DNA of 64,000 nucleotides, taken from IMG/VR virus record IMGVR_UViG_3300032053_000045, positions 1-64,000 of that record. One strand, written 5' to 3'. Made by a program: the position numbers and the translations under genes. This DNA is from a virus. This document shows, in pieces, positions 1 through 64,000 of the stretch; the first letter of the stretch is position 1, and each line of letters starts with the position of its first letter. Under the pieces are notes generated by a model. It saw only the letters and a list, made by a program, of their open reading frames with translations, was not told where the DNA came from and ran no database searches.

Positions 1-131
1 GGGGCTTCGGGTTTGTGGACATTGATTCAGAAGATGCGAGTAAGGCAATTACAGCATTAAATGAGTCCGATTTCGGTGGACGAAAATTAACGGTTAATGA
101 GGCCCGTCCCCGTGCTGAAATGGTTAGATAA
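1..131 (+). CDS. RRM-type RNA-binding protein, C-terminal part
   Basis: The gene begins outside the window; the frame is read from base 3 to TAA at 129-131. The visible part opens with GFGFVDI, which matches the RNP1 signature of RNA-recognition motifs ([KR]-G-[FY]-[GA]-F-V-x-[FY]). It continues with DASKAITALNES and GRKLTVNEARPR, the usual helix 2 and beta 4 ending of a single-RRM protein, and then a short basic tail. Proteins of this kind bind single-stranded RNA and are common in cyanobacteria but less so in phages. A role as RNA chaperone for this intron-rich phage is only a thought. Confidence in the fold is high; the start is not visible. Confidence 0.85.
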   Translation, partial: GFGFVDIDSEDASKAITALNESDFGGRKLTVNEARPRAEMVR

Positions 132-142
132 ACTATCAGATC

Positions 143-181
143 TCAACAGCATTAATCCGCTGTTGATTTAAGATATTTTTT
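143..181 (+). terminator. Probable intrinsic terminator after the RRM gene
   Basis: TCAACAG (143-149) and CTGTTGA (160-166) form a perfect 7-bp stem with a 10-nt loop. A T-rich stretch follows, ending in a run of T at 175-181. It sits in the gap between two genes, twelve bases after the RRM stop codon. The T tract is interrupted, so termination may be partial. Confidence 0.45.
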
Positions 182-196
182 AAAGGAGTAAAGTAT

Positions 197-439
197 ATGT
201 GCAAAGAAGAAGTGATCATCATCACCAAGAAAAATTGCGAGAAATGCATCATCGCCAAAGAGCTTGGCGAGAAGCTCAAAGACAAATATAAAGTCAAATA
301 TCTCGACATCGAGTCCATCGACGGATTAACAGAATTTTCGTTTTACAATGGAAAATATCCACCAATGATTATTTATAACGGCAAGGCGTATAATAGTGTT
401 TTACTCGCGGAGAAAATTTTGTTAAATGAATCAGCATGA
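197..439 (+). CDS. Glutaredoxin/thioredoxin-like protein
   Basis: An 80-residue protein with a beta strand EVIIITKKN followed at once by the redox motif CEKC (residues 15-18), then a helix, a second strand VKYLDIES and a PPMIIYNG segment. The last matches the cis-Pro loop of glutaredoxins (T/P-V-P-x-I/V-F/Y). The length is right for a small phage glutaredoxin such as those that reduce ribonucleotide reductase. The ribosome site AAGGAG lies 9-10 bases upstream of the ATG. A disulfide-exchange role is inferred from the motif; the partner is unknown. Confidence 0.75.
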   Translation: MCKEEVIIITKKNCEKCIIAKELGEKLKDKYKVKYLDIESIDGLTEFSFYNGKYPPMIIYNGKAYNSVLLAEKILLNESA

Positions 440-623
440 TCTCGTCTGGAATAATAACACCAAACTTTTTGATATAATATTTTTCTCTGCGAAATTTCCC
501 AAAGGAAAAATAATCAAGTCTATTTCAAAATCACTTATTGCTGAATTAGCTTTATCATCTAATGAAATAATTATAGAGGAAAAAATAAATAATGGTACTG
601 AGAACAAATCAATTGATAAATGA
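426..623 (+). CDS. Hypothetical protein, 65 aa
   Basis: A short frame whose ATG overlaps the end of the glutaredoxin-like gene by 14 bases and which stops just before the HNH gene. The sequence (FDIIFFSAKFPKGKIIKS, then a lysine/glutamate-rich tail) resembles nothing I recognise. No good ribosome site is visible, since the nearest GGAG is about 13 bases from the start. Translation would therefore depend on coupling. It could be a chance frame. Confidence 0.4.
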   Translation: MNQHDLVWNNNTKLFDIIFFSAKFPKGKIIKSISKSLIAELALSSNEIIIEEKINNGTENKSIDK

Positions 624-635
624 GAGGAATTTATA

Positions 636-1694
636 ATGCCGAGTGGTATTTATATTAGAACAAAACAACATAATGAAAATTTAAGTAAAGCAAAAAAAGG
701 TAAACCTACTTGGAATAAAGGTTTAACCAAAGAGATTGATGAGCGAGTAAAGAAGTTAAGCATTAATAGAAAAGGAATAAAGTTTACTGAAGAACATAAA
801 AAAAATATAAGTTTAGGTCATAAAGATAAATCCTGGGAACAAATAATGAATTCTAAAGAAAAAGCGGAAGAACGTAAAAAGAGGCAAAGTAAAATAACTA
901 AAGGTGAAAATAATCCCTTTTATAATAAGAAACATACAGAAAAATCTAGAAAACAAATGAGTGAAGCTAGTAAGGGCAAAAAGAAAAAACCTTTTACAGA
1001 AGAACACTGTAAAAATATAGGTAAAGCTCAAAAAGGTAAAAAGAAAAAACCTTTTACAAAAGAAGCTAAAAAAAATATGAGAGAAGCTGCTAATCGACCA
1101 GAGGTCAAAAGAAAACAAATTGAATTTAGAAAAGACAAATCTTATGAAGAAATTTTTGGGAGTGAAGAAAAAGCTCAAAAAGTTAAAGAAAAACAGAGTA
1201 AATCACATAAAGGTAAACATTCCGGAACACATATAGAAAGATATGGTGAAGAAAGAGCTAAAGAAATAAGTGAGAAAATTAGTATTATCAGAAGGGATAA
1301 AACTTGGGAAGAAATTTTAGGTTCAAAAGAAAAAGCTGATGAGCGAAAAAGAAAGCAAAGTGAAAGACAAATGGGAGAAAAAAATTGGAATTGGCGAGGC
1401 GGAATTGGATTAGAGCCTTATGGTCCAGAATTTAACAACACTTTAAAACAGGAAATCTTCGAAAGAGATCATGGTATCTGTCGGGTCTGTAAACTAAATA
1501 AAGAACAACTTCAGTTTCTTTTCAAAAGAGATAAATGGATTTTTCATGTTCATCATATTGATTATAACAAGAAAAATAACAAAGAAGAAAATTTAATTAA
1601 TCTTTGTATTAAATGTCATTTAGTAACTAATGGTAATAGAGATTATTGGGAAAATTATTTTAGTATCAGACAAATTGGAGCGTTAGCGTGTTAA
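636..1694 (+). CDS. HNH homing endonuclease with NUMOD3 repeats
   Basis: A 352-residue protein with repeated NUMOD3-type DNA-binding segments: GKPTWNKGLTKE near residues 27-38, then SKGKKKKPFTEEHCKNIGKA and a second copy directly after it near residues 109-145. The C-terminal HNH nuclease has CRVC, then VHHIDYNKKNNKEENLINLC and IKCH (about residues 285-335). The two CxxC-like pairs bind the structural zinc and the HH is catalytic. It is free-standing, with no intron core strings around it. Its last bases overlap the start of the next gene by 7 nt. Such genes spread by cutting alleles that lack them. Ribosome site GAGAGGA precedes the ATG. Confidence 0.9.
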   Translation: MPSGIYIRTKQHNENLSKAKKGKPTWNKGLTKEIDERVKKLSINRKGIKFTEEHKKNISLGHKDKSWEQIMNSKEKAEERKKRQSKITKGENNPFYNKKHTEKSRKQMSEASKGKKKKPFTEEHCKNIGKAQKGKKKKPFTKEAKKNMREAANRPEVKRKQIEFRKDKSYEEIFGSEEKAQKVKEKQSKSHKGKHSGTHIERYGEERAKEISEKISIIRRDKTWEEILGSKEKADERKRKQSERQMGEKNWNWRGGIGLEPYGPEFNNTLKQEIFERDHGICRVCKLNKEQLQFLFKRDKWIFHVHHIDYNKKNNKEENLINLCIKCHLVTNGNRDYWENYFSIRQIGALAC

Positions 1695-4543
1695 AAACAA
1701 TCAGTCAATCGAAAAACCCAATTCAGAAAGCGATAGTAATTCGCAAGAAAATTGCTGACATTGATAATATTCGTCCAAATTTTTCTGTAAATAGAGATCT
1801 TAAAGCTTCAAAAATTGGTAACATCAAACACGACATTCAGGACAACGGCGAAATTAAACCCCTCTTTGTGGATGATAATGGTTTAATCGACGGTCATCAT
1901 CGCTATGCAGCCCTTCTTGAGCTTGGTAAAAAGAAAGTTCCTGTCTATGAATTGAAAGGAAATCTTGGGAAATTACCTAAGAGTGTTCAAGATAAAATTG
2001 CTGATAAATACAATATTAATTCAGAGTCTCTTGCGGTTGCAAATTCTCGGGACGTAAATAAATCTTTAGAAAATTTCCATCAAAAAGCAGAAATAAAACT
2101 TAGAGACGGTAATTATAGATATATAAACGGCTTTATTGAACTCGGTCAAGCTCAAGAAGAAGCTAAATATTTCCAGGACAAAACAGTAATTATAGAAGGA
2201 ATCGATGATGATAGCAGAGTGGTTTTTGGGCTGTATAAGAAAGATGAGCCTTTAGAGAAATCTAAGCAATCTCGTCACGATCGTATGTCTAAATTAGGAA
2301 AACCATTTCAAGCCGGTAGTGGGCTTAAAAAAGAAGGTCCTAACTATTATCAAGGAAAAGCAACAGTAGATGTTGATGGCAAAGATGAGGTGCTAAATGC
2401 TCAAGTTTCAAAGCAAAGTTTTCCTGGAAAAAGTTGGTATTTTCTTATAGATAAAGTGGCAGATAAAGCTGACGAACTTTATTCAACAAAAATAGAAGCA
2501 TTCCAAGCATTGGAGGAAGCGGTTAAATTAGGTTTTTACTATTATCCAAAATTAGGATATGTTCTCAATGATAGCAAAGGTGTCAAAAAAGAACAACCTT
2601 TGGAGAAAATATCTACTTTATTTCATGTCACTCCGCGGAAGAACTTAGAGAGAATTATGGTAAATGGTATTCAACCTCAAAAGAAATCTCTTACTCATGG
2701 GGCATTTGGTCAGGACATTCGCACCGACAAAAATAAAGTTTATTTATTTTCTTCTTTTGATGACGCAGCAAGATGGGCTCATAGAGTGGAATGGGATACA
2801 AAAGAACCCGTAGTTATTCTGAGAGTGAAAGATAATAAAAATAACTACACAGAAGACAAACATTTTGAAGCGGGAATGGGTAAAGGCAAATGGTTAATGA
2901 GTGATGCAATAGATCCCAGTAAAATAGATTTTAGAGATGTCATTCATTTTGATTCTAAAACTTTTGGTCCTTTGCTTGTTCAAACAAATGATCCAAATAA
3001 ACATCTTCTTCCTGATGGGACTATTATTGAGAAATCAAAACAGTCCAAACATATGAGAGTGAGATCAGGAAAACCGTATTTTGCCGGCGAAGGAAGTAAG
3101 AAATCAGGTAAATTTAAAGAGGGAGATTCTGTAATATACAAGTTTAGAGAGAATGAACCTGGAGAAAAAGTAATTGTTGTAGATGGACCAGAGAAAATAT
3201 CTGATATTTTTCATCAGAAAAATGCTATTGGTTATAAGATAAAATTACAGAATAAAAAATCTATATGGGTTGATGAAGATAAATTAAGTAAAGGTAAACC
3301 TTTTCAAGCTGGGAAAAGAGGTGTATTCGATGCTCCCATTTTAAGCAAAATTCCTTATAAAGACTCTACAATATATACAAAACAAACAGGGAAAGATGCT
3401 TTTTGGGTTCATGTAAGAAAGACAGCAGGAAAAGGTTATGCCAGTCTTGGTGGAGGATTCAAAACAGAAGATGCCGCTATTGAAACAGCGAAGAAGTTTA
3501 TTGATTCATTCAAAAAACTCGAAGTTAAAAATAAAAGAATTGAACTTGAAAATAAAATTATTCAAAGAGTTGGGAATATAAGTCATGAAGAATTAGAGCA
3601 ATATGATGATAAACAATTATCTAAAATAGCAGAAAATTATGAAATTGGAACAAAAATTAATTGGGATTTAAAATCTACTGGATTTGATTTTTATGATGCT
3701 TTATTAGGTGATAAGCCATATAAAGGTGGGGGAGATTATAAAAATCTTAGAGAATATTATGCGGCCCAAAAAGGTATTAAAGGCGAAATTGTTAAAATGT
3801 CTCCAGATGAATATATGCAGAGGGTTGCAGAGATTCAAAAAATTCCTTTAAAAGAAACATTAGACATGATTGAGCCTAAATTATCGGATGAGTATTTTGA
3901 TAAAATGTCTCAAGGAGCTAAGTTTAATATTCCTTTCTTGGATTATTCAACTGAAAAAGCATCTCAAGAAGGAAGACATAGAGTAATGGCGGCTAAGAAA
4001 TTAGGAGCGAAAGAAATTCCAGTGTTAATAGTTGAAAAAGTTTCACAAGAAGATTTTGAAAAATCTCTCTATGACAGACTAAAACAAGGTACCCCGACAG
4101 AAGAAGATAAAAATAAAATGTCTCAAGTCGGTCACGCAATTGATAGACAGAAAAGAGCTAAACAGAAACAGCACCAGAGAATCAGTAAATTAGGAGTTCC
4201 TTTTCGGGCCGGCGAAGGTGAAAGAGAAGTAAATTTAAAGAAACATTTGAAATTACTTCTAATTAAAAATCTACGTCGTTACCGAGATGCAAAAGAAGTA
4301 GTTGGAGAACACGTTAGCAAAATAATTAAGAAGTTAAAATCTACTAATGAAGTAAAACCCATTCTTGTAGATAAAGAAAATGGAATGGTTGATGGAAGAC
4401 ATAGATTAGCTGCATTAAAGGAATTGGGATTCAAGAAGATTCCTGCTTATTATTTTGATCAAGATCTTTATTTTGATAAAGAAAGCTATATTATTCACGC
4501 TTATAATGATTCTAAAGAAAGAATAAGTTTAGACAAATTATAG
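1688..4543 (+). CDS. Multidomain protein: three ParB-like domains and an ADP-ribosyltransferase-like domain
   Basis: A 951-residue protein, GTG start with GGAG 8 bases upstream. Order: ParB/sulfiredoxin-like domain (about 25-92, with DGHHRYAALLELG); motif copy 1 (190-212, EKSKQSRHDRMSKLGKPFQ); ADP-ribosyltransferase-like domain (about 310-425, starting LFHVTPRKNLERIMVNGI); motif copy 2 (448-470); a short copy 3 (GKPFQAG, 536-542); ParB-like domain 2 (about 745-785, EGRHRVMAAKKLG); motif copy 4 (822-846); ParB-like domain 3 (870-925, VDGRHRLAALKELG). The ParB-like hits rest on the [DE]G-x-H-R loop, which is the CTP/ATP-contacting region in ParB and Srx folds. The domain and motif alternation looks like a polyprotein or a string of packaged effectors. 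Activity is not proven, and the ART catalytic residues are not assigned. Confidence 0.7.
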   Translation: MLKTISQSKNPIQKAIVIRKKIADIDNIRPNFSVNRDLKASKIGNIKHDIQDNGEIKPLFVDDNGLIDGHHRYAALLELGKKKVPVYELKGNLGKLPKSVQDKIADKYNINSESLAVANSRDVNKSLENFHQKAEIKLRDGNYRYINGFIELGQAQEEAKYFQDKTVIIEGIDDDSRVVFGLYKKDEPLEKSKQSRHDRMSKLGKPFQAGSGLKKEGPNYYQGKATVDVDGKDEVLNAQVSKQSFPGKSWYFLIDKVADKADELYSTKIEAFQALEEAVKLGFYYYPKLGYVLNDSKGVKKEQPLEKISTLFHVTPRKNLERIMVNGIQPQKKSLTHGAFGQDIRTDKNKVYLFSSFDDAARWAHRVEWDTKEPVVILRVKDNKNNYTEDKHFEAGMGKGKWLMSDAIDPSKIDFRDVIHFDSKTFGPLLVQTNDPNKHLLPDGTIIEKSKQSKHMRVRSGKPYFAGEGSKKSGKFKEGDSVIYKFRENEPGEKVIVVDGPEKISDIFHQKNAIGYKIKLQNKKSIWVDEDKLSKGKPFQAGKRGVFDAPILSKIPYKDSTIYTKQTGKDAFWVHVRKTAGKGYASLGGGFKTEDAAIETAKKFIDSFKKLEVKNKRIELENKIIQRVGNISHEELEQYDDKQLSKIAENYEIGTKINWDLKSTGFDFYDALLGDKPYKGGGDYKNLREYYAAQKGIKGEIVKMSPDEYMQRVAEIQKIPLKETLDMIEPKLSDEYFDKMSQGAKFNIPFLDYSTEKASQEGRHRVMAAKKLGAKEIPVLIVEKVSQEDFEKSLYDRLKQGTPTEEDKNKMSQVGHAIDRQKRAKQKQHQRISKLGVPFRAGEGEREVNLKKHLKLLLIKNLRRYRDAKEVVGEHVSKIIKKLKSTNEVKPILVDKENGMVDGRHRLAALKELGFKKIPAYYFDQDLYFDKESYIIHAYNDSKERISLDKL

Positions 4544-4565
4544 TTATTGACATCAAAACTACCTA

Positions 4566-4594
4566 TGTACATTCACCGAGATATATGTTATAAT
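4566..4594 (+). promoter_or_regulatory. Promoter with extended -10 for the GHKL gene
   Basis: TGTACA (4566-4571) is 17 bases upstream of TATAAT (4589-4594). The -10 box is preceded by TGT, making the extended form TGn-TATAAT. It lies in the 103-base gap before the gene at 4647. The same string ATATGTTATAAT recurs at the intron 9 endonuclease promoter (41699). The -35 box is weak (4 of 6). Confidence 0.6.
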
Positions 4595-4646
4595 ATACAT
4601 ATAGATCAGAAGGTCGAGTTTAGAAGAACATAGGAGGTCGAGATAC

Positions 4647-6080
4647 ATGCAGGTGAAGAATTGGTTTGATGTTGACAGAGAAGGTCTCAAGTCTCTACAG
4701 GACGGAAAGCCTAAATCATGGATTGCCAGAGAATTGATCCAAAATGCTTGGGACGAGAATATTAGTTTCTGTAAGGTCGAGATTCATCAGAAAAACAGTT
4801 TCTGTTTTCTAAGTGTTGAGGATGATAATCCGGATGGCTTCAAAGACCTAACCTGCGCTTTTACTTTATTCAAAAACACAGACAAAAGGAAAAATCCTAA
4901 TCAAAGAGGCAGATTCAATCTTGGAGAGAAGCAGGCTTTTTCACGGTGCACGAGAGCAACAATCCAAACAACCAAAGGAACTATTGTTTTTGATAATATT
5001 GGTCGAAGTACAAAGAGAGCAGTAAGAGATCATGGAAGTAAAGTCGAAGCTCAGTTCAAATGTTCAAGGGAAGAATGTGACAAAATAATTGCCGAGATTA
5101 AATCTTATCTTCCTCCATCTAATTTCAAATTTCTGATCAATGACGAAAAAATTTCTTCTCAATTACCTGTTGATAAATTTAACACGGCTCTTGTAACTGA
5201 GCTTGAAGAGAATGGGATATTCAAGAGGACTCTAAGAAAGACCGATGTTTATTTGTATAAATCTACTAAACCATTTATCTATGAAATGGGAATACCGGTT
5301 CAAGAAATTCCAGAATCAAAATATTCAATCGATGTTCAGCAAAAAATTCCATTAGGAGTAGACAGAGAAACTGTTCTCCCTTCTTTCTTAAGAGACTTAT
5401 ATGCCGAAGTTTTAAATCAGACCTTCAATGAAGTTAAGGAAGAAGAAAGTTCGCAGGTGTGGATTAGACAGGCTTTTACTTCTAAGAGAATCGAAAAAGT
5501 CGCGGTAAAAGAAATTGTCGAATCAAGATATGGAGATAAAGTAGTTATTGCAAATCCACGTGACCCTATTGCTAATGATGATGCCATTGCAAACGGCTAC
5601 AGAGTAATTCGCGGAGCAGAACTTTCGAAAGAAGAATGGAATACAATTAAAGAAGTTGGAGATAATTGTATTAAATCAAGTACTAAATTATTTGGAAAAA
5701 CTCCGACTAATAATTATGATATTATTTCTGAAGATAAATTAACCGCTGGACATAAATATTTTAGGAAAATCTCCCAAAAAATTGCTAAAGAATTTCTTAA
5801 TGTTACTTTAAGTATGTCTTTCATAAAATCAAAAGAGAATCTTCCCGCAGCAAGTTATGGGAAATGGTCACAAGGTAATAGATGTATGACAGTTAATTTG
5901 TCTAAGTTGAAAAATGATTTCTTCAAAGAAAAAATTACTACTCAAATGCTTGATTTAATTATTCACGAAATCTGTCACGAAAAAGGAATGCACACAGAAG
6001 AATCATATCACAGAGCAATAACAAAACTCGGAGCTGAACTAACTCTTAGAGCAATTGAAGATTCCAAATGGTTTAATTAA
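4647..6080 (+). CDS. GHKL (Hsp90-like) ATPase fused to a zinc metallopeptidase-like domain
   Basis: A 477-residue protein. The N-terminal GHKL ATPase motifs are visible. The N box is ARELIQNAWDEN (E29, N33, D36). The G1 box appears as EDDNPDGF (58-65). The lid/G2 region is GRFNLGEKQAFS (88-99). The far C-terminus has HEICHEKGMH (440-449), a zincin HExxH with a third possible ligand at H449. Phage GHKL proteins include the T4 rIIA group, but the pairing with an HExxH domain is unusual. The gene has its own promoter and a GGAGG site. It heads the group of motif-bearing proteins. The GHKL call is firm; protease activity is inferred. Confidence 0.8.
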   Translation: MQVKNWFDVDREGLKSLQDGKPKSWIARELIQNAWDENISFCKVEIHQKNSFCFLSVEDDNPDGFKDLTCAFTLFKNTDKRKNPNQRGRFNLGEKQAFSRCTRATIQTTKGTIVFDNIGRSTKRAVRDHGSKVEAQFKCSREECDKIIAEIKSYLPPSNFKFLINDEKISSQLPVDKFNTALVTELEENGIFKRTLRKTDVYLYKSTKPFIYEMGIPVQEIPESKYSIDVQQKIPLGVDRETVLPSFLRDLYAEVLNQTFNEVKEEESSQVWIRQAFTSKRIEKVAVKEIVESRYGDKVVIANPRDPIANDDAIANGYRVIRGAELSKEEWNTIKEVGDNCIKSSTKLFGKTPTNNYDIISEDKLTAGHKYFRKISQKIAKEFLNVTLSMSFIKSKENLPAASYGKWSQGNRCMTVNLSKLKNDFFKEKITTQMLDLIIHEICHEKGMHTEESYHRAITKLGAELTLRAIEDSKWFN

Positions 6081-6091
6081 AGGAGAATAAA

Positions 6092-6757
6092 ATGACAGTC
6101 AATTCATTTACAGTAAATGATAATGAGTTTGAGAAAGCTGAAAAAAAGAAACCTGTTCAACATCAGAGAACAAGTAAAACAGGAAAAGTTTTTCCTGCTG
6201 GAAAAGGAGCTCAAAAGGAACCCGTATTCAAACCAGTCCAATTTGAACTAGATGTCGTTGATGATCCGAAAAAATTGGCTGATAAAGTATTAAAAAAATT
6301 CGGTCCTAAATATGTTAAAATTTCAGGAATTGTTACGGGTGATAATCAAAATACTATTAAATTCAAAGCTAAAAATGAAGAAACGGCTAACAAAATAATA
6401 AATCAATTATATGGTCCTGAAGACAGTAGCAGAGAAAGCAATAAATTTTATATTTATGGAGATGAAGGAGAAGATTTTGAAGTAAGAAAGAAGCCCGCTC
6501 AACATGAACGTCATCTTTCTTCAGGCAAAATTGTTACAGCCGGACGTGGAAATAAATTAGATCTTGGAAAAGTTGGAGAGAAAACAAAAACAGAAACAAT
6601 TGATATCACTCCTACCTGGAATGGGCTATATCCAATATTTTGTGAATGGATCGATAGAGGTTCTTCCAAACAAAAACAACTACTTAAAGATGAGTTAAAA
6701 AAATTAGTTAAAATTGCTGACGAACATAATCGTATTTTTGGGAAAAAGAAGAAATAA
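6092..6757 (+). CDS. Motif-bearing protein with two copies of the H-x-R/GK/AG-x-G motif
   Basis: A 221-residue lysine-rich protein of unknown function. It begins with a short leader ending FEKAEKKK, then motif copy 1 (PVQHQRTSKTGKVFPAGKG, about 21-40). A compact alpha/beta segment follows (about 50-125, KYVKISGIVTGDNQNTIKFK). Motif copy 2 is PAQHERHLSSGKIVTAGRGN (about 132-151), followed by a helical tail. The same motif occurs in at least six other proteins of this window. AAGGAG lies 7 bases upstream of the ATG. No enzymatic residue pattern is visible. Confidence 0.75.
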   Translation: MTVNSFTVNDNEFEKAEKKKPVQHQRTSKTGKVFPAGKGAQKEPVFKPVQFELDVVDDPKKLADKVLKKFGPKYVKISGIVTGDNQNTIKFKAKNEETANKIINQLYGPEDSSRESNKFYIYGDEGEDFEVRKKPAQHERHLSSGKIVTAGRGNKLDLGKVGEKTKTETIDITPTWNGLYPIFCEWIDRGSSKQKQLLKDELKKLVKIADEHNRIFGKKKK

Positions 6758-7162
6758 ATGACCATTAAAATTATAGAGAAAAGTTTAATAAAATCTCGTA
6801 AGAAACCCACTGGCCATAAAGCATTCACTCGGATGACACCTACAGGGAAACTTGCTCAAATCCCGCAGAAAGGAATTGTTAATCCCAAAATAACATTTCA
6901 TAATCCTAAAGAGACTGGACATCATGATAATATTGCTATAAAAAGAATCACAGTTAACGGAAAGCCGGCTGACGTAACATATTATGAAGATCCAAAAAAT
7001 CCAGAAAATTATGGCGTTGAATTTTATATGGGTGAAAATTATATAGTTGATTCAAACGACAAATCATGGTCCAGAGTTTATAAGCAATTAAAAGGATTAC
7101 CAAAAGGATTAGAAAGTCACGTTGAAGAATTGAAAGAAGCTCATAAGAAAAAATACGGTTAA
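6758..7162 (+). CDS. Motif-bearing small protein (GHKA variant)
   Basis: A 134-residue protein starting directly after the previous stop codon. The first residues, MTIKIIEKSLIKSRKKPT, are nearly the same as the N-terminus of the protein at 25525. Next comes the variant motif GHKAFTRMTPTGKLAQ (about 21-36), shared with the proteins at 25525 and 30403. The rest reads like a small beta-rich domain (KRITVNGKPADVTYYEDPKN). The function is unknown. Translational coupling to the upstream gene is likely. Confidence 0.7.
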   Translation: MTIKIIEKSLIKSRKKPTGHKAFTRMTPTGKLAQIPQKGIVNPKITFHNPKETGHHDNIAIKRITVNGKPADVTYYEDPKNPENYGVEFYMGENYIVDSNDKSWSRVYKQLKGLPKGLESHVEELKEAHKKKYG

Positions 7163-7282
7163 TATCACCTAATACTAAGTAGTTAATGCGCCCCCAGTGA
7201 CCTCTCGGCCTCTCCCGGTGGTGTTCGTTTAAGAAAGATGATAGATTCTATTAGTCAACGTTAAATTCTCTCAGAGTGACAG
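7163..7282. other. Non-coding gap with a GC-rich island
   Basis: No frame or RNA gene is recognisable between the stop at 7162 and the promoter at 7283. Bases 7190-7224 are strikingly C/G-rich for this genome (CCCCCAGTGACCTCTCGGCC and following CTCTCCCGGTGG). They may fold, but I see no clean stem with a T tract. Confidence 0.4.
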
Positions 7283-7311
7283 TTTACTTTTCAATAAATT
7301 CATATTATAAT
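7283..7311 (+). promoter_or_regulatory. Sigma70-type promoter
   Basis: TTTACT (7283-7288) and a perfect TATAAT (7306-7311) are separated by exactly 17 bases. The expected start is about 7318, just upstream of the AAAGGAG site of the gene at 7338. This promoter probably also serves the tRNA gene and the small genes after it. Confidence 0.75.
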
Positions 7312-7337
7312 GATCATATGATTAAAAGGAGATCATA

Positions 7338-7526
7338 ATGGAAAAAAATTCTGAGGTTGGTTGTCCACGCTGCAAAAGTAAAAATGTAAACTTTGTGAGT
7401 AGAATCACCGGATATTATTCCGTTGTGAAAAACTGGTCAAATTCTAAGGTCCAGGAATTAAAAGCGAGGGAAAACGGCGACTATTCCCTTTCTGTTAAAG
7501 ATACCTCCGAAGATTTGTCTAAGTAA
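7338..7526 (+). CDS. Small protein resembling the zinc/glycyl-radical tail of class III ribonucleotide reductase
   Basis: A 62-residue protein. CPRCKSKN (residues 9-16) is half of the zinc site seen at the NrdD C-terminus. It is followed by RITGYYSVVKNWSNSKVQEL and then KAR, which follows the NrdD consensus of R-[VI]-[CT]-G-Y, W/F-N-x-G/S-K, E-L-x-x-R around the radical glycine. The second CxxC pair of NrdD is missing. Stand-alone radical-domain proteins are known as spare parts for damaged glycyl radical enzymes (YfiD/GrcA for pyruvate formate-lyase), so a similar role is possible. No full NrdD lies in this window. Strong promoter and GGAG site upstream. Confidence 0.6.
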   Translation: MEKNSEVGCPRCKSKNVNFVSRITGYYSVVKNWSNSKVQELKARENGDYSLSVKDTSEDLSK

Positions 7527-7544
7527 TTTTTATTTCAGTTTTAT

Positions 7545-7618
7545 CGCAGGGTGGAGCAGTTTGGCAGCTCGTTGGGCTCATAACTCAAAGGTCCCTGGTT
7601 CAAATCCAGGCCCTGCTA
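7545..7618 (+). tRNA. Initiator tRNA-Met (anticodon CAT)
   Basis: A 74-base cloverleaf closely follows bacterial tRNA-fMet. Bases 2-7 of the acceptor (GCAGGG, 7546-7551) pair with CCCTGC (7611-7616). Position 1 (C, 7545) faces T at 7617, so the 1:72 pair is unpaired as in initiators. The D arm is GAGCAGTTTGGCAGCTC. The anticodon stem has the initiator-type G run (TTGGG-CTCATAA-CTCAA) with anticodon CAT at 7579-7581. The T arm is CTGGTTCAAATCCAG. CCA is not encoded. One anticodon-stem pair is G-T, where host initiators have G-C. Confidence 0.9.
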
Positions 7619-7641
7619 TAAAAATATTATCTTCTTAGCTT

Positions 7642-7736
7642 CTTAGGGAATGTGAGAATTGAGTTACTTCAAAAAATAATGAACTTCAATTCATATCAAT
7701 TGGATAAAAATACTCAATTCATTTTTCTTCCCTTAG
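7642..7736. repeat. Long imperfect inverted repeat after the tRNA gene
   Basis: Outer arms CTTAGGGAA (7642-7650) and TTCCCTTAG (7728-7736) pair 8 of 9. Inner arms GAATTGAGT (7656-7664) and ACTCAATTC (7712-7720) pair perfectly. The loop is A/T rich. It lies in the 243-base gap between the tRNA and the gene at 7862, where I see no coding frame. It may be a processing or stabilising structure. Confidence 0.45.
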
Positions 7737-7861
7737 AAAAACTAACTTAACCACAAAGTTTGTTTCTTGAATCAATTAGCTTATTTTCTACAAAGCCCGC
7801 CGTACAAATTACCAGTTAAAAATCAACGCTCTTTGCTGGTGAGAGTAAAAGGAGAAAAATT

Positions 7862-8704
7862 ATGGTTTACAGGAGTGGGTTTTGTGCGAATATCAAGGTT
7901 GACGGGAAGATAATTGACGATGAAAATGGAACTGTGGCATTGCCTTTTGGAAAAGAATACGCTATTCGAGTCAAGAATAAAAACACGAGGGACGGGGTAG
8001 CGCAGATATATATTGATGGAAGAAATGTCACAGAAAAAGGGGATCTCATCGTGCATTCGGGGGACATAGTTGAGATAGAGAGGTATGTAGAGAATCTGAA
8101 CAATGGAAGAAAATTCAAATTTGTCAGTTTAGATGATGTTAATAGTAGTGAAAGAGATAATCCCAAAAACGGAATAATTGAAATTAGATTTCGTTTGACA
8201 AAAGAACCGGTTGAAAGGATTATTTATCATCACCCAATTGTAGAACATTACTACTATCCGAGAAAAATTATTCACTGGAATGAATATCCCTATTATGATC
8301 CTCCATGGACTCCAAATAATTGGGGAACAATTACTAAAGGGACTATAGATGGAATAACTACTACGGAAACAGGAAACATAAATGCGTTTTACTGTTCTAA
8401 TTCAAGTAGTACTACTTTGAACAATCCATCAATTTCCTGTTCCAATTCCTGTTCCAATGTATCTGATGTATTCGACGGAAAAACTGTTGAAGGATCTTAT
8501 TCAGGACAAAGGTTTAATTATTCATTTATTGGAACATTGGAGGAAAAAGAGACAATCATCCGGTTGAAGATTGTAGGATATGACGAGAAAGGATTAAATG
8601 AAATGACTCGTAAAGCTACCGGAGGAAAGTATTGTGGTCAGTGTGGTAAAATGATTGCTGGTGATTCAAAGTTTTGTGATGAATGTGGAGTTAGATTGAT
8701 TTAA
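7862..8704 (+). CDS. Beta-rich protein with C-terminal zinc ribbon
   Basis: A 280-residue protein. The N-terminal ~100 residues alternate short strands and glycine turns (IKVDGKIIDDENGTVALPFG; QIYIDGRNVT), like an FHA/PEGA-style or carbohydrate-binding sandwich. A Tyr/His/Pro-rich linker follows (HHPIVEHYYYPRKIIHWNEY, about 120-150), then a Ser/Asn/Cys-rich stretch (175-205). The C-terminus is a clear zinc ribbon, YCGQCGKMIAGDSKFCDECG (about 256-275). No catalytic motif is seen. GGAG lies 8-9 bases before the ATG. Function unknown. Confidence 0.7.
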   Translation: MVYRSGFCANIKVDGKIIDDENGTVALPFGKEYAIRVKNKNTRDGVAQIYIDGRNVTEKGDLIVHSGDIVEIERYVENLNNGRKFKFVSLDDVNSSERDNPKNGIIEIRFRLTKEPVERIIYHHPIVEHYYYPRKIIHWNEYPYYDPPWTPNNWGTITKGTIDGITTTETGNINAFYCSNSSSTTLNNPSISCSNSCSNVSDVFDGKTVEGSYSGQRFNYSFIGTLEEKETIIRLKIVGYDEKGLNEMTRKATGGKYCGQCGKMIAGDSKFCDECGVRLI

Positions 8705-8769
8705 GGAATTTATAAAAGTACGGCGGGTTTTGTATAAAAAAGAGCGTGTTGAAAAAGAGGTAAAGTAAA

Positions 8770-8931
8770 ATGAAAAATGATGATGACGTTGATATTATTG
8801 ACGGACTAAAATTTGATTCAGATAAGATGCCTCTTTCCGAATGGGTTGACAAAGTCATCAAACAGATTAAAGTAGATGTCGACAGAATTTTGAAAAGTAA
8901 AAAAGACACAGAAATCAAAGAGGTGAAGTAG
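8770..8931 (+). CDS. Small acidic/basic helical protein, 53 aa
   Basis: ATG at 8770 follows GAGGTAAAGTAAA and the frame runs to TAG at 8929-8931. The sequence MKNDDDVDIIDGLKFDSDK is acidic and then becomes amphipathic helical (WVDKVIKQIKVDVDRILKSK). The stop overlaps the GTG of the next gene by one base, so the two are probably translationally coupled. No family recognised. Confidence 0.6.
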   Translation: MKNDDDVDIIDGLKFDSDKMPLSEWVDKVIKQIKVDVDRILKSKKDTEIKEVK

Positions 8932-9137
8932 TGAGAAACTACAAACAATATTTTCTTGAAGCAATCGAAGAATATTATGAGATAATGAAAGAGGCGAGTC
9001 CTAATTCTACTTTTGTTCAAAGCTACAGTGATAAAAACAAACTTGAAAGTGGATTGTATTGCTTAGATCGAAATAGTCTAAATATAATTGTTTTTATGAA
9101 ATTTTCTGAGGATTTTTTGAAAGAATTGAAAAAGTAA
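8931..9137 (+). CDS. Hypothetical protein, 68 aa
   Basis: GTG start overlapping the previous stop (TAGTG) with GAGGTGAAG as ribosome site. Mostly helical, rich in aromatic residues (NYKQYFLEAIEEYYEIMKEA). No recognised domain. Its tight packing with neighbours supports it as a real gene. Confidence 0.55.
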   Translation: MRNYKQYFLEAIEEYYEIMKEASPNSTFVQSYSDKNKLESGLYCLDRNSLNIIVFMKFSEDFLKELKK

Positions 9138-9175
9138 TCATTAAAAGTCTCTTAATTTATTAAGGAGGCTGAAAA

Positions 9176-9352
9176 ATGAAAACAGAATTGTGTAAATATT
9201 ATATTTTTCATGGAGCTGATGATGAAGGAGAATACGTTAGTTGTGTCTTAGAGGAAAATCCCGTGGCAATGTGTAATTGTAAAGGAGATCTCAATCTCTG
9301 TAGAAATCAGGCTAAGTTTGAGGAGGTAACCAGTGAACTTGGAGCTACGTAG
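9176..9352 (+). CDS. Small cysteine-rich protein, 58 aa
   Basis: AAGGAGGCTGAAAA directly precedes the ATG, the best ribosome site in this area. Cysteines occur at LCKYY, SCVLEE and MCNCKGDLNLCR, which could hold a zinc ion. An acidic loop HGADDEGEYVS lies between. The end overlaps the next gene by 20 bases. No family recognised. Confidence 0.6.
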   Translation: MKTELCKYYIFHGADDEGEYVSCVLEENPVAMCNCKGDLNLCRNQAKFEEVTSELGAT

Positions 9353-9656
9353 TACAGACGAAATAGACACTACTCTATTTTCTGACTTAATTAAAAAATG
9401 CAAGGAAAAGTATATAAATGAATTTTTCTTTTTTGTAGTAAGCAAGGAAGTCACCAAGAAATTAATTGATATTGGAAGTTATGGTGATGAAGAAATCGAT
9501 TATGAGTCATCTATGAAATATGATTATCTTAGTTCACAGATGCTAAAAACAGATTTGTATTATTGTATAAAATTTCTTGGTATAAATGTTTTGGTTGACA
9601 AAAAATTAGAAGGTTTAACAATTAAAACATATACTACTATTCTCAAAGAGGTTTAG
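9333..9656 (+). CDS. Hypothetical protein, 107 aa
   Basis: GTG start, with GAGGAGGT 5 bases upstream inside the previous gene. It contains a hydrophobic strand EFFFFVVSKEV followed by acidic segments, and ends in a strand-turn-strand (GINVLVDKKLEGLTIKTY). This looks like a small alpha/beta protein. No family recognised. Confidence 0.55.
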   Translation: MNLELRSTDEIDTTLFSDLIKKCKEKYINEFFFFVVSKEVTKKLIDIGSYGDEEIDYESSMKYDYLSSQMLKTDLYYCIKFLGINVLVDKKLEGLTIKTYTTILKEV

Positions 9657-9658
9657 AA

Positions 9659-10279
9659 ATGAAAAAATTATTTTTGATTTTGCTCATACTACTATTTTCT
9701 TTTAATGTTTGTCAGGCTCTTTTAATTGATGATTTTGAAGACGGATCAATCAAATTAAATCCTGAATGGTGGACATTTGATATTCAAAAGTGTCAGGTTG
9801 CTTCAAATGAAAGTAATAAGACATTATTATTGCAGGGAAAAGCAAAGAATTGGTATGCTGGCGGGATCGGAACATATTTAGCTAAAGAGAAAACAGACCT
9901 TTCAAAATATCAAGACGTTCAATTGGATGTTTATGGTCACGGAGCCGGGACATTAAAAATTGAATTAGCAGATGATGATAATGGAAATTGGGATTATGAA
10001 CAAGATCCTAATAATAATTGGAATCCAATTTATGATGATCGATGGATTTATGAACAGAGGATTGATTGGCGAGGATGGAAAACAGTTAAAATAAACTTTA
10101 ATGACTTTGTAGACGATAATCCTTTAGTGGGAGACGATATTTTCAACATTGAACAAGCAAATGGCTCAGGCGGTTTGTTACAAATGCAATTTATTTGCAT
10201 TGGAAATAAAGCAGATTCTAATTTCACATGTAATATTGACAATATAAATTTAGTTGAGGAAACAAAAGAAGTAAGATAA
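9659..10279 (+). CDS. Secreted carbohydrate-binding-module-like protein
   Basis: A 206-residue protein with an obvious signal peptide (MKKLFLILLILLFSFNVCQA, 1-20). The mature part begins LLIDDFEDGS and has a tryptophan-rich beta-sandwich pattern (PEWWTFD, GNWDYEQDPNNNWNPIYDDR, RGWKTVKINFNDF). This resembles CBM11/CIA30-type galactose-binding folds. A phage-encoded exported lectin-like protein could alter the host surface or bind polysaccharide. No catalytic residues are visible. The start follows AAAGAGGTTTAGAA. Family assignment by fold pattern only. Confidence 0.65.
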   Translation: MKKLFLILLILLFSFNVCQALLIDDFEDGSIKLNPEWWTFDIQKCQVASNESNKTLLLQGKAKNWYAGGIGTYLAKEKTDLSKYQDVQLDVYGHGAGTLKIELADDDNGNWDYEQDPNNNWNPIYDDRWIYEQRIDWRGWKTVKINFNDFVDDNPLVGDDIFNIEQANGSGGLLQMQFICIGNKADSNFTCNIDNINLVEETKEVR

Positions 10280-10293
10280 AGGAGTGAAGTGAA

Positions 10294-10680
10294 ATGAGTT
10301 TATTAGAACACGCAGAAAGAGAAATGAAATTAGTCGGTCTTGATAAAGAAGACAGCGAATATAATGGAATGATTTATGATGCAGTTATGAAAATGATGAA
10401 AGTTTTTGCCGACGAAGGTCACAGTGGATTTTCTGCAATGAAGGTTTTAGTAATATTTGATCGGTTGGCAAAATTTAAACCATTATCTCCTTTAACAAAT
10501 GACCCAAAAGAATGGAATGATGTTTCAGAAATAAGTGGAGGAAATCCGATGTGGCAGAATAATAGAGATAGTGAATGTTTTTCAAAAGACGGTGGAAAAA
10601 CTTATTATTGTTTAAGTGACAGGGAAAAAATTATTACGGCAAAGAATAAGGAGGAGAAAAATGGTTGCGAAGAAAACTGA
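10294..10680 (+). CDS. Conserved phage protein of unknown function
   Basis: A 128-residue protein with a helical N-terminus and a C-terminal segment NDPKEWNDVS...WQNNRDSECFSKDGG-KTYY. That segment recurs, by memory, in hypothetical proteins of many Gram-positive phages (ND/DPxEWxDV, WQxxR, FSxDGGKTYY). The role is unknown. Strong AAGGAG site. Its last 20 bases overlap the next gene. Confidence 0.65.
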   Translation: MSLLEHAEREMKLVGLDKEDSEYNGMIYDAVMKMMKVFADEGHSGFSAMKVLVIFDRLAKFKPLSPLTNDPKEWNDVSEISGGNPMWQNNRDSECFSKDGGKTYYCLSDREKIITAKNKEEKNGCEEN

Positions 10681-10924
10681 AAGTAAAGATTTAAAAGAAT
10701 TACAAGTAGAGGTTCAGGATTTGGAAGTTCAGAAATCTCGGCTCACGGAAGAAATCGGAGCGGCGGAAATAAAAATAAAAGAGCTTTCCTTAAAACAACA
10801 GCAAATTGTTACAATAATTAATCAAGCTGTTTTAGACGCTTATAAGGCCCAAGCTTTTCCTGGGAATATTGTTGTTCCTTCGGGAGGTAACGCTCAGTTT
10901 GGGGACAAACAAATAAAATTTTAA
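10661..10924 (+). CDS. Coiled-coil protein, 87 aa
   Basis: The ATG at 10661 is chosen because AAGGAGGAGAAAA lies directly upstream; an earlier in-frame ATG at 10616 has no site. Residues 8-60 form a long heptad coiled coil (KELQVEVQDLEVQKSRLTEE). The tail is Gly/Pro-containing (FPGNIVVPSGGNAQFGDKQI). Similar small coiled-coil proteins occur in phage head and lysis regions; the role here is unknown. Confidence 0.65.
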   Translation: MVAKKTESKDLKELQVEVQDLEVQKSRLTEEIGAAEIKIKELSLKQQQIVTIINQAVLDAYKAQAFPGNIVVPSGGNAQFGDKQIKF

Positions 10925-10931
10925 GCCTCTT

Positions 10932-11285
10932 ATGAAGAAAAACATCAAAATACGCTGTATTAAAGGAATTCCTTGTAATACAGAAGTAAAAATCAACAAT
11001 AAAATCCTTACCAATTATGCGATTCTTCGCTACAAAGAAACTTCAAAAGAAAAAAAGTTAATTATTGTTACATTTGACGCTAATGGAAAAGAACATCAAG
11101 AAATATTTGAAGAAAATTTTGATTTTGTATTATACAGTCCCAAGAAAATAATTAAAATTGTGGTGAAGAATAATAAAACCACAGTTTATTACAAAAGCAA
11201 AAAACTTTCAAATATAACTAGTATTCTTTGGGAAGTTGAAGTACCAGATATCTCCTCAATAGAATTACAATGGGGACAAGATTAA
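10932..11285 (+). CDS. Beta-rich hypothetical protein, 117 aa
   Basis: The ATG lies 8 bases after the previous stop without a clear ribosome site, so coupling is likely. Many short alternating strands are visible (KKIIKIVVKNNKTTVYYKSK; ILWEVEVPDISSIELQWG). The protein is strongly basic in the first half. No family recognised. Confidence 0.55.
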   Translation: MKKNIKIRCIKGIPCNTEVKINNKILTNYAILRYKETSKEKKLIIVTFDANGKEHQEIFEENFDFVLYSPKKIIKIVVKNNKTTVYYKSKKLSNITSILWEVEVPDISSIELQWGQD

Positions 11286-11306
11286 ATTTTTAATTCGGAG
11301 GTGAAT

Positions 11307-11489
11307 ATGAATATTCTAAAAGCAATTTGGCAGTTTTTGGATGGTAAAAAAGTTTATATTGGTACGGTTGCATTATTTTGTGTTGGTGGATTACTCTATT
11401 TAGGATTGATTGATGCTAAAACAGCGGCAGCATGGGCTTTAATTATTGGGTCTTTGACTGGAGCCGCAATGAGATTAGCGATTTCGTAG
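11307..11489 (+). CDS. Small membrane protein, holin-like
   Basis: The ATG at 11307 is preferred because CGGAGG is 5 bases upstream; a GTG at 11301 is too close to it. The 60 residues hold two hydrophobic helices (IGTVALFCVGGLLYLGLI, about 17-34, and AAAWALIIGSLTGAAMRLAI, about 39-58) joined by DAKT. Size and topology fit a class II-like holin or another small phage membrane protein. No lysin lies next to it, so the holin role is unproven. Confidence 0.6.
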   Translation: MNILKAIWQFLDGKKVYIGTVALFCVGGLLYLGLIDAKTAAAWALIIGSLTGAAMRLAIS

Positions 11490-11512
11490 TTTATTAAAAG
11501 TGAGGTGAAAAA

Positions 11513-11692
11513 ATGAATTCAGAAGAAAAAACAGTTAAGGTTACGGAAACAGATGCTGAACAGTCCCAGTCTCAACAGCCTTTAACAAAAGATCAGCAAA
11601 TTGCTAATGTTTTCAATCAAATGCTCCAACTTGTCGTGAGAGAAATAAACATTGGGTATTCAAATATTAATGCTATTTTGTCGGGAAAATAA
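11513..11692 (+). CDS. Hypothetical protein, 59 aa
   Basis: GTGAGGTGAAAAA precedes the ATG at 11513. The N-terminal half is polar and Gln-rich (DAEQSQSQQPLTKDQQ). The C-terminal half is helical and hydrophobic (ANVFNQMLQLVVREINIGYS). No recognised family. Consistent spacing within the run of small genes supports it. Confidence 0.55.
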   Translation: MNSEEKTVKVTETDAEQSQSQQPLTKDQQIANVFNQMLQLVVREINIGYSNINAILSGK

Positions 11693-11721
11693 TTGTACTT
11701 GAAAAGTAAAGGAGGTTAAAA

Positions 11722-12099
11722 ATGTCAAGAAGCATCTACCACTCCGGATATTGTTTTATTATTCCCGGTGAAGAAGAAAGAATTCTCATCAAAGACTATA
11801 ATGATGAAGAATTTCTTAAAATGGGAGTTGACAGAATTCCTGCTAAAAATGATATTCGTTATTATGATAAGTTTGATCGCTGTGGAAATATCATAGAGAA
11901 AAATCATTTTATTGTTGAGGAGATAATTAGTATAGATGTTATAGATATTAAGAAGCATTCCGGATATGACGAGAAAAATGAGTGGCAAGAAGATATTGAC
12001 GCGACGGTAAAAGTCAAGTATAACAATAAGCTTTTCAAAAATCGTTCGGAGATTATTTGGGAACCGGCTTCAACAGTTTTAGACACAAACGCAAAGTAG
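11722..12099 (+). CDS. Hypothetical protein, 125 aa
   Basis: AAAGGAGG lies 6 bases upstream of the ATG. The N-terminal segment MSRSIYHSGYCFIIPGEEER suggests a strand-rich fold. A middle part is rich in Ile/Asp (VEEIISIDVIDIKKH). Two cysteines are present. No recognised domain. The gene sits just upstream of hsp20. Confidence 0.55.
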   Translation: MSRSIYHSGYCFIIPGEEERILIKDYNDEEFLKMGVDRIPAKNDIRYYDKFDRCGNIIEKNHFIVEEIISIDVIDIKKHSGYDEKNEWQEDIDATVKVKYNNKLFKNRSEIIWEPASTVLDTNAK

Positions 12100-12103
12100 A
12101 AAC

Positions 12104-12619
12104 GGGGCTGGGGTGCAGAAAAAGGAGAGGAAATAAAAATGAATGATTTAGTACCATTTTTTGACGTTAATCGTAAATTTGATACTATTATGCAGGAAAT
12201 GTTGTCGTTCCAAAACGATATGTTTTCCGACCAGTTTTTCGCAACCCCAAAAAAATTATGGAAAAGTAGTTCATTGCCAAAAATAAACGTGAAAGAGACA
12301 AAGACCGAATATATTGTAGAGGCTAACGTTGCGGGTTTCCGTAAAGAAGATATAGCCATATTTGTTGAAGATAAGCATTTATGTATTGCCAGTAAACAAA
12401 GTGATGAAAAAGTTGTTGAGAATGAAAATGAAGGCTATGTCTTTAAAGAGTTATCAAGTAAAGCATTTCGACGTGTCATCCCATTTCCCAAGAACATTGA
12501 TGAAGAAAAAATTATTGCAACTCTTGAGAATGGGTTTTTGACAGTCAAAATACCAAAAGCTTCTACAAAAGATAAGTCAAGAGAGATAAAAATTATTTAA
12601 ACGTCAAGCTCCCAGCCCC
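12104..12619. repeat. Inverted repeat bracketing hsp20
   Basis: GGGGCTGGG (12104-12112), 27 bases before the Hsp20 start codon, is the exact complement of CCCAGCCCC (12611-12619), 11 bases after its stop. Nine G/C-rich pairs in an AT-rich genome are unlikely to be random. The two arms could pair across the mRNA. Confidence 0.4.
12139..12600 (+). CDS. Hsp20-family small heat shock protein
   Basis: A 153-residue protein. The alpha-crystallin domain (about 50-145) shows LPKINVKETKTEYIVEANVA, GFRKEDIAIFVEDKHL and the family signature LENGFLTVKIPKA. The C-terminal I-x-I motif is EIKII. The first 45 residues are the variable oligomerising arm. Small heat shock proteins are ATP-independent holdases. 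Phage copies, known from cyanophages and other large phages, are thought to protect virion assembly. GGAGAGG ribosome site upstream. Confidence 0.92.
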   Translation: MNDLVPFFDVNRKFDTIMQEMLSFQNDMFSDQFFATPKKLWKSSSLPKINVKETKTEYIVEANVAGFRKEDIAIFVEDKHLCIASKQSDEKVVENENEGYVFKELSSKAFRRVIPFPKNIDEEKIIATLENGFLTVKIPKASTKDKSREIKII

Positions 12620-12645
12620 ATAAAATTTTTCAAGGAGAAGAAAAC

Positions 12646-12915
12646 ATGAAATTTGATTTAAGTCAAGAGGAGAAAGTAAATACGTCTAATATGTTTTATT
12701 ATTTAAAAGTATTTTTTGAATCAGAAGAAGGTAAAGGAATTAAAAGTATAGATCAGGTATTAATAAAGATTGGATCTGAAAATTATTTCAAAATATTACC
12801 AGAATTAACAGACGATGTTATTCATGAAAGCAAATTTAGGGGGTTCAGATTTACCATTGATACCGATTTAGAAAAACATGAAATAGAAATATTAAAGGAA
12901 AAAGTAATTTGTTAG
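12646..12915 (+). CDS. Hypothetical protein, 89 aa
   Basis: AAGGAGAAGAAAAC precedes the ATG. It is an acidic alpha/beta protein (NMFYYLKVFFESEEGKGIKS; DQVLIKIGSENYFKILPEL) with no recognised motif. The stop overlaps the TTG start of the glycosyltransferase gene by 7 bases, so it is the first gene of that operon by position only. Confidence 0.55.
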   Translation: MKFDLSQEEKVNTSNMFYYLKVFFESEEGKGIKSIDQVLIKIGSENYFKILPELTDDVIHESKFRGFRFTIDTDLEKHEIEILKEKVIC

Positions 12916-13940
12916 ACGAGAAGAAATATACTTTTTGCTACCCCCCAACTCTTGACTGGAACGTCATGACACAGCGACCCCAGGGACTAATGACGGCTTT
13001 TGCAGAATTAGGTCATAAAGTTTATTATTGCCAGAATTTTCAACAAAGAAAAGGAATCAAGCCATATGAGATTAAAAAAAATCTTTTCATTTGTCCAGAT
13101 CCAAATTTAATTGAAGACAATATAGATATTCTTTGGATTGGTAATCCTGGAATACAAAACGAATGGATAGGAAAATATAAAGAGAAATTAGTAGTTTATG
13201 ATTGTGTAGATGATTTTTACAAGTTTTGGGGAAGCAATGAGGACATGTTGACTCGAAAAGCTGATATTATAATCACTACTAGTAAAATACTTTATGACAG
13301 AAAGATAAAACAAAAGGGTGAAGACGTTTATTTGATTTCTAACGGATTTAATGAAGACTTTCTAAATGTTGATAATAAACCTTTTCTTGAAGACTTATCA
13401 AAATATGAAGGTAAAATTAAAATTGGTTATATCGGGGCATTAGCAAATTGGTTCGATTATGAGTTATTATTTAATCTAGCTTTTCTGTTTAACAAATATG
13501 AATTCATTTTGATTGGTCAAGAATTTCATACAATGCCAGAAGGCATCAAACAAGAGGGATATAAAAACATTCATTGGCTTGGGTTGAAACCCCACTCCCA
13601 ATTAAAGTATTATATAAATGCTATGGATGTATGTATAATACCTTTCAAAAAAAATGAGATAACAGAAGCTACTGATCCAGTTAAATTGTATGAATATTTG
13701 GCCGTTGGCAAACCAGTTGTAGCAACAAGACTAACAACAATAAAGAATTTTGAGTCTCACGTTTATCTTGCAGAAGGATTTAAAGAGTTCACGGAAAAAA
13801 TTAATATCGCTATGTCCGAAAGAAAAGAAGTAGACGTTAATTTAAGAAAAAATTATATTAAACAATTTACGTGGAAGTACAGAGCACAAGAAGCTATTAA
13901 AATATTGAATGAATTAAATAGGTTCACAATAGAGATTTGA
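12909..13940 (+). CDS. GT4-type glycosyltransferase
   Basis: A 343-residue protein with a TTG start (AAAGG 9 bases upstream). It opens with FCYPPTLDWNVMTQRPQGLM, the N-terminus typical of teichuronic-acid TuaH-like GT4 enzymes (W-x2-x-x-QRPQ). The donor-site half has GKIKIGYIGALANWFDYELL, then NIHWLGLKPHSQLKYYINAM. The EPP/EX7E-like region is EATDPVKLYEYLAVGKPVVA. The enzyme should transfer a nucleotide-sugar residue to a glycan acceptor. It is the first enzyme of the seven-gene glycan cassette. Confidence 0.88.
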   Translation: MLDEKKYTFCYPPTLDWNVMTQRPQGLMTAFAELGHKVYYCQNFQQRKGIKPYEIKKNLFICPDPNLIEDNIDILWIGNPGIQNEWIGKYKEKLVVYDCVDDFYKFWGSNEDMLTRKADIIITTSKILYDRKIKQKGEDVYLISNGFNEDFLNVDNKPFLEDLSKYEGKIKIGYIGALANWFDYELLFNLAFLFNKYEFILIGQEFHTMPEGIKQEGYKNIHWLGLKPHSQLKYYINAMDVCIIPFKKNEITEATDPVKLYEYLAVGKPVVATRLTTIKNFESHVYLAEGFKEFTEKINIAMSERKEVDVNLRKNYIKQFTWKYRAQEAIKILNELNRFTIEI

Positions 13941-13941
13941 C

Positions 13942-14583
13942 ATGATAGATCATTACAAATGGAGACAGAGATTTCCTAGTGATAATGTGGTTTCAAAAGA
14001 ACTCGTCGAGAATTTAAACACCACATATCAAAGTAAAGCTAAAGTATCTGTTGAAATCCATCGGAACGGAATAGAATCAGCAAGAATAAATTGGTTTTTA
14101 GCTAACATAAATGGTAGAATACTTGATATTGGATGTGCTGATGGAGTCATATTATTTGAAGCCGCCAGAAGAGGATTTGAAATTGTAGGGGTTGATATTG
14201 TTGATGCTTGTTTGGAAAGAGCTAAAGAATTTCTTTCAAAAGAATCTGAAGAAGTTAGAAATAAAATTTCAATACAGAAAGCTTGGTCTGAAGAATTGCC
14301 ATTTTTTGATATGAGTTTTAATACAGTTGTTTTGGCAGAAACATTAGAGCATGTAAGTGACCCTATAAAAACTTTGCAAGAAGCTCATAGAGTTTTGATT
14401 AATGGTGGCAAAATTCTGATATCAGTTCCTAATGGAGATAGCTTCTTTCCCAGCCATTTTAGACATTATAATAGAGAAGAAATATTAAAACAAGTAGGGA
14501 AATATTTTAATTGCTCTGTTGACGATAATGTTATTACGAAAAGATGGCAATTCATTAAGGGAAAAAAGGAGAGTAAAGAGTGA
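13942..14583 (+). CDS. SAM-dependent class I methyltransferase
   Basis: A 213-residue protein. Motif I is ILDIGCADGVILFEAARRG (about 55-73), the acidic end of strand 2 is VGVDIVD, and motif II/III are SFNTVVLAETLEHVSDP and LINGGKILISVPNG. This is the Methyltransf_11/UbiE-like pattern. In a sugar cassette it probably methylates a sugar or a glycan end. It starts just after the previous stop and overlaps the next gene by 4 bases. Confidence 0.88.
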   Translation: MIDHYKWRQRFPSDNVVSKELVENLNTTYQSKAKVSVEIHRNGIESARINWFLANINGRILDIGCADGVILFEAARRGFEIVGVDIVDACLERAKEFLSKESEEVRNKISIQKAWSEELPFFDMSFNTVVLAETLEHVSDPIKTLQEAHRVLINGGKILISVPNGDSFFPSHFRHYNREEILKQVGKYFNCSVDDNVITKRWQFIKGKKESKE

Positions 14584-15563
14584 TTGGACTTGTGGGATAT
14601 TACGGCTGGAGTAATTATGGGGACGATATTTTTCTTGAGACGTGGAGAGAAAAATTAGGATTTCATAGAGCAGTTTCTATCACTCCATATGATAATTTAG
14701 ATGGCTTTGATAAAATTATTATTGGGGGCGGAGATTTAATATGGGATGTTGTTTTTAATAATAATTATTTTAATGAGAAATGGTATGAAAATGGAAAGAA
14801 AGTTTATATTTATGGAATAGGAGTAGCAGATCCGTCAATAAAGAAATTTAAAAATGAGAACACTTTTAAGCTATATAAAAATTTCTTTTCAAAAGCCTCA
14901 TATGTTTCGGCAAGGGATATTTTAAGTTGTAATTGGATTAGAGATGTTTTGGATATTAAAAATGTTGAATTAGTTGAAGACATAGCGTGGAATTATGAGA
15001 GTAAAATTAGTGAGCCAAAAGAAAAAGGTAGTGTTGGCATAACTTATAGACGTAATGAATTGTATTCTTTTAGAGAGATGTCTTCTTTGATTATTAATTT
15101 GATTGATAGAAGTAAAGATAGCGACAAGAGTAAAAACATTAAATTTATACCTTTACAAACTGGTTTTTATAATACTATTTCTTTACACAATTCTTTAAAG
15201 GAAGAAATTGTTAGAAGTGTTAGTTATGCTAATATAAATAGCATGCCCATTCAATATGACACCCAGCATAAATATTCGTATATTAGATCATGTGATTATT
15301 ATATTACTTGTGCTTTTCACGGTTTAGTTACTGCATTAAAAGAAAGAGTGCCTGTTTTATGTTTGTTACATTCTAATAAGGCAAAGCAATTAGCTGCAAA
15401 AATTAAAATGCCAGAAATTATCGTTAATAAAAATAATTTATATAATATGGTGACTCATTTATTTTCTCCAGATTATACCTATAATAATGATATATTAAAT
15501 AAATTAGAAAATGATGCCAAGGTTCAAATGAACAGTTTTATTCAGAAATACATTAATAATTAA
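14580..15563 (+). CDS. Polysaccharide pyruvyl transferase-like protein
   Basis: A 327-residue protein, GTG start in the GTGA overlap with the previous gene. It shows the family landmarks: IGLVGYYGWSNYGDDIFLE (the GYxGxxNxGDD start), KIIIGGGDLIWD, VYIYGIGVADPSIKKF, SARDILSCNWI and the late CAFHGLVTALKERVPVL. These enzymes add pyruvate ketals to surface polysaccharides; some family members act in other ways. GAGAGTAAAGA is the likely ribosome site. Confidence 0.88.
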   Translation: MIGLVGYYGWSNYGDDIFLETWREKLGFHRAVSITPYDNLDGFDKIIIGGGDLIWDVVFNNNYFNEKWYENGKKVYIYGIGVADPSIKKFKNENTFKLYKNFFSKASYVSARDILSCNWIRDVLDIKNVELVEDIAWNYESKISEPKEKGSVGITYRRNELYSFREMSSLIINLIDRSKDSDKSKNIKFIPLQTGFYNTISLHNSLKEEIVRSVSYANINSMPIQYDTQHKYSYIRSCDYYITCAFHGLVTALKERVPVLCLLHSNKAKQLAAKIKMPEIIVNKNNLYNMVTHLFSPDYTYNNDILNKLENDAKVQMNSFIQKYINN

Positions 15564-15575
15564 GGAGTGCACAAA

Positions 15576-16568
15576 GTGAAGATTGTATTTTTTGATTCTA
15601 CAGTAATGCATAAATATTGGACCGCATCTTTGAATGAGCTAGAAATAAATCACATTTCATTACTCAAGGATAATGAAGATTTTGAAAAAGTTAGAGATAC
15701 TTTAGAAAAGTTTAATCCTGATATTCTTATAGGCTCTGTATTAATAAATCCTAAGAAACTTTCTTATTACGAAAAAATTAAGCAATGGGGAAAACAAAAT
15801 AACAAATGTCTTGCTTGGATTACAACACAAGATCCTAATTTTAACTTTGCCACTTGTAAACAAGCATTAGGCTATGACTATGTATTTACTTGTGCTAGTG
15901 AATGTGTTGAAGATTATAAAAAAATAGGATGTGAAAAAGTCGGGATAGTTCCTTTGGGTTATAATCCTCTATGGAGTAAATATTCTAAAGAAGAAAAAAT
16001 ATATGACGTGGTTTTGTTAGGCAATTATTATCTACCATCTATTGAAAGAGAATGTTATGAAAAGAAAGTAGATAGACATCAGATAAAGCCTGGATACAAA
16101 AACATAATTAGGCCACTCATCAAAAATGGGTATAATGTTAAAATTTGGGGCCACAAAGATAATTGGTTAAAGTCTGGTTTTGTCTCTGAGAATAACTTAA
16201 TGGATTACATTTTGTATACACGTCATGCAGAAATTTATAACAAGGCCAAGATTTGTATTTCAATAAATTCTAACCAATATAGTCCGACTATGATGAGTTG
16301 GAGAGCTTACGAAATACCCGCTTGTAAAGCTTTTTGCTTAAGTGCCTGGAGCAAGGCTACAGAAAATGTATTTACCGACGGAAAAGATTTAGTTATTTCA
16401 AATTCCCCAGAAGATACTTTAAGATTAGTAGATAAATATTTAAATAATGACACTGAAAGAGATAGAATTGCTAATAATGGATATGAAGCTGTCAAAGATA
16501 AGCATTCGGTAAAACAAAGAATCATCGACATGCTGAAATTCATAGACGAAAACGGAGGAAAGCTGTAG
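15576..16568 (+). CDS. CgeB-like glycosyltransferase
   Basis: About 330 residues. The GTG at 15576 is chosen because AAGGAG is 8 bases upstream; an in-frame GTG at 15567 overlaps that site. The pattern is that of the CgeB/Glyco_trans_1_2 group: KIVFFDSTVMHKYWTASLNE, a middle VPLGYNPLWSKYS (cf. LP.A.DP), DVVLLGNYYLPS and the late SPTMMSWRAYEIPACKAF...LVDKYLNN. The substrate is unknown. Part of the glycan cassette. Confidence 0.82.
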   Translation: MKIVFFDSTVMHKYWTASLNELEINHISLLKDNEDFEKVRDTLEKFNPDILIGSVLINPKKLSYYEKIKQWGKQNNKCLAWITTQDPNFNFATCKQALGYDYVFTCASECVEDYKKIGCEKVGIVPLGYNPLWSKYSKEEKIYDVVLLGNYYLPSIERECYEKKVDRHQIKPGYKNIIRPLIKNGYNVKIWGHKDNWLKSGFVSENNLMDYILYTRHAEIYNKAKICISINSNQYSPTMMSWRAYEIPACKAFCLSAWSKATENVFTDGKDLVISNSPEDTLRLVDKYLNNDTERDRIANNGYEAVKDKHSVKQRIIDMLKFIDENGGKL

Positions 16569-17743
16569 TGAAAGTTTGTGTTATTGGTCTCGGGTATGTT
16601 GGTCTTCCTCTATCAGTTTTATTAGCGGAAATTGGGTGTGAAATTATCGGAGTAGACACCAATAAAGAATTAATTGCTAAAATAAATTCCGGTGTTTGTA
16701 TGATTCATGAAACTGAATTAGAGGAAAGATTAAAAATGGTTATTGCTTTGAATAAACTAAAAGTTCAGGAGTCTCCAGAAAATGCTGACATTTTTGTTTT
16801 CTCGGTTCAAACACCTCTATTAAATGGGAAACCAAATTTAGATTATCTAAACAAAGCATTTAATTCGGTGAAACCTTTCATCAAAAAAGATAACTTACTT
16901 ATTATCGAATCCACTTGTCCTGTTGGTACAAGCAGATTTTTATACGATAAATATCTTGATAATAACTCAGATTATCAATTAGCATATTGTCCAGAGAGAA
17001 TACTTCCGGGGGATATAATGAATGAGCTTGTTATCAATGACAGAGTGATTGGAGGTATAGATGAAGTTTCAACAAATAAAGCTATAGATTTTTATAAATT
17101 ATTTTGCAAAGGGATGTTATTAGAAACAACAGCTGAAACTGCTGAATTTGTGAAGCTAATTGAAAATACCTATCGTGATGTTAATATTGCTTTCGCCAAT
17201 GAATTAGAGAAAATAGCGAAAGAAAAAAATATTAATTGCTTTGAGGCTATAAGTCTAGCTAATAAACATCCACGGGTCAATATCCATTATCCTGGAATTG
17301 GAGTCGGCGGACATTGCATCCCTAAAGATCCTGTTTTATTAACATATGATTCTGATAGTGCTAAACTTATAAAAACTGCAAGAAAAATAAATAAAAATAA
17401 ACCTAAAGAAATTGTTTCGCGAATAAATGAATTTTATAAAATGAATATAGGTTCATTTGAAAAATCAAGAATTGATATAGGTATTCTTGGACTTGCATAT
17501 AAGCCAAACACAAATGATTTTAGAGAATCACCTGCGATAGAGATAATGAATCAGCTTCAAAATATGCAGTGTTTCAATATCAAATTTCATGATCCTTTTA
17601 TAACAGATTGTAATTCAATTGAAGAGATAAAAAAATGTGATATTGTTGTTTTATTAGTTGGTCACAAAGATTATCTTTCTATAAATAAAGAACTGAAAGA
17701 CACAAAGGGCGTTAATTTTATAAATTTTGCAGGGGACAAGTAA
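16568..17743 (+). CDS. UDP-sugar (WecC-like) 6-dehydrogenase
   Basis: A 391-residue protein, GTG start overlapping the previous stop by one base. Rossmann loop KVCVIGLGYVGLPLSVLLAE (1-20), VQTPLL, ESTCPVGTSR and YCPERILPGDIMNEL. The catalytic cysteine lies in GVGGHCIPKDP (about 241-251), and the C-terminal GLAYKPNTNDFRESPA completes the family pattern. It oxidises C6 of UDP-N-acetylmannosamine or a similar UDP-sugar to the uronate, using two NAD+. It would supply the donor for the transferases beside it. Confidence 0.92.
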   Translation: MKVCVIGLGYVGLPLSVLLAEIGCEIIGVDTNKELIAKINSGVCMIHETELEERLKMVIALNKLKVQESPENADIFVFSVQTPLLNGKPNLDYLNKAFNSVKPFIKKDNLLIIESTCPVGTSRFLYDKYLDNNSDYQLAYCPERILPGDIMNELVINDRVIGGIDEVSTNKAIDFYKLFCKGMLLETTAETAEFVKLIENTYRDVNIAFANELEKIAKEKNINCFEAISLANKHPRVNIHYPGIGVGGHCIPKDPVLLTYDSDSAKLIKTARKINKNKPKEIVSRINEFYKMNIGSFEKSRIDIGILGLAYKPNTNDFRESPAIEIMNQLQNMQCFNIKFHDPFITDCNSIEEIKKCDIVVLLVGHKDYLSINKELKDTKGVNFINFAGDK

Positions 17744-18420
17744 TGACAATCAATAGATATATTAAATTATCCGATCCAAAAGTTTTAGAATTGAAAGGAC
17801 TACTGTTAACAGATTGGTCAAGACCATACGAATATCTTTATATGGAGAGTTTAATAAAAGATCCTAAAGGCATTGCAGTAGATGTAGGAAGTGGGGAACC
17901 AGAAAAATATCCCTTTCCTTTTGTTTTAACAGAAAAATATGAAAGAGTTTATGGAGTGGATGTAAGAAGAATTATTAATCATAAAGTAGTAAAGAAAGTT
18001 ACTTATAAAATAGCTGAAGCATGGAAAATGCCATTTGAATCAGGAAAGATAAATGCCGTGTTTTGTATTTCTGTTCTAGAACATTTTAAAGAAAAAGATA
18101 TTATAGCCAGCGCAGAAGAATTTGCTAGAGTATCTGCTCCAGGAAGTTATCTTTATTTGTCTTTTATGATTTCTAATGATATTAATAAACCATCTCCTTC
18201 TTGTAATTTTTTTGAACATCAAATAAACGGTAAAGGCATATTTTGTGGAGAAAAATATGGTGTTTCACCTCAGTGTAAGATTCAAGTTACTCCTCAAAAA
18301 ATGCTATCTTATTTTGAACCTTATTTTGTTTTAGACGGAGAAACAAATTATGATAAACCAAACGATATTTTAACAAGTGCAAATCGATTGACATTTTGCT
18401 GCAGATTAAAAAAGATATAA
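17743..18420 (+). CDS. SAM-dependent methyltransferase
   Basis: A 225-residue protein. Motif I is IAVDVGSGEPEKYPFPFVLT, motif II KMPFESGKINAVFCISVLEH, followed by EEFARVSAPGSYLYLSFM. Start codon overlaps the dehydrogenase stop (TAATG), so the two are coupled. Together with the gene at 13942 it gives two methyltransferases for one cassette. Substrate unknown. Confidence 0.82.
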   Translation: MTINRYIKLSDPKVLELKGLLLTDWSRPYEYLYMESLIKDPKGIAVDVGSGEPEKYPFPFVLTEKYERVYGVDVRRIINHKVVKKVTYKIAEAWKMPFESGKINAVFCISVLEHFKEKDIIASAEEFARVSAPGSYLYLSFMISNDINKPSPSCNFFEHQINGKGIFCGEKYGVSPQCKIQVTPQKMLSYFEPYFVLDGETNYDKPNDILTSANRLTFCCRLKKI

Positions 18421-19136
18421 TGAGTATAATCGTCGGTTGTCCCATTAGAAATCGTAAATGGACTTTGCTTAAGTATTTGGAAGCTATCTATAATATTGAT
18501 TATCCCAAAAAAGATCTGCTAATCTGTTTTCTCGTGAACGATTCCACAGACGGAACTTTAAAATATTTGAATTCATTAGATTTCAGGCAATATAATTTAG
18601 CTATAGTAAAAGAAAAAAATTATAATTTCGAGTCTTGTGAAAGAGAATTAGGAAGAAATACTGATAAATTTTTGCATTTTGCTCAAGTTAGAAATGATTG
18701 GATTAGTTTGTTCAAGGATATACCAAATGTTACTCATGTATTTTCTATAGATAGTGACGTGTTGGTCCCTAAAAATTCATTGAGAAAGCTACTGAAGAAT
18801 AATGTTGATATTTGTTCCGCTTTAGTAATTAACTCAGATAAAAAAAATGGCTACGGAAAAGACATAACAAATATTTTTAATTTCAGTAAAGAAAGAGAAT
18901 GTTATGAGAATCTAATGGAATATCCCAAAAAGAGTTTATTTGAGTGTGATGTGACGGGTTCTTGTATTTTATACACAAAAAAGGTAATTGATAGTATTCA
19001 ATATCAAGCACATCCTTTGGGCGAGGACTTCGGTTTTTGTTGTGCATCTCATCAGAGAGGATTTAAAGTTTGGGTAGATACAACAATCGAGACGAAACAT
19101 GTAATGAAAAAAGAAGATTTGGGAAGAATTTTTTAG
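18420..19136 (+). CDS. GT2/Anp1-like glycosyltransferase
   Basis: The ATG at 18420 overlaps the previous stop (TAATGA); an upstream in-frame ATG at 18396 lacks a site. The 238-residue protein has the GT-A start SIIVGCPIRNRKWTLLKYLE, LLICFLVNDSTDGTLKYL, and the metal-binding DxD as FSIDSDVLVPK. Later come DVTGSCILYTKK and GEDFGFC (acceptor-base region). Last gene of the glycan cassette; 26 bases before the next gene. Confidence 0.85.
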   Translation: MSIIVGCPIRNRKWTLLKYLEAIYNIDYPKKDLLICFLVNDSTDGTLKYLNSLDFRQYNLAIVKEKNYNFESCERELGRNTDKFLHFAQVRNDWISLFKDIPNVTHVFSIDSDVLVPKNSLRKLLKNNVDICSALVINSDKKNGYGKDITNIFNFSKERECYENLMEYPKKSLFECDVTGSCILYTKKVIDSIQYQAHPLGEDFGFCCASHQRGFKVWVDTTIETKHVMKKEDLGRIF

Positions 19137-19162
19137 AAAAATAAATTAGAGGAGGAATAAAA

Positions 19163-19846
19163 ATGGCACGAACTGGGGCTGGAACAACTACTGGAGGAAG
19201 TATTACACAAGCTGTATCATCTGCCGGAGTAGCAGCAAATTCTATGGTTACGGTTATTAATACAAGTGATCCTGGTGAAATTGCAGGAGGAGCGGTCGTC
19301 GAGTATATTACAAAATCAGCAGGGGTCGGTTTCCAATTGAATTATAGTTCACCGGTAGAAAATACATGTGGATTTGATTTTTTAAATGCAGGCGTAAGAA
19401 CAGGAACAGGAACAATTCCTGCAGGATCTGATTCTGTTGTTGTAGCGAGTGCAGGAGTTGGGGCTGGTACTATAGTGAAAGTAATGTTGACAAGTAATGC
19501 AGCGGAGGAAGCAGGTGGAGCTGTTGTTGAGCATATAATCAAGGATAATGGAGTAGGATTTACGCTTAATATGACAAATGCCGTTCAAAACGCAACGACG
19601 TTTGATTATTTGGTAGTCGCAAGAACTGGGTCAGGAACAATTCCGGCGGGAATGGAAGATTATTATGTTGCTGCTCCAACTGTGGCATCTGATTCAATGA
19701 TTGACGTTATGCTTACAAGTAATCCTGGTGATAATGTTGGGGGTGGCGCGGTTGAAGTTGTATATAAAGTACCAGGGTATGGGTTTACTATAGAATTACT
19801 CGCAGCTGTACAAAATGCTACGGGATTTGATTACAAAATTGGATAA
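19163..19846 (+). CDS. Three-repeat beta protein, possible decoration or surface protein
   Basis: A 227-residue, almost lysine-free protein made of three tandem units of about 74 residues. Each runs RTGxGTIPAG, a VASAGV-type strand, VMLTSNPGE, GGAVVE, GVGFTLN and AVQNATGFDY. Composition (Gly, Ala, Thr, Val) and repeat length suit an exposed beta-sandwich such as a capsid decoration or fibre protein. AGAGGAGG ribosome site and a strong terminator after it imply high expression. The gene body is visibly more GC-rich than its neighbours. Confidence 0.7.
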   Translation: MARTGAGTTTGGSITQAVSSAGVAANSMVTVINTSDPGEIAGGAVVEYITKSAGVGFQLNYSSPVENTCGFDFLNAGVRTGTGTIPAGSDSVVVASAGVGAGTIVKVMLTSNAAEEAGGAVVEHIIKDNGVGFTLNMTNAVQNATTFDYLVVARTGSGTIPAGMEDYYVAAPTVASDSMIDVMLTSNPGDNVGGGAVEVVYKVPGYGFTIELLAAVQNATGFDYKIG

Positions 19847-19848
19847 TT

Positions 19849-19873
19849 GGCTGGGTGCCTTGAACACCCGGCC
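19849..19873 (+). terminator. Strong hairpin after the three-repeat gene
   Basis: GGCTGGGTG (19849-19857) pairs base for base (one G-T) with CACCCGGCC (19865-19873) around the loop CCTTGAA. TTAATACCTTT follows. It lies between the stop at 19846 and the endonuclease gene at 19902. Its hairpin resembles hairpin 3 of the RNA element found before other endonuclease genes. Confidence 0.65.
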
Positions 19874-19901
19874 TTAATACCTTTCAAGGAGGTAAATAAA
19901 A

Positions 19902-21278
19902 ATGAAAGAAAAGTTAGAATCATTACCTTGTGAATGCGGATGCGGTAGTTTGGCTAAACCTGGAAATAGATTCATTTTGGGACATAGTGGAGGAAGAATA
20001 AAAGTAAAGAAAGAATTGGAAATAAGAATTTGTATTTGTGGATGTAATCAGGCTTTTGAATGTAAAATAGATAGTGAACAAGAATATATTACAGGACATA
20101 ATCGTAAAGGAGAAAAGTTATCAGAAGAACAGAAAGAAAAACGTAAAGAGAAAATGAAAGAAAAGAGAGAGAAATATCCTAATGGTATTCCTATTATAAC
20201 TCGAATTTGTGAGTGTGGATGTGCCGGAACTTTTCAATGTGAAGAAACAAGTGATCAAAGATTTATCGGTAAACATGCACAGAAAAAAGCTAACACCGGA
20301 AGAAAACATATAAAAGAAATTAGAAAGAAAACAAATAAATGTAAATTTTGCGGAGAAGATTGTAAAAATATTTATTGTAGTAAAAGTTGTTATTTTAGTT
20401 TCGTAAGACAGAATGGGAGTTTTAACAAATTACCAAGAAAAATAATTCATTGTCTAAATTGTGGTAAAGAAAAAGAAGTTAGTATAAATGATAAAATAAA
20501 ATTTTGTAGTACAAAATGTATGCATGCCGGAAGGATAATTCCAGTTGAAACCAGAATCTGTGCTTGTGGATGTGGAGAAACTTTTGTTTGTAAAGTAATA
20601 AGTGATCAAAGATATATTAATCATCACGCAAGTAGAGCGAAAGAAATCAAAGAAAAAATAGGTTCAAAAATTAAAGGAAGACCTTCCCCGCTTAAAGGAA
20701 GAAAACAAACTTTAGAACACAGAATAAACAGCGGTCTACCGAAAAGAGGCAGAAAGTATAGTTTGGAACATTGTGAAAATATTGGTAAAGCTCTTACAGG
20801 ACTTAAACGAACAAAAGAACAATGTGAAAACATTAGTTTGAGTAAAATGGGGAAGAGCCAAACGGAAGAGTCTAATAGAAAAAGAAGATTAGCAATACTC
20901 AAAAGAATTAAAGAAAATCATGGCAAAGTTTTTCCTGCTTATAACAAACAAGCTTGTGATATTTTGAAACTTTTCGATGAAAAAAATCACACCCACGGTC
21001 AATATGCAGTTTACGGTGGGGGAGAATATGAAGTTCCGGAACTTGGTTATTTTCTTGATTATATAGAACATGAATATAAAATTATTATGGAAATTTATGA
21101 AAAACACCATTTCAATAAAGATGGATCGTTAAGACAAAAAGATGTGATCCGAGAAAGAGAAATTAAAACATTATATCCAGATCATAAATTCCATACTTTC
21201 AAAGAAGAAGAAATGAATAAGATATTAGAAATCAGTTTAAGAAAATTAAATTATGTAAAGCGTAAAGCTTTGCAGTAA
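19902..21278 (+). CDS. Homing endonuclease with zinc-finger repeats and PD-(D/E)XK-like C-terminus
   Basis: A 458-residue protein. The N-terminal half has repeated CxCGC fingers (CECGCGSLAKPGNRFILGH; ICICGCNQAFECK; ICECGCAGTFQCEE; ICACGCGETFVCK) plus two CxxC...CS-x2-C knuckles. NUMOD3-type units follow (GRKQTLEHRINSGLPKRGRK; GKALTGLKRTKEQCENISLS). The C-terminal ~110 residues contain GQYAVYGGGEYEVPELGYFL, then DYIEHEYKIIMEIYEKHHF and KDVIREREIKTLYPDHKF. This nuclease-like domain is shared with the protein at 28148. No HNH motif is present. AAGGAGG site upstream. Confidence 0.8.
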   Translation: MKEKLESLPCECGCGSLAKPGNRFILGHSGGRIKVKKELEIRICICGCNQAFECKIDSEQEYITGHNRKGEKLSEEQKEKRKEKMKEKREKYPNGIPIITRICECGCAGTFQCEETSDQRFIGKHAQKKANTGRKHIKEIRKKTNKCKFCGEDCKNIYCSKSCYFSFVRQNGSFNKLPRKIIHCLNCGKEKEVSINDKIKFCSTKCMHAGRIIPVETRICACGCGETFVCKVISDQRYINHHASRAKEIKEKIGSKIKGRPSPLKGRKQTLEHRINSGLPKRGRKYSLEHCENIGKALTGLKRTKEQCENISLSKMGKSQTEESNRKRRLAILKRIKENHGKVFPAYNKQACDILKLFDEKNHTHGQYAVYGGGEYEVPELGYFLDYIEHEYKIIMEIYEKHHFNKDGSLRQKDVIREREIKTLYPDHKFHTFKEEEMNKILEISLRKLNYVKRKALQ

Positions 21279-21301
21279 AAATAAGAAAAGGAGCAAGTAA
21301 A

Positions 21302-21562
21302 ATGGAAGAAGAAGTTAGAAAGGCAAAAATCGGATATGTTGCCCCTCAAAATAGTGAAGAGGCAATTCAGTCTTTGAAATCTATTTCGGCGAGAGTGTTT
21401 TCTGCTTTGAAAGGGAAAGGCCTCACTCTTGTGGAATCTGTTTTTGAAAAAAGTGATAGTAGACTTTCTCCAACAAAAAGTCTATATTCAGGAATGATTG
21501 CGGACGTAATAAACAAAATGTCAAGAGAGATTGACGACGCAATAATTGCGTTGGAAAAATAA
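21302..21562 (+). CDS. Small helical protein, 86 aa
   Basis: AAAAGGAG precedes the ATG. Mainly helical (EEAIQSLKSISARVFSALKG; MIADVINKMSREIDDAIIAL). It contains one VFEKSDSR segment of the EKS type common in this region. No family recognised. Confidence 0.6.
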   Translation: MEEEVRKAKIGYVAPQNSEEAIQSLKSISARVFSALKGKGLTLVESVFEKSDSRLSPTKSLYSGMIADVINKMSREIDDAIIALEK

Positions 21563-21564
21563 AT

Positions 21565-21593
21565 CAGATTATTTAATCTGTTGCGAGAGCAAC
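21565..21593 (+). terminator. Pair of small hairpins
   Basis: CAGATTATTTAATCTG (21565-21580) and GTTGCGAGAGCAAC (21580-21593) are back-to-back perfect hairpins right after a stop codon. A weakly T-rich tract follows. They could terminate or stabilise the upstream mRNA. Confidence 0.4.
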
Positions 21594-21624
21594 GTTAGTT
21601 TCATTTAAAATAGGAGAAATTAAA

Positions 21625-21849
21625 ATGAGTTTAAACGAATACGTCAATAAAAACAATAAAATATACAAGGTAGAACTTCCTGATAATAAAATCCTAAAAA
21701 GTGAAGATGATTTTATTGAGCTCGATGATGAATATCAAGTGATTGAAAAATCATTTAGAGTAAGTAAATTTCCCAGGAGTTTTAATAAAGCCCGAGACAA
21801 AAAATTTCCTATCGAGAAAATTGTCAGAGAAGAAGAAAAAAGGAAGTAA
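21625..21849 (+). CDS. Small basic protein with N-terminal leader-like segment
   Basis: A 74-residue protein. Its first residues (YVNKNNKIYKVELPDNKILK) follow the same pattern as the leaders of the proteins at 21852 and 23753 (I-T-D-G-x-Q-V-x-K-L-E-K-S). VIEKSFRVSKFP follows. The C-terminus is strongly basic. TAGGAG site upstream; the next gene begins 3 bases after the stop. Function unknown. Confidence 0.6.
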   Translation: MSLNEYVNKNNKIYKVELPDNKILKSEDDFIELDDEYQVIEKSFRVSKFPRSFNKARDKKFPIEKIVREEEKRK

Positions 21850-21851
21850 TT

Positions 21852-23288
21852 ATGACGTCAAAATACTTTATAACTGATGGCGATCAGGTTTATAAACTTG
21901 AGAAGTCAAAAAAAGAAGATGTCAAAAAATTACCCAAACTACAAAAGGCTGAACATAAAAAACCAGTTCGTCATCAAAGACATTTGGCATCAGGAAAAAT
22001 AGTTACGGCTGGTCATGGAATAACTAAGCCAATTGTTAATCTTAATAAACCTGATAAAATAGTTTCAATCAGAGAATACGAAACAGATAAGCCAAAAGAA
22101 AATATTAAAGAAAATGAAGAATTTAAATTAGGTGATAAGGTCGAGAACCAATATGGAGAAGAAGGGGTTATTGTAAATGGAGAAACTGGTGTTTTTTCTG
22201 TTAAATATAAAGACGGAAGAGTTGAAGATGTTGACGAAGATGAGGTAGGAGATTTTAAGAAAGTGACACCAAAAAAGGAAGTTTTTGAAGAAAAGCATTC
22301 TGATACTTCTGAAGAAGCAAAAAAAGAGGGAGTATCTTTTGAAGTTGGAGGTTATTTAGAATCACGGAGATATAATAAAAATGCTTTGAAACTATTACAA
22401 AAAGAAATTAAGAAAAATTTAGGAAACGAAACGGGTAATATTGAATTTAGTATGAGTGCTAAATATCAAACTCCTACGATAATTTTTGATAAAAAAGAAT
22501 TAGAAATACCAATTCAAAACGCTTTAGATGCCTTAGATATTTCTTATGATGAAACTGAAGAACATTCATATGGATTCAGAATTCCTATGTCAGAGCAAGC
22601 ATATGATGAAGAAATGGAAAAATCAAAAGGAACTCACAAAGAATATCGTCCGTATAAAAGAGACGGAAATGTATTTCAACGACTTACCGGTGTAGGAAAA
22701 AAATTAAAAGAGTCATATGAAGAAAGAAAGTTATCTCATCCTGAAATAAAAGAGAAAATTAAAGATGCTATAGAAGATAAGGTAAACGATATTTATGATA
22801 ATTTACAACCTGAACTAAATATTGACAAGATCCTTGAATATGTGGATATAGACCCGGAACAGGCATTTACAGATTATGTTGATAGACCCGACTATAGTTT
22901 AGAAAGCATTAAAGAAGCTTATGATGTTGACATGAACAGTTGGGCAAATGATAAAATATCGGAAGACAGATCCGGTACTGATGAAGAAGATAAAGAGATA
23001 AGCGAAGAAGATATCCAAAATGCTATTGAACAAGCAGATGAAGATGATGTAGTTTTTGCGATTTATGAAGGTAATTATAGAAATGCTTTAGATGATCAAC
23101 CGTATATTATGAGTGCATTATTAGAAGATAAAGAAGATGAGATAAAAAATAATATTAAAGAGCAAGATATTGATGAGGACGAAATAACAGATGAAGTTCT
23201 AACTAAATGGAAAGAAGAAAATCCTAATATAATAAAAAGAGTAGTTAGAGAACTTTTGCATAAATCATTAGAAGAAAGTCGAGAATAA
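21852..23288 (+). CDS. Motif-bearing acidic protein, 478 aa
   Basis: Leader MTSKYFITDGDQVYKLEKSK, then the shared motif HKKPVRHQRHLASGKIVTAG (about 36-55). Next comes an SH3-like segment (FKLGDKVENQYGEEGVIVNG, about 93-130; pattern GDxV...G.V), a compact alpha/beta part (165-250), and a long very acidic helical C-terminus (DEEDKEISEEDIQNAIEQAD). Phage proteins of this composition are often internal head or scaffold-associated proteins. No enzyme motif is seen. The stop overlaps the next ATG (TAATG). Confidence 0.7.
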   Translation: MTSKYFITDGDQVYKLEKSKKEDVKKLPKLQKAEHKKPVRHQRHLASGKIVTAGHGITKPIVNLNKPDKIVSIREYETDKPKENIKENEEFKLGDKVENQYGEEGVIVNGETGVFSVKYKDGRVEDVDEDEVGDFKKVTPKKEVFEEKHSDTSEEAKKEGVSFEVGGYLESRRYNKNALKLLQKEIKKNLGNETGNIEFSMSAKYQTPTIIFDKKELEIPIQNALDALDISYDETEEHSYGFRIPMSEQAYDEEMEKSKGTHKEYRPYKRDGNVFQRLTGVGKKLKESYEERKLSHPEIKEKIKDAIEDKVNDIYDNLQPELNIDKILEYVDIDPEQAFTDYVDRPDYSLESIKEAYDVDMNSWANDKISEDRSGTDEEDKEISEEDIQNAIEQADEDDVVFAIYEGNYRNALDDQPYIMSALLEDKEDEIKNNIKEQDIDEDEITDEVLTKWKEENPNIIKRVVRELLHKSLEESRE

Positions 23289-23743
23289 TGATATTTAATC
23301 CAAATTTATTCAATCAAGCGACGAGAGAAGATCGGGTAAGTCGGATAGCTCAGGATTTAGGATATGATATTGACGATCTAATGGCAGAAACGGCTGCCGA
23401 CATGACCCAAAAAATAATCAGCACTAAGGAGTATTTTAGAATGAGCCAGCAAGTCGCGAGCGAAGAAAAAACAAAAGAGAAAATAAATAATAATTTTGCT
23501 ACTGAGAATAATATAGCGTCTAACAGCGGAGAGGTTCAATATAGATTGGTTGGTCGTGATGAGTACCGACTTGAATTTAGAGATAGAAAAGGAATAAATA
23601 TAAAGCCAGAAATTGAGTACGAATTAAATTCGGTTATCTCACCTGAGCAACTTTTCAAAGGTAATGATTTTGCCCTAAAACAAATGCCAAAAATTTATGA
23701 ATCCGAAACTGGCGATATTTGGTGCTTAGATATTAAACAATAG
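23288..23743 (+). CDS. Hypothetical protein, 151 aa
   Basis: ATG overlaps the previous stop. A helical first half (SRIAQDLGYDIDDLMAETAA) is followed by a beta-rich half (VQYRLVGRDEYRLEFRDRKG; GDIWCLDIKQ). No shared motif copy is present. Its position within the motif-protein run suggests a related role, but nothing more can be said. Confidence 0.6.
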   Translation: MIFNPNLFNQATREDRVSRIAQDLGYDIDDLMAETAADMTQKIISTKEYFRMSQQVASEEKTKEKINNNFATENNIASNSGEVQYRLVGRDEYRLEFRDRKGINIKPEIEYELNSVISPEQLFKGNDFALKQMPKIYESETGDIWCLDIKQ

Positions 23744-23752
23744 GAGCCTATA

Positions 23753-25111
23753 ATGACATCTAAATTTTTCATTACCGATGGAAATCAAGTTCTCAAATTA
23801 GAAAAATCTTTCTTCACTAAGGAAGAGCTTAGAGATGAAGATTTTGCTGCAAGAAAAAAACCAGTTCGTCACGAGAGACATCTTAAAACTGGTAAAATCG
23901 TTGAAGCAGGACATGGAGAAAAAGTTTTTAAAGAATTAACTCCTGAAGTTAAAAAAGTAATACATAAACTTCGTTTAGCACAGAATGTAGATAAAAGAAT
24001 GTCCAAATTACAAAAAGAAATTGAAAGACTTGACGAAACGAAGAAATCACATTTTAGAAGCGTTCTCCCTATTTTTAACAAATATAAAACTGAGAAGATC
24101 AAGTTTAAAAAGTTTCTAATGTCAGTTCAGGAAAAAGAATATAAACTACCTCAGTATAAACCTCTTTTTACAGAATCTTATAAGCGTTTAACAAAAGACA
24201 TGAAAAAAGAAGTTGATAAACTTTGTAATAAATATCAAACTGACGTTAAGAAACTACTTGGTTATATTAAGATCCAAAAATCTATAGACAGTGATCTTGA
24301 CTACGAAATTAATCAAATGCAAATTATCTTGGAAAATATCGTCGATCTTAGAAGACAAATCAATGACGTGATTATTCCAAATGAAATGAATAAGACGTAT
24401 GCTCAAATAAAAAAATGGAATCAGTCCCGTCAAACATACCCCTATATAGATGAGAATGTTACTTCATATCCTGACATGGAAAAAGCTCGTAAGAAACCTG
24501 TCCACCACGTCCGTCATCTTCCGTCTGGTAAAATCGTCGAAGCTGGTCATGGAGCGCCCAAAGAATATTATCATATTCCTTCTTTCGATGAATTGAAAAT
24601 CGGGGATACATTTCCAAATGCTGTTAATCAAAAGGTTAAAGTAACCCAAAAGAATGACAAATTTGTTAAATTGAATTATTTTGATCAATATGGTGATCTT
24701 ACTCCAGAATATGAATTTGTTTATCGTTCTGAATTTAATCCAATAAAGCTTCCTAAGAAAATAATGGAACCTATTAGAGCTCACGGACCAGAAGATGCAA
24801 GAAAACAAATGAAAGAGAAATTAAATGATGAAATAATAGAAAAATTTGGAAGTTATGTAAAACAAGGAATGAGCTCAAGTGATGCTTTAGCCCAAACATC
24901 AAAAGATTTAAAAATTAGTTGGGATGTGATCAGCGGAGTAATTGGTCTCTCGGAAAATAAAAATGAAATTGGTTTAGGCAATACTATTAAAAGTAAAAAA
25001 ACTGGAAAAGAATATAGAGTCATAGAAAAAGTAGGAGAGGATATATTGGCTAAAGAAGGTCACACAGGAAAAACATTTAAATTCAAAGAATCCGACGTAG
25101 AAAAGATATAA
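23753..25111 (+). CDS. Motif-bearing protein with two motif copies, 452 aa
   Basis: Leader MTSKFFITDGNQVLKLEKSF is nearly identical to that of the protein at 21852. Motif copy 1 is RKKPVRHERHLKTGKIVEAG (about 34-53). A long coiled-coil part follows (about 60-230, KRMSKLQKEIERLDETKK). Motif copy 2 is RKKPVHHVRHLPSGKIVEAG (about 245-264). The rest has two small beta-barrel-like pieces (IGDTFPNAVNQKVKVTQKND and NTIKSKKTGKEYRVIEKVGE). The layout is leader, motif, domain, motif, domain. Function unknown. Confidence 0.7.
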   Translation: MTSKFFITDGNQVLKLEKSFFTKEELRDEDFAARKKPVRHERHLKTGKIVEAGHGEKVFKELTPEVKKVIHKLRLAQNVDKRMSKLQKEIERLDETKKSHFRSVLPIFNKYKTEKIKFKKFLMSVQEKEYKLPQYKPLFTESYKRLTKDMKKEVDKLCNKYQTDVKKLLGYIKIQKSIDSDLDYEINQMQIILENIVDLRRQINDVIIPNEMNKTYAQIKKWNQSRQTYPYIDENVTSYPDMEKARKKPVHHVRHLPSGKIVEAGHGAPKEYYHIPSFDELKIGDTFPNAVNQKVKVTQKNDKFVKLNYFDQYGDLTPEYEFVYRSEFNPIKLPKKIMEPIRAHGPEDARKQMKEKLNDEIIEKFGSYVKQGMSSSDALAQTSKDLKISWDVISGVIGLSENKNEIGLGNTIKSKKTGKEYRVIEKVGEDILAKEGHTGKTFKFKESDVEKI

Positions 25112-25120
25112 GGATATATC

Positions 25121-25528
25121 ATGTGGATTTTCGAATGCATGGGGATTGACGAATATAAAATGAATCCTATTCCTGGGGATATATATAAGCGTGGAGATTA
25201 CTACAACAAAGGAAAAGTGTTCAGAGATATCTGGACATGGAATCATGGTTATCAATATACTCCAGAACAACTTGGGATTACAGGGATATTGCCAGACACA
25301 TTTGTAGACACAAATGGAATAACATATCGAAAGAAAGAAGTAAAGGAAATAAATAATTTCGCATTTTCACAGCAGGGCCGGCAGGGCGTTCGCTTGCATA
25401 CTCCAAATGAAACAGGAGAAACATTCATTCCATTTGTAACAGAAAAATCTCATGTACCTGATTCTGGCGGTTGGGAAATGTCCTCCACCTGGTATTCATT
25501 AAAACAAAGAGGTCTATTAAAATCATGA
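25121..25528 (+). CDS. Hypothetical protein, 135 aa
   Basis: AAGGATATATC precedes the ATG. The sequence is aromatic and Gly-rich with no lysine-rich motif (RGDYYNKGKVFRDIWTWNHG; VPDSGGWEMSSTWYSLKQRG). It looks like a compact beta protein. No family recognised. Stop overlaps the next start (ATGA). Confidence 0.55.
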   Translation: MWIFECMGIDEYKMNPIPGDIYKRGDYYNKGKVFRDIWTWNHGYQYTPEQLGITGILPDTFVDTNGITYRKKEVKEINNFAFSQQGRQGVRLHTPNETGETFIPFVTEKSHVPDSGGWEMSSTWYSLKQRGLLKS

Positions 25529-26031
25529 CAATTAAAATATTAGAGAAATCAATTTTTAGTTTTGAAAAACGTCAAAAACCAAGAGGTCACAAGGCTTATT
25601 CACGGATGACCAGAGCTGGCAAAGTAGCCCAAGTCAAAGAAAAACCGTATGCCAAAAAACAGAAAATAAACATATCAAAGAGTCATTATAATAAAATCAT
25701 AAAAGCTGCAGAAGATTTATTCGAAAAAGCTACAGGTAGAGAGCCAAAATCTTCAGAATTAGAACAGTTTTTTATAAGCTATGAAAAAGCTATTAAAGAT
25801 CTTGGAGATTTTTATGAGAAAAAACCTTCAGATAATGATTTAAACTATCCTATAATTTTTGCGTCAAATAAAAAAGATTGGGAAGGATTAAGAAATGCAG
25901 GAATGATGAACAAGTTTGAAAGAACTCACATCCATAAAAATGTTAATGGGATTAGACTTTCTGCAGGTTATATGGGATGGGGTGGAACCGGGGTTAGTTT
26001 TAGACTACCTCCTAAATTTTGGAGAGGATAG
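25525..26031 (+). CDS. Motif-bearing protein (GHKA variant), 168 aa
   Basis: The ATG at 25525 is chosen because it overlaps the previous stop as ATGA and begins MTIKILEKSIFSFEKRQKPR, matching the start of the protein at 6758. The variant motif is GHKAYSRMTRAGKVAQVKEK. A domain of about 110 residues follows (HYNKIIKAAEDLFEKATGRE ... YMGWGGTGVSFRLPPKFW). That domain could be enzymatic, but I do not recognise it. Confidence 0.6.
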   Translation: MTIKILEKSIFSFEKRQKPRGHKAYSRMTRAGKVAQVKEKPYAKKQKINISKSHYNKIIKAAEDLFEKATGREPKSSELEQFFISYEKAIKDLGDFYEKKPSDNDLNYPIIFASNKKDWEGLRNAGMMNKFERTHIHKNVNGIRLSAGYMGWGGTGVSFRLPPKFWRG

Positions 26032-26034
26032 AAT

Positions 26035-26328
26035 ATGCTTAATCATTATGTTATTTCTGGGGAAAATAAAATTGTAAAAGTTTTGAAGGATAAAGAAGGT
26101 AAAAATAAAAAAGGAAACCCTTATAGAATGGATAACGGAAAATTCGCCAGAAATAAAAAAATAGATGGGGCAATAGATAAATCAATTAATATATATCTAT
26201 GTAACGGCGAGACCGGGGAGTCAATATCAAAAGAAGCATACGATGAGAGACTTGGCTGGCTACTATTATGTGGCGATAAAAACAAAGAAAACGAGGAGGA
26301 TAATAAATGGTCACCTTCAGATTTGTGA
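26035..26328 (+). CDS. Small protein with leader-like N-terminus, 97 aa
   Basis: Begins MLNHYVISGENKIVKVLKDK, again like the FITDG...VxKLEKS leaders, then NPYRMDNGKFARNKK, a degenerate form of the GK...A motif. Cys-containing middle (IYLCNGETGESISKEAYDER). The end overlaps the next gene by 22 bases. Function unknown. Confidence 0.5.
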   Translation: MLNHYVISGENKIVKVLKDKEGKNKKGNPYRMDNGKFARNKKIDGAIDKSINIYLCNGETGESISKEAYDERLGWLLLCGDKNKENEEDNKWSPSDL

Positions 26329-27446
26329 AAAAAGAAAATGAAATTCCTGTAAAAGGAACTTGGAATGATGTTACTCCAAAAGGAGAAAAAATTCAAGACA
26401 TTGACAAAGAAAACTTTGAGAAATCATTTCAAGATATACAAACAATAGAAAAAAGTTCTAAAGATGAAGATTTCGAGAAATCAAGGACATTAGGTGCTAA
26501 AGATAAACAGAAAAGAAAGAAAAAAGAACTGGATGAACAATATAAAAAATATGATCAGGGAAAATTAACCGGAAAAGAATCTTACAATCTTGCTCAAAAA
26601 TTAATAAGACACGAGGACGACAGAGGTTATGATATTTTAGGGGATAAACAAAGAGGGGAATCATCGGGCCGGGGGATAAAGAAATCATCTGATGAAGATT
26701 TCGACGCAGTTAAAAATAACAAAGGTACAGGTATTGTTTATGATTCTGAAATGAACTCAAATGAGAGCGCTTATATTAAAGAAGAAGAAAATACAAATTT
26801 TCCTACGGGAAAAATCAGAAAAGAGAATAAAGTTTCAGTTGCCGATGATGATATGGAGAAATCAAGAATTTTAGGGGCTAAAGATAAGCAAAAAAGAAAA
26901 AGAAAAATTGGTGATATTCTTAATATATTAAAAAGAAAATTCGGAACAAAGGTTAGTAAAATGGATCCAGCTTCAATTGATGAGTATTTAGTTACGAGAG
27001 GTGTAAGTCGATCTATAGCAGAAAAAATTACTCATAAATTTATTGAAACAATGGAAGATATTTCTAGTTTAAAAGATGAAGATTTTGCTGTCCGCAGAAA
27101 ACATACTCCCATTGTTTCTGAAGCTCAAAGAAGATTATTTGGGGCTGTTGCAGGTGGAGCTAAAACTGCCGCAGAAGGTTTATCTCCGGTTGAAGCTAAA
27201 AAACATTTAAAAGAAGTAAAAGGAAAAAAACTTCCTGAAAAAGTTAAAAAATCAATAGGGGATGGTGACAAAAAGAAAGTGAAAACATATGGGATTGTTC
27301 TCAGATCCAAAGATAAAGATCTCATGAATAAAATTGTTAAAGCTGTAAAGAAAAATCTATTTAATAAAGAAGGAGACATTGAGAAGGCTAAGAGCAAGGG
27401 AAAAACTGGAATGTACCAAGGATTCAAAAAATTGGTTCAAGAGTAA
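26307..27446 (+). CDS. EKS-rich protein with DUF6496-like segment, 379 aa
   Basis: GAGGAGGATAATAA precedes the ATG. The first half carries five EKS tripeptides, two within the repeated unit FEKSR-TLGAKDKQKRKKK / MEKSR-ILGAKDKQKRKRK. A helical piece KRKFGTKVSKMDPASIDEYL resembles the C-terminus of the protein at 30403. HTPIVSEAQRRLFGAVAGGA and AKKHLKEVKGKKLPEKVKKS match the DUF6496-type pattern from memory. The last part (KTYGIVLRSKDKDLMNKIVK) is paralogous to the start of the next protein. It looks like a mosaic of the same building blocks. Confidence 0.65.
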   Translation: MVTFRFVKKENEIPVKGTWNDVTPKGEKIQDIDKENFEKSFQDIQTIEKSSKDEDFEKSRTLGAKDKQKRKKKELDEQYKKYDQGKLTGKESYNLAQKLIRHEDDRGYDILGDKQRGESSGRGIKKSSDEDFDAVKNNKGTGIVYDSEMNSNESAYIKEEENTNFPTGKIRKENKVSVADDDMEKSRILGAKDKQKRKRKIGDILNILKRKFGTKVSKMDPASIDEYLVTRGVSRSIAEKITHKFIETMEDISSLKDEDFAVRRKHTPIVSEAQRRLFGAVAGGAKTAAEGLSPVEAKKHLKEVKGKKLPEKVKKSIGDGDKKKVKTYGIVLRSKDKDLMNKIVKAVKKNLFNKEGDIEKAKSKGKTGMYQGFKKLVQE

Positions 27447-27480
27447 ATAATTCTACAAAATTAATTATAAGGAGAGAAAA

Positions 27481-28053
27481 ATGAAAACATATGGTGTAAT
27501 TCTTAAGTCAACCAACAAAGCGACCATGAATCGTGTGGTAAAGATGGTAAAAAGTATTCTTAAAGCAAAAGAACCACAGAATGACAGCAAGGTTTTATCC
27601 ATGATCAAAGCCACACGAAATAAAGCTATGGGTACTGGCGGATCAGGGGCCGGAGTTGTAGGAGCAGGTATGGGGACAGCTAATCAGAGTTGGTCATACA
27701 AAAATCGCAACAAGAAAAAGAATATTAAAAAAGGTGTTAAGATAGAAACGGGGAAAGAGTACAACGAAAGACAAACTGCTCCAAGCGAAGCTACAGTTAC
27801 TGCCGGATATCCAAAGGGAACCGCAAAAATTCAAACAGTTGGCAAAAAGGGCTCTAATGCAGAACGGGGAAGTAATGCTACGACAAAACAAAAGGTTGAA
27901 GCCGGGTATCCTCAGGGAGTTGCCAAGATAAATAAGAATGTGAAAATTCTTGATGGGAAAGAATATATTTCTGGTCAGTCTGCTCCGTCGGAAGCAACTT
28001 TAACTGCCGGATATCCAAAGAATGCAACTAATGGAATTCCTGTAAAACGTTAA
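27481..28053 (+). CDS. Repeat-containing basic protein, 190 aa
   Basis: N-terminus KTYGVILKSTNKATMNRVVK copies the C-terminal block of the preceding protein. SMIKATRNKAMGTGG resembles the start of the protein at 30403. The C-terminal 110 residues contain two copies of GKEYxxxQxAPSEATxTAGYPK and related AGYPQG/AGYPKG units. AAGGAG site. Disordered or fibrous by composition; function unknown. Confidence 0.6.
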   Translation: MKTYGVILKSTNKATMNRVVKMVKSILKAKEPQNDSKVLSMIKATRNKAMGTGGSGAGVVGAGMGTANQSWSYKNRNKKKNIKKGVKIETGKEYNERQTAPSEATVTAGYPKGTAKIQTVGKKGSNAERGSNATTKQKVEAGYPQGVAKINKNVKILDGKEYISGQSAPSEATLTAGYPKNATNGIPVKR

Positions 28054-28068
28054 ATATTAAACAATCAA

Positions 28069-28123
28069 GGGGCTAAGTTTAATTTAGCTAATTAAACGAG
28101 GTAGCTTATTCCTACCAAGCCCT
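28069..28123 (+). ncRNA. Three-way-junction RNA element before an endonuclease gene (copy 1)
   Basis: GGGGCTAAG (28069-28077) opens a closing stem with AGCCCT (28118-28123). Inside are hairpin 2, GTTTAATT/AATTAAAC (28077-28084 with 28090-28097), and hairpin 3, GGTAG/CTACC (28100-28104 with 28112-28116). The linker CGAG and CCAAGCCC are shared with three further copies at 40434, 41710 and 42931. No extended -10 box is visible in front of this copy. Confidence 0.75.
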
Positions 28124-28147
28124 TAAACTCGAATAAGGAGATAAAAT

Positions 28148-29026
28148 ATGGAAGAAAAAATAGTAACTTGTCAATTGTGTGGTTTTCAAAGCACTCAGTT
28201 ACAATTTCATGTTAAAAAATATCATAATCTTACAGGAAAAGAATATAAAGAAAAATTTCCAAATAGTCAATTAGTTTGTAAAAAAGTTAGAATTTTGACG
28301 AGTGAATCAAAAAAAGGTGATAAAAATCCTCATTACGGTAAACATACTTGGAAATATGGTTTAACTAAAGAGACCGATGAGAGAATAAGAATTGCTGGAG
28401 AAAAAACCGGTAAAGCATTAAAAGGTAAACCTAATCTTGCTTGGAAAGACAAAAAATTAGAAGACATAGTTGGATCTTTTGAAAAAGCTCAAGAAATTAA
28501 AAAAGAACAAAGTAGATCAAGAAAAGGAAGATATGCCGGAGATAAAAATCCTGCAAAGAAACCTGGAGTTGGAGCAAAAATTAGTAAAGCGAAAATGGGA
28601 CATGAGGTTACAAAAGAAACGAGAATAAAATTAAGATTGAGAAGAATCGAACAGCTTACAGTTAACGGGAAAAAATGGGCTTCTTATAATATAAAAGGTT
28701 GTGAATATTTTAAATCCTGGGATGAACAAAATAATACCAAGGGTCAGTATGCAGTATATGGCGGGGGTGAATATTTGATTCCTGGATTATGGTTTTCTCC
28801 CGATTATACAAATCACGATATAAAAAAATTCAAAGAATGGGACGAACCTCGTCACTATGATAAATTTGGTAATCTTAAACCAAAAGATGTTCAAAGACAG
28901 AAAGAAATCCAAGAAGCCTATCCGGATCATGAATTTGAAAGAATTAAAGTAGATAGGAATGATAACATTCTTGAGATAAAACTATATCCTGCTTTAAATA
29001 CTTTATTAAAAGGAGACAAGGGATAA
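28148..29026 (+). CDS. Free-standing homing endonuclease (zinc finger, NUMOD3, PD-(D/E)XK-like)
   Basis: A 292-residue protein. A C2H2-like start (CQLCGFQSTQLQFHVKKYHN) followed by LTGKEYKEKFP is shared with the intron 8 ORF. NUMOD3-like NPHYGKHTWKYGLTKETDER and KTGKALKGKPNLAWKDKKLE come next. The C-terminal domain (GQYAVYGGGEYLIPGLWFSP, DYTNHDIKKFKEWDEPRHYD, KDVQRQKEIQEAYPDHEFER) is the same as in the protein at 19902. No group I core strings flank it, so it is not inside an intron. AAGGAG site upstream, RNA element before that. Confidence 0.8.
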   Translation: MEEKIVTCQLCGFQSTQLQFHVKKYHNLTGKEYKEKFPNSQLVCKKVRILTSESKKGDKNPHYGKHTWKYGLTKETDERIRIAGEKTGKALKGKPNLAWKDKKLEDIVGSFEKAQEIKKEQSRSRKGRYAGDKNPAKKPGVGAKISKAKMGHEVTKETRIKLRLRRIEQLTVNGKKWASYNIKGCEYFKSWDEQNNTKGQYAVYGGGEYLIPGLWFSPDYTNHDIKKFKEWDEPRHYDKFGNLKPKDVQRQKEIQEAYPDHEFERIKVDRNDNILEIKLYPALNTLLKGDKG

Positions 29027-29029
29027 TTC

Positions 29030-29560
29030 ATGCCTCTTTTAGGGAAGGAACCAATCCCCCCCCAGGGAATTAACAATTCGCAGGTAGATACTATCGCCCC
29101 AAATAGTGATTATTTATTTAAGAACTATTGGGTTGGTAAAGAGTTTATAGCTCCTGGAAATGGACTGTCAAATGTCGGAGGATCCGGATGGGTTGGGGGT
29201 GTGTCACAGGTTTCTGAAGTCGGAAATTATCCACTTCCCCAACCATGGGAACAGACAAGTTTACTTGAGAGTTTGCTTAGGAATAAATTAATCAAAGAAA
29301 AAACTCCTCTCCCTCCTATTATATCAAGGTCAGGTAAAGTTCCTGGAACAGAAGCAATTTTCTATCCAAAAGAATTACCAGATGATTATGGAGCTTGGAT
29401 GACTCAGATATATGTAAAAGGAAAAGGAATTGCGGCTTTTACAGCATTGGGGAATTATAATTATGAGGCACAACATTCATACCCTCCCACAAATTTGTCG
29501 GATGAAAAGATGGGAAGCACTTTACAAGGACTCAAAGCTAGCAAATTAATCAGGAGTTAA
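29030..29560 (+). CDS. Hypothetical protein, 176 aa
   Basis: Starts 3 bases after the endonuclease stop with AAGGAGACAAGG upstream. Gly/Pro-rich (LGKEPIPPQGINNSQVDTIA; GNGLSNVGGSGWVGGVSQVS), then a more structured part (GAWMTQIYVKGKGIAAFTAL). The composition fits a virion-associated protein. No family recognised. Confidence 0.55.
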   Translation: MPLLGKEPIPPQGINNSQVDTIAPNSDYLFKNYWVGKEFIAPGNGLSNVGGSGWVGGVSQVSEVGNYPLPQPWEQTSLLESLLRNKLIKEKTPLPPIISRSGKVPGTEAIFYPKELPDDYGAWMTQIYVKGKGIAAFTALGNYNYEAQHSYPPTNLSDEKMGSTLQGLKASKLIRS

Positions 29561-29572
29561 AAAGGAAAAATT

Positions 29573-29857
29573 ATGGTAGACTTAGCCTACGAGGATTATC
29601 AATACCAATATTACATAAACCGGGCTATTGCTCCGGGTATAATTTCTGATATGGAAAGGAATTGGTACATTCAAGATTTAGGTGCCGGACCTTCGTTATA
29701 TTATTTAACAATAAATGACTTGGAATTATTGTGGTTGAAATCTAAAACGGCAGATCCTTCAAATGATATAGATGATCAATGGTATATTTATCTTTCACCT
29801 CTATACGGAAATCTTTCTGTAACAGATTTAAAATATGCTTTATATAAGGCTGGATAA
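29573..29857 (+). CDS. Hypothetical protein, 94 aa
   Basis: AAAAGGAAAAATT precedes the ATG. Rich in Tyr, Trp and Asp (AYEDYQYQYYINRAIAPGII; DDQWYIYLSPLYGNLSVTDL). Compact helical protein by appearance. No family recognised. The next gene starts at the base after its stop codon. Confidence 0.55.
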   Translation: MVDLAYEDYQYQYYINRAIAPGIISDMERNWYIQDLGAGPSLYYLTINDLELLWLKSKTADPSNDIDDQWYIYLSPLYGNLSVTDLKYALYKAG

Positions 29858-30268
29858 ATGTTAAAAAATCTAGAAAAAACACTATTCAATAATTTAGCTG
29901 ATGACGCTTATTTATCTGCTGATTGGGAATCGCGTGAGAAAGTAATTAAAATTCTTCGTGAAACCTCCAAGCAGATAAAAAGATTGATCGAGCTCAGTGA
30001 TTTAGTGCAGAGAATTGGTCCTGATAACATGAAAAGTTTACAGGGAGCAAACGCTGCAGTTGAATTTTCATGTGAAACATTAGATAATCTCGATAAACCT
30101 ATTGAGGTTGTTAAGCAGATTCTCCAGGACAAAAGTGATGAGATTGAGAATATCATTCTTGATAATGATAAAGTCCCTAAAAGATTTAATCTCTATGTTT
30201 CTTATCTTAATTCTTTTCTGCGGACTTTGAAGAGAATCATAATAATCACTGAAGGACTGGGTGAATAA
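29858..30268 (+). CDS. Helical protein, 136 aa
   Basis: Starts immediately after the previous stop. Long amphipathic helices (EKVIKILRETSKQIKRLIEL; ETLDNLDKPIEVVKQILQDK; NSFLRTLKRIIIITEGLGE). No recognised motif. Coupled with the genes on both sides. Confidence 0.55.
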   Translation: MLKNLEKTLFNNLADDAYLSADWESREKVIKILRETSKQIKRLIELSDLVQRIGPDNMKSLQGANAAVEFSCETLDNLDKPIEVVKQILQDKSDEIENIILDNDKVPKRFNLYVSYLNSFLRTLKRIIIITEGLGE

Positions 30269-30406
30269 ATGCTAAAAAACTGCGAGATAGAAATTGAAGA
30301 GATAACTGATCAGCCTCAAGTTAAAGATTCAATTTTAGCTAATGGAAAAATATTGGCTGATGAGATAATTAGAGATGTATTAGAAAACAATCAGGAGACA
30401 AAATGA
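30269..30406 (+). CDS. Small acidic protein, 45 aa
   Basis: ATG at 30269 directly follows the TAA of the previous gene. Sequence begins MLKNCEIEIEEITDQPQVK and ends VLENNQETK; the TGA overlaps the next ATG (ATGA). Tight fit on both sides is the main evidence. No family recognised. Confidence 0.55.
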   Translation: MLKNCEIEIEEITDQPQVKDSILANGKILADEIIRDVLENNQETK

Positions 30407-32151
30407 ATAAAAATCACATAATGTCTATTATAAAAGCTACCCGCAGTAAACCCAAAGGGCATAAAGCCTATCAGCGAATGACTCCTACAGGAAAAGTTGT
30501 TCAGGTTAAAGAGAAGCCTTACGCTAAAGAAAACAATGTTAAAACTTTGCGGAATGAAATTCGACAATTGACCAAAGAGCATGATTATCTAGGAGCACAA
30601 TCAGAAAAACTTGATAAAATACTTGACAAATATACAAAATATTTGGGTTCAAGTAATAAGACTGGCCGTAAAAAATTCTATCATTATAGAAATATTATGG
30701 GTAAAATTGATAACAAATATTATAATATAGAAGAAAAGCTTAATCAATTAAAAGAACAGTATAGAGTAGCAACTGATCCTGCTGCTAGGTTTGAAGGATC
30801 TGATTCTGATTCTCTTGAGATCTTAAGGCAGAAAAAAGACACAGCTGAGCAAGAAAGAGACGTTATTCGGTTGAGTCCTATGTTTCAAGAATTAGAAAGG
30901 CTGAGTAGCAAACGGAATAATCTAAGAGAAAAAGCTGATATAGCTTCTTGGAAAAATCGTGATAAATGGCTGGCTTTGGCAGATAAAGCTGATGAAGAAT
31001 ATTATGCATACGAAAAAAAGTTTGATATGACCAGTACTGGCAAATTGTATAAAAAGCTGTATTGGAACATTGATCAAAGAAAAGGTATTTTGAATCAACT
31101 AAATTATTTAATAGAAAGTAAAGAGAAAACAATTAAAAATAAAAAATGGTTAAAAAGAACATTGCAAAGATCACCATTTACTATTGACGAATGGAAAAAA
31201 ATAGGTGATGCAGCTTCTAGAACTTGGCATCATGGCGGAGATCAATTCGCTTCTGACGCCATCGCTTTAGTTAGAGAAGGAGAATATAGAGGAGACGATA
31301 CAGATGTTTATACTGAGCTTATTTTAGATGGCGACGCAATATACACTTTAGGTAAGCTAGATCCTAAAATATACAAAAAGATTACTCCAAAAACATATAA
31401 TAAAGCGAGAGAAATCGTAGCTACTCTTCTTTTTAGTAAAGGACGATATCGAACTGCTCTTGAAGAATTAAAAAATGAAATGTCAGACAATCAATATGAA
31501 AAATCAGATGAGAGAATTTTGAATCTCATCAAATCAACAAGAACAATGGGAAGACATATGAGAATTAGATCAGGAAAACCATATTCTGCTGGTCAAGGAA
31601 TTACTAAACAACCAAGAGGAAGCAAAGAGGCTCCAACAATGACGGAGCAAGATCCATTTGAAGATCTTCGGCCAACAGAGAAAGAGGTAGGAGAACATTA
31701 TCGCCAATATGGAGATATACCTCTCAATGAATTTGAAAAAGCCAAAAATGAACCTACTTTAAAAGAATTAAAAAAACAATATGAAGATTTATTAGAACAA
31801 GCTAAAAGACAAACTACTCAAGATAATGTTCCTTATTTTGATAAAGAATTAAGTAGATTATCAAAACAAATTAAAGAAAAAGAAAGTTCTGGATTTCGCA
31901 AGAAACCAGTTCGTCATGAAAGACATTTGAAAACAGGAAAAATTATAGAAGCAGGATCAGGAGAAAAGAGAAAATCTAAAATTAAACAGCTATATAAAAT
32001 TGTTCTTAATCGATTTGGGGCTATGTGTGATGAGCAAGGAACTGGAGATCAAGTAGAGAATTTCTTAGTCAAAAGAGGAATTAATCCTTATAAGGCAAAT
32101 GATTTAGCAGCAAAATTTATGGATAAAATGCTGGAAGGAAAAACAAGGTAG
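30403..32151 (+). CDS. Motif-bearing protein with three motif copies, 582 aa
   Basis: CAGGAG site. Begins MNKNHIMSIIKATRSKPKGH with the variant motif GHKAYQRMTPTGKVVQVKEK (19-38). A long coiled coil follows (about 45-240), then a globular part (about 250-360, TWHHGGDQFASDAIALVREG). Motif copy 2 is GRHMRIRSGKPYSAGQG (about 384-400). After another helical stretch comes copy 3, RKKPVRHERHLKTGKIIEAG (about 503-522). The last 50 residues (LNRFGAMCDEQGTGDQVENF) form a helical domain shared with the protein at 26307. The domain-motif alternation repeats that of the 951-residue protein. Confidence 0.7.
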   Translation: MNKNHIMSIIKATRSKPKGHKAYQRMTPTGKVVQVKEKPYAKENNVKTLRNEIRQLTKEHDYLGAQSEKLDKILDKYTKYLGSSNKTGRKKFYHYRNIMGKIDNKYYNIEEKLNQLKEQYRVATDPAARFEGSDSDSLEILRQKKDTAEQERDVIRLSPMFQELERLSSKRNNLREKADIASWKNRDKWLALADKADEEYYAYEKKFDMTSTGKLYKKLYWNIDQRKGILNQLNYLIESKEKTIKNKKWLKRTLQRSPFTIDEWKKIGDAASRTWHHGGDQFASDAIALVREGEYRGDDTDVYTELILDGDAIYTLGKLDPKIYKKITPKTYNKAREIVATLLFSKGRYRTALEELKNEMSDNQYEKSDERILNLIKSTRTMGRHMRIRSGKPYSAGQGITKQPRGSKEAPTMTEQDPFEDLRPTEKEVGEHYRQYGDIPLNEFEKAKNEPTLKELKKQYEDLLEQAKRQTTQDNVPYFDKELSRLSKQIKEKESSGFRKKPVRHERHLKTGKIIEAGSGEKRKSKIKQLYKIVLNRFGAMCDEQGTGDQVENFLVKRGINPYKANDLAAKFMDKMLEGKTR

Positions 32152-32162
32152 GTGAAAAAATA

Positions 32163-32600
32163 ATGCAAATACATACATTCGACGAGGGGGGTTACTGCAA
32201 ACAAGAAGGTATTTTCGAGAAATCTCAGGAAATTAATAAAACTATGAATACTCTTGGTGGTGATGGAGAGTGGCAAAGTGTTTATGGGGTTAAGCTTTTC
32301 GTTGGTCCTGATGGAGTTATACTAAGGGGACCAGATCAGTTTATTGGAAGAAAATTCGATGATGTTAAAAATTTAAACTATAATGATATTTTTACAGTTG
32401 AAAGAAGCGTTGCTCGGGCTATGATGACGACAAACAAATCGCTGAACCCAGACGACCCTGAAAATAAAGAAGAAAATAAAAAAATTATGGAAGAAACGAA
32501 AGATTTTATCGACAAAACAATTGCAATTAGAAAAGCAGAAAAGTCCAACGCTCTCGTGGGACACGATCCCTTGTACACAGTTGACAGGTCCAAGATTTAA
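32163..32600 (+). CDS. Hypothetical protein, 145 aa
   Basis: GGTAGGTGAAAAAATA precedes the ATG. N-terminus MQIHTFDEGGYCKQEGIFEK resembles the short leaders of neighbouring proteins and contains IFEKSQE. A small beta part (VKLFVGPDGVILRGPDQFIG) is followed by helices. No family recognised. Confidence 0.55.
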   Translation: MQIHTFDEGGYCKQEGIFEKSQEINKTMNTLGGDGEWQSVYGVKLFVGPDGVILRGPDQFIGRKFDDVKNLNYNDIFTVERSVARAMMTTNKSLNPDDPENKEENKKIMEETKDFIDKTIAIRKAEKSNALVGHDPLYTVDRSKI

Positions 32601-32615
32601 AAAGAGGTGAAGTAA

Positions 32616-33125
32616 ATGGGAAGATATCAATGCTTCATGTGCGGGACGATAGAGGAGAGGAATGATGATGAAACAGAAAAGATTGACGATAGACCAAATG
32701 ATGTATCTGGTGAAGTGGATGATGGACAAACAGAAGAAGTTAGAGAAATTAAATGTAAGCAGTGTGGAGAATCAAAGTGGATTAGACTCGGAGAAGAGAA
32801 AAAACCAATAGAAGTAGATGACAATATTCTGACTAAAATATCCTTTTTTCTGTCTGATATTTTTAGTCATGTAAATAATTTTCTTGAAGTAATATGGAAT
32901 AAAATAACTGATATTGTTAGTCTTATAGTTATTTATTTTATTGTTTTATGGCGGTCGACAACATCTCAAAGACAGAAAATCATCAACAAGATAACCGCTT
33001 TCACAGGTTGTGTTTTAGGGGTATATTTGATTGATTATTTTTTTAAATGTGGTTTTGACAAAGCGGCCATTTTAATCGTTCTGTTATACATTATTTTCAA
33101 AATTAATAAATTCGGGGAGCAATAA
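32616..33125 (+). CDS. Zinc-ribbon membrane protein, 169 aa
   Basis: Two cysteine knuckles (CFMCGT, residues 6-11, and CKQCGESKW, about 48-56), separated by an acidic stretch, can form one zinc ribbon. Three hydrophobic helices follow (VSLIVIYFIVLW; FTGCVLGVYLIDYFF; AAILIVLLYIIF). This looks like a small inner-membrane protein of phage origin with a cytoplasmic zinc domain. The gene stops 3 bases before the portal gene. Function unknown. Confidence 0.65.
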   Translation: MGRYQCFMCGTIEERNDDETEKIDDRPNDVSGEVDDGQTEEVREIKCKQCGESKWIRLGEEKKPIEVDDNILTKISFFLSDIFSHVNNFLEVIWNKITDIVSLIVIYFIVLWRSTTSQRQKIINKITAFTGCVLGVYLIDYFFKCGFDKAAILIVLLYIIFKINKFGEQ

Positions 33126-33128
33126 AAC

Positions 33129-34646
33129 ATGGTTCTTAATTCTTTTACTAGCAAGGTGTCACAAGGGCTTGAAAAGGCATTTAAAAATCAATATGGCATG
33201 AGAGACGTTTCTGACGGCAATGGAATGATTTTAGAAAAATCAATGAAAGCCTGGGTGCCTGGTTATCGATCTTATGATAAATACGGTCAAGAGAAAACTG
33301 GTACTGATTTTCATCTTACTCCAGAGACATTGCGAAGAATGTATCAATATAATTGTGTTGTTAGAATGGCGGTTGACGCAATTATTAACGAGGTCACATC
33401 AGCAAAATGGGATATCATGCCTAAAGAGAAAGATGACAATATTGAAAAGGATAAGGTTAAGCAAGAAGATCAGAAAAAAAGGATCAAAGAAGTAAAAGGT
33501 TTCTTTGAGAAGCCTAATAAAAATAAAGAAAATTTCAGAACAATTTTAGAAAAAATGATGAGGGATTTATTATTATTGGATGCTGGAGTAATAGTTAAAT
33601 CTCATACTCCACAAGGAAGAATAGCAGAAATATATGCAGCAGATGGTGGGACTATAAAAATAGATGCTGACAGACATGGAATGATAAATTGCTTTTGGCA
33701 GGTTATTCAACAAGAAGGACTGAAACCATTAAAATTAGAGTCTAATGAAGTAATTTATCTGATGATGAATCCAAGCACAAATAGTTTATATGGATTATCT
33801 CCATTGGAAACTCTACATAACATTGTTACAGCTTTTCTTTACGGGGAAACATATAACCTGAAGTATTTCGAGAATAGTTCTACTCCAAGAGGAATTCTTG
33901 ATCTCGGTCCTGCAATTACTGAGGATCAGTTAGACAGATTTAGAACTTACTGGCAGTCGGAAACTATTCAACAACCTCATCGAACATTTGTTGTAGGTGG
34001 AGCGTCTGCAGGCTCAAAGTGGACCGCAATTGCAATGACCCCCAAAGATATGGAGTTTAACAACTATATGAATTGGTTATTGAAAGTTATTCTTGCAGTT
34101 TTTGGAGTTAGCCCTTCAGAAGCAGGATGGACAGAAGATTTGAGAGGGGCTCCCGCAACAGGACAATTACTTCAATCTCAGGCTTTTAAGAATAAATCTA
34201 TTTATCCTATGATGGACAAAATTTCATATTATTTAACAAGAGATATTATTTGGGATGAATTTGGTTATGACGATTTAAAATTCGAATTCATCGAGGAAAT
34301 CAGTCTCCAAGAAAAAATGTTAAAAGGACAATACGACAACATGAGAGTAATGTCAGGGATTATGTCAGTTGACGAAATTAGAAAGGAATCAGGTCTTAGT
34401 CCAAAGCCAAAGGAAGAAGAAGGAATGGGAGGTATGTTTGGTGGAGGAGAAGAAGAGGAAGAGGACTTTGAAGCTTCACCAGAGAAACCAAATGATCCAA
34501 ATCAAACACTTGATTTAGTTAAAAAAGAATTAAATAAAAATTCAACAAACACTCAAAAAATGATTGCGAAAGCTTTTAATAAACTTCGTTTTGAGGTACT
34601 ACGAGGTCTGGTGCATAGCCAGTTTTTGAATGAGAACAAACAGTAG
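33129..34646 (+). CDS. Portal protein
   Basis: A 505-residue protein with the phage portal pattern. TPETLRRMYQYNCVVRMAVD is the start of the conserved wing/stem region. LLLDAGVIVKSHTPQGRIAE follows, then EVIYLMMNPSTNSLYGLSPL and PSEAGWTEDLRGAPATGQLL. The C-terminus is acidic and Met/Gly-rich (EEEGMGGMFGGGEEEEEDFE) before a helical end. It forms the 12-subunit DNA gate at one vertex. The N-terminus holds QGLEKAFKN and MILEKSMKAW, both of the EK[SA] type. The GTG-free ATG follows GGGGAGCAATAAAAC. Length is normal. Confidence 0.9.
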   Translation: MVLNSFTSKVSQGLEKAFKNQYGMRDVSDGNGMILEKSMKAWVPGYRSYDKYGQEKTGTDFHLTPETLRRMYQYNCVVRMAVDAIINEVTSAKWDIMPKEKDDNIEKDKVKQEDQKKRIKEVKGFFEKPNKNKENFRTILEKMMRDLLLLDAGVIVKSHTPQGRIAEIYAADGGTIKIDADRHGMINCFWQVIQQEGLKPLKLESNEVIYLMMNPSTNSLYGLSPLETLHNIVTAFLYGETYNLKYFENSSTPRGILDLGPAITEDQLDRFRTYWQSETIQQPHRTFVVGGASAGSKWTAIAMTPKDMEFNNYMNWLLKVILAVFGVSPSEAGWTEDLRGAPATGQLLQSQAFKNKSIYPMMDKISYYLTRDIIWDEFGYDDLKFEFIEEISLQEKMLKGQYDNMRVMSGIMSVDEIRKESGLSPKPKEEEGMGGMFGGGEEEEEDFEASPEKPNDPNQTLDLVKKELNKNSTNTQKMIAKAFNKLRFEVLRGLVHSQFLNENKQ

Positions 34647-34989
34647 ATACCTGAAACCCGATTTCGGATATGGTGATAGTGTTTTCTTTAAAACATCAGA
34701 AAATGTAGCTATTGGTCTTGGGGAATTTGAGGGAGTTGTTACAACCCCGGAAGAAATAGAGGCATGGATTTTTAATGAGTTTACCAAAGAGGCTTCACAA
34801 TTAGGAACCAAAGCTATTAATTTTAGAGTAAAATCAAGATTAAAACTTCTTAATCGGCTGAAGAGAAATGTTTCTACTCAAATTGATATTTTGGAATCAG
34901 AAAATTTTATTATCGACAAAAACTATGACAAAAAACATGACAAATTTAAAACAACAAATTATTCGCATAAAAAAAGCTCTAAACACTGA
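34630..34989 (+). CDS. Hypothetical protein, 119 aa
   Basis: Starts inside the last codons of the portal gene. N-terminus MRTNSRYLKPDFGYGDSVFF, middle VVTTPEEIEAWIFNEFTKEA, basic tail. It overlaps the next gene by 65 bases in a different frame. No recognised family. Confidence 0.5.
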   Translation: MRTNSRYLKPDFGYGDSVFFKTSENVAIGLGEFEGVVTTPEEIEAWIFNEFTKEASQLGTKAINFRVKSRLKLLNRLKRNVSTQIDILESENFIIDKNYDKKHDKFKTTNYSHKKSSKH

Positions 34990-35860
34990 CGTTATTGATA
35001 TCCGGAATGATATCAGAAATAAATACAATATTTTTATTGATATTGATAACGCCGAGTGGTTGAAAGAAACTGCAGATATTCTTACAAATTCAGATATACC
35101 CGATAGTCATATAAAAAACAATCCATCATTAAAAGTAATTAATACGGATCCCGCAAAAGACTTTTACAGTAAGTGTAACCGAGAAACTGGTGTAATAACT
35201 TTGAGCACCCAATTGTTCGATCCAGAATTCAGAAAAAAACAACCATTCCACAGAATTAAAGGAGTCCCCACCTTAAAAGAATTACTTATCCATGAAATTG
35301 GTCATGCAGTTGGTAATGCTCATAATGAGAAACTAAATAAAGATTTTGAAAAAACATTCGGCTGGGCAGTAGCAAATGGAAATAAAAACATTATCGATGA
35401 ATGTAAAAAAAATGGTTATGTCAGTTCATTAGATTCATTTCTTAATGTTCCAATCGAACAATTAACAACTATAGACGATAAGGAAAGAAAAAGAATCGCC
35501 GATAAAATTAAATTAGACGGTATTTATCAAAAACCAGATAAGCAGATTAAGATGTCCTGGTATGGGATTACCGGACCTAAAGAAGACATGGCCGAAAGCT
35601 ACGCAAATTATATCTTGGCTTCAGATAATTTAAAAAGAGTAGAGCCAGAAAGATATCAGTATATGAAAAAAAATGTCTTTGATAATAAAGAATACAGCGC
35701 ACTACAAAAATCTATTCAGAATATGAAAAAAATATTGGCTCCATATTCTAATTTAGAAAGTCCATATGGAGATATTCCGGGATCAAAACAAGAACTGGCT
35801 ACTAAAAAAGTAATCGCTAATAAAATAAACAGAGTCAAGAAAAAACTAAGGGGGAAGTGA
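34925..35860 (+). CDS. Zincin metallopeptidase-like protein in the head cluster
   Basis: The frame is open from 34868, but the ATG at 34925 (MTKNMTNLKQQIIRIKKAL) is the likelier start because the upstream part is hydrophobic read-through of another gene. About 311 residues. LKELLIHEIGHAVGNAHNEK holds HExxH with a third histidine 6 residues on, and MAESYANYI is the usual glutamate-containing follow-up helix of this peptidase group. Phage head-cluster zincins are often packaged or attached to MuF-like proteins. Substrate unknown. Confidence 0.75.
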   Translation: MTKNMTNLKQQIIRIKKALNTDVIDIRNDIRNKYNIFIDIDNAEWLKETADILTNSDIPDSHIKNNPSLKVINTDPAKDFYSKCNRETGVITLSTQLFDPEFRKKQPFHRIKGVPTLKELLIHEIGHAVGNAHNEKLNKDFEKTFGWAVANGNKNIIDECKKNGYVSSLDSFLNVPIEQLTTIDDKERKRIADKIKLDGIYQKPDKQIKMSWYGITGPKEDMAESYANYILASDNLKRVEPERYQYMKKNVFDNKEYSALQKSIQNMKKILAPYSNLESPYGDIPGSKQELATKKVIANKINRVKKKLRGK

Positions 35861-36270
35861 TGCAAAGAACTGAAGAGTTAAATTTATTTTTAAGATCGAT
35901 TTCAAAATCAGATGTTAGGACGAGACAAAGAAGAGTTAATCGATTTGAAAAAGGGACATTAAAAATGATTGTATTAAGCATTGATGGCGGAATCTTGGCC
36001 GTGACTGGCAGACTAAGGAATGAGCCGGATAGAAAAATTCAAACATTGATATTTAATAAATCGATTAATCCTTATGGAATAAAATCTTGGTCTTTAAGAA
36101 AAGCAAAAGATTGGGTGCATTTGTACAAAAAATCCATAATAAAATCTATTAACCCAGAAAAAATTTCAAATAGAATAATTATTATGAAAGCAATTAAGGC
36201 AGCTGAACATCAAATGATAAACAAATTACCGAAAATTATAAATAAGGTATTACAAGGAGATGAGCAATGA
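35860..36270 (+). CDS. Hypothetical protein before the protease, 136 aa
   Basis: The ATG at 35860 overlaps the previous stop (GTGATG) with AGGGGGAAG upstream. Basic protein. FLRSISKSDVRTRQRRVNRF is followed by a hydrophobic strand MIVLSIDGGILAVTGRLRNE and then helices. It ends overlapping the protease ATG by 4 bases. No family recognised. Confidence 0.55.
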   Translation: MQRTEELNLFLRSISKSDVRTRQRRVNRFEKGTLKMIVLSIDGGILAVTGRLRNEPDRKIQTLIFNKSINPYGIKSWSLRKAKDWVHLYKKSIIKSINPEKISNRIIIMKAIKAAEHQMINKLPKIINKVLQGDEQ

Positions 36271-38039
36271 GTAAATTATTGGGAGGGAATTTTTCTCTTG
36301 ATATTTCCAAGGCCGTGGAAGGTAAAATCAATCCGGCAAAGAAAAAACGGATAATCGAGGGATACATGACAACTCCCGCTCTCGATCTAGAAAATGAAGT
36401 AACAGACAGCAAGGCGTATCCTGAAGCTGCCGAAGAATTGAACCAACATGTTCATGATGGATCTCCAATTCCTATTTTTATTGAGCATCGTAGGAAAGAA
36501 ATTTCTTTACCTGTTGGGAGAATTATTTCTGCTGAAGCAAAGCCTAATGGGATATGGTTTAAGGGAGAGATCGCAGAAGGTAAAATAGCAGATCCTGTTT
36601 GGGAGCTGATTGAGCAAGGGATGTTAAACGGATGCTCAATGGGTGGAGATGCCTTAGAAACAGTTCCTGATTTTGATCCTGAGAAAAACAAAGAATTCAA
36701 AAGAATAAAAAAGATGACTATTAGAGAATTATCATTGACAGGGCTACCTGTTAATCCTCAAGCAGTTTTCTCTATGGCAAAATCTTTAAATATCGAAGAA
36801 AGGAAGGTGAGATCAAAATTGGAAAAATTAGAAAAAGCAATAGAAACAGAATATGATATTAGTACTATAGAGAAAGCTGTTAATGATGGAAAAATTGATG
36901 AAGAGAGTATGAAGAGAATAAAATCAGCTCTCGATGGATTAGAACAACTTATTGGAATAAAAACTGATGAAACTCCAACGAAAGAAGAGGCTCCCAAAGA
37001 AACAGAAGTAGCAGAAAAACCCACTGAAGATAAAGGTAAGTTAGATCAAATTTTAGAGAAAATAAATATGCTTGTTGAAAATAAGGAAAAACCTGCAGAA
37101 AAACCCGAAGAAACTATAGAAGAACCAAAAACTACAGAAGCCCCCAAAGAAGAAAAAGAAGAAGGAGGTGAAATGAATATGGCAAAAATGAAAGATATTG
37201 ATGAAAAAGAAGAAGATAAAAAAGAAGCAGAAACACTGAAATGTAAATCTTGTTCGATGGTCTTCGAAAAAAGTGAAGATGAAGATTACGAGGTTAAATT
37301 CTGTCCTAAATGTGGTAAACCATTCGGCGACGAAGAAGTTGAAGGCGAAGTTGATGCTGAAGATAGTGAAGATGGAGAGGAAATCGTTGACGAGGAATCA
37401 GTTGACGAAGAGCCGATGGATGAAGAGGAAGACATTGACGATGAAGAATTAGATCTCGATGAAGAAGGCGAAGATGACGAGGATGAATTCGAAGATGACG
37501 AGGAAGATGATGTTGAAATGGTAAAGTTTGTTGATGATGAGGATGAAGATGACGAGTTTGAGGAAGATGAGGAAGATGAGGATGATGAGTCCTTTGAAAA
37601 GAATTTAGAAATTCTTCAGTCAAAACCGTCAAAAGATTCCGGTCAGTCAATTTCAACATTCAAGGGAGATTATATCAAGCCATCAACTGGTAAACGGACT
37701 AATCCTGCTGACACCACAGAGCACGAACATCCGAAGCCATTCAAGCCGTTAGAGACTGGAGTTTCAGGTGAACAGTTTGCTAACTATGGTAAGGATCGTA
37801 CAGAGAAATCTATGAGTTCGTCCAGAATTAAGAGGATGGTTGAGAAAGCTGTTAAGGATTCCGTAGAAGAGACAATTAAATCTTCTATTGAAAAAGCAAT
37901 TGACGCTTCTAATGTTGAAAGAAAAGTTCTTGGTCCGATTGAGAAATCTCAAAATGCGACTCCTGATACTATCAGTGATGACAGAGTTTTCGCTCGTGCC
38001 CTTTCCCAAGGTCTGTCTGATCCGATCCCGATGGAGTAG
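36267..38039 (+). CDS. Prohead protease fused to an acidic scaffold-like domain
   Basis: A 590-residue protein. Residues 25-175 match HK97-type (S78) prohead proteases: IEHRRKEISLPVGRI with the active-site histidine (H74), GMLNGCSMGGDAL with the serine (S124), and IRELSLTGLPVNPQAVF. After residue 180 comes a coiled coil, then an extremely acidic scaffold-like region (about 350-460) and a zinc ribbon (CKSC...CPKCGKPFG, about 325-352). The C-terminus is helical (SSRIKRMVEKAVKDSVEETI). The S-D-like GGAGGTGAAATGAATATG near 37164 could allow an internal start for the scaffold alone. It lies directly upstream of the MCP leader. Confidence 0.85.
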   Translation: MSKLLGGNFSLDISKAVEGKINPAKKKRIIEGYMTTPALDLENEVTDSKAYPEAAEELNQHVHDGSPIPIFIEHRRKEISLPVGRIISAEAKPNGIWFKGEIAEGKIADPVWELIEQGMLNGCSMGGDALETVPDFDPEKNKEFKRIKKMTIRELSLTGLPVNPQAVFSMAKSLNIEERKVRSKLEKLEKAIETEYDISTIEKAVNDGKIDEESMKRIKSALDGLEQLIGIKTDETPTKEEAPKETEVAEKPTEDKGKLDQILEKINMLVENKEKPAEKPEETIEEPKTTEAPKEEKEEGGEMNMAKMKDIDEKEEDKKEAETLKCKSCSMVFEKSEDEDYEVKFCPKCGKPFGDEEVEGEVDAEDSEDGEEIVDEESVDEEPMDEEEDIDDEELDLDEEGEDDEDEFEDDEEDDVEMVKFVDDEDEDDEFEEDEEDEDDESFEKNLEILQSKPSKDSGQSISTFKGDYIKPSTGKRTNPADTTEHEHPKPFKPLETGVSGEQFANYGKDRTEKSMSSSRIKRMVEKAVKDSVEETIKSSIEKAIDASNVERKVLGPIEKSQNATPDTISDDRVFARALSQGLSDPIPME

Positions 38040-38351
38040 AGAACCTGTTAGACTAAACATAAAATGTTTGTCGTTAACGCGACGCTTTTCTTAATTTAAA
38101 TCAACGTTGATTCATTTGATTCAAAAATGCGGCTTTTGTCGCGCGGTTGAAAAAGTCCTGAATGTTTGTGATGGTGATCGAAAGAAAACTATCATAAGTG
38201 TGTTATAGACACATCAACTTCAGGCAGAAAAAAGAATTTTATTGTGGTTAAAAAACCACGGCTTGAAGGGGGTGACTTCCTGTGCTGACCCCCGAAGATG
38301 TTAACAACATCAGCGATAATATCCTCAGGAAAAAAGGAGGATAGAAATAAA
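38040..38351 (+). other. 312-base leader of the MCP gene
   Basis: No long frame and no group I core strings. It holds several hairpins: GTCG/CGAC near 38071; TCAACGTTGA near 38101; GTGGTT/AACCAC (38244-38259) with loop AAAA; and GGGGGT/ACCCCC (38268-38293). The last sits over the start of a small frame described separately. The layout suggests a structured 5' UTR that sets MCP translation. No sigma70 promoter with good boxes is clear. Confidence 0.5.
38282..38344 (+). CDS. Possible 20-aa leader peptide of the MCP gene
   Basis: GTG at 38282 has GGGGGTG 7 bases upstream and the frame runs to TAG at 38342-38344. It encodes a 20-residue peptide starting VLTPEDVNNISDNILRKK. It covers the MCP ribosome site (AAGGAGG), so its translation could couple to MCP translation. 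The start lies inside the GGGGGT/ACCCCC hairpin. It may be only a chance frame. Confidence 0.35.
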   Translation: MLTPEDVNNISDNILRKKGG

Positions 38352-41300
38352 ATGCGTACATCATTCAATTTTGGGTGATGTTAAACTCTACTATATCGGA
38401 GGAAGGTTTAAAAGAAACTAATAAATCAATTCCGAGGAAAGACTGGAATACTCCAGAATCCGTAGAGACTATACGTAGAGCTTCCTGAAAAAGGAAGAAG
38501 ATATAGTCCAAACTGAAGATATAAATAAAACTTCAGAGGAATTCAGAAATGAAATTCCCGCCTTGAAAAAAGGTTAATAAGTAATAGAATGTGAAAAAGC
38601 TTAAATCTGTGTTTTGGAGCTTTTAAAATTTGGCTATATGCTGGGACCTCCAATACTGGACAATCAGCAGGAAAGACTCTTAAAAAAGAGAATCCTCAGA
38701 GACTATACGCCAAACATCTCGTACGCATTCCAGGAAAAAGATGATGATATAGTCCGTTCTATATGGTGACATATAGAGGCAAGTAGAAATATTTGCCCGC
38801 CTTGTAAAAGGTAATAAAAGTAACACGAAGTGAATACAGTTGCCGGAACGGGTGGAGATACCTTGATCCCGCGTTTGGCGGATTTTTAATTTGGTCCGCT
38901 TTAAATTGAGCTAAATCGGTGAACATCTTTTTCTAAAGACAATACCGAGGAAAGACTGGAATACTCCAGAATCCGTAACGACTATACGCTCAACATTGGA
39001 ATAAAATCCATAAAGATATAGTCTAAACTCCAACTATAGATAAAATTGGAGAGGAATTCAGAAATGAAATTCCCGCCTAAAAAACTTTAGGTTATTAAAG
39101 TAATAGAATGCAAATCATTCCGTTTTTAAAATAAGCGGAATTCAAATTGGGCTAATTCGGTAAAAACCTGAAAGAGAAAATTTTTCAGGCAATACCGAGC
39201 TAAATTCAAGAACAATCTTGATAAAAGTGTAGAGACTATAAACCCGATGCTAATTCCTTTAATTAGTAATGATATAGTCCAAACTGCAAATATAAAAATT
39301 AAATTGCAGAGATAAGAAGAAATTCTTATCCGCCTCTTAAACAAGAGGTTATAAAAGTAATAAAATGTTATCCGGCAGAAATCGTGTTTAAATATGCGAC
39401 TTTGAGTAGAGATGCTCATCGAAAATCTCGTAAATTGCTGGAAAATCTTAACAGTCTACTAAACTACAAAGTAATTTCTTTAAAATGAAATAAACTTGAA
39501 TGTTTAAAAATTAGTAGAATTAGACAATCAGCAGGGAAGCTCGAAAGAGAACCTTCAGAGACTAGAGACGAGACATCTGAAAAGATGATGATATAGTCCG
39601 AACTTCAAAGAGATTTGAAGAGTTCTGTTTTAAAAAAACAGAGAGTAACACAATTGATATGCGCCAATTCCTCCCAACATTCGTATTAACTTGCGACTTT
39701 GAGTAGAAATACTCATTGAAAAATTCCGTAAATTGCTGGAAACCCCGAGTATATTTTGGTACAGAAAAATTAAATATTCTGTAAAAATCCAAAATTGCGG
39801 ACAATCAGCAGCCAAGCTTCCTCTAAGGAAGAAGGTTCAGAGACTAAAGACGGAACTTCTGAAAAGAAGATGATATAGTCCGATCTTTATAGCGATATAA
39901 AGAGTTGATAGAGAGAAAATATTTTTCTATCAGAATAACAGAAATGAATGCCGACCCAAGTTTATAGATTTCCTAAGTTAAGTGCTGGTTGATTTTATTG
40001 CAGCCACTTCAAGAAGAAATTCTTGTCGAATAAGCAACTATATCGGGGGAACTCTTCAAGAGAATAAATCTGAAGACAATCCCGACGGAAGAGAATACCA
40101 GAAATGGTGGAAAAAACTCCCGCTAGAGACTACACGTTGCAACCTTGAATAAAGGTTATGATATAGTCCAAACTGCATAGTGATATGCAGAGGAATTCAG
40201 AAATGAAATTCCCGCCTAAAAAACTTTAGGTTATTAAGTAATAGATTGAGCAATGTTTATTATGTTGGTGAGGCGATTGCGGCTCCAGAATCGGCAATGA
40301 GTACCGGAACCGTGGAATTGACTGCGAAGAAATTAATGGTTGATTTTAATGCAGCCACTTTTGAGAGAAATCTCAATTGAAAAATCTTACTATATCGGTG
40401 AAACTCTCGAAAACTATGATATAATATAACTATGGGGCTAAGAAGAGCTTTATAACCTCTTCGAAGGTGCCTAAATCACCAAGCCCCTTCTTTACCTATT
40501 TAGGAGGTAATAAATGAATAAATTTAGAAAATGTTTGTATTGTGATAATTTAGTTAAAGTAAATAAACCTCATATTGCCAGAATTCTTTGTCAAGAATGT
40601 AAAGATAAGAAAAACATTCCTATTTTTAAAGATATTCAGGGGATAGAAAATGTTAATTATGTGATTTGCAAAATTTGCGGATATAAAAGTACGCAATTAT
40701 TTTGGCATATTAAAAAACATCACAAATTAACAGGTAAACAATATAGATCTTTATTCCCTGGAGAAAAATTAATGATTTCTTGGAATTTAGGATTAACATC
40801 TGAAACAGACATTAGAGTTAAGAAAAATGCTGAAAATTCTGGTAAGGTTAGAAAAGGAAAGAAAAATCAAAAATCCAGTGAAACTAAGAAGAAAAAATTT
40901 AAATTGGGTTTATTAAAAATTTGGAATAAAGGCTTAACAATAGAAGATCAAAGAGTTAAAAATTATACAAAAAATCGTGAAAAGACAATAAAAGAAAAAT
41001 TTGCTTCTGGTGAATTAGTTGTTTGGAATAAAGGACAGACAAAATATTCACACCCAAGTATAGCTAAGTCAATAATAACAAGACGAGAAACGATGGCAAA
41101 AATTTAGCTTTAGATCCTCATTATTATGATCTTGACTTTGGTGAACCAAGTAATTTAGATTTAGCTCTATATGCCGAGTTAGAAAAACATAACATAAAAT
41201 ATATTCCACAATATTATTTCGTTTGTTCTGAATTAGAAACAATAATAGATGCGTTTATAGAACCAAATATTTGTGTTTATGTAGATGGTACATATTGGCA

Positions 41301-44300
41301 TAGTCCTGGTCATATGAGAAGTAAAGATAGTTATCAAAAACTTATTCTAAGAAATAAAGGATTCATTCCTTTAAGATTTTCTGAAGAATATTTTTATTCA
41401 AACAAACATTTAGTTATAGAAGAAATTAAAAAAGTTATTCGAGACAATACCGAGGCAACCTGAGAAATCAGAGAGTCCGTAGAGACTACACGTAAGAATC
41501 CTATCTAATCACATAGGAAAAAGATATAGTCCGAACTCTATAGTGATATAGAGAGATAAATAGAAATATTTACCCGCCTCGAAAGAGGTTATAAAGTAAC
41601 AAATTTGTGCCCTCGCCATCAGTGCCGAGTTACAAGAGGATAAATTGTTGTCCTCTAAAAATTGTATTAAAACGGTGAAACGCTTCGAGAATATATGTTA
41701 TAATTAATAGGGGCTAAGATTGACCTCATGAATCAATCGACGGTTGCCCTAACAACCAAGCCCTTCTTTACCTTAGGGGGTATGAAATGAAGAATGATAA
41801 GATTCAATGTCCAATTTGTAAAAATTGGTATCATAATTTGACAGGAAAACATTTGCAAAAACATGGTTATAATTCAGTAAAACAGTTTTTATTAGATTAT
41901 CCTAATTCTAAAACAATATCTAATAGAGTATCAAAAATTCTTTCAAAACATTGGCATAAGAAATTAAAACCAATGCGTAAAGAAATAGGTAGAAAATCTA
42001 GTGAGACTAAAAAAGAAAGATTTAAACTAGGTTTATTGGAACCTTGGAATAAAGGATTAACTAAAGAGACTGATAAAAGAATTAAGAAAAATGGTGAAAG
42101 TGTTTCTAATACATGGAAAAGAAAATCAAAAAGGGAAAAGAAAAAATATGGAAAAGTCGTCAGCAAAAGATTAAAAGGTAGAAGTTGGAAAGATCTTTGG
42201 GGTGAAGAACAAGCAGAAATAAGAAGTGAAAAACAAAGTAAGAGGTTGAAAGGAAAAGGTAGTCCTTTTTATAAAGATGGAAGATGTTCAGATAAATTAA
42301 ATTATATTAATGATTACGGACCAAATTGGCCAAAGATAAGAAAGGCTATTTATAAAAGAGATAATTGGACTTGTCAAGAATGTTTGGCAAAAGATAGAAA
42401 AGTACTTTGTCATCACATAATAGATTATTTTGATTTTCCGGTAGAAAAAAGAAAAGAATTTGCTCACCATGGATTGAATTTAATTACATTATGTTTTTCT
42501 TGTCATTCAAAATTAATTAACAAAAAGATTCTTAAAGTCAATACCGTGAGGTATTTAGAGATTACAAAATCTAAGTATCTTGTAACGACTACGTATTCAA
42601 AGGCAACTTTGAGTGCTACGTACAACATGCTAAAAAGCATGATGATATAGTCTAAACTGTAGACATAATTCATAAACTGCAGAGATAAGAAGAAATTCTT
42701 ATTCGCTTATTTCAGAATTAGGTTTTCTAAATAAGTTATTAAAGTAATAAATTGGCAATTTTGCCGATTGTGCCAGTTGTCAGAGATGACATGGCCAAAG
42801 CGTTCGCGCTGGCAGAAGAAGATGTGTTCGAATTGATGAGCACCTTTTGAGAGAAATCTCAATCGAAAATTCTACTATATCGGTGGAACTCTTTGTAATC
42901 TATTTGAAATCTATGATATAATATAACTATGGGGCTAAGTTTGAATTAATTACTCAAACGAGGTTGCCTGAACAACCAAGCCCCGTTACTTTTCAGGAGG
43001 TAAATATATGGTTTTTCCAAAAGGAAAAAAGTTTCCAAAATCTGGTATTGAAAAATTAAAAAAGACTTTCAAAAAACGTAAAGAATTAAAATTACACATA
43101 GGAACGAAGAAGATCAATGAAAAAAAGATTAATTATTGTTTAAATTGTGACAAAGAAATAATCGTTTCTGTAAATGGGTGTAATAAGGATAAGAAATTTT
43201 GTTCTTCAAGCTGCGCTTCTTCTTACAATAATAAAATTAGATGGAGCGATAATGAAAAGAAACAAAATTGGATAAGAAAAATCAATGAGACAAGAAAAAA
43301 TAATAATAGTTATCATACTGGAAGTTTAAAAGCAATTCAAACCAGAAGACAAAATAATAATTTATATAGTTGGAACACAGGTTTAACAAAAGAAACTGAT
43401 GAACGTTTGAAAAAAGCTAGTGAAAAACAAAGTAAAGATAGGAAAGGAGTTTCTTGGGTAGATCGCTTTGGAGATGAAACAGCAAAAGATATGAAAAGAC
43501 AAGCTAGACAGAGATTGACAGGTATGATTATCGACGGAAAATTAGAATTAAATTATGGTTTAGAATGGATAAAAATCCGAAAAGAAATTTTAATTAGAGA
43601 TAATTACACTTGTTGTGTTTGTAATGTTGAAAAAGCTGAAAAAGTTCATCACATTGTTCCATATAGAATTATTAAAAAACATGAGAAATTTTTATTAGTA
43701 TCAGTTTGTAAAAAATGTCATTTAAAAATAGAACCAAAGAATATACCGACGGAAGAGATTACCTTTGAATCGTATATAAATTATTATATAAATAAAGGTG
43801 GAAAACTCCCGCTAGAGACTACACGTAGAACCCCTATAACGGGTGATGATATAGTCCGAACCTCAGATATAAAATAAAACTGAGGAGTTATCTAGAAATA
43901 AGATAACCTCTTAAGAAATTAAGAAGTAACAAAATTGTTATCAATGGTAACACGGCTGGTGCTTTTGCGGCTAACGACCCTAAGTTTGCATGGATATGAA
44001 AAATATTTAGTGCCTTACAAGAGAAATCTTGTATAGAAAATTCAGAGAATTGCTGGAAGATCCTAAGAGCTTGTTTAACTACAAAGTAGATTCTGTAAAA
44101 TGAATCAAGCTTGATAGTTTGAAAATAAACAAGATTGGATAATCAGCAGGGGAGCCCGAAAGGGAACCTTCAGAGACTATGTACTGAACTTCCTGAAAAA
44201 GGAAGATGATATAGTCCGTACTTTAGGGAAACTTAAAGAGTTCTGTTTAATAAAACAGAGAATAACACAATAGTCAATGGTATTCGGATTTCAGGAACTG

Positions 44301-46121
44301 GTACAGATGTCAATGCTAGCTCGGCTGCACTTACGCTCGCGAACATCTCGACTTCAATTCAAAATTTGGGCGTCTACGGACGCGACAAATCAGAATTGCT
44401 GCTCGTCGTTTCGTTGAGAGAAGAAAGCAGACTGCGTCAGCTACTTGGTATCAATCTGGCGGTCAACGCACTTGGCCTTACCGGTACGGCACTTCCGGGA
44501 GAGATCGGTAAAGTCTGGGGGGTTCCTGTAGTTGCTACAAACCTCTTACCTACGACTCTTGCCCCGGGAACCTTGTCTGTGGCCCTGATGATCAACAGAA
44601 ATTGTGCAGTTATTGGTGGAAAAATTCGCCAATGTAAAAACTCGTAAATTCGGTGGAACTCCTGCAAAGGACAATACCGAGCCAAGCTTAATAGAGAAAC
44701 TCTCGAAATAGAATTTTTTTATTATGAAGGTGTAACGACTATACACGAGTCTTCTTTAGAAAAAAGAATGAAGATATAGTCTGAGCTGAATAGTAATATT
44801 CAGATGTAGACAGAAATGATCTACATTTGGAAGATAAATTCTTCCAAGATAACAGTCTGGATAGAAGGATCTTCACAATCAAGTCCTCAAATACATCTGG
44901 GGTCTTATAAAAAACTTCGAGAATTGCTGGAAGCCTTTAGAGCTTGTTTAACTACAAAGTAACTTCTCAAATGAAGTAAACTTGAATGTTCTAAAAATAA
45001 ACAAGATTAGGTAATCAGCAGCCGAGCCCGTGAGGGAAGGTTCAGAGACTATGCACGAAGCATTTGTTAAAAATAGATGATGATATAGTCCGATCCTTGT
45101 TGAAAAACAAGCAAATTTTATTATGGGTCTAAGTTGAGAATAATTAACTCCATGTATAAAATTTTGGAATTAAAAATATGCAGATGAGATTTTGATTAGG
45201 TCCGATCAGTTAAAACATAATAGCTGCTTCATAAAGAAATTTATGAATGGGACTTGGCTAATTCGGTGAAACTCCAGAAGTGGAAAACACCGAGCTAAAT
45301 TGAGAAGAGAGTTTCTCTCTCATAAATGTGTAACGACTATATACCAGGCATCCTAAAAGGATGAAGAGATAGTCTGATCTACAAATATAACCAAATGAAA
45401 TTGTAGAGTTGGTAATTCTTATACTTCGTCAATATAAGACAATCCAACACTCAGAAATGAGTTAACAAAATGTACTTGTCGTCGCGTCCGAAAGGATTAT
45501 GAAAAATTAGTCCGTTTAGATAGAAATATCTAAATAAAATAATCTCGAAAATTGCTGGAAGGTCATGAGAGTCAAACAAGCTACAAAATGAATCCTTAAA
45601 TGGATTGAGTTCGAATGCTTTAAAAATTGTTTGAATTTGATAATCAGCAGCCGAGCCCGAAAGGGAAGGTTCAACGACTACGCCCGAGACATCTCTAAAT
45701 GAGATGATGATATAGTCTGATCTTATGGGAAACCTTAAGAGTTGACAGGAAATGTTTCTTGTCAGAATAACACAAATGTGGTTTCGCTATGCAATACGCC
45801 GACGCCTCGGTTCGGATTATTAATATAAATAGTTCCATTTAAGAGTAATCTTAAATTGCAAACTCAGAGAATTGCTGGAAGGTCCTTAGAGCTTGTTTAA
45901 CTACAACATAATCTATGTTATAATAGATAAGTGTGAATGTTTGAAAATAAACAAGATTGGATAATCAGCAGCCGAGCCCGAAAGGGAAGGTTCAGAGACT
46001 ATGTACTGAGTTTCCTCGAGAGAGGAAAATGATATAGTCCGATCTCATAGGAAACTATGAGAGTTGTAGAGAGAATATTTAAAAATATTTCATCTGCAGA
46101 ATAACACAAATGTATTAATAT
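38352..46121 (+). CDS. Major capsid protein gene, 17 exons interrupted by 16 group I introns
   Basis: Exons: 38352-38365, 38592-38602, 38831-38883, 39111-39123, 39368-39385, 39657-39684, 39947-39989, 40249-40340, 41608-41641, 42755-42827, 43938-43991, 44274-44617, 44860-44887, 45181-45210, 45473-45497, 45779-45817, 46103-46121. Joined they give 918 nt and 305 residues without a stop. Start MRTSFEKALNTVAGTGGDTL, then PTQVYRFPKLSAGSNVYYVG, KKLMVALAISAELQEDA and RDDMAKAFALAEEDVFINGN, ending ADASVRIINIAP. This is the pattern of HK97-fold major capsid proteins. Position after the protease-scaffold agrees. AAGGAGG lies upstream of the ATG. Exons are far more GC-rich than introns (36 of 60 bases at 44461-44520). 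The frame is preserved across all 16 junctions in phases 0, 1 and 2. Junctions 12, 13 and 16 rest more on frame than on P1 pairing. Confidence 0.93.
38366..38591 (+). ncRNA. Group I intron 1 of the MCP gene (226 nt)
   Basis: P1 pairs exon end CATCATT with GGGTGATG. Core of the CGG/CCG type: TATATCGGAGG (P) with TTCCGAGG (Q), R GTAGAGACTATAC (38462-38474), S GATATAGTCC (38500-38509). The 3' end is GTAATAGAATG. It shares a long identical tract around 38433-38463 with intron 3. No ORF. Confidence 0.92.
38603..38830 (+). ncRNA. Group I intron 2 of the MCP gene (228 nt)
   Basis: P1 pairs AAAAGCTT with GGAGCTTTT, 8 pairs including the U-G at the splice site. GCTGG/CAGC core: TATATGCTGG (P) with AATCAGCAG (38662-38670), R CAGAGACTATAC (38697-38708), S GATATAGTCC (38746-38755). 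Ends GTAACACGAAG. No ORF. Confidence 0.92.
38884..39110 (+). ncRNA. Group I intron 3 of the MCP gene (227 nt)
   Basis: P1 pairs GCGGAT with GTCCGC. CGG/CCG core: AAATCGGTGAAC with AATACCGAGG (38941-38950), R CGTAACGACTATAC, S GATATAGTCT (39015-39024). Ends GTAATAGAATG. Its middle is nearly identical to intron 1. Confidence 0.92.
39124..39367 (+). ncRNA. Group I intron 4 of the MCP gene (244 nt)
   Basis: P1 pairs ATTCCGT with GCGGAAT. CGG/CCG core: TAATTCGGTAAA with CAATACCGAG (39190-39199), R GTAGAGACTATA region 39229-39240, S GATATAGTCC (39271-39280). Ends GTAATAAAATG. No ORF. Confidence 0.92.
39386..39656 (+). ncRNA. Group I intron 5 of the MCP gene (271 nt)
   Basis: P1 pairs TCGT with GCGA. 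GCTGG/CAGC core: AAATTGCTGGA with AATCAGCAG (39526-39534), R TTCAGAGACTA (39554-39564), S GATATAGTCC (39590-39599). Ends GTAACACAATTG. Its 5' part (TGCGACTTTGAGTAGA) is the same as in intron 6. Confidence 0.92.
39685..39946 (+). ncRNA. Group I intron 6 of the MCP gene (262 nt)
   Basis: P1 pairs TCGT with GCGA as in intron 5. GCTGG/CAGC core: AATTGCTGGA with AATCAGCAG (39803-39811), R TTCAGAGACTA (39836-39846), S GATATAGTCC (39872-39881). Ends ATAACAGAAATG. Close relative of intron 5, only 28 exon bases away. Confidence 0.92.
39990..40248 (+). ncRNA. Group I intron 7 of the MCP gene (259 nt)
   Basis: P1 uses the guide GCAGCC against exon GGT with the first intron bases TG extending the pairing. 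CGG/CCG core: TATATCGGGGG with CAATCCCGACGG, R CTAGAGACTACAC (40123-40135), S GATATAGTCC (40160-40169). Ends GTAATAGATTG. The 3' domain matches intron 1 and intron 3. Confidence 0.9.
40420..40425 (+). promoter_or_regulatory. Extended -10 promoter inside intron 8
   Basis: TGATATAAT gives an extended -10 (TATAAT at 40420-40425). No good -35 box. The start would fall close to the G run of the RNA element at 40434. Confidence 0.6.
40434..40487 (+). ncRNA. Three-way-junction RNA element (copy 2, intron 8)
   Basis: Closing stem GGGGCT (40434-40439) with AGCCCC (40482-40487); hairpin 2 GAAGAG/CTCTTC (40442-40447 with 40457-40462); hairpin 3 GGTG/CACC (40466-40469 with 40477-40480). Stem bases differ from the other copies but pairing is kept. 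Confidence 0.78.
40514..41463 (+). pseudogene. Frameshifted homing endonuclease of intron 8 (zinc finger plus Vsr-like domain)
   Basis: The first frame (40514-41107) has CLYCDN...CQECKDKK, CKICGYKSTQLFWHIKKHHK and NUMOD3-like ISWNLGLTSETD and IWNKGLTIEDQ units. It stops at TAG in AAAAATTTAG. The -1 frame continues from 41101 to TGA at 41463 with NLALDPHYYDLDFGEPSNL, then CVYVDGTYWHSPGHM and KLILRNKGFIPLRFSEEYF. This is very close to the Vsr endonuclease signature (VDGxxWH...H, then G-x3-LRF). One missing A in the run at 41097-41102 explains the break. It could be decay, a sequencing error or a programmed shift. The C-terminal codons overlap the intron Q string. Confidence 0.75.
41699..41704 (+). 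promoter_or_regulatory. Extended -10 promoter inside intron 9
   Basis: TGTTATAAT with TATAAT at 41699-41704, six bases before GGGGCTAAG. The string ATATATGTTATAAT is the same as at the GHKL gene promoter (4581-4594). Confidence 0.6.
41710..41764 (+). ncRNA. Three-way-junction RNA element (copy 3, intron 9)
   Basis: Closing stem GGGGCT (41710-41715) with AGCCCT (41759-41764); hairpin 2 GATTGA/TCAATC (41718-41723 with 41733-41738); hairpin 3 GGTTG/CAACC (41742-41746 with 41753-41757). Confidence 0.78.
41787..42650 (+). CDS. HNH homing endonuclease of intron 9
   Basis: A 287-residue protein. It begins CPICKNWYHNLTGKHLQKHG, a finger like MucR/ROS-type ones, and then NUMOD3-like EPWNKGLTKETDKRIKKNGE. 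The HNH domain is NWPKIRKAIYKRDNWTCQEC, KVLCHHIIDYF, LNLITLCFSCH. The last ~30 residues are encoded by intron core sequence (R string included) and the TAG lies within S. AGGGGGTATGAA precedes the ATG. Expected to cut an intronless MCP allele near the intron 9 site. Confidence 0.9.
   Translation: MKNDKIQCPICKNWYHNLTGKHLQKHGYNSVKQFLLDYPNSKTISNRVSKILSKHWHKKLKPMRKEIGRKSSETKKERFKLGLLEPWNKGLTKETDKRIKKNGESVSNTWKRKSKREKKKYGKVVSKRLKGRSWKDLWGEEQAEIRSEKQSKRLKGKGSPFYKDGRCSDKLNYINDYGPNWPKIRKAIYKRDNWTCQECLAKDRKVLCHHIIDYFDFPVEKRKEFAHHGLNLITLCFSCHSKLINKKILKVNTVRYLEITKSKYLVTTTYSKATLSATYNMLKSMMI
42917..42922 (+). promoter_or_regulatory. Extended -10 promoter inside intron 10
   Basis: TGATATAAT with TATAAT at 42917-42922; a TTGTAA 18 bases upstream is a weak -35. 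The string CTATGATATAATATAACTAT is identical to that in intron 8. Confidence 0.62.
42931..42984 (+). ncRNA. Three-way-junction RNA element (copy 4, intron 10)
   Basis: Closing stem GGGGCT (42931-42936) with AGCCCC (42979-42984); hairpin 2 GTTTGA/TCAAAC (42939-42944 with 42954-42959); hairpin 3 GGTTG/CAACC (42962-42966 with 42973-42977). Confidence 0.8.
43008..43877 (+). CDS. HNH homing endonuclease of intron 10
   Basis: A 289-residue protein. A C2-C2 knuckle (YCLNCDKEI...KKFCSSSCASSYN), NUMOD3-like SWNTGLTKETDERLKKASEK and the HNH domain: EWIKIRKEILIRDNYTCCVC, KVHHIVPYRII, LVSVCKKCHLK. The C-terminal ~40 residues (GGKLPLETTRRTPITGDDIV) read through the intron Q, R and S strings, so nuclease tail and ribozyme core share bases. 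AGGAGGTAAATAT precedes the ATG. Confidence 0.9.
   Translation: MVFPKGKKFPKSGIEKLKKTFKKRKELKLHIGTKKINEKKINYCLNCDKEIIVSVNGCNKDKKFCSSSCASSYNNKIRWSDNEKKQNWIRKINETRKNNNSYHTGSLKAIQTRRQNNNLYSWNTGLTKETDERLKKASEKQSKDRKGVSWVDRFGDETAKDMKRQARQRLTGMIIDGKLELNYGLEWIKIRKEILIRDNYTCCVCNVEKAEKVHHIVPYRIIKKHEKFLLVSVCKKCHLKIEPKNIPTEEITFESYINYYINKGGKLPLETTRRTPITGDDIVRTSDIK
43992..44273 (+). ncRNA. Group I intron 11 of the MCP gene (282 nt)
   Basis: P1 pairs GCAT with GTGC. GCTGG/CAGC core: AATTGCTGGA (44048-44057) with AATCAGCAG (44141-44149), R TTCAGAGACTAT (44169-44180), S GATATAGTCC (44208-44217). Ends ATAACACAATAG. Much of it is repeated in introns 13 and 16. Confidence 0.9.
44618..44859 (+). ncRNA. Group I intron 12 of the MCP gene (242 nt)
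   Basis: P1 pairs ATTGGT with GCCAAT. CGG/CCG core: AAATTCGGTGGA with CAATACCGAG, R GTAACGACTATAC (44732-44744), S GATATAGTCT (44773-44782). The 3' site is placed after ATAACAGTCTG (44859) by frame and by the ATAACA-N4-G pattern. Confidence 0.85.
44888..45180 (+). ncRNA. Group I intron 13 of the MCP gene (293 nt)
   Basis: P1 pairs AAGTCCT with GGGTCTT (one mismatch). GCTGG/CAGC core: AATTGCTGG (44922-44930) with AATCAGCAG (45013-45021), R TTCAGAGACTATG (45041-45053), S GATATAGTCC (45082-45091). The 3' end (AAAAATATG) lacks the usual GTAACA box, and a remnant of the RNA element lies just upstream. The 3' site rests on frame. Confidence 0.8.
45125..45154 (+). ncRNA. Remnant of the three-way-junction RNA element in intron 13
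   Basis: GGGTCTAAG (45125-45133) followed by GTTGAGAATAATTAACTC resembles the start and hairpin 2 of the complete copies, and TTATTAT precedes it where the -10 box would be. The rest and any ORF are missing. Confidence 0.45.
45211..45472 (+). ncRNA. Group I intron 14 of the MCP gene (262 nt)
   Basis: P1 pairs CAGT with GCTG. CGG/CCG core: AATTCGGTGAA (45260-45270) with ACACCGAG, R GTAACGACTAT (45330-45340), S GAGATAGTCT (45366-45375; one base off the usual string). Ends GTTAACAAAATG. Confidence 0.88.
45498..45778 (+). ncRNA. Group I intron 15 of the MCP gene (281 nt)
   Basis: P1 pairs exon GGAT plus the first intron T with AGTCC. GCTGG/CAGC core: AATTGCTGGA (45550-45559) with AATCAGCAG (45642-45650), R TTCAACGACTA (45670-45680), S GATATAGTCT (45709-45718). 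Ends ATAACACAAATG. Confidence 0.9.
45818..46102 (+). ncRNA. Group I intron 16 of the MCP gene (285 nt)
   Basis: P1 is weaker (GGAT against GTTCC with one bulge). GCTGG/CAGC core: AATTGCTGGA (45870-45879) with AATCAGCAG (45963-45971), R TTCAGAGACTATG (45991-46003), S GATATAGTCC (46031-46040). Ends ATAACACAAATG. The first bases TATTAATAT are repeated at the start of exon 17. Confidence 0.88.
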
Positions 46122-46291
46122 CGCACCTTAGTTGTAAGACGATATTTCAGTTGAATATATCAACGGCAATGATGGAGGGGGTGCTTCAGACTAACCTCTA
46201 AAGTCCCCTCCTCTTGCAAAAGAAAATGATTTCAAAAAATAAATTTTAATTTAAAAGCTTCAGTGAAGCTGAAGTATAAGGAGGAAAAGAA
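46122..46291 (+). other. 170-base gap after the MCP gene
   Basis: It holds the hairpin listed next and AAGCTTCAGTGAAGCTGAAG (near 46256-46275), which forms a small CTTCAG/CTGAAG hairpin just upstream of the GGAGG of the gene at 46292. No frame is seen. Confidence 0.5.
46174..46211 (+). terminator. Hairpin after the MCP gene
   Basis: GGAGGGG (46174-46180) pairs with CCCCTCC (46205-46211) across a 24-base loop. No T run follows, so it may stabilise the MCP mRNA or slow polymerase rather than end transcription. Confidence 0.5.
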
Positions 46292-46624
46292 ATGAAGTTT
46301 AAATTGTCAGAATCCGTTTCCCTGAATTGGAACCGGAGAGATGGAAAAGATACTGTTGATGCATACGAAATTAGGGCTGGTGTTTTTTCAGTCGATCTTC
46401 CTAAAGATGTTTCTGAGTATATGTTAGATTATTATAAAGATAAAATTCTGGACATCGACGATAAAAAAGAGGAAGTAAAACCGGTTGAAGAAGTAATTAA
46501 AGAAGTCAAAGCTCAAAGTGCAGAAAAAACAAAGAAATTTGAAGAGGAAAAAGCCGAGGAAGAGAAGCAGAAATCTAAACCTACACCCGGGTTATCTTTG
46601 GCTGACCTCGCTAAAAACGCTTGA
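46292..46624 (+). CDS. Small head-region protein, 110 aa
   Basis: AAGGAGG lies upstream of the ATG. The first 55 residues look folded (VSLNWNRRDGKDTVDAYEIR; VFSVDLPKDVSEYMLDYYKD). The rest is a charged helix (EEVIKEVKAQSAEKTKKFEE) with a short C-terminal LSLADLAKNA. Position after the MCP suits a head-completion or decoration protein. No family recognised. Confidence 0.6.
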   Translation: MKFKLSESVSLNWNRRDGKDTVDAYEIRAGVFSVDLPKDVSEYMLDYYKDKILDIDDKKEEVKPVEEVIKEVKAQSAEKTKKFEEEKAEEEKQKSKPTPGLSLADLAKNA

Positions 46625-46843
46625 TAATATAGGTTAGATATGCCCTCCGAAGCCTTAGATTAAAATTTGTTTATCTTATAGCTAAAACATCACTTTCGCG
46701 TGTAGTCTGGTCACCTCAGAGGTGTGTTAATCCCAAAGACATAGAGATATATGTATTTCTTGTGAAAACATCTCTGGGGTCATCAGAGGTGTCGACTGTA
46801 GTGCTTGGTACTTCATCATTAAAAATTATTAATCAATTCAAAA
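46625..46843. other. 219-base non-coding gap with repeats
   Basis: It contains the palindrome CACCTCAGAGGTG (near 46710-46723), an imperfect copy GGTCATCAGAGGTG further on, and complementary AGAGAT/ATCTCT segments between them. No frame, tRNA or group I string is visible. It may be a structured leader for the MuF-like gene, which itself has no clear ribosome site. Confidence 0.4.
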
Positions 46844-47599
46844 ATGAATTATAAACTACCTAAAAGAATACCTCGAATTTATAAGTTTCCCAAGTCTCTT
46901 GGGTATGTAGCTCCTCCGTATTCATATCAACAATCTGAGCCTTTATATGTCCCGTTTTACAATAGGCTCAGTAGATTATTTGATCGACAGAGAATCGACT
47001 TAGAGAATAGTGGGACTGTAAATAAACTTCTTAACAAGAAAATAATAGAGGCTGATTATATAAAGAATTACCTAGATAATAACTCGAACATTTTCCTAAA
47101 AGACACTTATAAAGCTCTTAAGAACTACTACTTGAAACAATATAATTTAACTCGGGAAATTCTTCAAGAAGAAATTGTTCCTGATTTGAATAGAAAACAA
47201 AAACTATATATTAAGAAAATATCTCAGGGAATAAATGATCACACAAAAGATAGAGTGACGAGTTTAATCCAGAGATTGATTAGAGAGCAGACTCCCTCTA
47301 ATAAAGCAAAAATTGAAATCGAATCTCTTTTTAACGATATGGGGCAATATAGATCAGAAAGAATAAGCCGAACAGAATTAACTAAAGCAGACAATGAAAG
47401 CAAATTCGATATTGCGAAAGAGAACAATAACACAAAGAAAAAATGGATTTTAAGTGAGATATGTAAAACAAAACATTGTAGAGTTTGCAGAGAGAATAGT
47501 AATATTGGTTGGATAAAAATTAATGAGAGATTTTCGTCTGGCAATCTATATCCACCACCGCATCCTAATTGCTCATGCGGAATAATTTTTAAAGGATGA
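46844..47599 (+). CDS. MuF-like head morphogenesis protein
   Basis: A 251-residue protein. The C-terminal third has the Phage_Mu_F pattern: RSERISRTELTKADNESKFD, KKKWILSEICKTKHCRVCRE and YPPPHPNCSCGIIF. These include the cysteines and the final HPNC-C thought to bind metal. The N-terminal half is helical. MuF-like proteins bind the portal and are present in few copies in the capsid. The start ATG has no good ribosome site. Confidence 0.85.
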   Translation: MNYKLPKRIPRIYKFPKSLGYVAPPYSYQQSEPLYVPFYNRLSRLFDRQRIDLENSGTVNKLLNKKIIEADYIKNYLDNNSNIFLKDTYKALKNYYLKQYNLTREILQEEIVPDLNRKQKLYIKKISQGINDHTKDRVTSLIQRLIREQTPSNKAKIEIESLFNDMGQYRSERISRTELTKADNESKFDIAKENNNTKKKWILSEICKTKHCRVCRENSNIGWIKINERFSSGNLYPPPHPNCSCGIIFKG

Positions 47600-47612
47600 A
47601 ATAGGAAAAAAT

Positions 47613-48287
47613 ATGGCAGAAAATATAAATTCAACACATTATACATCATATTCTCTTGTAGCCGATTTTTTAAAAGGATTTAATCTGGGTAACATTGTCT
47701 CTCAAGATAATGTTAATGATACTCTATTGTCTTTTTGCGACTCCTATTTTGATTCCAATTGTTTTCGAGATTTTAAACTTCACAGTGGAGTTGTTGAATT
47801 TCATCATGGGTCAGGAAAAGATAATATTAATACTTATTTCTTTCCCATCGTAAGAATTAGTCGTATGGTTATGTATAATCAACTTTTACAAGCAATGAGA
47901 GTATTTTTAGACTCTGAATTAATTGTACATCCCCAGAGAGGAGAAATATTTCTTCCTCCAATTTATCCAGCATTTTTGGCGGATAAACCATTCGCGGCAA
48001 TTTTGGGAAATATTTTTATTCCGGGTAGATATAATATTGAGGTCGATTATGATTATGGTTATGATCCTACTCCTCCTGATATTCAAATGGCAGCAACCAA
48101 ATGGGTGTCAATACAATTACTACAGAAACATGGGGCATTTATGACAGGCGGCACTTCTAGCAGAAGCATTGATGGATATTCTGAAAGCTATGGGAAAATA
48201 CCATATGATGGACTTATTTCGATGTGGATGAAAGAAATAGATGGAGTTGTGGCCAGGAACGCCAAAGTTTACGGACGAGCAATTTAG
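47613..48287 (+). CDS. Head-tail connector (adaptor)-like protein
   Basis: A 224-residue protein between the MuF-like gene and the long motif-bearing gene. IPGRYNIEVDYDYGYDPTPP and DIQMAATKWVSIQLLQKHGA fit the usual connector pattern, with a beta part followed by a helix beginning P-x-x-I-x-x-A. Its position agrees. The assignment is by pattern and order only. AATAGGAAAAAAT precedes the ATG. Confidence 0.6.
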   Translation: MAENINSTHYTSYSLVADFLKGFNLGNIVSQDNVNDTLLSFCDSYFDSNCFRDFKLHSGVVEFHHGSGKDNINTYFFPIVRISRMVMYNQLLQAMRVFLDSELIVHPQRGEIFLPPIYPAFLADKPFAAILGNIFIPGRYNIEVDYDYGYDPTPPDIQMAATKWVSIQLLQKHGAFMTGGTSSRSIDGYSESYGKIPYDGLISMWMKEIDGVVARNAKVYGRAI

Positions 48288-51200
48288 ATGACTAAATTGC
48301 CAAAACAATCTCGTCATCAAAGAATCTCTAAATTAGGAAAACCATTCCAAGCAGGAAGTGGAGAAAAGCTTTTAAAAGAGAATGATTATCTATATCATGC
48401 AACTTATAGACCACTTTTAAACAAAATTAAAAAAGAAGGATTACAAGGTGGAAAAAGAAAAAATTATGAAGATTCCGCGACAAATAAAGTGTATTTAGAT
48501 AAAACTCCGGAGGGAGCAGAGTCGTATGCAGAAACTTCCGACACCATTCCTGAAGAATGGCTTGATCAAATAGTAATTTTGAAGATACCTAAAAATAAGT
48601 TAAATAAAAAATTACTTAATGTAGATAAAAATGTATTGCAAACTGATGACGAAGAGGCACAAACATTTGAATATAGTGATACAATTTCTCCTCAATTATT
48701 AAGTGAGTACAAAAAAGATAGTGAAAAAATGAATTTAAATAAATCATATAAAATACCTTCTTCAATTGAAAAAAGTAGTAAACTAAGTAATACCATACTT
48801 CCATTTCCCCGGATGATTATGCAACCTCCAAAAGAGGGGGCCGTCGATCCTATAATGAAATTACCTAATGGGAGACAGATTACAATTAAACTACCTAAAG
48901 AAAAAAGACAAAATTTATCTTCTGAGAAATCTCTACCTAAAGCTCTGAGCTCGAAACCTGTGAAAGTTAATAAACTTCCTTTGCAGGGAGAGATTATTTC
49001 TAAATCATTGCTTCCGAAAATTATTAAACCTTCAACCACGAAAGCGTGGACTGGTAAAAAATCTCCTACAGGAGCAAAAAAAATGCCAGGAATATCTCGT
49101 TCTGGGAAAGTTTCTGGAGCCACAGGAACGGGAATTCCTAAAGGTACAAGTGCCCCATCTAAAACTGGTCAAACAGGTAGTGGAGAAAGAGCGGGACACA
49201 AATATGTTAAACGTGAAGGCACTCCTGGAGCTTATAAATATTGGTATAGGCTACCTAATGGAAAACTTGGAACTAAAAAACAATTAAATGAAGCGGTCAA
49301 ACAAAAAGAATCAGCTGGGGTAAAAGGTGTAAAGCCAGTTGAAACAGTAAAGAAAAAACCAATCGAGAAGCCTTCTAAACTTCCCAGTGGTAAAAAAGAA
49401 GTTTCTAAATTACCTAAGGCTAAAGAAGTAACTCCTAAAATTGAAACTAAAGAAGTTGTTCCAGAAGCATATAATAAAATTTTTCCAACTGTCCCAAAAG
49501 AACAAAAAGCCGGGATGTTTTCCAAGGTCAAAGACGTTTTAGGTAACATCGCCGGAAAAATTAAAGATTTTGTTAATTCGACAGCTGGTAAAAGAAGTGA
49601 AGAACAAGAAGACGCACTTACAAAAGAAGTTCAAAGACTTTATGACATGTTATATATGATGTCTACTCTTGATAAATTTATGGTCGAAACAAAAGCTGGT
49701 AAAAAAATCGCTAAAGAATTCAAATTTAGTAAAGAGAAAATTGATTCGATGAATTCTATTACTGATTTAGACAATTTAATGAATGAGGCAAAAGATCCTG
49801 AAAAACCTCAGGCGGAACAAGTGGTTCATAAAATTCAAAAAAGAATTAATTTCCTATCGAAATTAGAGGCTGATCAACAGGATGAAGAAAGCAAGAAGAA
49901 GTTCCAAAAAGATGTAGAAATTGTTTCTGATCCTAAAAATAGAGTTTCTGCCTCTACGATAAAGAAAGTTCAAATAAGCCCTTCTGCGAAAATTAAATCA
50001 GAGGTTAATAAGGCATCTAGTGATTATTTATTAAAATTAGTAAATAAAAAAAGAACTGTTCCGTTTAAAACAGCTGATGATTATTTTAATCATAATAAAA
50101 AATTAATTGAGTCTACTTTAAAGAAAACCTCAGATATTTCAAAAGGTTATGTAATCGATCCGAAAACTGGAATCGTTACTTTCTCTGATAATAAAAAAGC
50201 TGAAGAAGCAGCAAAGCAGTTAAGGAAATATAAAACTGTTATTTTTAGAGATTCAGAAGATCCCAAAACACTCAAAAAACAAATAGTATTTTCTAAAGTT
50301 GGGGATGAGAGTATATTATCCCCCATGAATTCTTCTTATTTGGATGCAGCTCAAGCGATAGCAAATAAGTCAAAAAATGGGTCATCGACAGCGTGGGTTC
50401 CGTTAGGATTTGATGGTAAAACTTTTACACTCAAACCATCTGACGGAAGTGAAGACGCGGAAACTTCTTCATTGACATTTGCTATGCCGGGTGTTGGAAA
50501 ATCTGTAAATATTAGAGGAACTACATTAGCTTCATTGATGGGCAATCCGGAAGGCACATACAAAGCTGTAATAGTTGATCCGTCAAGCAGTATATTTACA
50601 GAATTGGATAAAAATGATAGTGAATTAACTCCAGAAGAACGGACAACAAAAGCTACATTACAACATTATACTGACAAAGGTCTTCTAACTATTATAACGC
50701 CAAAAAGTGTAACTGGTAAAGATGAATTAGGTGATGATAATTCACGACAATTTATGGAAGCGGTGTTAGATAAAATAAACAAGGATAGGACACTACAAAC
50801 TGCAAGAAGAACATCTCAAAATTTGGATAATCTTGCATCCAGTTCTAATGTTGAACCTACTGTACATTATCAAATAGATGAGTTAAATAAAATGGCTCTG
50901 TTGAATATTCCTAAGGATTTAAAAGAAAAATTTGGGGCGTCATTATCTGCTGGTATTAACGACACAGCAAGAAAAGGAAAAATGATTTTTCATGGCTATG
51001 GCCAATCACCAGAAGGATTATCGGATTCAATAAAAGGCGCTAATTGGAAACGAATTGAAAGTATGGGGAGGGCGAATGACAGAGTAATAGCATCAACTTT
51101 TAAAATAAAAGGCGGTCCGGAAATGATTCGTAGAACCCCTGAGAATGGAATTATTAGTATTGACAGAGGAACTGGCGGCACCGAATATTTTCAAAAACCA

Positions 51201-51308
51201 GTTGGTGGATCCGCTGTAGAGGGGGCAATGGCTCAAACTCCTGTGAGTACCAAGTCATCTCTGCCTAAAGCAAAAATCAACAAGGTTCCTAAACAGGCGA
51301 AAACTTAA
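48288..51308 (+). CDS. Motif-bearing protein with ART-like start and HerA/FtsK-like ATPase end, 1006 aa
   Basis: It opens directly with the shared motif, KQSRHQRISKLGKPFQAGSG (6-25). An ADP-ribosyltransferase-like start follows (YLYHATYRPLLNKIKKEGLQ, about 34-53, then KVYLDKTPEGA). A long Lys/Pro-rich linker has several LPK units and HKYVKREGTPGAYKYWYRLP (about 304-323). After helices (390-640) comes a P-loop domain: AMPGVGKS (732-739) as Walker A, YKAVIVDPSSSIF as Walker B-like strand, and GKMIFHGYGQSPEGLSDSIK. This order resembles VirD4/HerA/FtsK-group ATPases. It begins at the base after the connector stop. Enzyme activity is inferred. Confidence 0.7.
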   Translation: MTKLPKQSRHQRISKLGKPFQAGSGEKLLKENDYLYHATYRPLLNKIKKEGLQGGKRKNYEDSATNKVYLDKTPEGAESYAETSDTIPEEWLDQIVILKIPKNKLNKKLLNVDKNVLQTDDEEAQTFEYSDTISPQLLSEYKKDSEKMNLNKSYKIPSSIEKSSKLSNTILPFPRMIMQPPKEGAVDPIMKLPNGRQITIKLPKEKRQNLSSEKSLPKALSSKPVKVNKLPLQGEIISKSLLPKIIKPSTTKAWTGKKSPTGAKKMPGISRSGKVSGATGTGIPKGTSAPSKTGQTGSGERAGHKYVKREGTPGAYKYWYRLPNGKLGTKKQLNEAVKQKESAGVKGVKPVETVKKKPIEKPSKLPSGKKEVSKLPKAKEVTPKIETKEVVPEAYNKIFPTVPKEQKAGMFSKVKDVLGNIAGKIKDFVNSTAGKRSEEQEDALTKEVQRLYDMLYMMSTLDKFMVETKAGKKIAKEFKFSKEKIDSMNSITDLDNLMNEAKDPEKPQAEQVVHKIQKRINFLSKLEADQQDEESKKKFQKDVEIVSDPKNRVSASTIKKVQISPSAKIKSEVNKASSDYLLKLVNKKRTVPFKTADDYFNHNKKLIESTLKKTSDISKGYVIDPKTGIVTFSDNKKAEEAAKQLRKYKTVIFRDSEDPKTLKKQIVFSKVGDESILSPMNSSYLDAAQAIANKSKNGSSTAWVPLGFDGKTFTLKPSDGSEDAETSSLTFAMPGVGKSVNIRGTTLASLMGNPEGTYKAVIVDPSSSIFTELDKNDSELTPEERTTKATLQHYTDKGLLTIITPKSVTGKDELGDDNSRQFMEAVLDKINKDRTLQTARRTSQNLDNLASSSNVEPTVHYQIDELNKMALLNIPKDLKEKFGASLSAGINDTARKGKMIFHGYGQSPEGLSDSIKGANWKRIESMGRANDRVIASTFKIKGGPEMIRRTPENGIISIDRGTGGTEYFQKPVGGSAVEGAMAQTPVSTKSSLPKAKINKVPKQAKT

Positions 51309-51311
51309 AAC

Positions 51312-52115
51312 ATGACAACGCCAGGACAACAAGCTTTTGGTGGAAGAATTAATGTCGTTGCTAATCAGCTCGAACGAGGCGGGATGCCGGCCGTTGTTTA
51401 TGCTCCGACAAAATGTGAACTTGCTATTTATCCGGTTGTCGACGAAGTTCATCAGTTAATTCCTCGAACTTATAGCACTGATGATTACTGTACTTTGACT
51501 GGTGAAGAATCAATAATTGGTGCAACAACGGATTGGACAGCCCCTGACACAAAAATAAAATTAAGAAGTGTGACAGTGAAAAATGTTGATAAAACAATAA
51601 CATATATTGAGAGCTCAACCGGTGATTATACAGTTGATTATGAGGCTGGAGAGATTATTAGAAATGATGTAAGTAGAATTCCCGTAGGAAGTAGTATTAG
51701 TGTATCATATAGATGGCAAGAACCTTGTTTAAATCCCGAAACTGGAGCTCCAAGACCGGATTGTCCAATTTGTGGAGGGAATGGAGTTATATATACTTTG
51801 GCCGCTAACATTATAGGGTTGTTTCATATACCAAATTATGACAGTCAATTAGCTAAAGTTGGTTATTTTGAAATAGGAGATGCCTTTTTCACGACATCAT
51901 CTACTTATAATTTTGGGGCCGGTGGAGATGGAACTGGAAATTTATATACAAGAGATATTTTGGTCATCAATGATGGAACAATTGACCAAGTATGGAGAGT
52001 TTTAGCAAAGCCCAACACAATACAATTGGCCGGAGAATATCTTGCTAAAAAACTTCATATAAGAAAAATCAAAGAGGGTGAAACTATTACTGATTTGATT
52101 CAAGGTTCTACATAA
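51312..52115 (+). CDS. Head-closure/neck-like structural protein
   Basis: A 267-residue beta-rich protein (IYPVVDEVHQLIPRTYSTDD; YIESSTGDYTVDYEAGEIIR) with a small zinc-like CPICGGNG (about 155-162), common in head-tail joining proteins of large phages. Order between connector and HK97-gp10-like gene supports a neck role. Exact equivalent uncertain. The stop overlaps the next ATG (TAATG). Confidence 0.6.
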   Translation: MTTPGQQAFGGRINVVANQLERGGMPAVVYAPTKCELAIYPVVDEVHQLIPRTYSTDDYCTLTGEESIIGATTDWTAPDTKIKLRSVTVKNVDKTITYIESSTGDYTVDYEAGEIIRNDVSRIPVGSSISVSYRWQEPCLNPETGAPRPDCPICGGNGVIYTLAANIIGLFHIPNYDSQLAKVGYFEIGDAFFTTSSTYNFGAGGDGTGNLYTRDILVINDGTIDQVWRVLAKPNTIQLAGEYLAKKLHIRKIKEGETITDLIQGST

Positions 52116-52651
52116 TGCCAATTTTAAAAAAAGACGCTTTGTGGTTTAGATTTAACAAATTAACTCATGAAGAAAGAAGAAAGTTAAGTAGAGTTGTTGA
52201 GGATGGAGCAAAAGATATGGTAAAATCAGTTCAAAACATGATAACTGATGTTGGAATTAAAACCAGGACTGGTAATTTAAAAAAAGCCGTTAAATATCAA
52301 ATGACAAGCATGCTTCATGCAAAAATATATGTTGACGCCAAAGAGGCTCCTTATGCAGAATATTTAGAAGAGGGATATTCTCCATTTGATCTCAAAAGTG
52401 GACTTTTCAATAGTCCTAAGGCAAAAACTTCTAAAAAAGGAAATAGATATATTCGTGTTCCAATTGGCGGAAAAATTGTTACACTTTCAGAAAGTAAACA
52501 ATATACAAAAGCTGGAAAAATAAGTAAAAGATTCCCAAGCTCATGGAGACATCCAGGATATACAGGAAAATTATTTTTTAAACAGGGTATCGAAGAAATA
52601 GAACCACACATCGTTTCGAGAATAGAAGATTTCATGAAGGAGAAAACTTAA
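52115..52651 (+). CDS. HK97 gp10-like tail/neck component
   Basis: A 178-residue protein with the family landmarks: a helix EDGAKDMVKSVQNMI, KTRTGNLKKAVKYQM (R-T-G-x-L) and APYAEYLEEGYSP (Y-A-x-x-x-E-x-G), ending in helix LFFKQGIEEIEPHIVSRIED. These proteins join the neck to the tail. Overlapping starts on both sides. Confidence 0.78.
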   Translation: MPILKKDALWFRFNKLTHEERRKLSRVVEDGAKDMVKSVQNMITDVGIKTRTGNLKKAVKYQMTSMLHAKIYVDAKEAPYAEYLEEGYSPFDLKSGLFNSPKAKTSKKGNRYIRVPIGGKIVTLSESKQYTKAGKISKRFPSSWRHPGYTGKLFFKQGIEEIEPHIVSRIEDFMKEKT

Positions 52652-53190
52652 TGGCACTGACAGACGTTAAAGCAATTTTATATAAAGTAATGAATGATGA
52701 ATTTGCAAAGAGAAATTTGGACATTAAAGTAACCAGAGCTTATCCAAAAGTCGTTGAACAGGTCCAGCAAAAACCAGTTATTTCAATTGCGAGGGTTAGT
52801 GGAGCAGAAGAAATAATGATGGTCGCAGATTTGATTTCAAATGCTGTTCTTAATGATTCTTATTCAGAGACTCTTGGGTATCTTAATCAAGAAATTTATG
52901 AATTAAGCATCTGGACAACAATATCAGAAATGCGTGATGACTTGATGATCCTTTTAAGACAAATTTTATTTGAAAATAGACTGTTATTTAATTCTTATGG
53001 TTTTCAAAAAATGGTATTAGTTGGATGTACCGATGAAGAACTTGATGTATCAAAAATTCCATTAACAATTTATCGAGGAGTTTTGAGATTTTTGATCATG
53101 AGTAAAGTTAGAGTTGTAAACTTAGATCAGTTAGTAGAGCAGATATTGCCAAATCTTTTGCTATACAGTCAGACGACAGAGCCAGAATAG
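52651..53190 (+). CDS. Tail terminator-like protein
   Basis: A 179-residue protein. An early helix DVKAILYKVMNDEFAKRNLD, then strands and YELSIWTTISEMRDDLMILL, the usual pattern of tail terminator proteins (R-x-E/D-L helix after a beta strand). Order directly after the gp10-like gene and before the sheath supports this. ATG overlaps the previous TAA. Confidence 0.65.
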   Translation: MALTDVKAILYKVMNDEFAKRNLDIKVTRAYPKVVEQVQQKPVISIARVSGAEEIMMVADLISNAVLNDSYSETLGYLNQEIYELSIWTTISEMRDDLMILLRQILFENRLLFNSYGFQKMVLVGCTDEELDVSKIPLTIYRGVLRFLIMSKVRVVNLDQLVEQILPNLLLYSQTTEPE

Positions 53191-53210
53191 ATTTGTAAGG
53201 AGGTTAAATA

Positions 53211-53468
53211 ATGAGCGAGAACACACAAGAAAAGAAAATAGTTGATAAAGATATGCCCAATGAAGAAATAAAAATTAAAGATAAGAAGCATGAAGAGGTA
53301 AAACAACCTGTATCAAAAATGAATTTTGCTGAATATAAACTTAATTTAAAGCCAGAATTATCGGCAGCACTAAAAGTATACGCCGATGTTAAGCATGATA
53401 TGGAAGAAAAAACAAAAGAAGAATGGGATAGTTTATTTGACAAAATGCAAAATAGAAAAATTGGATAA
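53211..53468 (+). CDS. Small charged protein before the sheath, 85 aa
   Basis: AAGGAGG site. Lys/Glu-rich and helical (EEIKIKDKKHEEVKQPVSKM; KVYADVKHDMEEKTKEEWDS). No family recognised. It lies 22 bases before the sheath gene and is likely co-expressed with it. Confidence 0.55.
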   Translation: MSENTQEKKIVDKDMPNEEIKIKDKKHEEVKQPVSKMNFAEYKLNLKPELSAALKVYADVKHDMEEKTKEEWDSLFDKMQNRKIG

Positions 53469-53490
53469 ATAAAAATTAAGGAGGAACAAA

Positions 53491-54888
53491 ATGGTTACTT
53501 TTCAAGGACGCAGTTATAAGCAACCAGGGTCGTACTCATACACCGACCCCACAGCATTGGTCGGAGTTGGTTTAGGAACAGGTGGAGTAGTTGCTATCAT
53601 AGGTACTGCAACTGGTGGACGGCCAGGTCAAGTTACTTTATTTTCGGATCCAGTTTCTGCAAAAAATGCATATAGGGGTGGAAATTTAATAAACGCCGCA
53701 AATTATGCTTGGGCAGCTGGAGCAAATTTAATTTATTTAACACGCCCAGGAAATCCTCTTCAAGCATCATTGTTACTTAATGCTACCGGCCCTGCAGCTT
53801 GTATCACTGCCACTTCAATTGATTATGGTTCTTGGTGTAATAGTATTCAAACAAAAGTAGAAAATGCTACATCTGGTCCAACGAATTGCAAAATTACGGT
53901 TCAATATTATAATACATCAACTGGACAAACAACGACTGAAGTTGCTGATGAAATGGCTACTGGCACTGCTATTATAGCGTATTGGGCGGCTAATTATCCT
54001 CAAGGATTAGTTGCATTTACAGGAGGAGTAGCTGTTGCGAATCGTCCATTGAATATTGTATTTACTCCATTAGCGAGTGGAACCGATGATTTAACCCCGT
54101 TAGCGGCAGCATGGCAAACGGCAATTGATTTTTATAATAAATATGAAGTTAATCTTATGCATCCTGCCGGTTGTGAGGACGCTGTGACTCAAGCCTATTT
54201 GTTAGCACATTGTATTACAAATTCAAATAATAGAAAAGAAAGAATTTGTATTGTCGGAGGTCCGGCTTCTGAAACAGCAACTCAATCAACGACAAGAGCC
54301 GTTAATCTTAATAGTAGCAGAGCCGTATTTGTTGCCCCGGGAACTGACAGCGAATCCGGAACAATGACAGCAGCCAGAATTACTGGTATGCTTGCTGGAG
54401 TTGATGTTGCTACAGCGTTAACACATCAAACAATTCAAGCGTCTACTGTTGCTGTAAAATATACAGACACGGAAAAAGATAGTTTAATAACACTTGGTGT
54501 TTGTGCAATTGAAGAAGTTCCACAGGGAAAAAGAGTTTTAAGATCAATTACTACAGCCCAAGATTTATCTACGACTCAAGAAAATCCGTTCAAAGAAATT
54601 TCAATTCAAAGAATTGCCGATTATGTTAATTACAATATGAGAACCAATTTAGAAACTGCATTTGTCGGGAAAAAGGGAGTCACGGGAATTGAGGCCTCAA
54701 TAAATGCTTCAACGACTTCTATTTTGGTAAGACTAAGAGAAGCAGAAATTATTCAAGGATTTAGAAATGTTAATGTTAAAAGAGATACAAGTAATCCACA
54801 AATAGTTTATGTGAGTTATGAAGTTGCCCCTATCAGCCCGATCAATTTCATTCTAATTACTACCCGGCTAGTTCCCATAATTGCATAA
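53491..54888 (+). CDS. Contractile tail sheath protein
   Basis: A 465-residue protein. The N-terminus QGRSYKQPGSYSYTDPTALV has the P-G-x-Y-x-x-x-D pattern. VAIIGTATGGRPGQVTLFSD and AYRGGNLINAANYAWAAGAN are typical of sheath domains. The C-terminus is VYVSYEVAPISPINFILITT, the strand-forming end that links subunits. It shows a contractile tail. AAGGAGGAACAAA precedes the ATG. Length is normal. Confidence 0.92.
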   Translation: MVTFQGRSYKQPGSYSYTDPTALVGVGLGTGGVVAIIGTATGGRPGQVTLFSDPVSAKNAYRGGNLINAANYAWAAGANLIYLTRPGNPLQASLLLNATGPAACITATSIDYGSWCNSIQTKVENATSGPTNCKITVQYYNTSTGQTTTEVADEMATGTAIIAYWAANYPQGLVAFTGGVAVANRPLNIVFTPLASGTDDLTPLAAAWQTAIDFYNKYEVNLMHPAGCEDAVTQAYLLAHCITNSNNRKERICIVGGPASETATQSTTRAVNLNSSRAVFVAPGTDSESGTMTAARITGMLAGVDVATALTHQTIQASTVAVKYTDTEKDSLITLGVCAIEEVPQGKRVLRSITTAQDLSTTQENPFKEISIQRIADYVNYNMRTNLETAFVGKKGVTGIEASINASTTSILVRLREAEIIQGFRNVNVKRDTSNPQIVYVSYEVAPISPINFILITTRLVPIIA

Positions 54889-54916
54889 AAAATATTAATA
54901 AAGGGAGGGGAAATTA

Positions 54917-55489
54917 ATGGTTGTTTCATTTGACCCAACTTGGACTTCAGTAACAGCAGAAATAGACTTTTTAGGTCAATCAGTTGGCGAACTGCAAGAT
55001 TTTACGGTCGATGAACAGTTCAATGTTCAAAGAATGATTGCAATTGGATCGCCAGTTGATATAAAACATGTTCCTGGAATCTATCAAGCAAACATCACAT
55101 CTCGAAGAGCATTTCTTGACATGAATATTTTATTCTCCGCAATGACAACTCTTGATGCGTCACAGATTCCTGCATCAGGGTTAGTTACTTCAACAGGGAC
55201 CAGTTCTACTGTTGATATCGATGCTTTAAAAGCTGCAATACAAAATACAACTCTTGCCACCGGAATGGTTATAGCTTCATTAGATTTTGACATTGTATTA
55301 TATGAAAAATTGCTGGATCCTACAACGAAAGTCGCCACAAAATCTCATAAATATACATTCAATAGTTGTACCGTTGGAAGCAGAAATATGACAATGTCTT
55401 CTGGCAATATAATCTTAATGGAAAATGTCACAATACTCGCAAGGTCAAGAAGTATGGGTTCTGGAATATCCGGTGAAGGAGTTTTATAG
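54917..55489 (+). CDS. Tail tube protein, copy 1
   Basis: A 190-residue beta-barrel-like protein directly after the sheath. VTAEIDFLGQSVGELQDFTV, GIYQANITSRRAFLDMNILF and the end FNSCTVGSRNMTMSSGNIIL recur in the two following proteins. AGGGAGGGG site. The best candidate for the main tube subunit by position. Confidence 0.8.
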   Translation: MVVSFDPTWTSVTAEIDFLGQSVGELQDFTVDEQFNVQRMIAIGSPVDIKHVPGIYQANITSRRAFLDMNILFSAMTTLDASQIPASGLVTSTGTSSTVDIDALKAAIQNTTLATGMVIASLDFDIVLYEKLLDPTTKVATKSHKYTFNSCTVGSRNMTMSSGNIILMENVTILARSRSMGSGISGEGVL

Positions 55490-55495
55490 TAACAA

Positions 55496-56086
55496 ATGGT
55501 CAATGAAGTTTCACAATTTATAACGTCAACAACAGTAAACATACTGTTTGATGATTATATAATAGGGGAGCTACAAAACTTTTCAGCATCAGAAGACTTT
55601 GGTGTTGCAGAGGTTTACGGTGTGGGCTCCCCTATTCCAAACTTCATGCCAGGAAATTATTCGGGAAATATAACGGCTCGAAAAGGGTTTATTGATCCAA
55701 ATGCTTTTTTTACAAAATTTCATCCATTTGGAAACAAAATAGAGACGAATAACATTCCAAGTATTAATTCTTTAGTCAATGGGTTTGCTAACTTCCTTAG
55801 AAGTCCAAACACGATTGGGACCATCAATGATGCGATAGTAAATTATGCCATAAGGAATCCAATATCTTCTTCACTTGTTTTTCCTGCAGATAATGAGAGA
55901 AAAACATCAATGATATTCTTTGATATCAAGCTTGCTTATAACGGAATGTCTCCCTCTGGTGGAGTCGAACAAAAAATTATCAATATATACAAAGATTGCA
56001 TAATTACCAGCAGGAAAATAATAGTTGACACCACCAATATAATTATAATGGAAGATATTACTATTAAATTTAGGCAGAGGATATAG
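55496..56086 (+). CDS. Tail tube-like protein, copy 2
   Basis: A 196-residue paralog of copy 1: VNILFDDYIIGELQNFSASE, GNYSGNITARKGFIDPNAFF and YKDCIITSRKIIVDTTNIII. It contains an extra 40-residue middle. It starts 6 bases after copy 1. It may cap or initiate the tube. Confidence 0.72.
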   Translation: MVNEVSQFITSTTVNILFDDYIIGELQNFSASEDFGVAEVYGVGSPIPNFMPGNYSGNITARKGFIDPNAFFTKFHPFGNKIETNNIPSINSLVNGFANFLRSPNTIGTINDAIVNYAIRNPISSSLVFPADNERKTSMIFFDIKLAYNGMSPSGGVEQKIINIYKDCIITSRKIIVDTTNIIIMEDITIKFRQRI

Positions 56087-56785
56087 ATGAGGGAACAAAT
56101 TTTTGTTAGTCCTAAAAACGTAGTTATTACTTTTGCAGAAGCAGAGGTAGGACATCTGCAGTCTTTGACTATCTCTGAAAGATATAATCTTCAGCCGATA
56201 AAGCATCTTTGGCAATCTACGGTTGTTGGATTTGTTCCAGGTATATCTGAATTTAGCGCAACAGCATCGAAGGCTTACATTGAATATAGTAGCTTTCTTG
56301 GTACAGTTCAAGATATTGTTAACACGATCAACACAATGAAGAATGCAAATACTACATGGGAGAGTGTAACAGGAGTTAATATTGCAGACAAGATCTACTC
56401 TTCAATATCAAGTGGTATATCATCAAGTGTCGATTGGTTGGCCCAAGGAAAATTAAAAATAAATTCTCCTATTCAGATTCCCTCAAGTGTGCTGACTTTG
56501 TTTGATAACATTTTAAATGGAGTTGCGTCATTAGGCGAAATATTTTCTTCAGTTGCTTTTGATATTAAAGTCAAAAATCCCGCTATTCAAAGCAATTTAT
56601 TTGCTTCAGGTTCTACTTTAGGAATGCCTGATTTGTGGGTATTGAGAGGTTGTCAAATTGATTCAAGAAATATAAATATTTCGGCCGGTAATGTTGTGAT
56701 TTTAGAAGATATAACTATTAAAGCCAAAAATAATTATGACAGCGGTATTTCGACAGCAGTTAATGGGTATGTTCCGTTAATATAA
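56087..56785 (+). CDS. Tail tube-like protein, copy 3
   Basis: A 232-residue paralog: VVITFAEAEVGHLQSLTISE, GISEFSATASKAYIEYSSFL and LRGCQIDSRNINISAGNVVI. A longer insertion fills the middle. It starts directly after copy 2. Probably a tube initiator, terminator or a special ring. Confidence 0.72.
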   Translation: MREQIFVSPKNVVITFAEAEVGHLQSLTISERYNLQPIKHLWQSTVVGFVPGISEFSATASKAYIEYSSFLGTVQDIVNTINTMKNANTTWESVTGVNIADKIYSSISSGISSSVDWLAQGKLKINSPIQIPSSVLTLFDNILNGVASLGEIFSSVAFDIKVKNPAIQSNLFASGSTLGMPDLWVLRGCQIDSRNINISAGNVVILEDITIKAKNNYDSGISTAVNGYVPLI

Positions 56786-56802
56786 AGTAAGGAGGTATTG
56801 TT

Positions 56803-57234
56803 ATGGCAGAGGAACAAAAAGTATTAGATAAAAAAAATGATGAAAAGATAGCGAAGATAATTATGGGTAAAGATTATACAGGTGTTATAAAGCTTAGAGA
56901 ATATGAATTTGAAATACACGGGCTGAGCATTGAGGATCAGATTAAAAGTATTGTGAAGTCAAAAAATCTAAGAAAAGATCTTGAACAGGAAGATGATAAT
57001 ATTTCGTCATTAACAGATATGTTAGCAACATTGGAATGTGCAGTTGGGAATATATACAAGGTAAATTCAACCGGTGAAAAAACAAAATTACAAGGAAGTT
57101 TTTTGGATAATTTTAAAAGCAACAGAAATCCAAGATTATTTAATGATATTGTTATTCCTTTATTTCAGAAATACGTTGAATTTGTTTCAGAATTAAGTAT
57201 TTCCTTGGAGGACAGAGAAATAAAAAACGGATAG
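56803..57234 (+). CDS. Tail assembly chaperone, upstream frame
   Basis: A 143-residue protein between the tube genes and the tape measure gene, the fixed position of the G-type chaperone. AAGGAGGTATTGTT precedes the ATG. A tube-like strand part GVIKLREYEFEIHGLSIEDQ is followed by helices. Its end carries a -1 frameshift site, so a fraction of ribosomes make a 225-residue fusion (56803-57228 joined to 57228-57479). Confidence 0.85.
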   Translation: MAEEQKVLDKKNDEKIAKIIMGKDYTGVIKLREYEFEIHGLSIEDQIKSIVKSKNLRKDLEQEDDNISSLTDMLATLECAVGNIYKVNSTGEKTKLQGSFLDNFKSNRNPRLFNDIVIPLFQKYVEFVSELSISLEDREIKNG

Positions 57235-57300
57235 CGGCAGGTTTAGGGTATATGTATTATATTGCGATGAAAACGATTAATTCATATCCATGGCCTGCCG
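57222..57300 (+). promoter_or_regulatory. Programmed -1 frameshift signal (A AAA AAC plus stem)
   Basis: The slippery heptamer A-AAA-AAC (57222-57228) is in the zero frame, and TAG follows one codon later (57232-57234). Six bases after it, CGGCAGG (57235-57241) pairs perfectly with CCTGCCG (57294-57300), a G/C-rich stem in AT-rich DNA. The -1 frame runs straight into the next gene. Confidence 0.85.
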
Positions 57301-57479
57301 GAGAAATAACTCTTTCACAATTACAATATTTGATAATATGTCAAGGAATAGAAAAAGAAATTTTAGAAGGAAAACAACCACAATTTGCCAATAGTGAATT
57401 TGATCAACGATTAAAAGAAGCACAAATACGCGGAGAAGAACTTAGAAAATCTGGAAAAAACATAAACATAAACTTATAA
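57252..57479 (+). CDS. Tail assembly chaperone, downstream (T-like) frame
   Basis: Read in the -1 frame from 57228 it begins RIAAGLGYMYYIAMKTINSY, then PWPAGEITLSQLQYLIICQG and a charged helix. An ATG at 57252 exists but has no ribosome site, so the frameshift is the likely way it is made. The tape measure gene starts 2 bases after its stop. Equivalent to the T part of lambda gpGT. Confidence 0.8.
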   Translation: MYYIAMKTINSYPWPAGEITLSQLQYLIICQGIEKEILEGKQPQFANSEFDQRLKEAQIRGEELRKSGKNININL

Positions 57480-57480
57480 A

Positions 57481-59523
57481 ATGTTGGAATACAATTTAAA
57501 CTTTGAAAATATGTTCGGCTCTGCTGATATAAATCAGGGCAGCGTTAATGCTATCAAAATGCAAATGGATCATTTGCGGACAATGATAGGCAGTAACCAA
57601 CCAAGACAAGTTCCCGCAGGTGTTTATGGAAGAAGTTTTATGAGAAGTGCAGGAGTTGATGGTTATACTCCTCAAGAAGCAACCTATGTTGGAACTCAAA
57701 TGCGCCCTCAGTTTGAAAGACTTTTACCAAAATTTTCGACAGCGATGGCCGGAGTTACCGGAGCACAGGGTGAAGATGAAATAAAAAAATCATATTCTGA
57801 GTTGACCAAGGTTACTAAAGATTACATGAATATCTTAAGAGATACAGTAAAGACAAGTAAAGAGTATCGTGGAGCTCAAGAAGACGCTACTAAAGCTATT
57901 ACTGGATTCGGTGGTTCGATTGTAAGTTTAGTTTCTAATCTTGGAAGGATGAATTTAGCTGGTGCGGCCGGAGATATTCAAGGTATGGGTGGGGGGATGG
58001 GAGGTTTAGCTGGTTTAGCAGGTAAAGGGATGCTAAGCGGCGGAGCGATTGCTGCGGGAGTTGGCGGTGGATTATTGATGGCTGTAGCAGCAGCCGCGAC
58101 TATGGGTATTAGTACTTTAGCGGGAAGATTTGAAAGTCAAGCCGGATCCACACTTGACTATATGCGGACTTTGAATCAAATGGGGATACTTCCTTCTCGA
58201 AATTTATTAGGAGTGGGAGCAAAGCCAGGAATGTATGAGACTCCTGTAACTGTTGGATATGATAAACTTAGTCTTCAAGCGTATGGTGTATCCGAGATAG
58301 TAGGTAATACAATTGGGGGGATGGCTGGTACTTATACAGGCCCTATTGGAGCAGCTCTTATTGGCAGAAAGATAAATACGGGAATAGGTATTGGTGGTAC
58401 AGTAGAAAGACAAGAAATTGAAACAAGATCAGTAATGAAAGAATTTGCAAAATCGTCGGCTGATTTCGGCAGACAAGTTGGAATAATTGCACAAGGAGTT
58501 GTTAGACCAACAGAAGGACTGGATAACAAAAATATTACTGAATTGGTCAAAACTTTAAATCGTTTAGAAGTGACAACAGGAACTGCAGCAGAACAATGGG
58601 CACAAACAACAGCAAAAATGATTGAGCAGAGAGGAATTTCTACTCAGCAAGCTACAGACGAGTTGACACAAATGTATGGTATAGGAAAAACAATGGGCAT
58701 GAGAGGAAAAGAATTCAAATCATGGCAGGATGTTTCGACAGATTTAGCAAGAAGAGCATTTTTGGGAGGTCCAGGAGCTCAAGAGCCTATTGAGGCGATG
58801 AAAGCCGCAGTCGCCAATATGAGAAATAATTATAGACCAGAAGAGGCAGCGAATATTTTACAAACAATGACCGGATTTACTGCGGCTGGGTTAACTAATC
58901 AAAAAGCATTTATGACATATTCAACAATTGGCGGACTTTCTATGCAAGAAATGCTTCATCCTTGGAATCCTGCTGTACAAAGAAAACTTGCGGCTAATAT
59001 GGGTCGTGGGGCAAGAGAAATGGCGGGAGGATCTGTTATTCCTTCCGAATTTATGCTAATGTCATTGACCGGTGCTACTCCAGGAACTGATTTATATGGG
59101 TATTTTGCTAAAACAGCTTTTGGCGGGGCAGCATTTACAGGACCAACATATGATGAAGCAAAAAAGATAGAGATAAATAGAAAAAAGATAGTGGATGGTG
59201 TCAAAAGTATAATGGGTCCAAGTGCTACTATTAACGCAGAAGGATCACTCGTAGTTGATTCGTCAAAGTGGACAAACCAAGAAATTGTAAAAAAATCCGG
59301 TGAGTTGAAAGAAGATAAAGATCGTAGGGATCTTATTGATAAAGGAGCTTTAGATGCCGCATCAGCTAAAGAATGGGGAACAAATTTGGCAGAAGGATTT
59401 ACAACATTTTTAGCAAAAGGAGCACTAACAATTGGTAAAATGACGGTTATGAATATGGAACCAATTAAATATACTCGTGGTTCTGAAAATAGAGGAGCTT
59501 CTATAGCCCCGGCTAATAGATAA
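57481..59523 (+). CDS. Tail tape measure protein
   Basis: A 680-residue protein after the chaperones. Helical N-terminal part, then a Gly/Ala-rich hydrophobic segment (GLAGLAGKGMLSGGAIAAGV; LLMAVAAAATMGISTLAGRF, about 170-217) typical of tape measures. Long helices follow. At roughly 0.15 nm per residue the tail would be about 100 nm, a general rule only. No lysozyme or peptidase motif is visible. Confidence 0.82.
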   Translation: MLEYNLNFENMFGSADINQGSVNAIKMQMDHLRTMIGSNQPRQVPAGVYGRSFMRSAGVDGYTPQEATYVGTQMRPQFERLLPKFSTAMAGVTGAQGEDEIKKSYSELTKVTKDYMNILRDTVKTSKEYRGAQEDATKAITGFGGSIVSLVSNLGRMNLAGAAGDIQGMGGGMGGLAGLAGKGMLSGGAIAAGVGGGLLMAVAAAATMGISTLAGRFESQAGSTLDYMRTLNQMGILPSRNLLGVGAKPGMYETPVTVGYDKLSLQAYGVSEIVGNTIGGMAGTYTGPIGAALIGRKINTGIGIGGTVERQEIETRSVMKEFAKSSADFGRQVGIIAQGVVRPTEGLDNKNITELVKTLNRLEVTTGTAAEQWAQTTAKMIEQRGISTQQATDELTQMYGIGKTMGMRGKEFKSWQDVSTDLARRAFLGGPGAQEPIEAMKAAVANMRNNYRPEEAANILQTMTGFTAAGLTNQKAFMTYSTIGGLSMQEMLHPWNPAVQRKLAANMGRGAREMAGGSVIPSEFMLMSLTGATPGTDLYGYFAKTAFGGAAFTGPTYDEAKKIEINRKKIVDGVKSIMGPSATINAEGSLVVDSSKWTNQEIVKKSGELKEDKDRRDLIDKGALDAASAKEWGTNLAEGFTTFLAKGALTIGKMTVMNMEPIKYTRGSENRGASIAPANR

Positions 59524-59525
59524 TA

Positions 59526-61466
59526 ATGACAAAAATATATTCTCCCGAATATTATATTAGAATATTTAACAGAGTAGACATTAAAAAAACGGTTAACGTT
59601 ATAAATCCAACAAATGTTTTGTCAATTGAAGTAAACAAAGATCTTTATCAAGCGGCTGGAACATGGGCCATAACTTTTGATTATAGAGATGGAACAATAG
59701 ATGATAACGGTTGGTTTCTGCAAGTTGAACCAATGGATTATGTTGAAATATATATACGAAGAGAACCGGTAATATCTAAAAACTCTGATGGAGTTGACGG
59801 TGATTGGGGATTCGGTGTCTATAAAAAATCAGATGAGGGATCGTATACATTTGTTGATGATTTCAGTATAGCAGCAGTAGAACTTGTTGAAAATGCTTCT
59901 CCCTCTACAGCAAATTTATCAGTTATCCCCTCATCAACTTTTAACAGTGTTTCTACGGTTCCTACGGCTGGACTATCTTCAACTTCATTGTTAAATGGAA
60001 CAAGTTTAAAATATAACAGTAATCAGCGCCCGTTAAATGTGGACGAAAAAGTACAAAATCCATATTTTGTATATTCAGGATATGTCGATAAAGTAATTAA
60101 TAATTTTAATATTACAAATGGAACTCCTAATAATTCATTAGTTATAACAGGTCGTGGTGTTGAGAAAATTTTACAAGAGCATAGTATATTTTTTAATATT
60201 CAGGAAAGCAAAACATATCTCGCCAAACAAGCCGAGGCATTTTTTGCTTTACCTAACCTGAAGCCAGCCGAAGCAATCGGTTATGTTTTATTAAGATTTT
60301 TTTTAGATTATTTTGATCCGGAACAAGCTCCTCTTAAAACTAATACTTCCTCAGGGCTAAATACTTTAGTAGGGGATAAGTTTACTTTAGAATTACACAC
60401 TGATTTATCAACACTGCAGGAAGATGATGTCCAAAATAGAATCAGATATTTGCAAAATGAAATAAAAAATGATCCCAACAATACAACTGCCAAAAATGAG
60501 CTTCAAAACATTAAAGACGAAAAAGTATTAAGAATTATTTATAATCAAATGCCAGCGATGAGAAATATTTATTGGGCATTGGACAACGATCCCAAATATA
60601 ATAGTTGGGGAAGACTTATATCGAAATCAACTGGTAGAGCGAGGACAATAGCTAATGTTGTTGACGGCCCTCTTTGGGCAACATTACAAAGAATATCAGA
60701 TTCTTTCTTAAATGAATTTTTTGTTGATGAAACAGGAAATATTGTTCTTAGATTAGCAGAAGATGCTTGGAGTCAAACTAAAGATAAACCATTAGATGCA
60801 ACAGCAAATTGGGGAAGCTGGTATGAAATAAAAAATTCTGAAATTCATTCTTGGTCTTTTACTCGAAGTGACGATCAATTAAAAACATTAGTTCAAGTTA
60901 TTCCTGTTGCCTTTATTGCCGGAACAGAATCAGTTATTTCTGGCTATTATGGACAATCTCCGTTAACAAATAGAGCTAAGGATTTTTTGTTTCAACAATT
61001 TAAAAGTGGACAAGTTAGTTCAGGAGAGACTCAGGTCCAAATAGATTTTGCTCTCAATGATAAAAGAAATCAGTTAAAAAATAAAGTAAGCTCTTATAGT
61101 TTAGATACTGACATAAAAATTCAACAATTTTTTCAAAGATTCGGAGTAAGGCCATTACAAATTCATGATATTTATCATTTCAATCTTAATGAAATTCTCG
61201 ATGTTGCGAGAACAGCGTTTACCAGAATGGCTAATAATTTCTGGACTGGTGTCATAACAGTTAAGGGAGATCAGAAATATAAAATTGGAAGAATTGTGTT
61301 TTTATCGGATATCAATGCTAAATTCTATTGTCACGGAGTTCAACATAGTTTTAAATGGGGGGCTGGGTGGACAACAACACTTCAATTAACAAGAGGAGAA
61401 GTAATAAATTCGTATACGAATAATAATGCATTTCCCATTGCTACTACGGATACTACAACATTATGA
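59526..61466 (+). CDS. Baseplate hub protein (gpD/gp27-like)
   Basis: A 646-residue protein. DLYQAAGTWAITFDYRDGT and EPMDYVEIYIRREP are the first hub barrel; FVYSGYVDKVINNFNITNG and NSLVITGRGVEKILQEHSIF the second, typical of late-control D/gp27-like hubs. RDILDVARTAF-type and GRIVFLSDINAKFYCHGVQH segments lie near the end. Overlaps the spike gene by 4 bases. Confidence 0.8.
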   Translation: MTKIYSPEYYIRIFNRVDIKKTVNVINPTNVLSIEVNKDLYQAAGTWAITFDYRDGTIDDNGWFLQVEPMDYVEIYIRREPVISKNSDGVDGDWGFGVYKKSDEGSYTFVDDFSIAAVELVENASPSTANLSVIPSSTFNSVSTVPTAGLSSTSLLNGTSLKYNSNQRPLNVDEKVQNPYFVYSGYVDKVINNFNITNGTPNNSLVITGRGVEKILQEHSIFFNIQESKTYLAKQAEAFFALPNLKPAEAIGYVLLRFFLDYFDPEQAPLKTNTSSGLNTLVGDKFTLELHTDLSTLQEDDVQNRIRYLQNEIKNDPNNTTAKNELQNIKDEKVLRIIYNQMPAMRNIYWALDNDPKYNSWGRLISKSTGRARTIANVVDGPLWATLQRISDSFLNEFFVDETGNIVLRLAEDAWSQTKDKPLDATANWGSWYEIKNSEIHSWSFTRSDDQLKTLVQVIPVAFIAGTESVISGYYGQSPLTNRAKDFLFQQFKSGQVSSGETQVQIDFALNDKRNQLKNKVSSYSLDTDIKIQQFFQRFGVRPLQIHDIYHFNLNEILDVARTAFTRMANNFWTGVITVKGDQKYKIGRIVFLSDINAKFYCHGVQHSFKWGAGWTTTLQLTRGEVINSYTNNNAFPIATTDTTTL

Positions 61467-62284
61467 TGGGAGATTCATTACATCAAACTGAATTATTTGT
61501 TGGGAGAGTAACATCTGTATATCCTGAAACATATACTCTTTCTGTAATGCCGTTGGCAGGAAGAATGGGTATGAAATATGTTAGAGTGACAACTCAAAAT
61601 GCCTGTGCATTAAGAAATAATCAAACTCAGGGTTATTTTTGGATGCCACATGTTAATGATACTGTTGTTTGTGCTTTTGTTGAAGGAATGCCAGATTATC
61701 CAATTTGTTTGGGTGTATTATTCACTGATACTTTTACAAAACCGCCACAGGCAGCAACAAAAAGTGTTGGAGGAATAGATGTTTATCAACATTATGATTA
61801 CGTTGTTCAACATCAAACTGGTTCATTTATAAGAATAAGAAATTTAAATCAACCAACACAGTCCAGTAGCGGATCGACAACCGGGGAATGGCAACTTCCA
61901 ACAACAGATTTACCAGAAATTGTTATTCAGCAGCAATTAGCTAACAAAACTGATTATAATGAAATCAAATTAACAGAGACTGTAGCAGGAACTTCTACAG
62001 TGAATATAACACATCACTCCGGGGCAACAATTCAAATAGACAAAGATGGAAATGTTATCATAACTCCGGCATCTGGTAAAAAAATAGAATTAGGTAGTAG
62101 TTCTTCAAGTGAAAGTTTAGTTTTGGGAAATTCATTTAAAACGTTATTTAATACTCATATTCATGCAACAGGTATGGGACCAAGTGGACCAGCTTTAGAT
62201 TCTACTCTTGCTGCAAATCCAATGGATAATCCAGCAGTTCCAAGTTATCCGCATTTGAGTGTTAAAGCAAAAACGGAAGTATGA
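61463..62284 (+). CDS. Baseplate spike protein (gpV/gp5-like)
   Basis: A 273-residue protein. OB-fold-like start (ELFVGRVTSVYPETYTLSVM; YFWMPHVNDTVVCAFVEGMP), then a beta-helix-like stretch (STVNITHHSGATIQIDKDGN; IELGSSSSSESLVLGNSFKT) and a tip with HIHATGMGPSGPA, like the iron-binding HxH tips of phage spikes. Trimeric membrane-piercing spike. ATG overlaps the hub stop. Confidence 0.85.
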   Translation: MMGDSLHQTELFVGRVTSVYPETYTLSVMPLAGRMGMKYVRVTTQNACALRNNQTQGYFWMPHVNDTVVCAFVEGMPDYPICLGVLFTDTFTKPPQAATKSVGGIDVYQHYDYVVQHQTGSFIRIRNLNQPTQSSSGSTTGEWQLPTTDLPEIVIQQQLANKTDYNEIKLTETVAGTSTVNITHHSGATIQIDKDGNVIITPASGKKIELGSSSSSESLVLGNSFKTLFNTHIHATGMGPSGPALDSTLAANPMDNPAVPSYPHLSVKAKTEV

Positions 62285-62829
62285 GTTTAAATAAAACAAT
62301 ATTAAAAACAGCAATCAAAAATATAACACTTACTGGGTATACAACTATTTCTTCCGCCGCGACCGCGTGGTCCAATTCCTACGATGATTATACAAACGGA
62401 GTTACGTCTTATGCTCAAGATCAGTCTACAGATAGGGTTGTAACCGTGAATAAATCTGCACTACAAGCTGGATTAGTAACTGCTTTTTCTTCAGGAACAG
62501 CAATTGGAGCTGCCAATGGAATAGAAACTGCCTGTATTTCTTATTGGGCTGGAGCTATTTTTGGAATATCATTTCCTCCAACTTTATTGGATCCATTAGC
62601 CATAAGCGATGTCTCTGCTGTAGTTAGTTTTCCAGGAAGTGGATTGTCAGCTTCTCTTCAAGCTATTTTTTCTGTATTAAGTTCGGATGCTGATAGTAAA
62701 GCAAATGATATTGCAACTGCATTTGATAATTATACAAAAACAGTTCGAGTGTTATGTAATTATTTAAAAACAAATCCGGCTCCACCCCCTCCAATTATAC
62801 CAGGTGTAATAACGTTATCAATAAATTAA
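62281..62829 (+). CDS. Baseplate-region protein, 182 aa
   Basis: An Ala/Ser/Thr-rich protein with hydrophobic helices (AGLVTAFSSGTAIGAANGIE; YWAGAIFGISFPP) and a Pro-rich end (TNPAPPPPIIPGVITLS). Similar small proteins often follow the spike gene in large phages, from memory. Role unknown. ATG overlaps the spike stop (ATGA). Confidence 0.6.
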   Translation: MSLNKTILKTAIKNITLTGYTTISSAATAWSNSYDDYTNGVTSYAQDQSTDRVVTVNKSALQAGLVTAFSSGTAIGAANGIETACISYWAGAIFGISFPPTLLDPLAISDVSAVVSFPGSGLSASLQAIFSVLSSDADSKANDIATAFDNYTKTVRVLCNYLKTNPAPPPPIIPGVITLSIN

Positions 62830-62839
62830 AGGAGAAACA

Positions 62840-63472
62840 ATGACTGATTTAGGGCTAAGACTATATTATATTTATAATCAGCAAGAGACTCCAACACAAC
62901 CTGGTTTAAAAGTAGTTTATTTAATTGATTTTAATTATATCTCTCAATTAATTCCTATTGGAGTAGAAAGATTCGATGTTGCTGGGGACTCGAGAAAAAC
63001 AATTCAACAAACTATTGGTATTTATGACCAAAATAAAGAATCTTATTCAGATAATTTTTACGTAGATACATGGGCTAATTCTCCCGATAAAATTGTTTTA
63101 TCTGGAACTGTTAAAATGCCTGAAGCAGTAGAACAACCAATAATTTCAGCCAGAACAACAAATACTTTAGGTTCAAATAAAACTGGAATATTTGGAACTC
63201 TTCTTAATGTATTAACACTTAATACTAATTCTAAAGCTCCTCAATCAATGTCTTTTATTGGAGCATTGGAGCAATTTTATAAATGGAATTCTTTAGCGAG
63301 TAGGGTCCACGGAGGAGATAGTTTGATATTATTCGATTTTTTAAAACAACAAATGTTTACAGTAACAATTGCAAGTAAAAGATATTCAATGACTGTAGAT
63401 AAGCCAATGCTAATTCCATGGGAAATTAGTTTGACAGTTATAGATCAAACCGATATGAGCACAATTAAATGA
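62840..63472 (+). CDS. Baseplate protein, 210 aa
   Basis: AAGGAGAAAC precedes the ATG. Beta-rich protein (LRLYYIYNQQETPTQPGLKV; FDVAGDSRKTIQQTIGIYDQ) with SLILFDFLKQQMFTVTIASK near the end. Order between spike and gp25-like genes suggests a hub-wedge or LysM-like gp53 component, but I cannot name the family. Confidence 0.6.
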   Translation: MTDLGLRLYYIYNQQETPTQPGLKVVYLIDFNYISQLIPIGVERFDVAGDSRKTIQQTIGIYDQNKESYSDNFYVDTWANSPDKIVLSGTVKMPEAVEQPIISARTTNTLGSNKTGIFGTLLNVLTLNTNSKAPQSMSFIGALEQFYKWNSLASRVHGGDSLILFDFLKQQMFTVTIASKRYSMTVDKPMLIPWEISLTVIDQTDMSTIK

Positions 63473-64000
63473 TGGCAACAACTACAGATTTATATGGAGT
63501 AGATTTTAAACTGGAAGAAAAAGACTTAACTCTAAGTTCTTCTGGGGGGTATGACATATATAGTAGTGAAGATAATTTACTGCAGTCCATAAATAATAGA
63601 TTATCAACTGAATTAGGAAGTTTGGTATATGATCCGGCATATGGAGTTGATCTTAGTTTGGTTATTGGAGAGAAAAATATCCCAATAAAAACTCAAATTT
63701 TAAGATCTTCTATTGCAACAGCATTAAAGGCGGAGCCGAGAATTGCCACGATAACAAGATTAGAAGTTATAAATAATCCAACTAATCCGCAGATTATTTA
63801 TGTTTCAATAGAAGTTTTACCTATAAATTCTATGACAACAATAACGACCAATTTAATTTATCCAACATATCTTAATCAGACAAACTTAAGAGTATCGGAC
63901 GAGACTACCACATCTGTTAGTAAATTTGTTGTCGATACTCAATATGATATTTATTCAGTCGCTGGAATATATTTATATACTGACACAAATAAAGCTGGTA
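63469..64000 (+). CDS. Baseplate wedge protein (gp25/gpW-like), N-terminal part
   Basis: Begins ATGATG overlapping the previous stop and runs out of the window. DLYGVDFKLEEKDLTLSSSG, then QSINNRLSTELGSLVYDPAY and GVDLSLVIGEKN, the gp25/gpW pattern (a helix with R-L-x-T-x-x-G-x-L and P-x-Y-G). After about residue 130 another domain begins (ETTTSVSKFVVDTQYDIYSV), so it may be a fusion. It forms the baseplate wedge. Confidence 0.75.
   Translation, partial: MMATTTDLYGVDFKLEEKDLTLSSSGGYDIYSSEDNLLQSINNRLSTELGSLVYDPAYGVDLSLVIGEKNIPIKTQILRSSIATALKAEPRIATITRLEVINNPTNPQIIYVSIEVLPINSMTTITTNLIYPTYLNQTNLRVSDETTTSVSKFVVDTQYDIYSVAGIYLYTDTNKAG

What the first reader, a model, noticed from the sequence alone, without database searches (positions are those of the whole stretch)
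28069..28147. The same RNA element sits before an endonuclease gene outside any intron
At 28069-28123 the full element, with compensating changes (GTTTAATT/AATTAAAC; GGTAG/CTACC), precedes a free-standing endonuclease of a different nuclease type. So the element travels with homing endonuclease genes, not with introns. No promoter is clear here, so its role may be in the mRNA itself.
Basis: seen in the sequence. Interest (0 to 1): 0.72.

Follow-up and report, generated by a model that had tools for sequence, protein, structure and literature searches.

The report
RNA lock on phage homing-endonuclease genes
A roughly 80-base RNA leader in front of many homing-endonuclease genes of one phage group folds so that a hairpin loop grips the ribosome-binding site, and it also carries a self-complementary loop that could let two copies of the same messenger pair; it looks like an undescribed translational control element for selfish genes.

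Summary
The element at 28069 is real, and it is larger than the finding says. It is a three-way junction (P1, P2, P3) plus a fourth hairpin (P4) whose loop holds the Shine-Dalgarno (SD). The P3 loop pairs completely with the P4 loop: CTTATTC with GAATAAG at 28069. I found 18 full copies in 7 IMG/VR phage records. In all 18, the whole 6-7-nt P3 loop is Watson-Crick complementary to that copy's own SD segment (0 of 100,000 permutations match). The P2 loop of every copy contains a 6-nt self-complementary palindrome of varying sequence, in the 2+6+1 layout of a retroviral dimerization loop. All 18 copies sit directly before a homing-endonuclease (HEG) ORF, one truncated: about 10 in group I introns, 7 outside introns, 1 unclear. 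The nucleases include HNH, DUF559/Vsr-like and one weakly phage-endonuclease-I-like type. A model-free scan of 549 ORF starts gave 19 hits, all HEG-like. Rfam has no match. The best reading is a cis-acting translational lock that buries the SD of HEG mRNAs; P2 may add mRNA homodimerization. All functional steps are inferred.

The parts
28069..28123 (+). Three-way junction of the element given in the finding: P1 28069-28074/28118-28123, P2 28077-28082/28092-28097, P3 28100-28104/28112-28116
   Evidence: covariation; CM hit E 3.7e-14 (a seed sequence of the model)
28085..28090 (+). Self-complementary hexamer TAGCTA at positions 3-8 of the 9-nt P2 loop (candidate homodimer kissing site)
28105..28111 (+). 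P3 loop CTTATTC, complementary over its whole length to 28131-28137
28128..28140 (+). P4 hairpin CTC[GAATAAG]GAG; its loop and 3' arm contain the Shine-Dalgarno AAGGAG of the gene at 28148
28148..29026 (+). Free-standing homing-endonuclease-like ORF, 292 aa (family A4: DUF559 in 6 of 8 members, NUMOD3 in 5 of 8; invariant ExDExxH..KD)
   Evidence: low-confidence model, weak non-significant PD-(D/E)XK-like fold matches
40434..40510 (+). Second copy: junction 40434-40487, L2 palindrome TTATAA 40450-40455, L3 CCTAAAT 40470-40476 pairing with SD segment ATTTAGG 40498-40504 in P4; TATAAT 8 nt upstream
40514..41107 (+). Intronic HEG reached by copy 2 (zinc finger part); the DUF559/MTES_1575-like part continues in another frame to about 41460
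41710..41782 (+). Third copy: junction 41710-41764, palindrome TCATGA 41726-41731, L3 CCCTAA 41747-41752 pairing with TTAGGG 41773-41778; TATAAT 5 nt upstream
41787..42650 (+). Intronic HNH endonuclease ORF downstream of copy 3
   Evidence: HNH 2.1e-05
42931..43003 (+). Fourth copy: junction 42931-42984, palindrome TAATTA 42947-42952, L3 CCTGAA 42967-42972 pairing with TTCAGG 42992-42997; TATAAT 8 nt upstream
43008..43877 (+). Intronic HNH-like endonuclease ORF downstream of copy 4
   Evidence: (HNH 0.041)
19849..19894 (+). Reduced version without P2: hairpin 19849-19873 with loop CCTTGAA 19858-19864 pairing with SD segment TTCAAGG 19883-19889 in a P4 hairpin, before the HEG-like ORF 19902-21278
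45125..45151 (+). Remnant: P1 5' arm and P2 hairpin (loop AATAATTAA, palindrome TAATTA) only, no HEG follows

Best explanation
The feature is a cis-acting mRNA leader that controls translation of homing-endonuclease genes. The RNA folds into a three-way junction. The loop of its third helix makes a 6-7-bp loop-loop (kissing) helix with the loop of a downstream hairpin (P4) that contains the Shine-Dalgarno, so the ribosome cannot bind while the fold holds. Shown here by covariation: the helices P1-P4, the loop-loop pairing and the self-complementary P2 loop. Inferred: that the fold lowers HEG translation, whether on read-through transcripts of the host gene (which would keep ribosomes out of introns and limit nuclease dose) or on transcripts from the adjacent promoter found in 4 of 18 copies. 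Also inferred, with less certainty: that the P2 palindrome lets two copies of the same mRNA pair, tuning the lock by mRNA concentration.
For: L3 pairs over its full length with the SD segment in 18 of 18 copies, with 16 different loop sequences; own total 116 bp, reached by 0 of 100,000 permutations. In A7 the kissing helix is 100% paired with 36 two-sided-change cells against 10.7 shuffled, 0/500. P4 is 94.4% paired with 28 against 9.3, 0/500. Neither L3::SD nor P4 was in the search model R1 or the search patterns, so the nine copies found later test them independently. A model-free scan of 549 SD-preceded ORF starts found the motif 19 times, all before HEG-like ORFs, against 8 of 1,647 shuffled leaders. 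The start codon lies at a fixed distance, 75-81 nt after the element start. A divergent copy at L108:4016 (E 0.35) has an SD pairing CTTCATT::AATGGAG and the palindrome TAATTA. T4 precedent: RNA structures sequester the RBS of I-TevI, I-TevII, I-TevIII, segB and Aeh1 mobE (PMC3014915, PMC2988022).
Against: No expression or probing data. P4 alone is weak (-0.7 to -6.3 kcal/mol), so occlusion depends on the kissing helix, whose stability was not computed in context. About half of the HEGs in these phages do without it. The copies are related, so permutation counts overstate independence. All copies come from one group of uncultured phages.
Confidence: 0.78

Rival explanations
1. The leader is a ligand- or protein-responsive switch (riboswitch, or an operator for the nuclease or a phage protein), and the kissing helix is only its expression platform.
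For: The junction has invariant nucleotides (J12 AA 18/18, J23 GA 17/18); a three-way junction plus loop-loop contact over an SD is a common riboswitch plan (general knowledge). T4 HEG I-TevI also represses its own gene, though at the DNA level.
Against: Very few conserved unpaired bases (about 4), which could simply stack the junction. The downstream proteins belong to several unrelated nuclease families, so a shared nuclease ligand is unlikely. No Rfam match.
Confidence: 0.2
2. It is a mobility or DNA-level signal (recombination end, nuclease-binding site or operator) carried as an inverted repeat rather than a functional RNA.
For: It occurs at the left end of HEG insertions, such as 11 nt inside the tRNA-Met insertion in G003, and the P2 region is an inverted repeat in DNA.
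Against: The primary sequence of L3, P2 and the palindrome differs between copies while complementarity is kept, and the long-range pairing is specifically with the SD at a fixed distance from ATG. DNA-site explanations do not predict this.
Confidence: 0.03
3. The P2 palindrome is an in-cis mini-stem (U3-A8, N4-N7 with a 2-nt loop), not a dimerization site.
For: Pairs 17-22 and 18-21 alone account for most of the covariation; the central pair has only AU (15) and GC (3). Several palindromes are all A-U, with calculated duplex energy only -0.4 to -0.6 kcal/mol.
Against: A 2-nt loop is strained, and the centre is complementary in all 18. Palindromes are diversified within a genome: 1 identical pair against 4.7 expected, 776 of 100,000 shuffles, which suggests self-recognition between molecules.
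Confidence: 0.35

Closest known systems
RBS-sequestering hairpins of T4-type homing-endonuclease genes (I-TevI, I-TevII, I-TevIII, segB, Aeh1 mobE)
   Same: RNA structure that buries the Shine-Dalgarno of a HEG, in intron-encoded and free-standing genes (PMC2988022, PMC3014915).
   Different: Those are described as RNA hairpins, and in I-TevI the late promoter cuts off the inhibitory strand. Here a three-way junction masks the SD through a loop-loop helix, recurs before several nuclease families, and where a -10 box is present at normal spacing (4 of 18) it lies before the whole fold.
Retroviral dimer initiation site (HIV-1 DIS) and oskar 3'-UTR palindromic kissing loops
   Same: Hairpin loop with a 6-nt palindrome; the HIV-1 DIS has the same 9-nt 2+6+1 layout (6-nt palindrome from PMC7357161; 9-nt layout from memory).
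   Different: Phage mRNA leader, AU-rich palindromes that differ between copies, no conserved flanking purines; dimerization not shown.
phi29 prohead RNA (pRNA)
   Same: Phage RNA with kissing loops that multimerizes.
   Different: A packaging-motor RNA, not an mRNA leader; its loops are complementary, not palindromic; no SD involvement.
Translational riboswitches with loop-loop or pseudoknot contacts
   Same: SD masked by tertiary pairing in a 5' leader.
   Different: No Rfam match, almost no conserved unpaired core, found only with HEGs.

Membership tests
T4-type HEG RBS-sequestering leader | Shine-Dalgarno of a homing-endonuclease gene paired in an RNA structure | tested here: met
   18/18 copies, (by covariation, not by probing)
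T4-type HEG RBS-sequestering leader | Single hairpin pairing the SD directly with a nearby upstream strand | tested here: not met
   SD lies in a P4 loop paired to the loop of P3
T4-type HEG RBS-sequestering leader | Own (late) promoter placed so that its transcripts lack the inhibitory strand | tested here: inconclusive
   4 of 18 have TATAAT 5-8 nt before P1, so those transcripts would keep the fold; G003 has TATAAT 1 nt before P1, which would remove most of the P1 5' arm
T4-type HEG RBS-sequestering leader | Represses HEG translation | not testable with these tools
   needs reporter or toeprint assays
HIV-1 DIS-like dimerization loop | 6-nt palindrome in a hairpin loop | tested here: met
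   17/18 strict, 1 with G-U; six different palindromes
HIV-1 DIS-like dimerization loop | Flanking purines in the loop | tested here: not met
   flanks are mixed, e.g. CC..A, AT..C, TT..A
HIV-1 DIS-like dimerization loop | RNA homodimer forms | not testable with these tools
   needs native gel or ultracentrifugation
Any Rfam 15 family | Score at or above the curated gathering threshold | tested here: not met
   window and 18 loci; permissive searches searches give only chance-level hits
Group I intron part (intron fragment) | Intron core or intron sequence next to the 28069 copy | tested here: not met
   no Rfam intron hit near 28069; only element and ORF pieces match the intron region

The most novel reading that the evidence does not exclude
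Each endonuclease mRNA recognises copies of itself through the P2 palindromic kissing loop, and this RNA homodimerization, with no protein or ligand, tightens or loosens the SD lock. Every selfish gene would then count its own mRNA. Different copies in one phage carry different palindromes, so the genes would not cross-talk.
Probability: 0.4. Interest if true: 0.88.

Novelty: new variant of a known kind. Interest (0 to 1): 0.72.

Why it matters
Selfish nuclease genes must keep their dose low, and in introns must keep ribosomes away from the ribozyme. T4 phages solve this with RNA hairpins over the ribosome-binding site. This is a separate, more elaborate RNA that serves several unrelated nuclease families, inside and outside introns. 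It is gained and lost as a small module and combines an SD-masking kissing helix with a self-complementary loop. If the dimer reading holds, it would be a rare natural bacterial-system example of gene-specific control by mRNA homodimerization, and it gives compact insulated parts that can be tested directly.

Tried and rejected
Single-sequence folding gave no significance. A strict pattern scan of genome contigs gave 7 hits (L006-L012), all judged chance: each precedes or lies in unrelated sequence without the SD pairing. A looser IMG/VR scan gave only known copies plus 10 loci that look like chance coding-sequence matches. BLAST of the fourth copy against isolate phages found only a 31-base chance-level match. 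IMG/VR scans for relatives of two nuclease families (20 and 46 loci) found no further high-scoring copies outside the known records; one divergent candidate was L108:4016. Rfam permissive hits (freshwater-2, K10_TLS and others) are chance level. An intrinsic terminator or promoter role at 28069 was rejected: there is no plus-strand terminator, and no plus-strand promoter-like site next to the element. A cis partner for the P2 palindrome within -150/+300 nt was not found: 2 own copies against 5.25 for other types. The structure model of the 28148 nuclease was poor (pLDDT 60) and its fold matches were not significant.

Full report
WHAT IS THERE. The 28069 copy folds as described, but folded alone it is not better than shuffled sequence (z -1.57), so the case rests on comparison. 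First, the loop of the second inner hairpin (P3) is complementary to the Shine-Dalgarno: CTTATTC 28105-28111 with GAATAAG 28131-28137. Second, that SD segment is itself the loop of a fourth hairpin, P4 (CTC[GAATAAG]GAG).

MORE COPIES. A pattern scan of IMG/VR gave L001 and L002, and a looser one gave L005. Searching their records gave two more. A covariance model of P1-P3 from these nine seeds (R1) then found 18 strong copies in 7 phage records, all with E below 1e-10: 4 in the window's record, 6 in a 178-kb record (G001), 3 in G002, 2 in G011 and 1 each in G003, G007 and G012. A divergent candidate is L108:4016.

STRUCTURE. On a gapless alignment of the 18 copies with variable insertions trimmed (A7), P1, P2, P3, the L3::P4-loop helix, P4 and the P2-loop palindrome give 99.0% paired cells. 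23 of 29 pairs change on both sides. The covariation score is 0.628 against 0.204 shuffled (0/500) and at most 0.137 when partners are slid. For the loop-loop helix alone, 100% of cells pair and 36 cells change on both sides against 10.7 (0/500). Every copy pairs its complete 6-7-nt L3 with its own SD segment; 16 different L3 sequences occur, and 0 of 100,000 permutations reach the observed total. P4: own stems total 95 bp against 76.8 permuted, reached 7 times in 100,000, and 94.4% of cells pair. The seeds were partly inspected before this pairing was noticed, but neither L3::SD nor P4 was part of any search pattern or of R1, so the nine later copies are an independent test. Caveats: I made the segmentation by hand, and the copies are related.

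THE P2 PALINDROME. P2 is six base pairs closed by a 9-nt loop (10 nt in two copies). Loop positions 3-8 (4-9 in the two longer loops) form a self-complementary hexamer in every copy: TAATTA, TCATGA, TTATAA, TAGCTA, TGATCA, and once UGGCUA with G-U. Letter-shuffled loops give 2.7 strict palindromes on average, 10 at most, against 17 observed; 1.6% of window 9-mers have one at this position. The palindrome helix alone has 12 two-sided cells against 3.3 (0/500). Copies within one genome carry different palindromes more often than expected: 1 identical pair against 4.7, 776 of 100,000 shuffles. A cis partner was not found. The 2+6+1 layout is that of the HIV-1 dimer initiation site (palindrome from PMC7357161; 9-nt layout from memory). 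Dimerization is inferred. Several palindromes are all A-U, and an in-cis mini-stem is not excluded.

WHAT IT PRECEDES. All 18 copies are followed by a HEG ORF whose ATG is 75-81 nt from the element start; one of these ORFs is a 21-codon remnant. Nucleases: HNH (41787, 43008 and two others); DUF559/Vsr-like; DUF559 with NUMOD3 (the 28148 family); one with a weak match to phage endonuclease I. My tally of contexts, from Rfam hits and reading flanks: about 10 in group I introns, 7 outside, 1 unclear. A model-free scan of 549 SD-preceded ORF starts for 'hairpin loop pairs with SD in a second hairpin' found 19, all before HEG-like ORFs, against 8 in 1,647 shuffled leaders. It added three reduced versions without P2: window 19849, and leaders in L065 (ORF at 1848) and L115 (ORF at 2357). 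So the SD lock is the common core and P2 is an addition.

MOBILITY. In G003 the element plus HEG interrupts a tRNA-Met gene in its anticodon loop. The insert is about 660 nt, only about 90 of it outside the ORF, and no intron is detected. However, about half of the HEGs in these phages have no element. The G012 orthologues of HEGs 41787 and 43008 stand in matching intron context with a plain SD instead of promoter plus element. The element is therefore a module of HEGs that can be gained and lost.

HOW IT PROBABLY WORKS. The fold should hide the SD and lower translation initiation; this is inferred. T4 HEGs use SD-sequestering structures, and for I-TevI this keeps ribosomes from disturbing intron folding (PMC2988022, PMC3014915). 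The difference from I-TevI is that where a TATAAT box is present at normal spacing (4 of 18 copies, 5-8 nt upstream; background 0.9%) the transcript would contain the whole fold. The lock would therefore also act on the HEG's own transcript, which leaves room for regulated opening: melting, a protein, or dimerization through P2. At 28069 there is no promoter, so it acts on read-through mRNA.

NOVELTY. No Rfam family matches at gathering threshold or convincingly below it. Literature searches found the T4 hairpins but nothing of this form; the library holds open-licence papers only. I file it as a new RNA element and a new variant of a known kind (SD sequestration at HEGs). The dimerization reading would be further from known systems.

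Noticed in passing
window 38000-46150: One structural gene, probably the major capsid gene (it follows a prohead protease; its identity was not tested), is broken by at least 10 group I intron cores above Rfam threshold, several only about 300 nt apart.
   Followed up: partly
L005 / G003:36171 region: A tRNA-Met gene is split in its anticodon loop by an element-plus-HEG insert of about 660 nt with no detectable intron; joined flanks fold as tRNA-Met in some registers.
   Followed up: partly
window 40514-41462: The intronic HEG is split: the zinc-finger part stops at 41107 and the DUF559-like part continues in another frame; decay or frameshifting.
   Followed up: no
L068 leader of ORF 8166; L086, L089: A different three-way-junction-like leader (TATAGGCTAGGG...CCTGCCTA) precedes other HEGs, with a possible P3 loop to SD pairing (TTCYG with CGGAG) read by eye; perhaps a second class of HEG leader.
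   Followed up: no
L036 (G007) around 924: The element lies directly after a capsid-like reading frame, and the UAA inside its conserved CUAAG appears to serve as that gene's stop codon.
   Followed up: no
L045 (G001:78693): Element with only a 21-codon HEG remnant between two tail-like genes; an ATGCCGGG stretch precedes it and the next gene also starts ATGCC, as if the insertion duplicated the gene start.
   Followed up: no
window 45125-45151: Decayed element inside an intron: only the P1 5' arm and the P2 hairpin with palindrome TAATTA remain, no HEG.
   Followed up: partly
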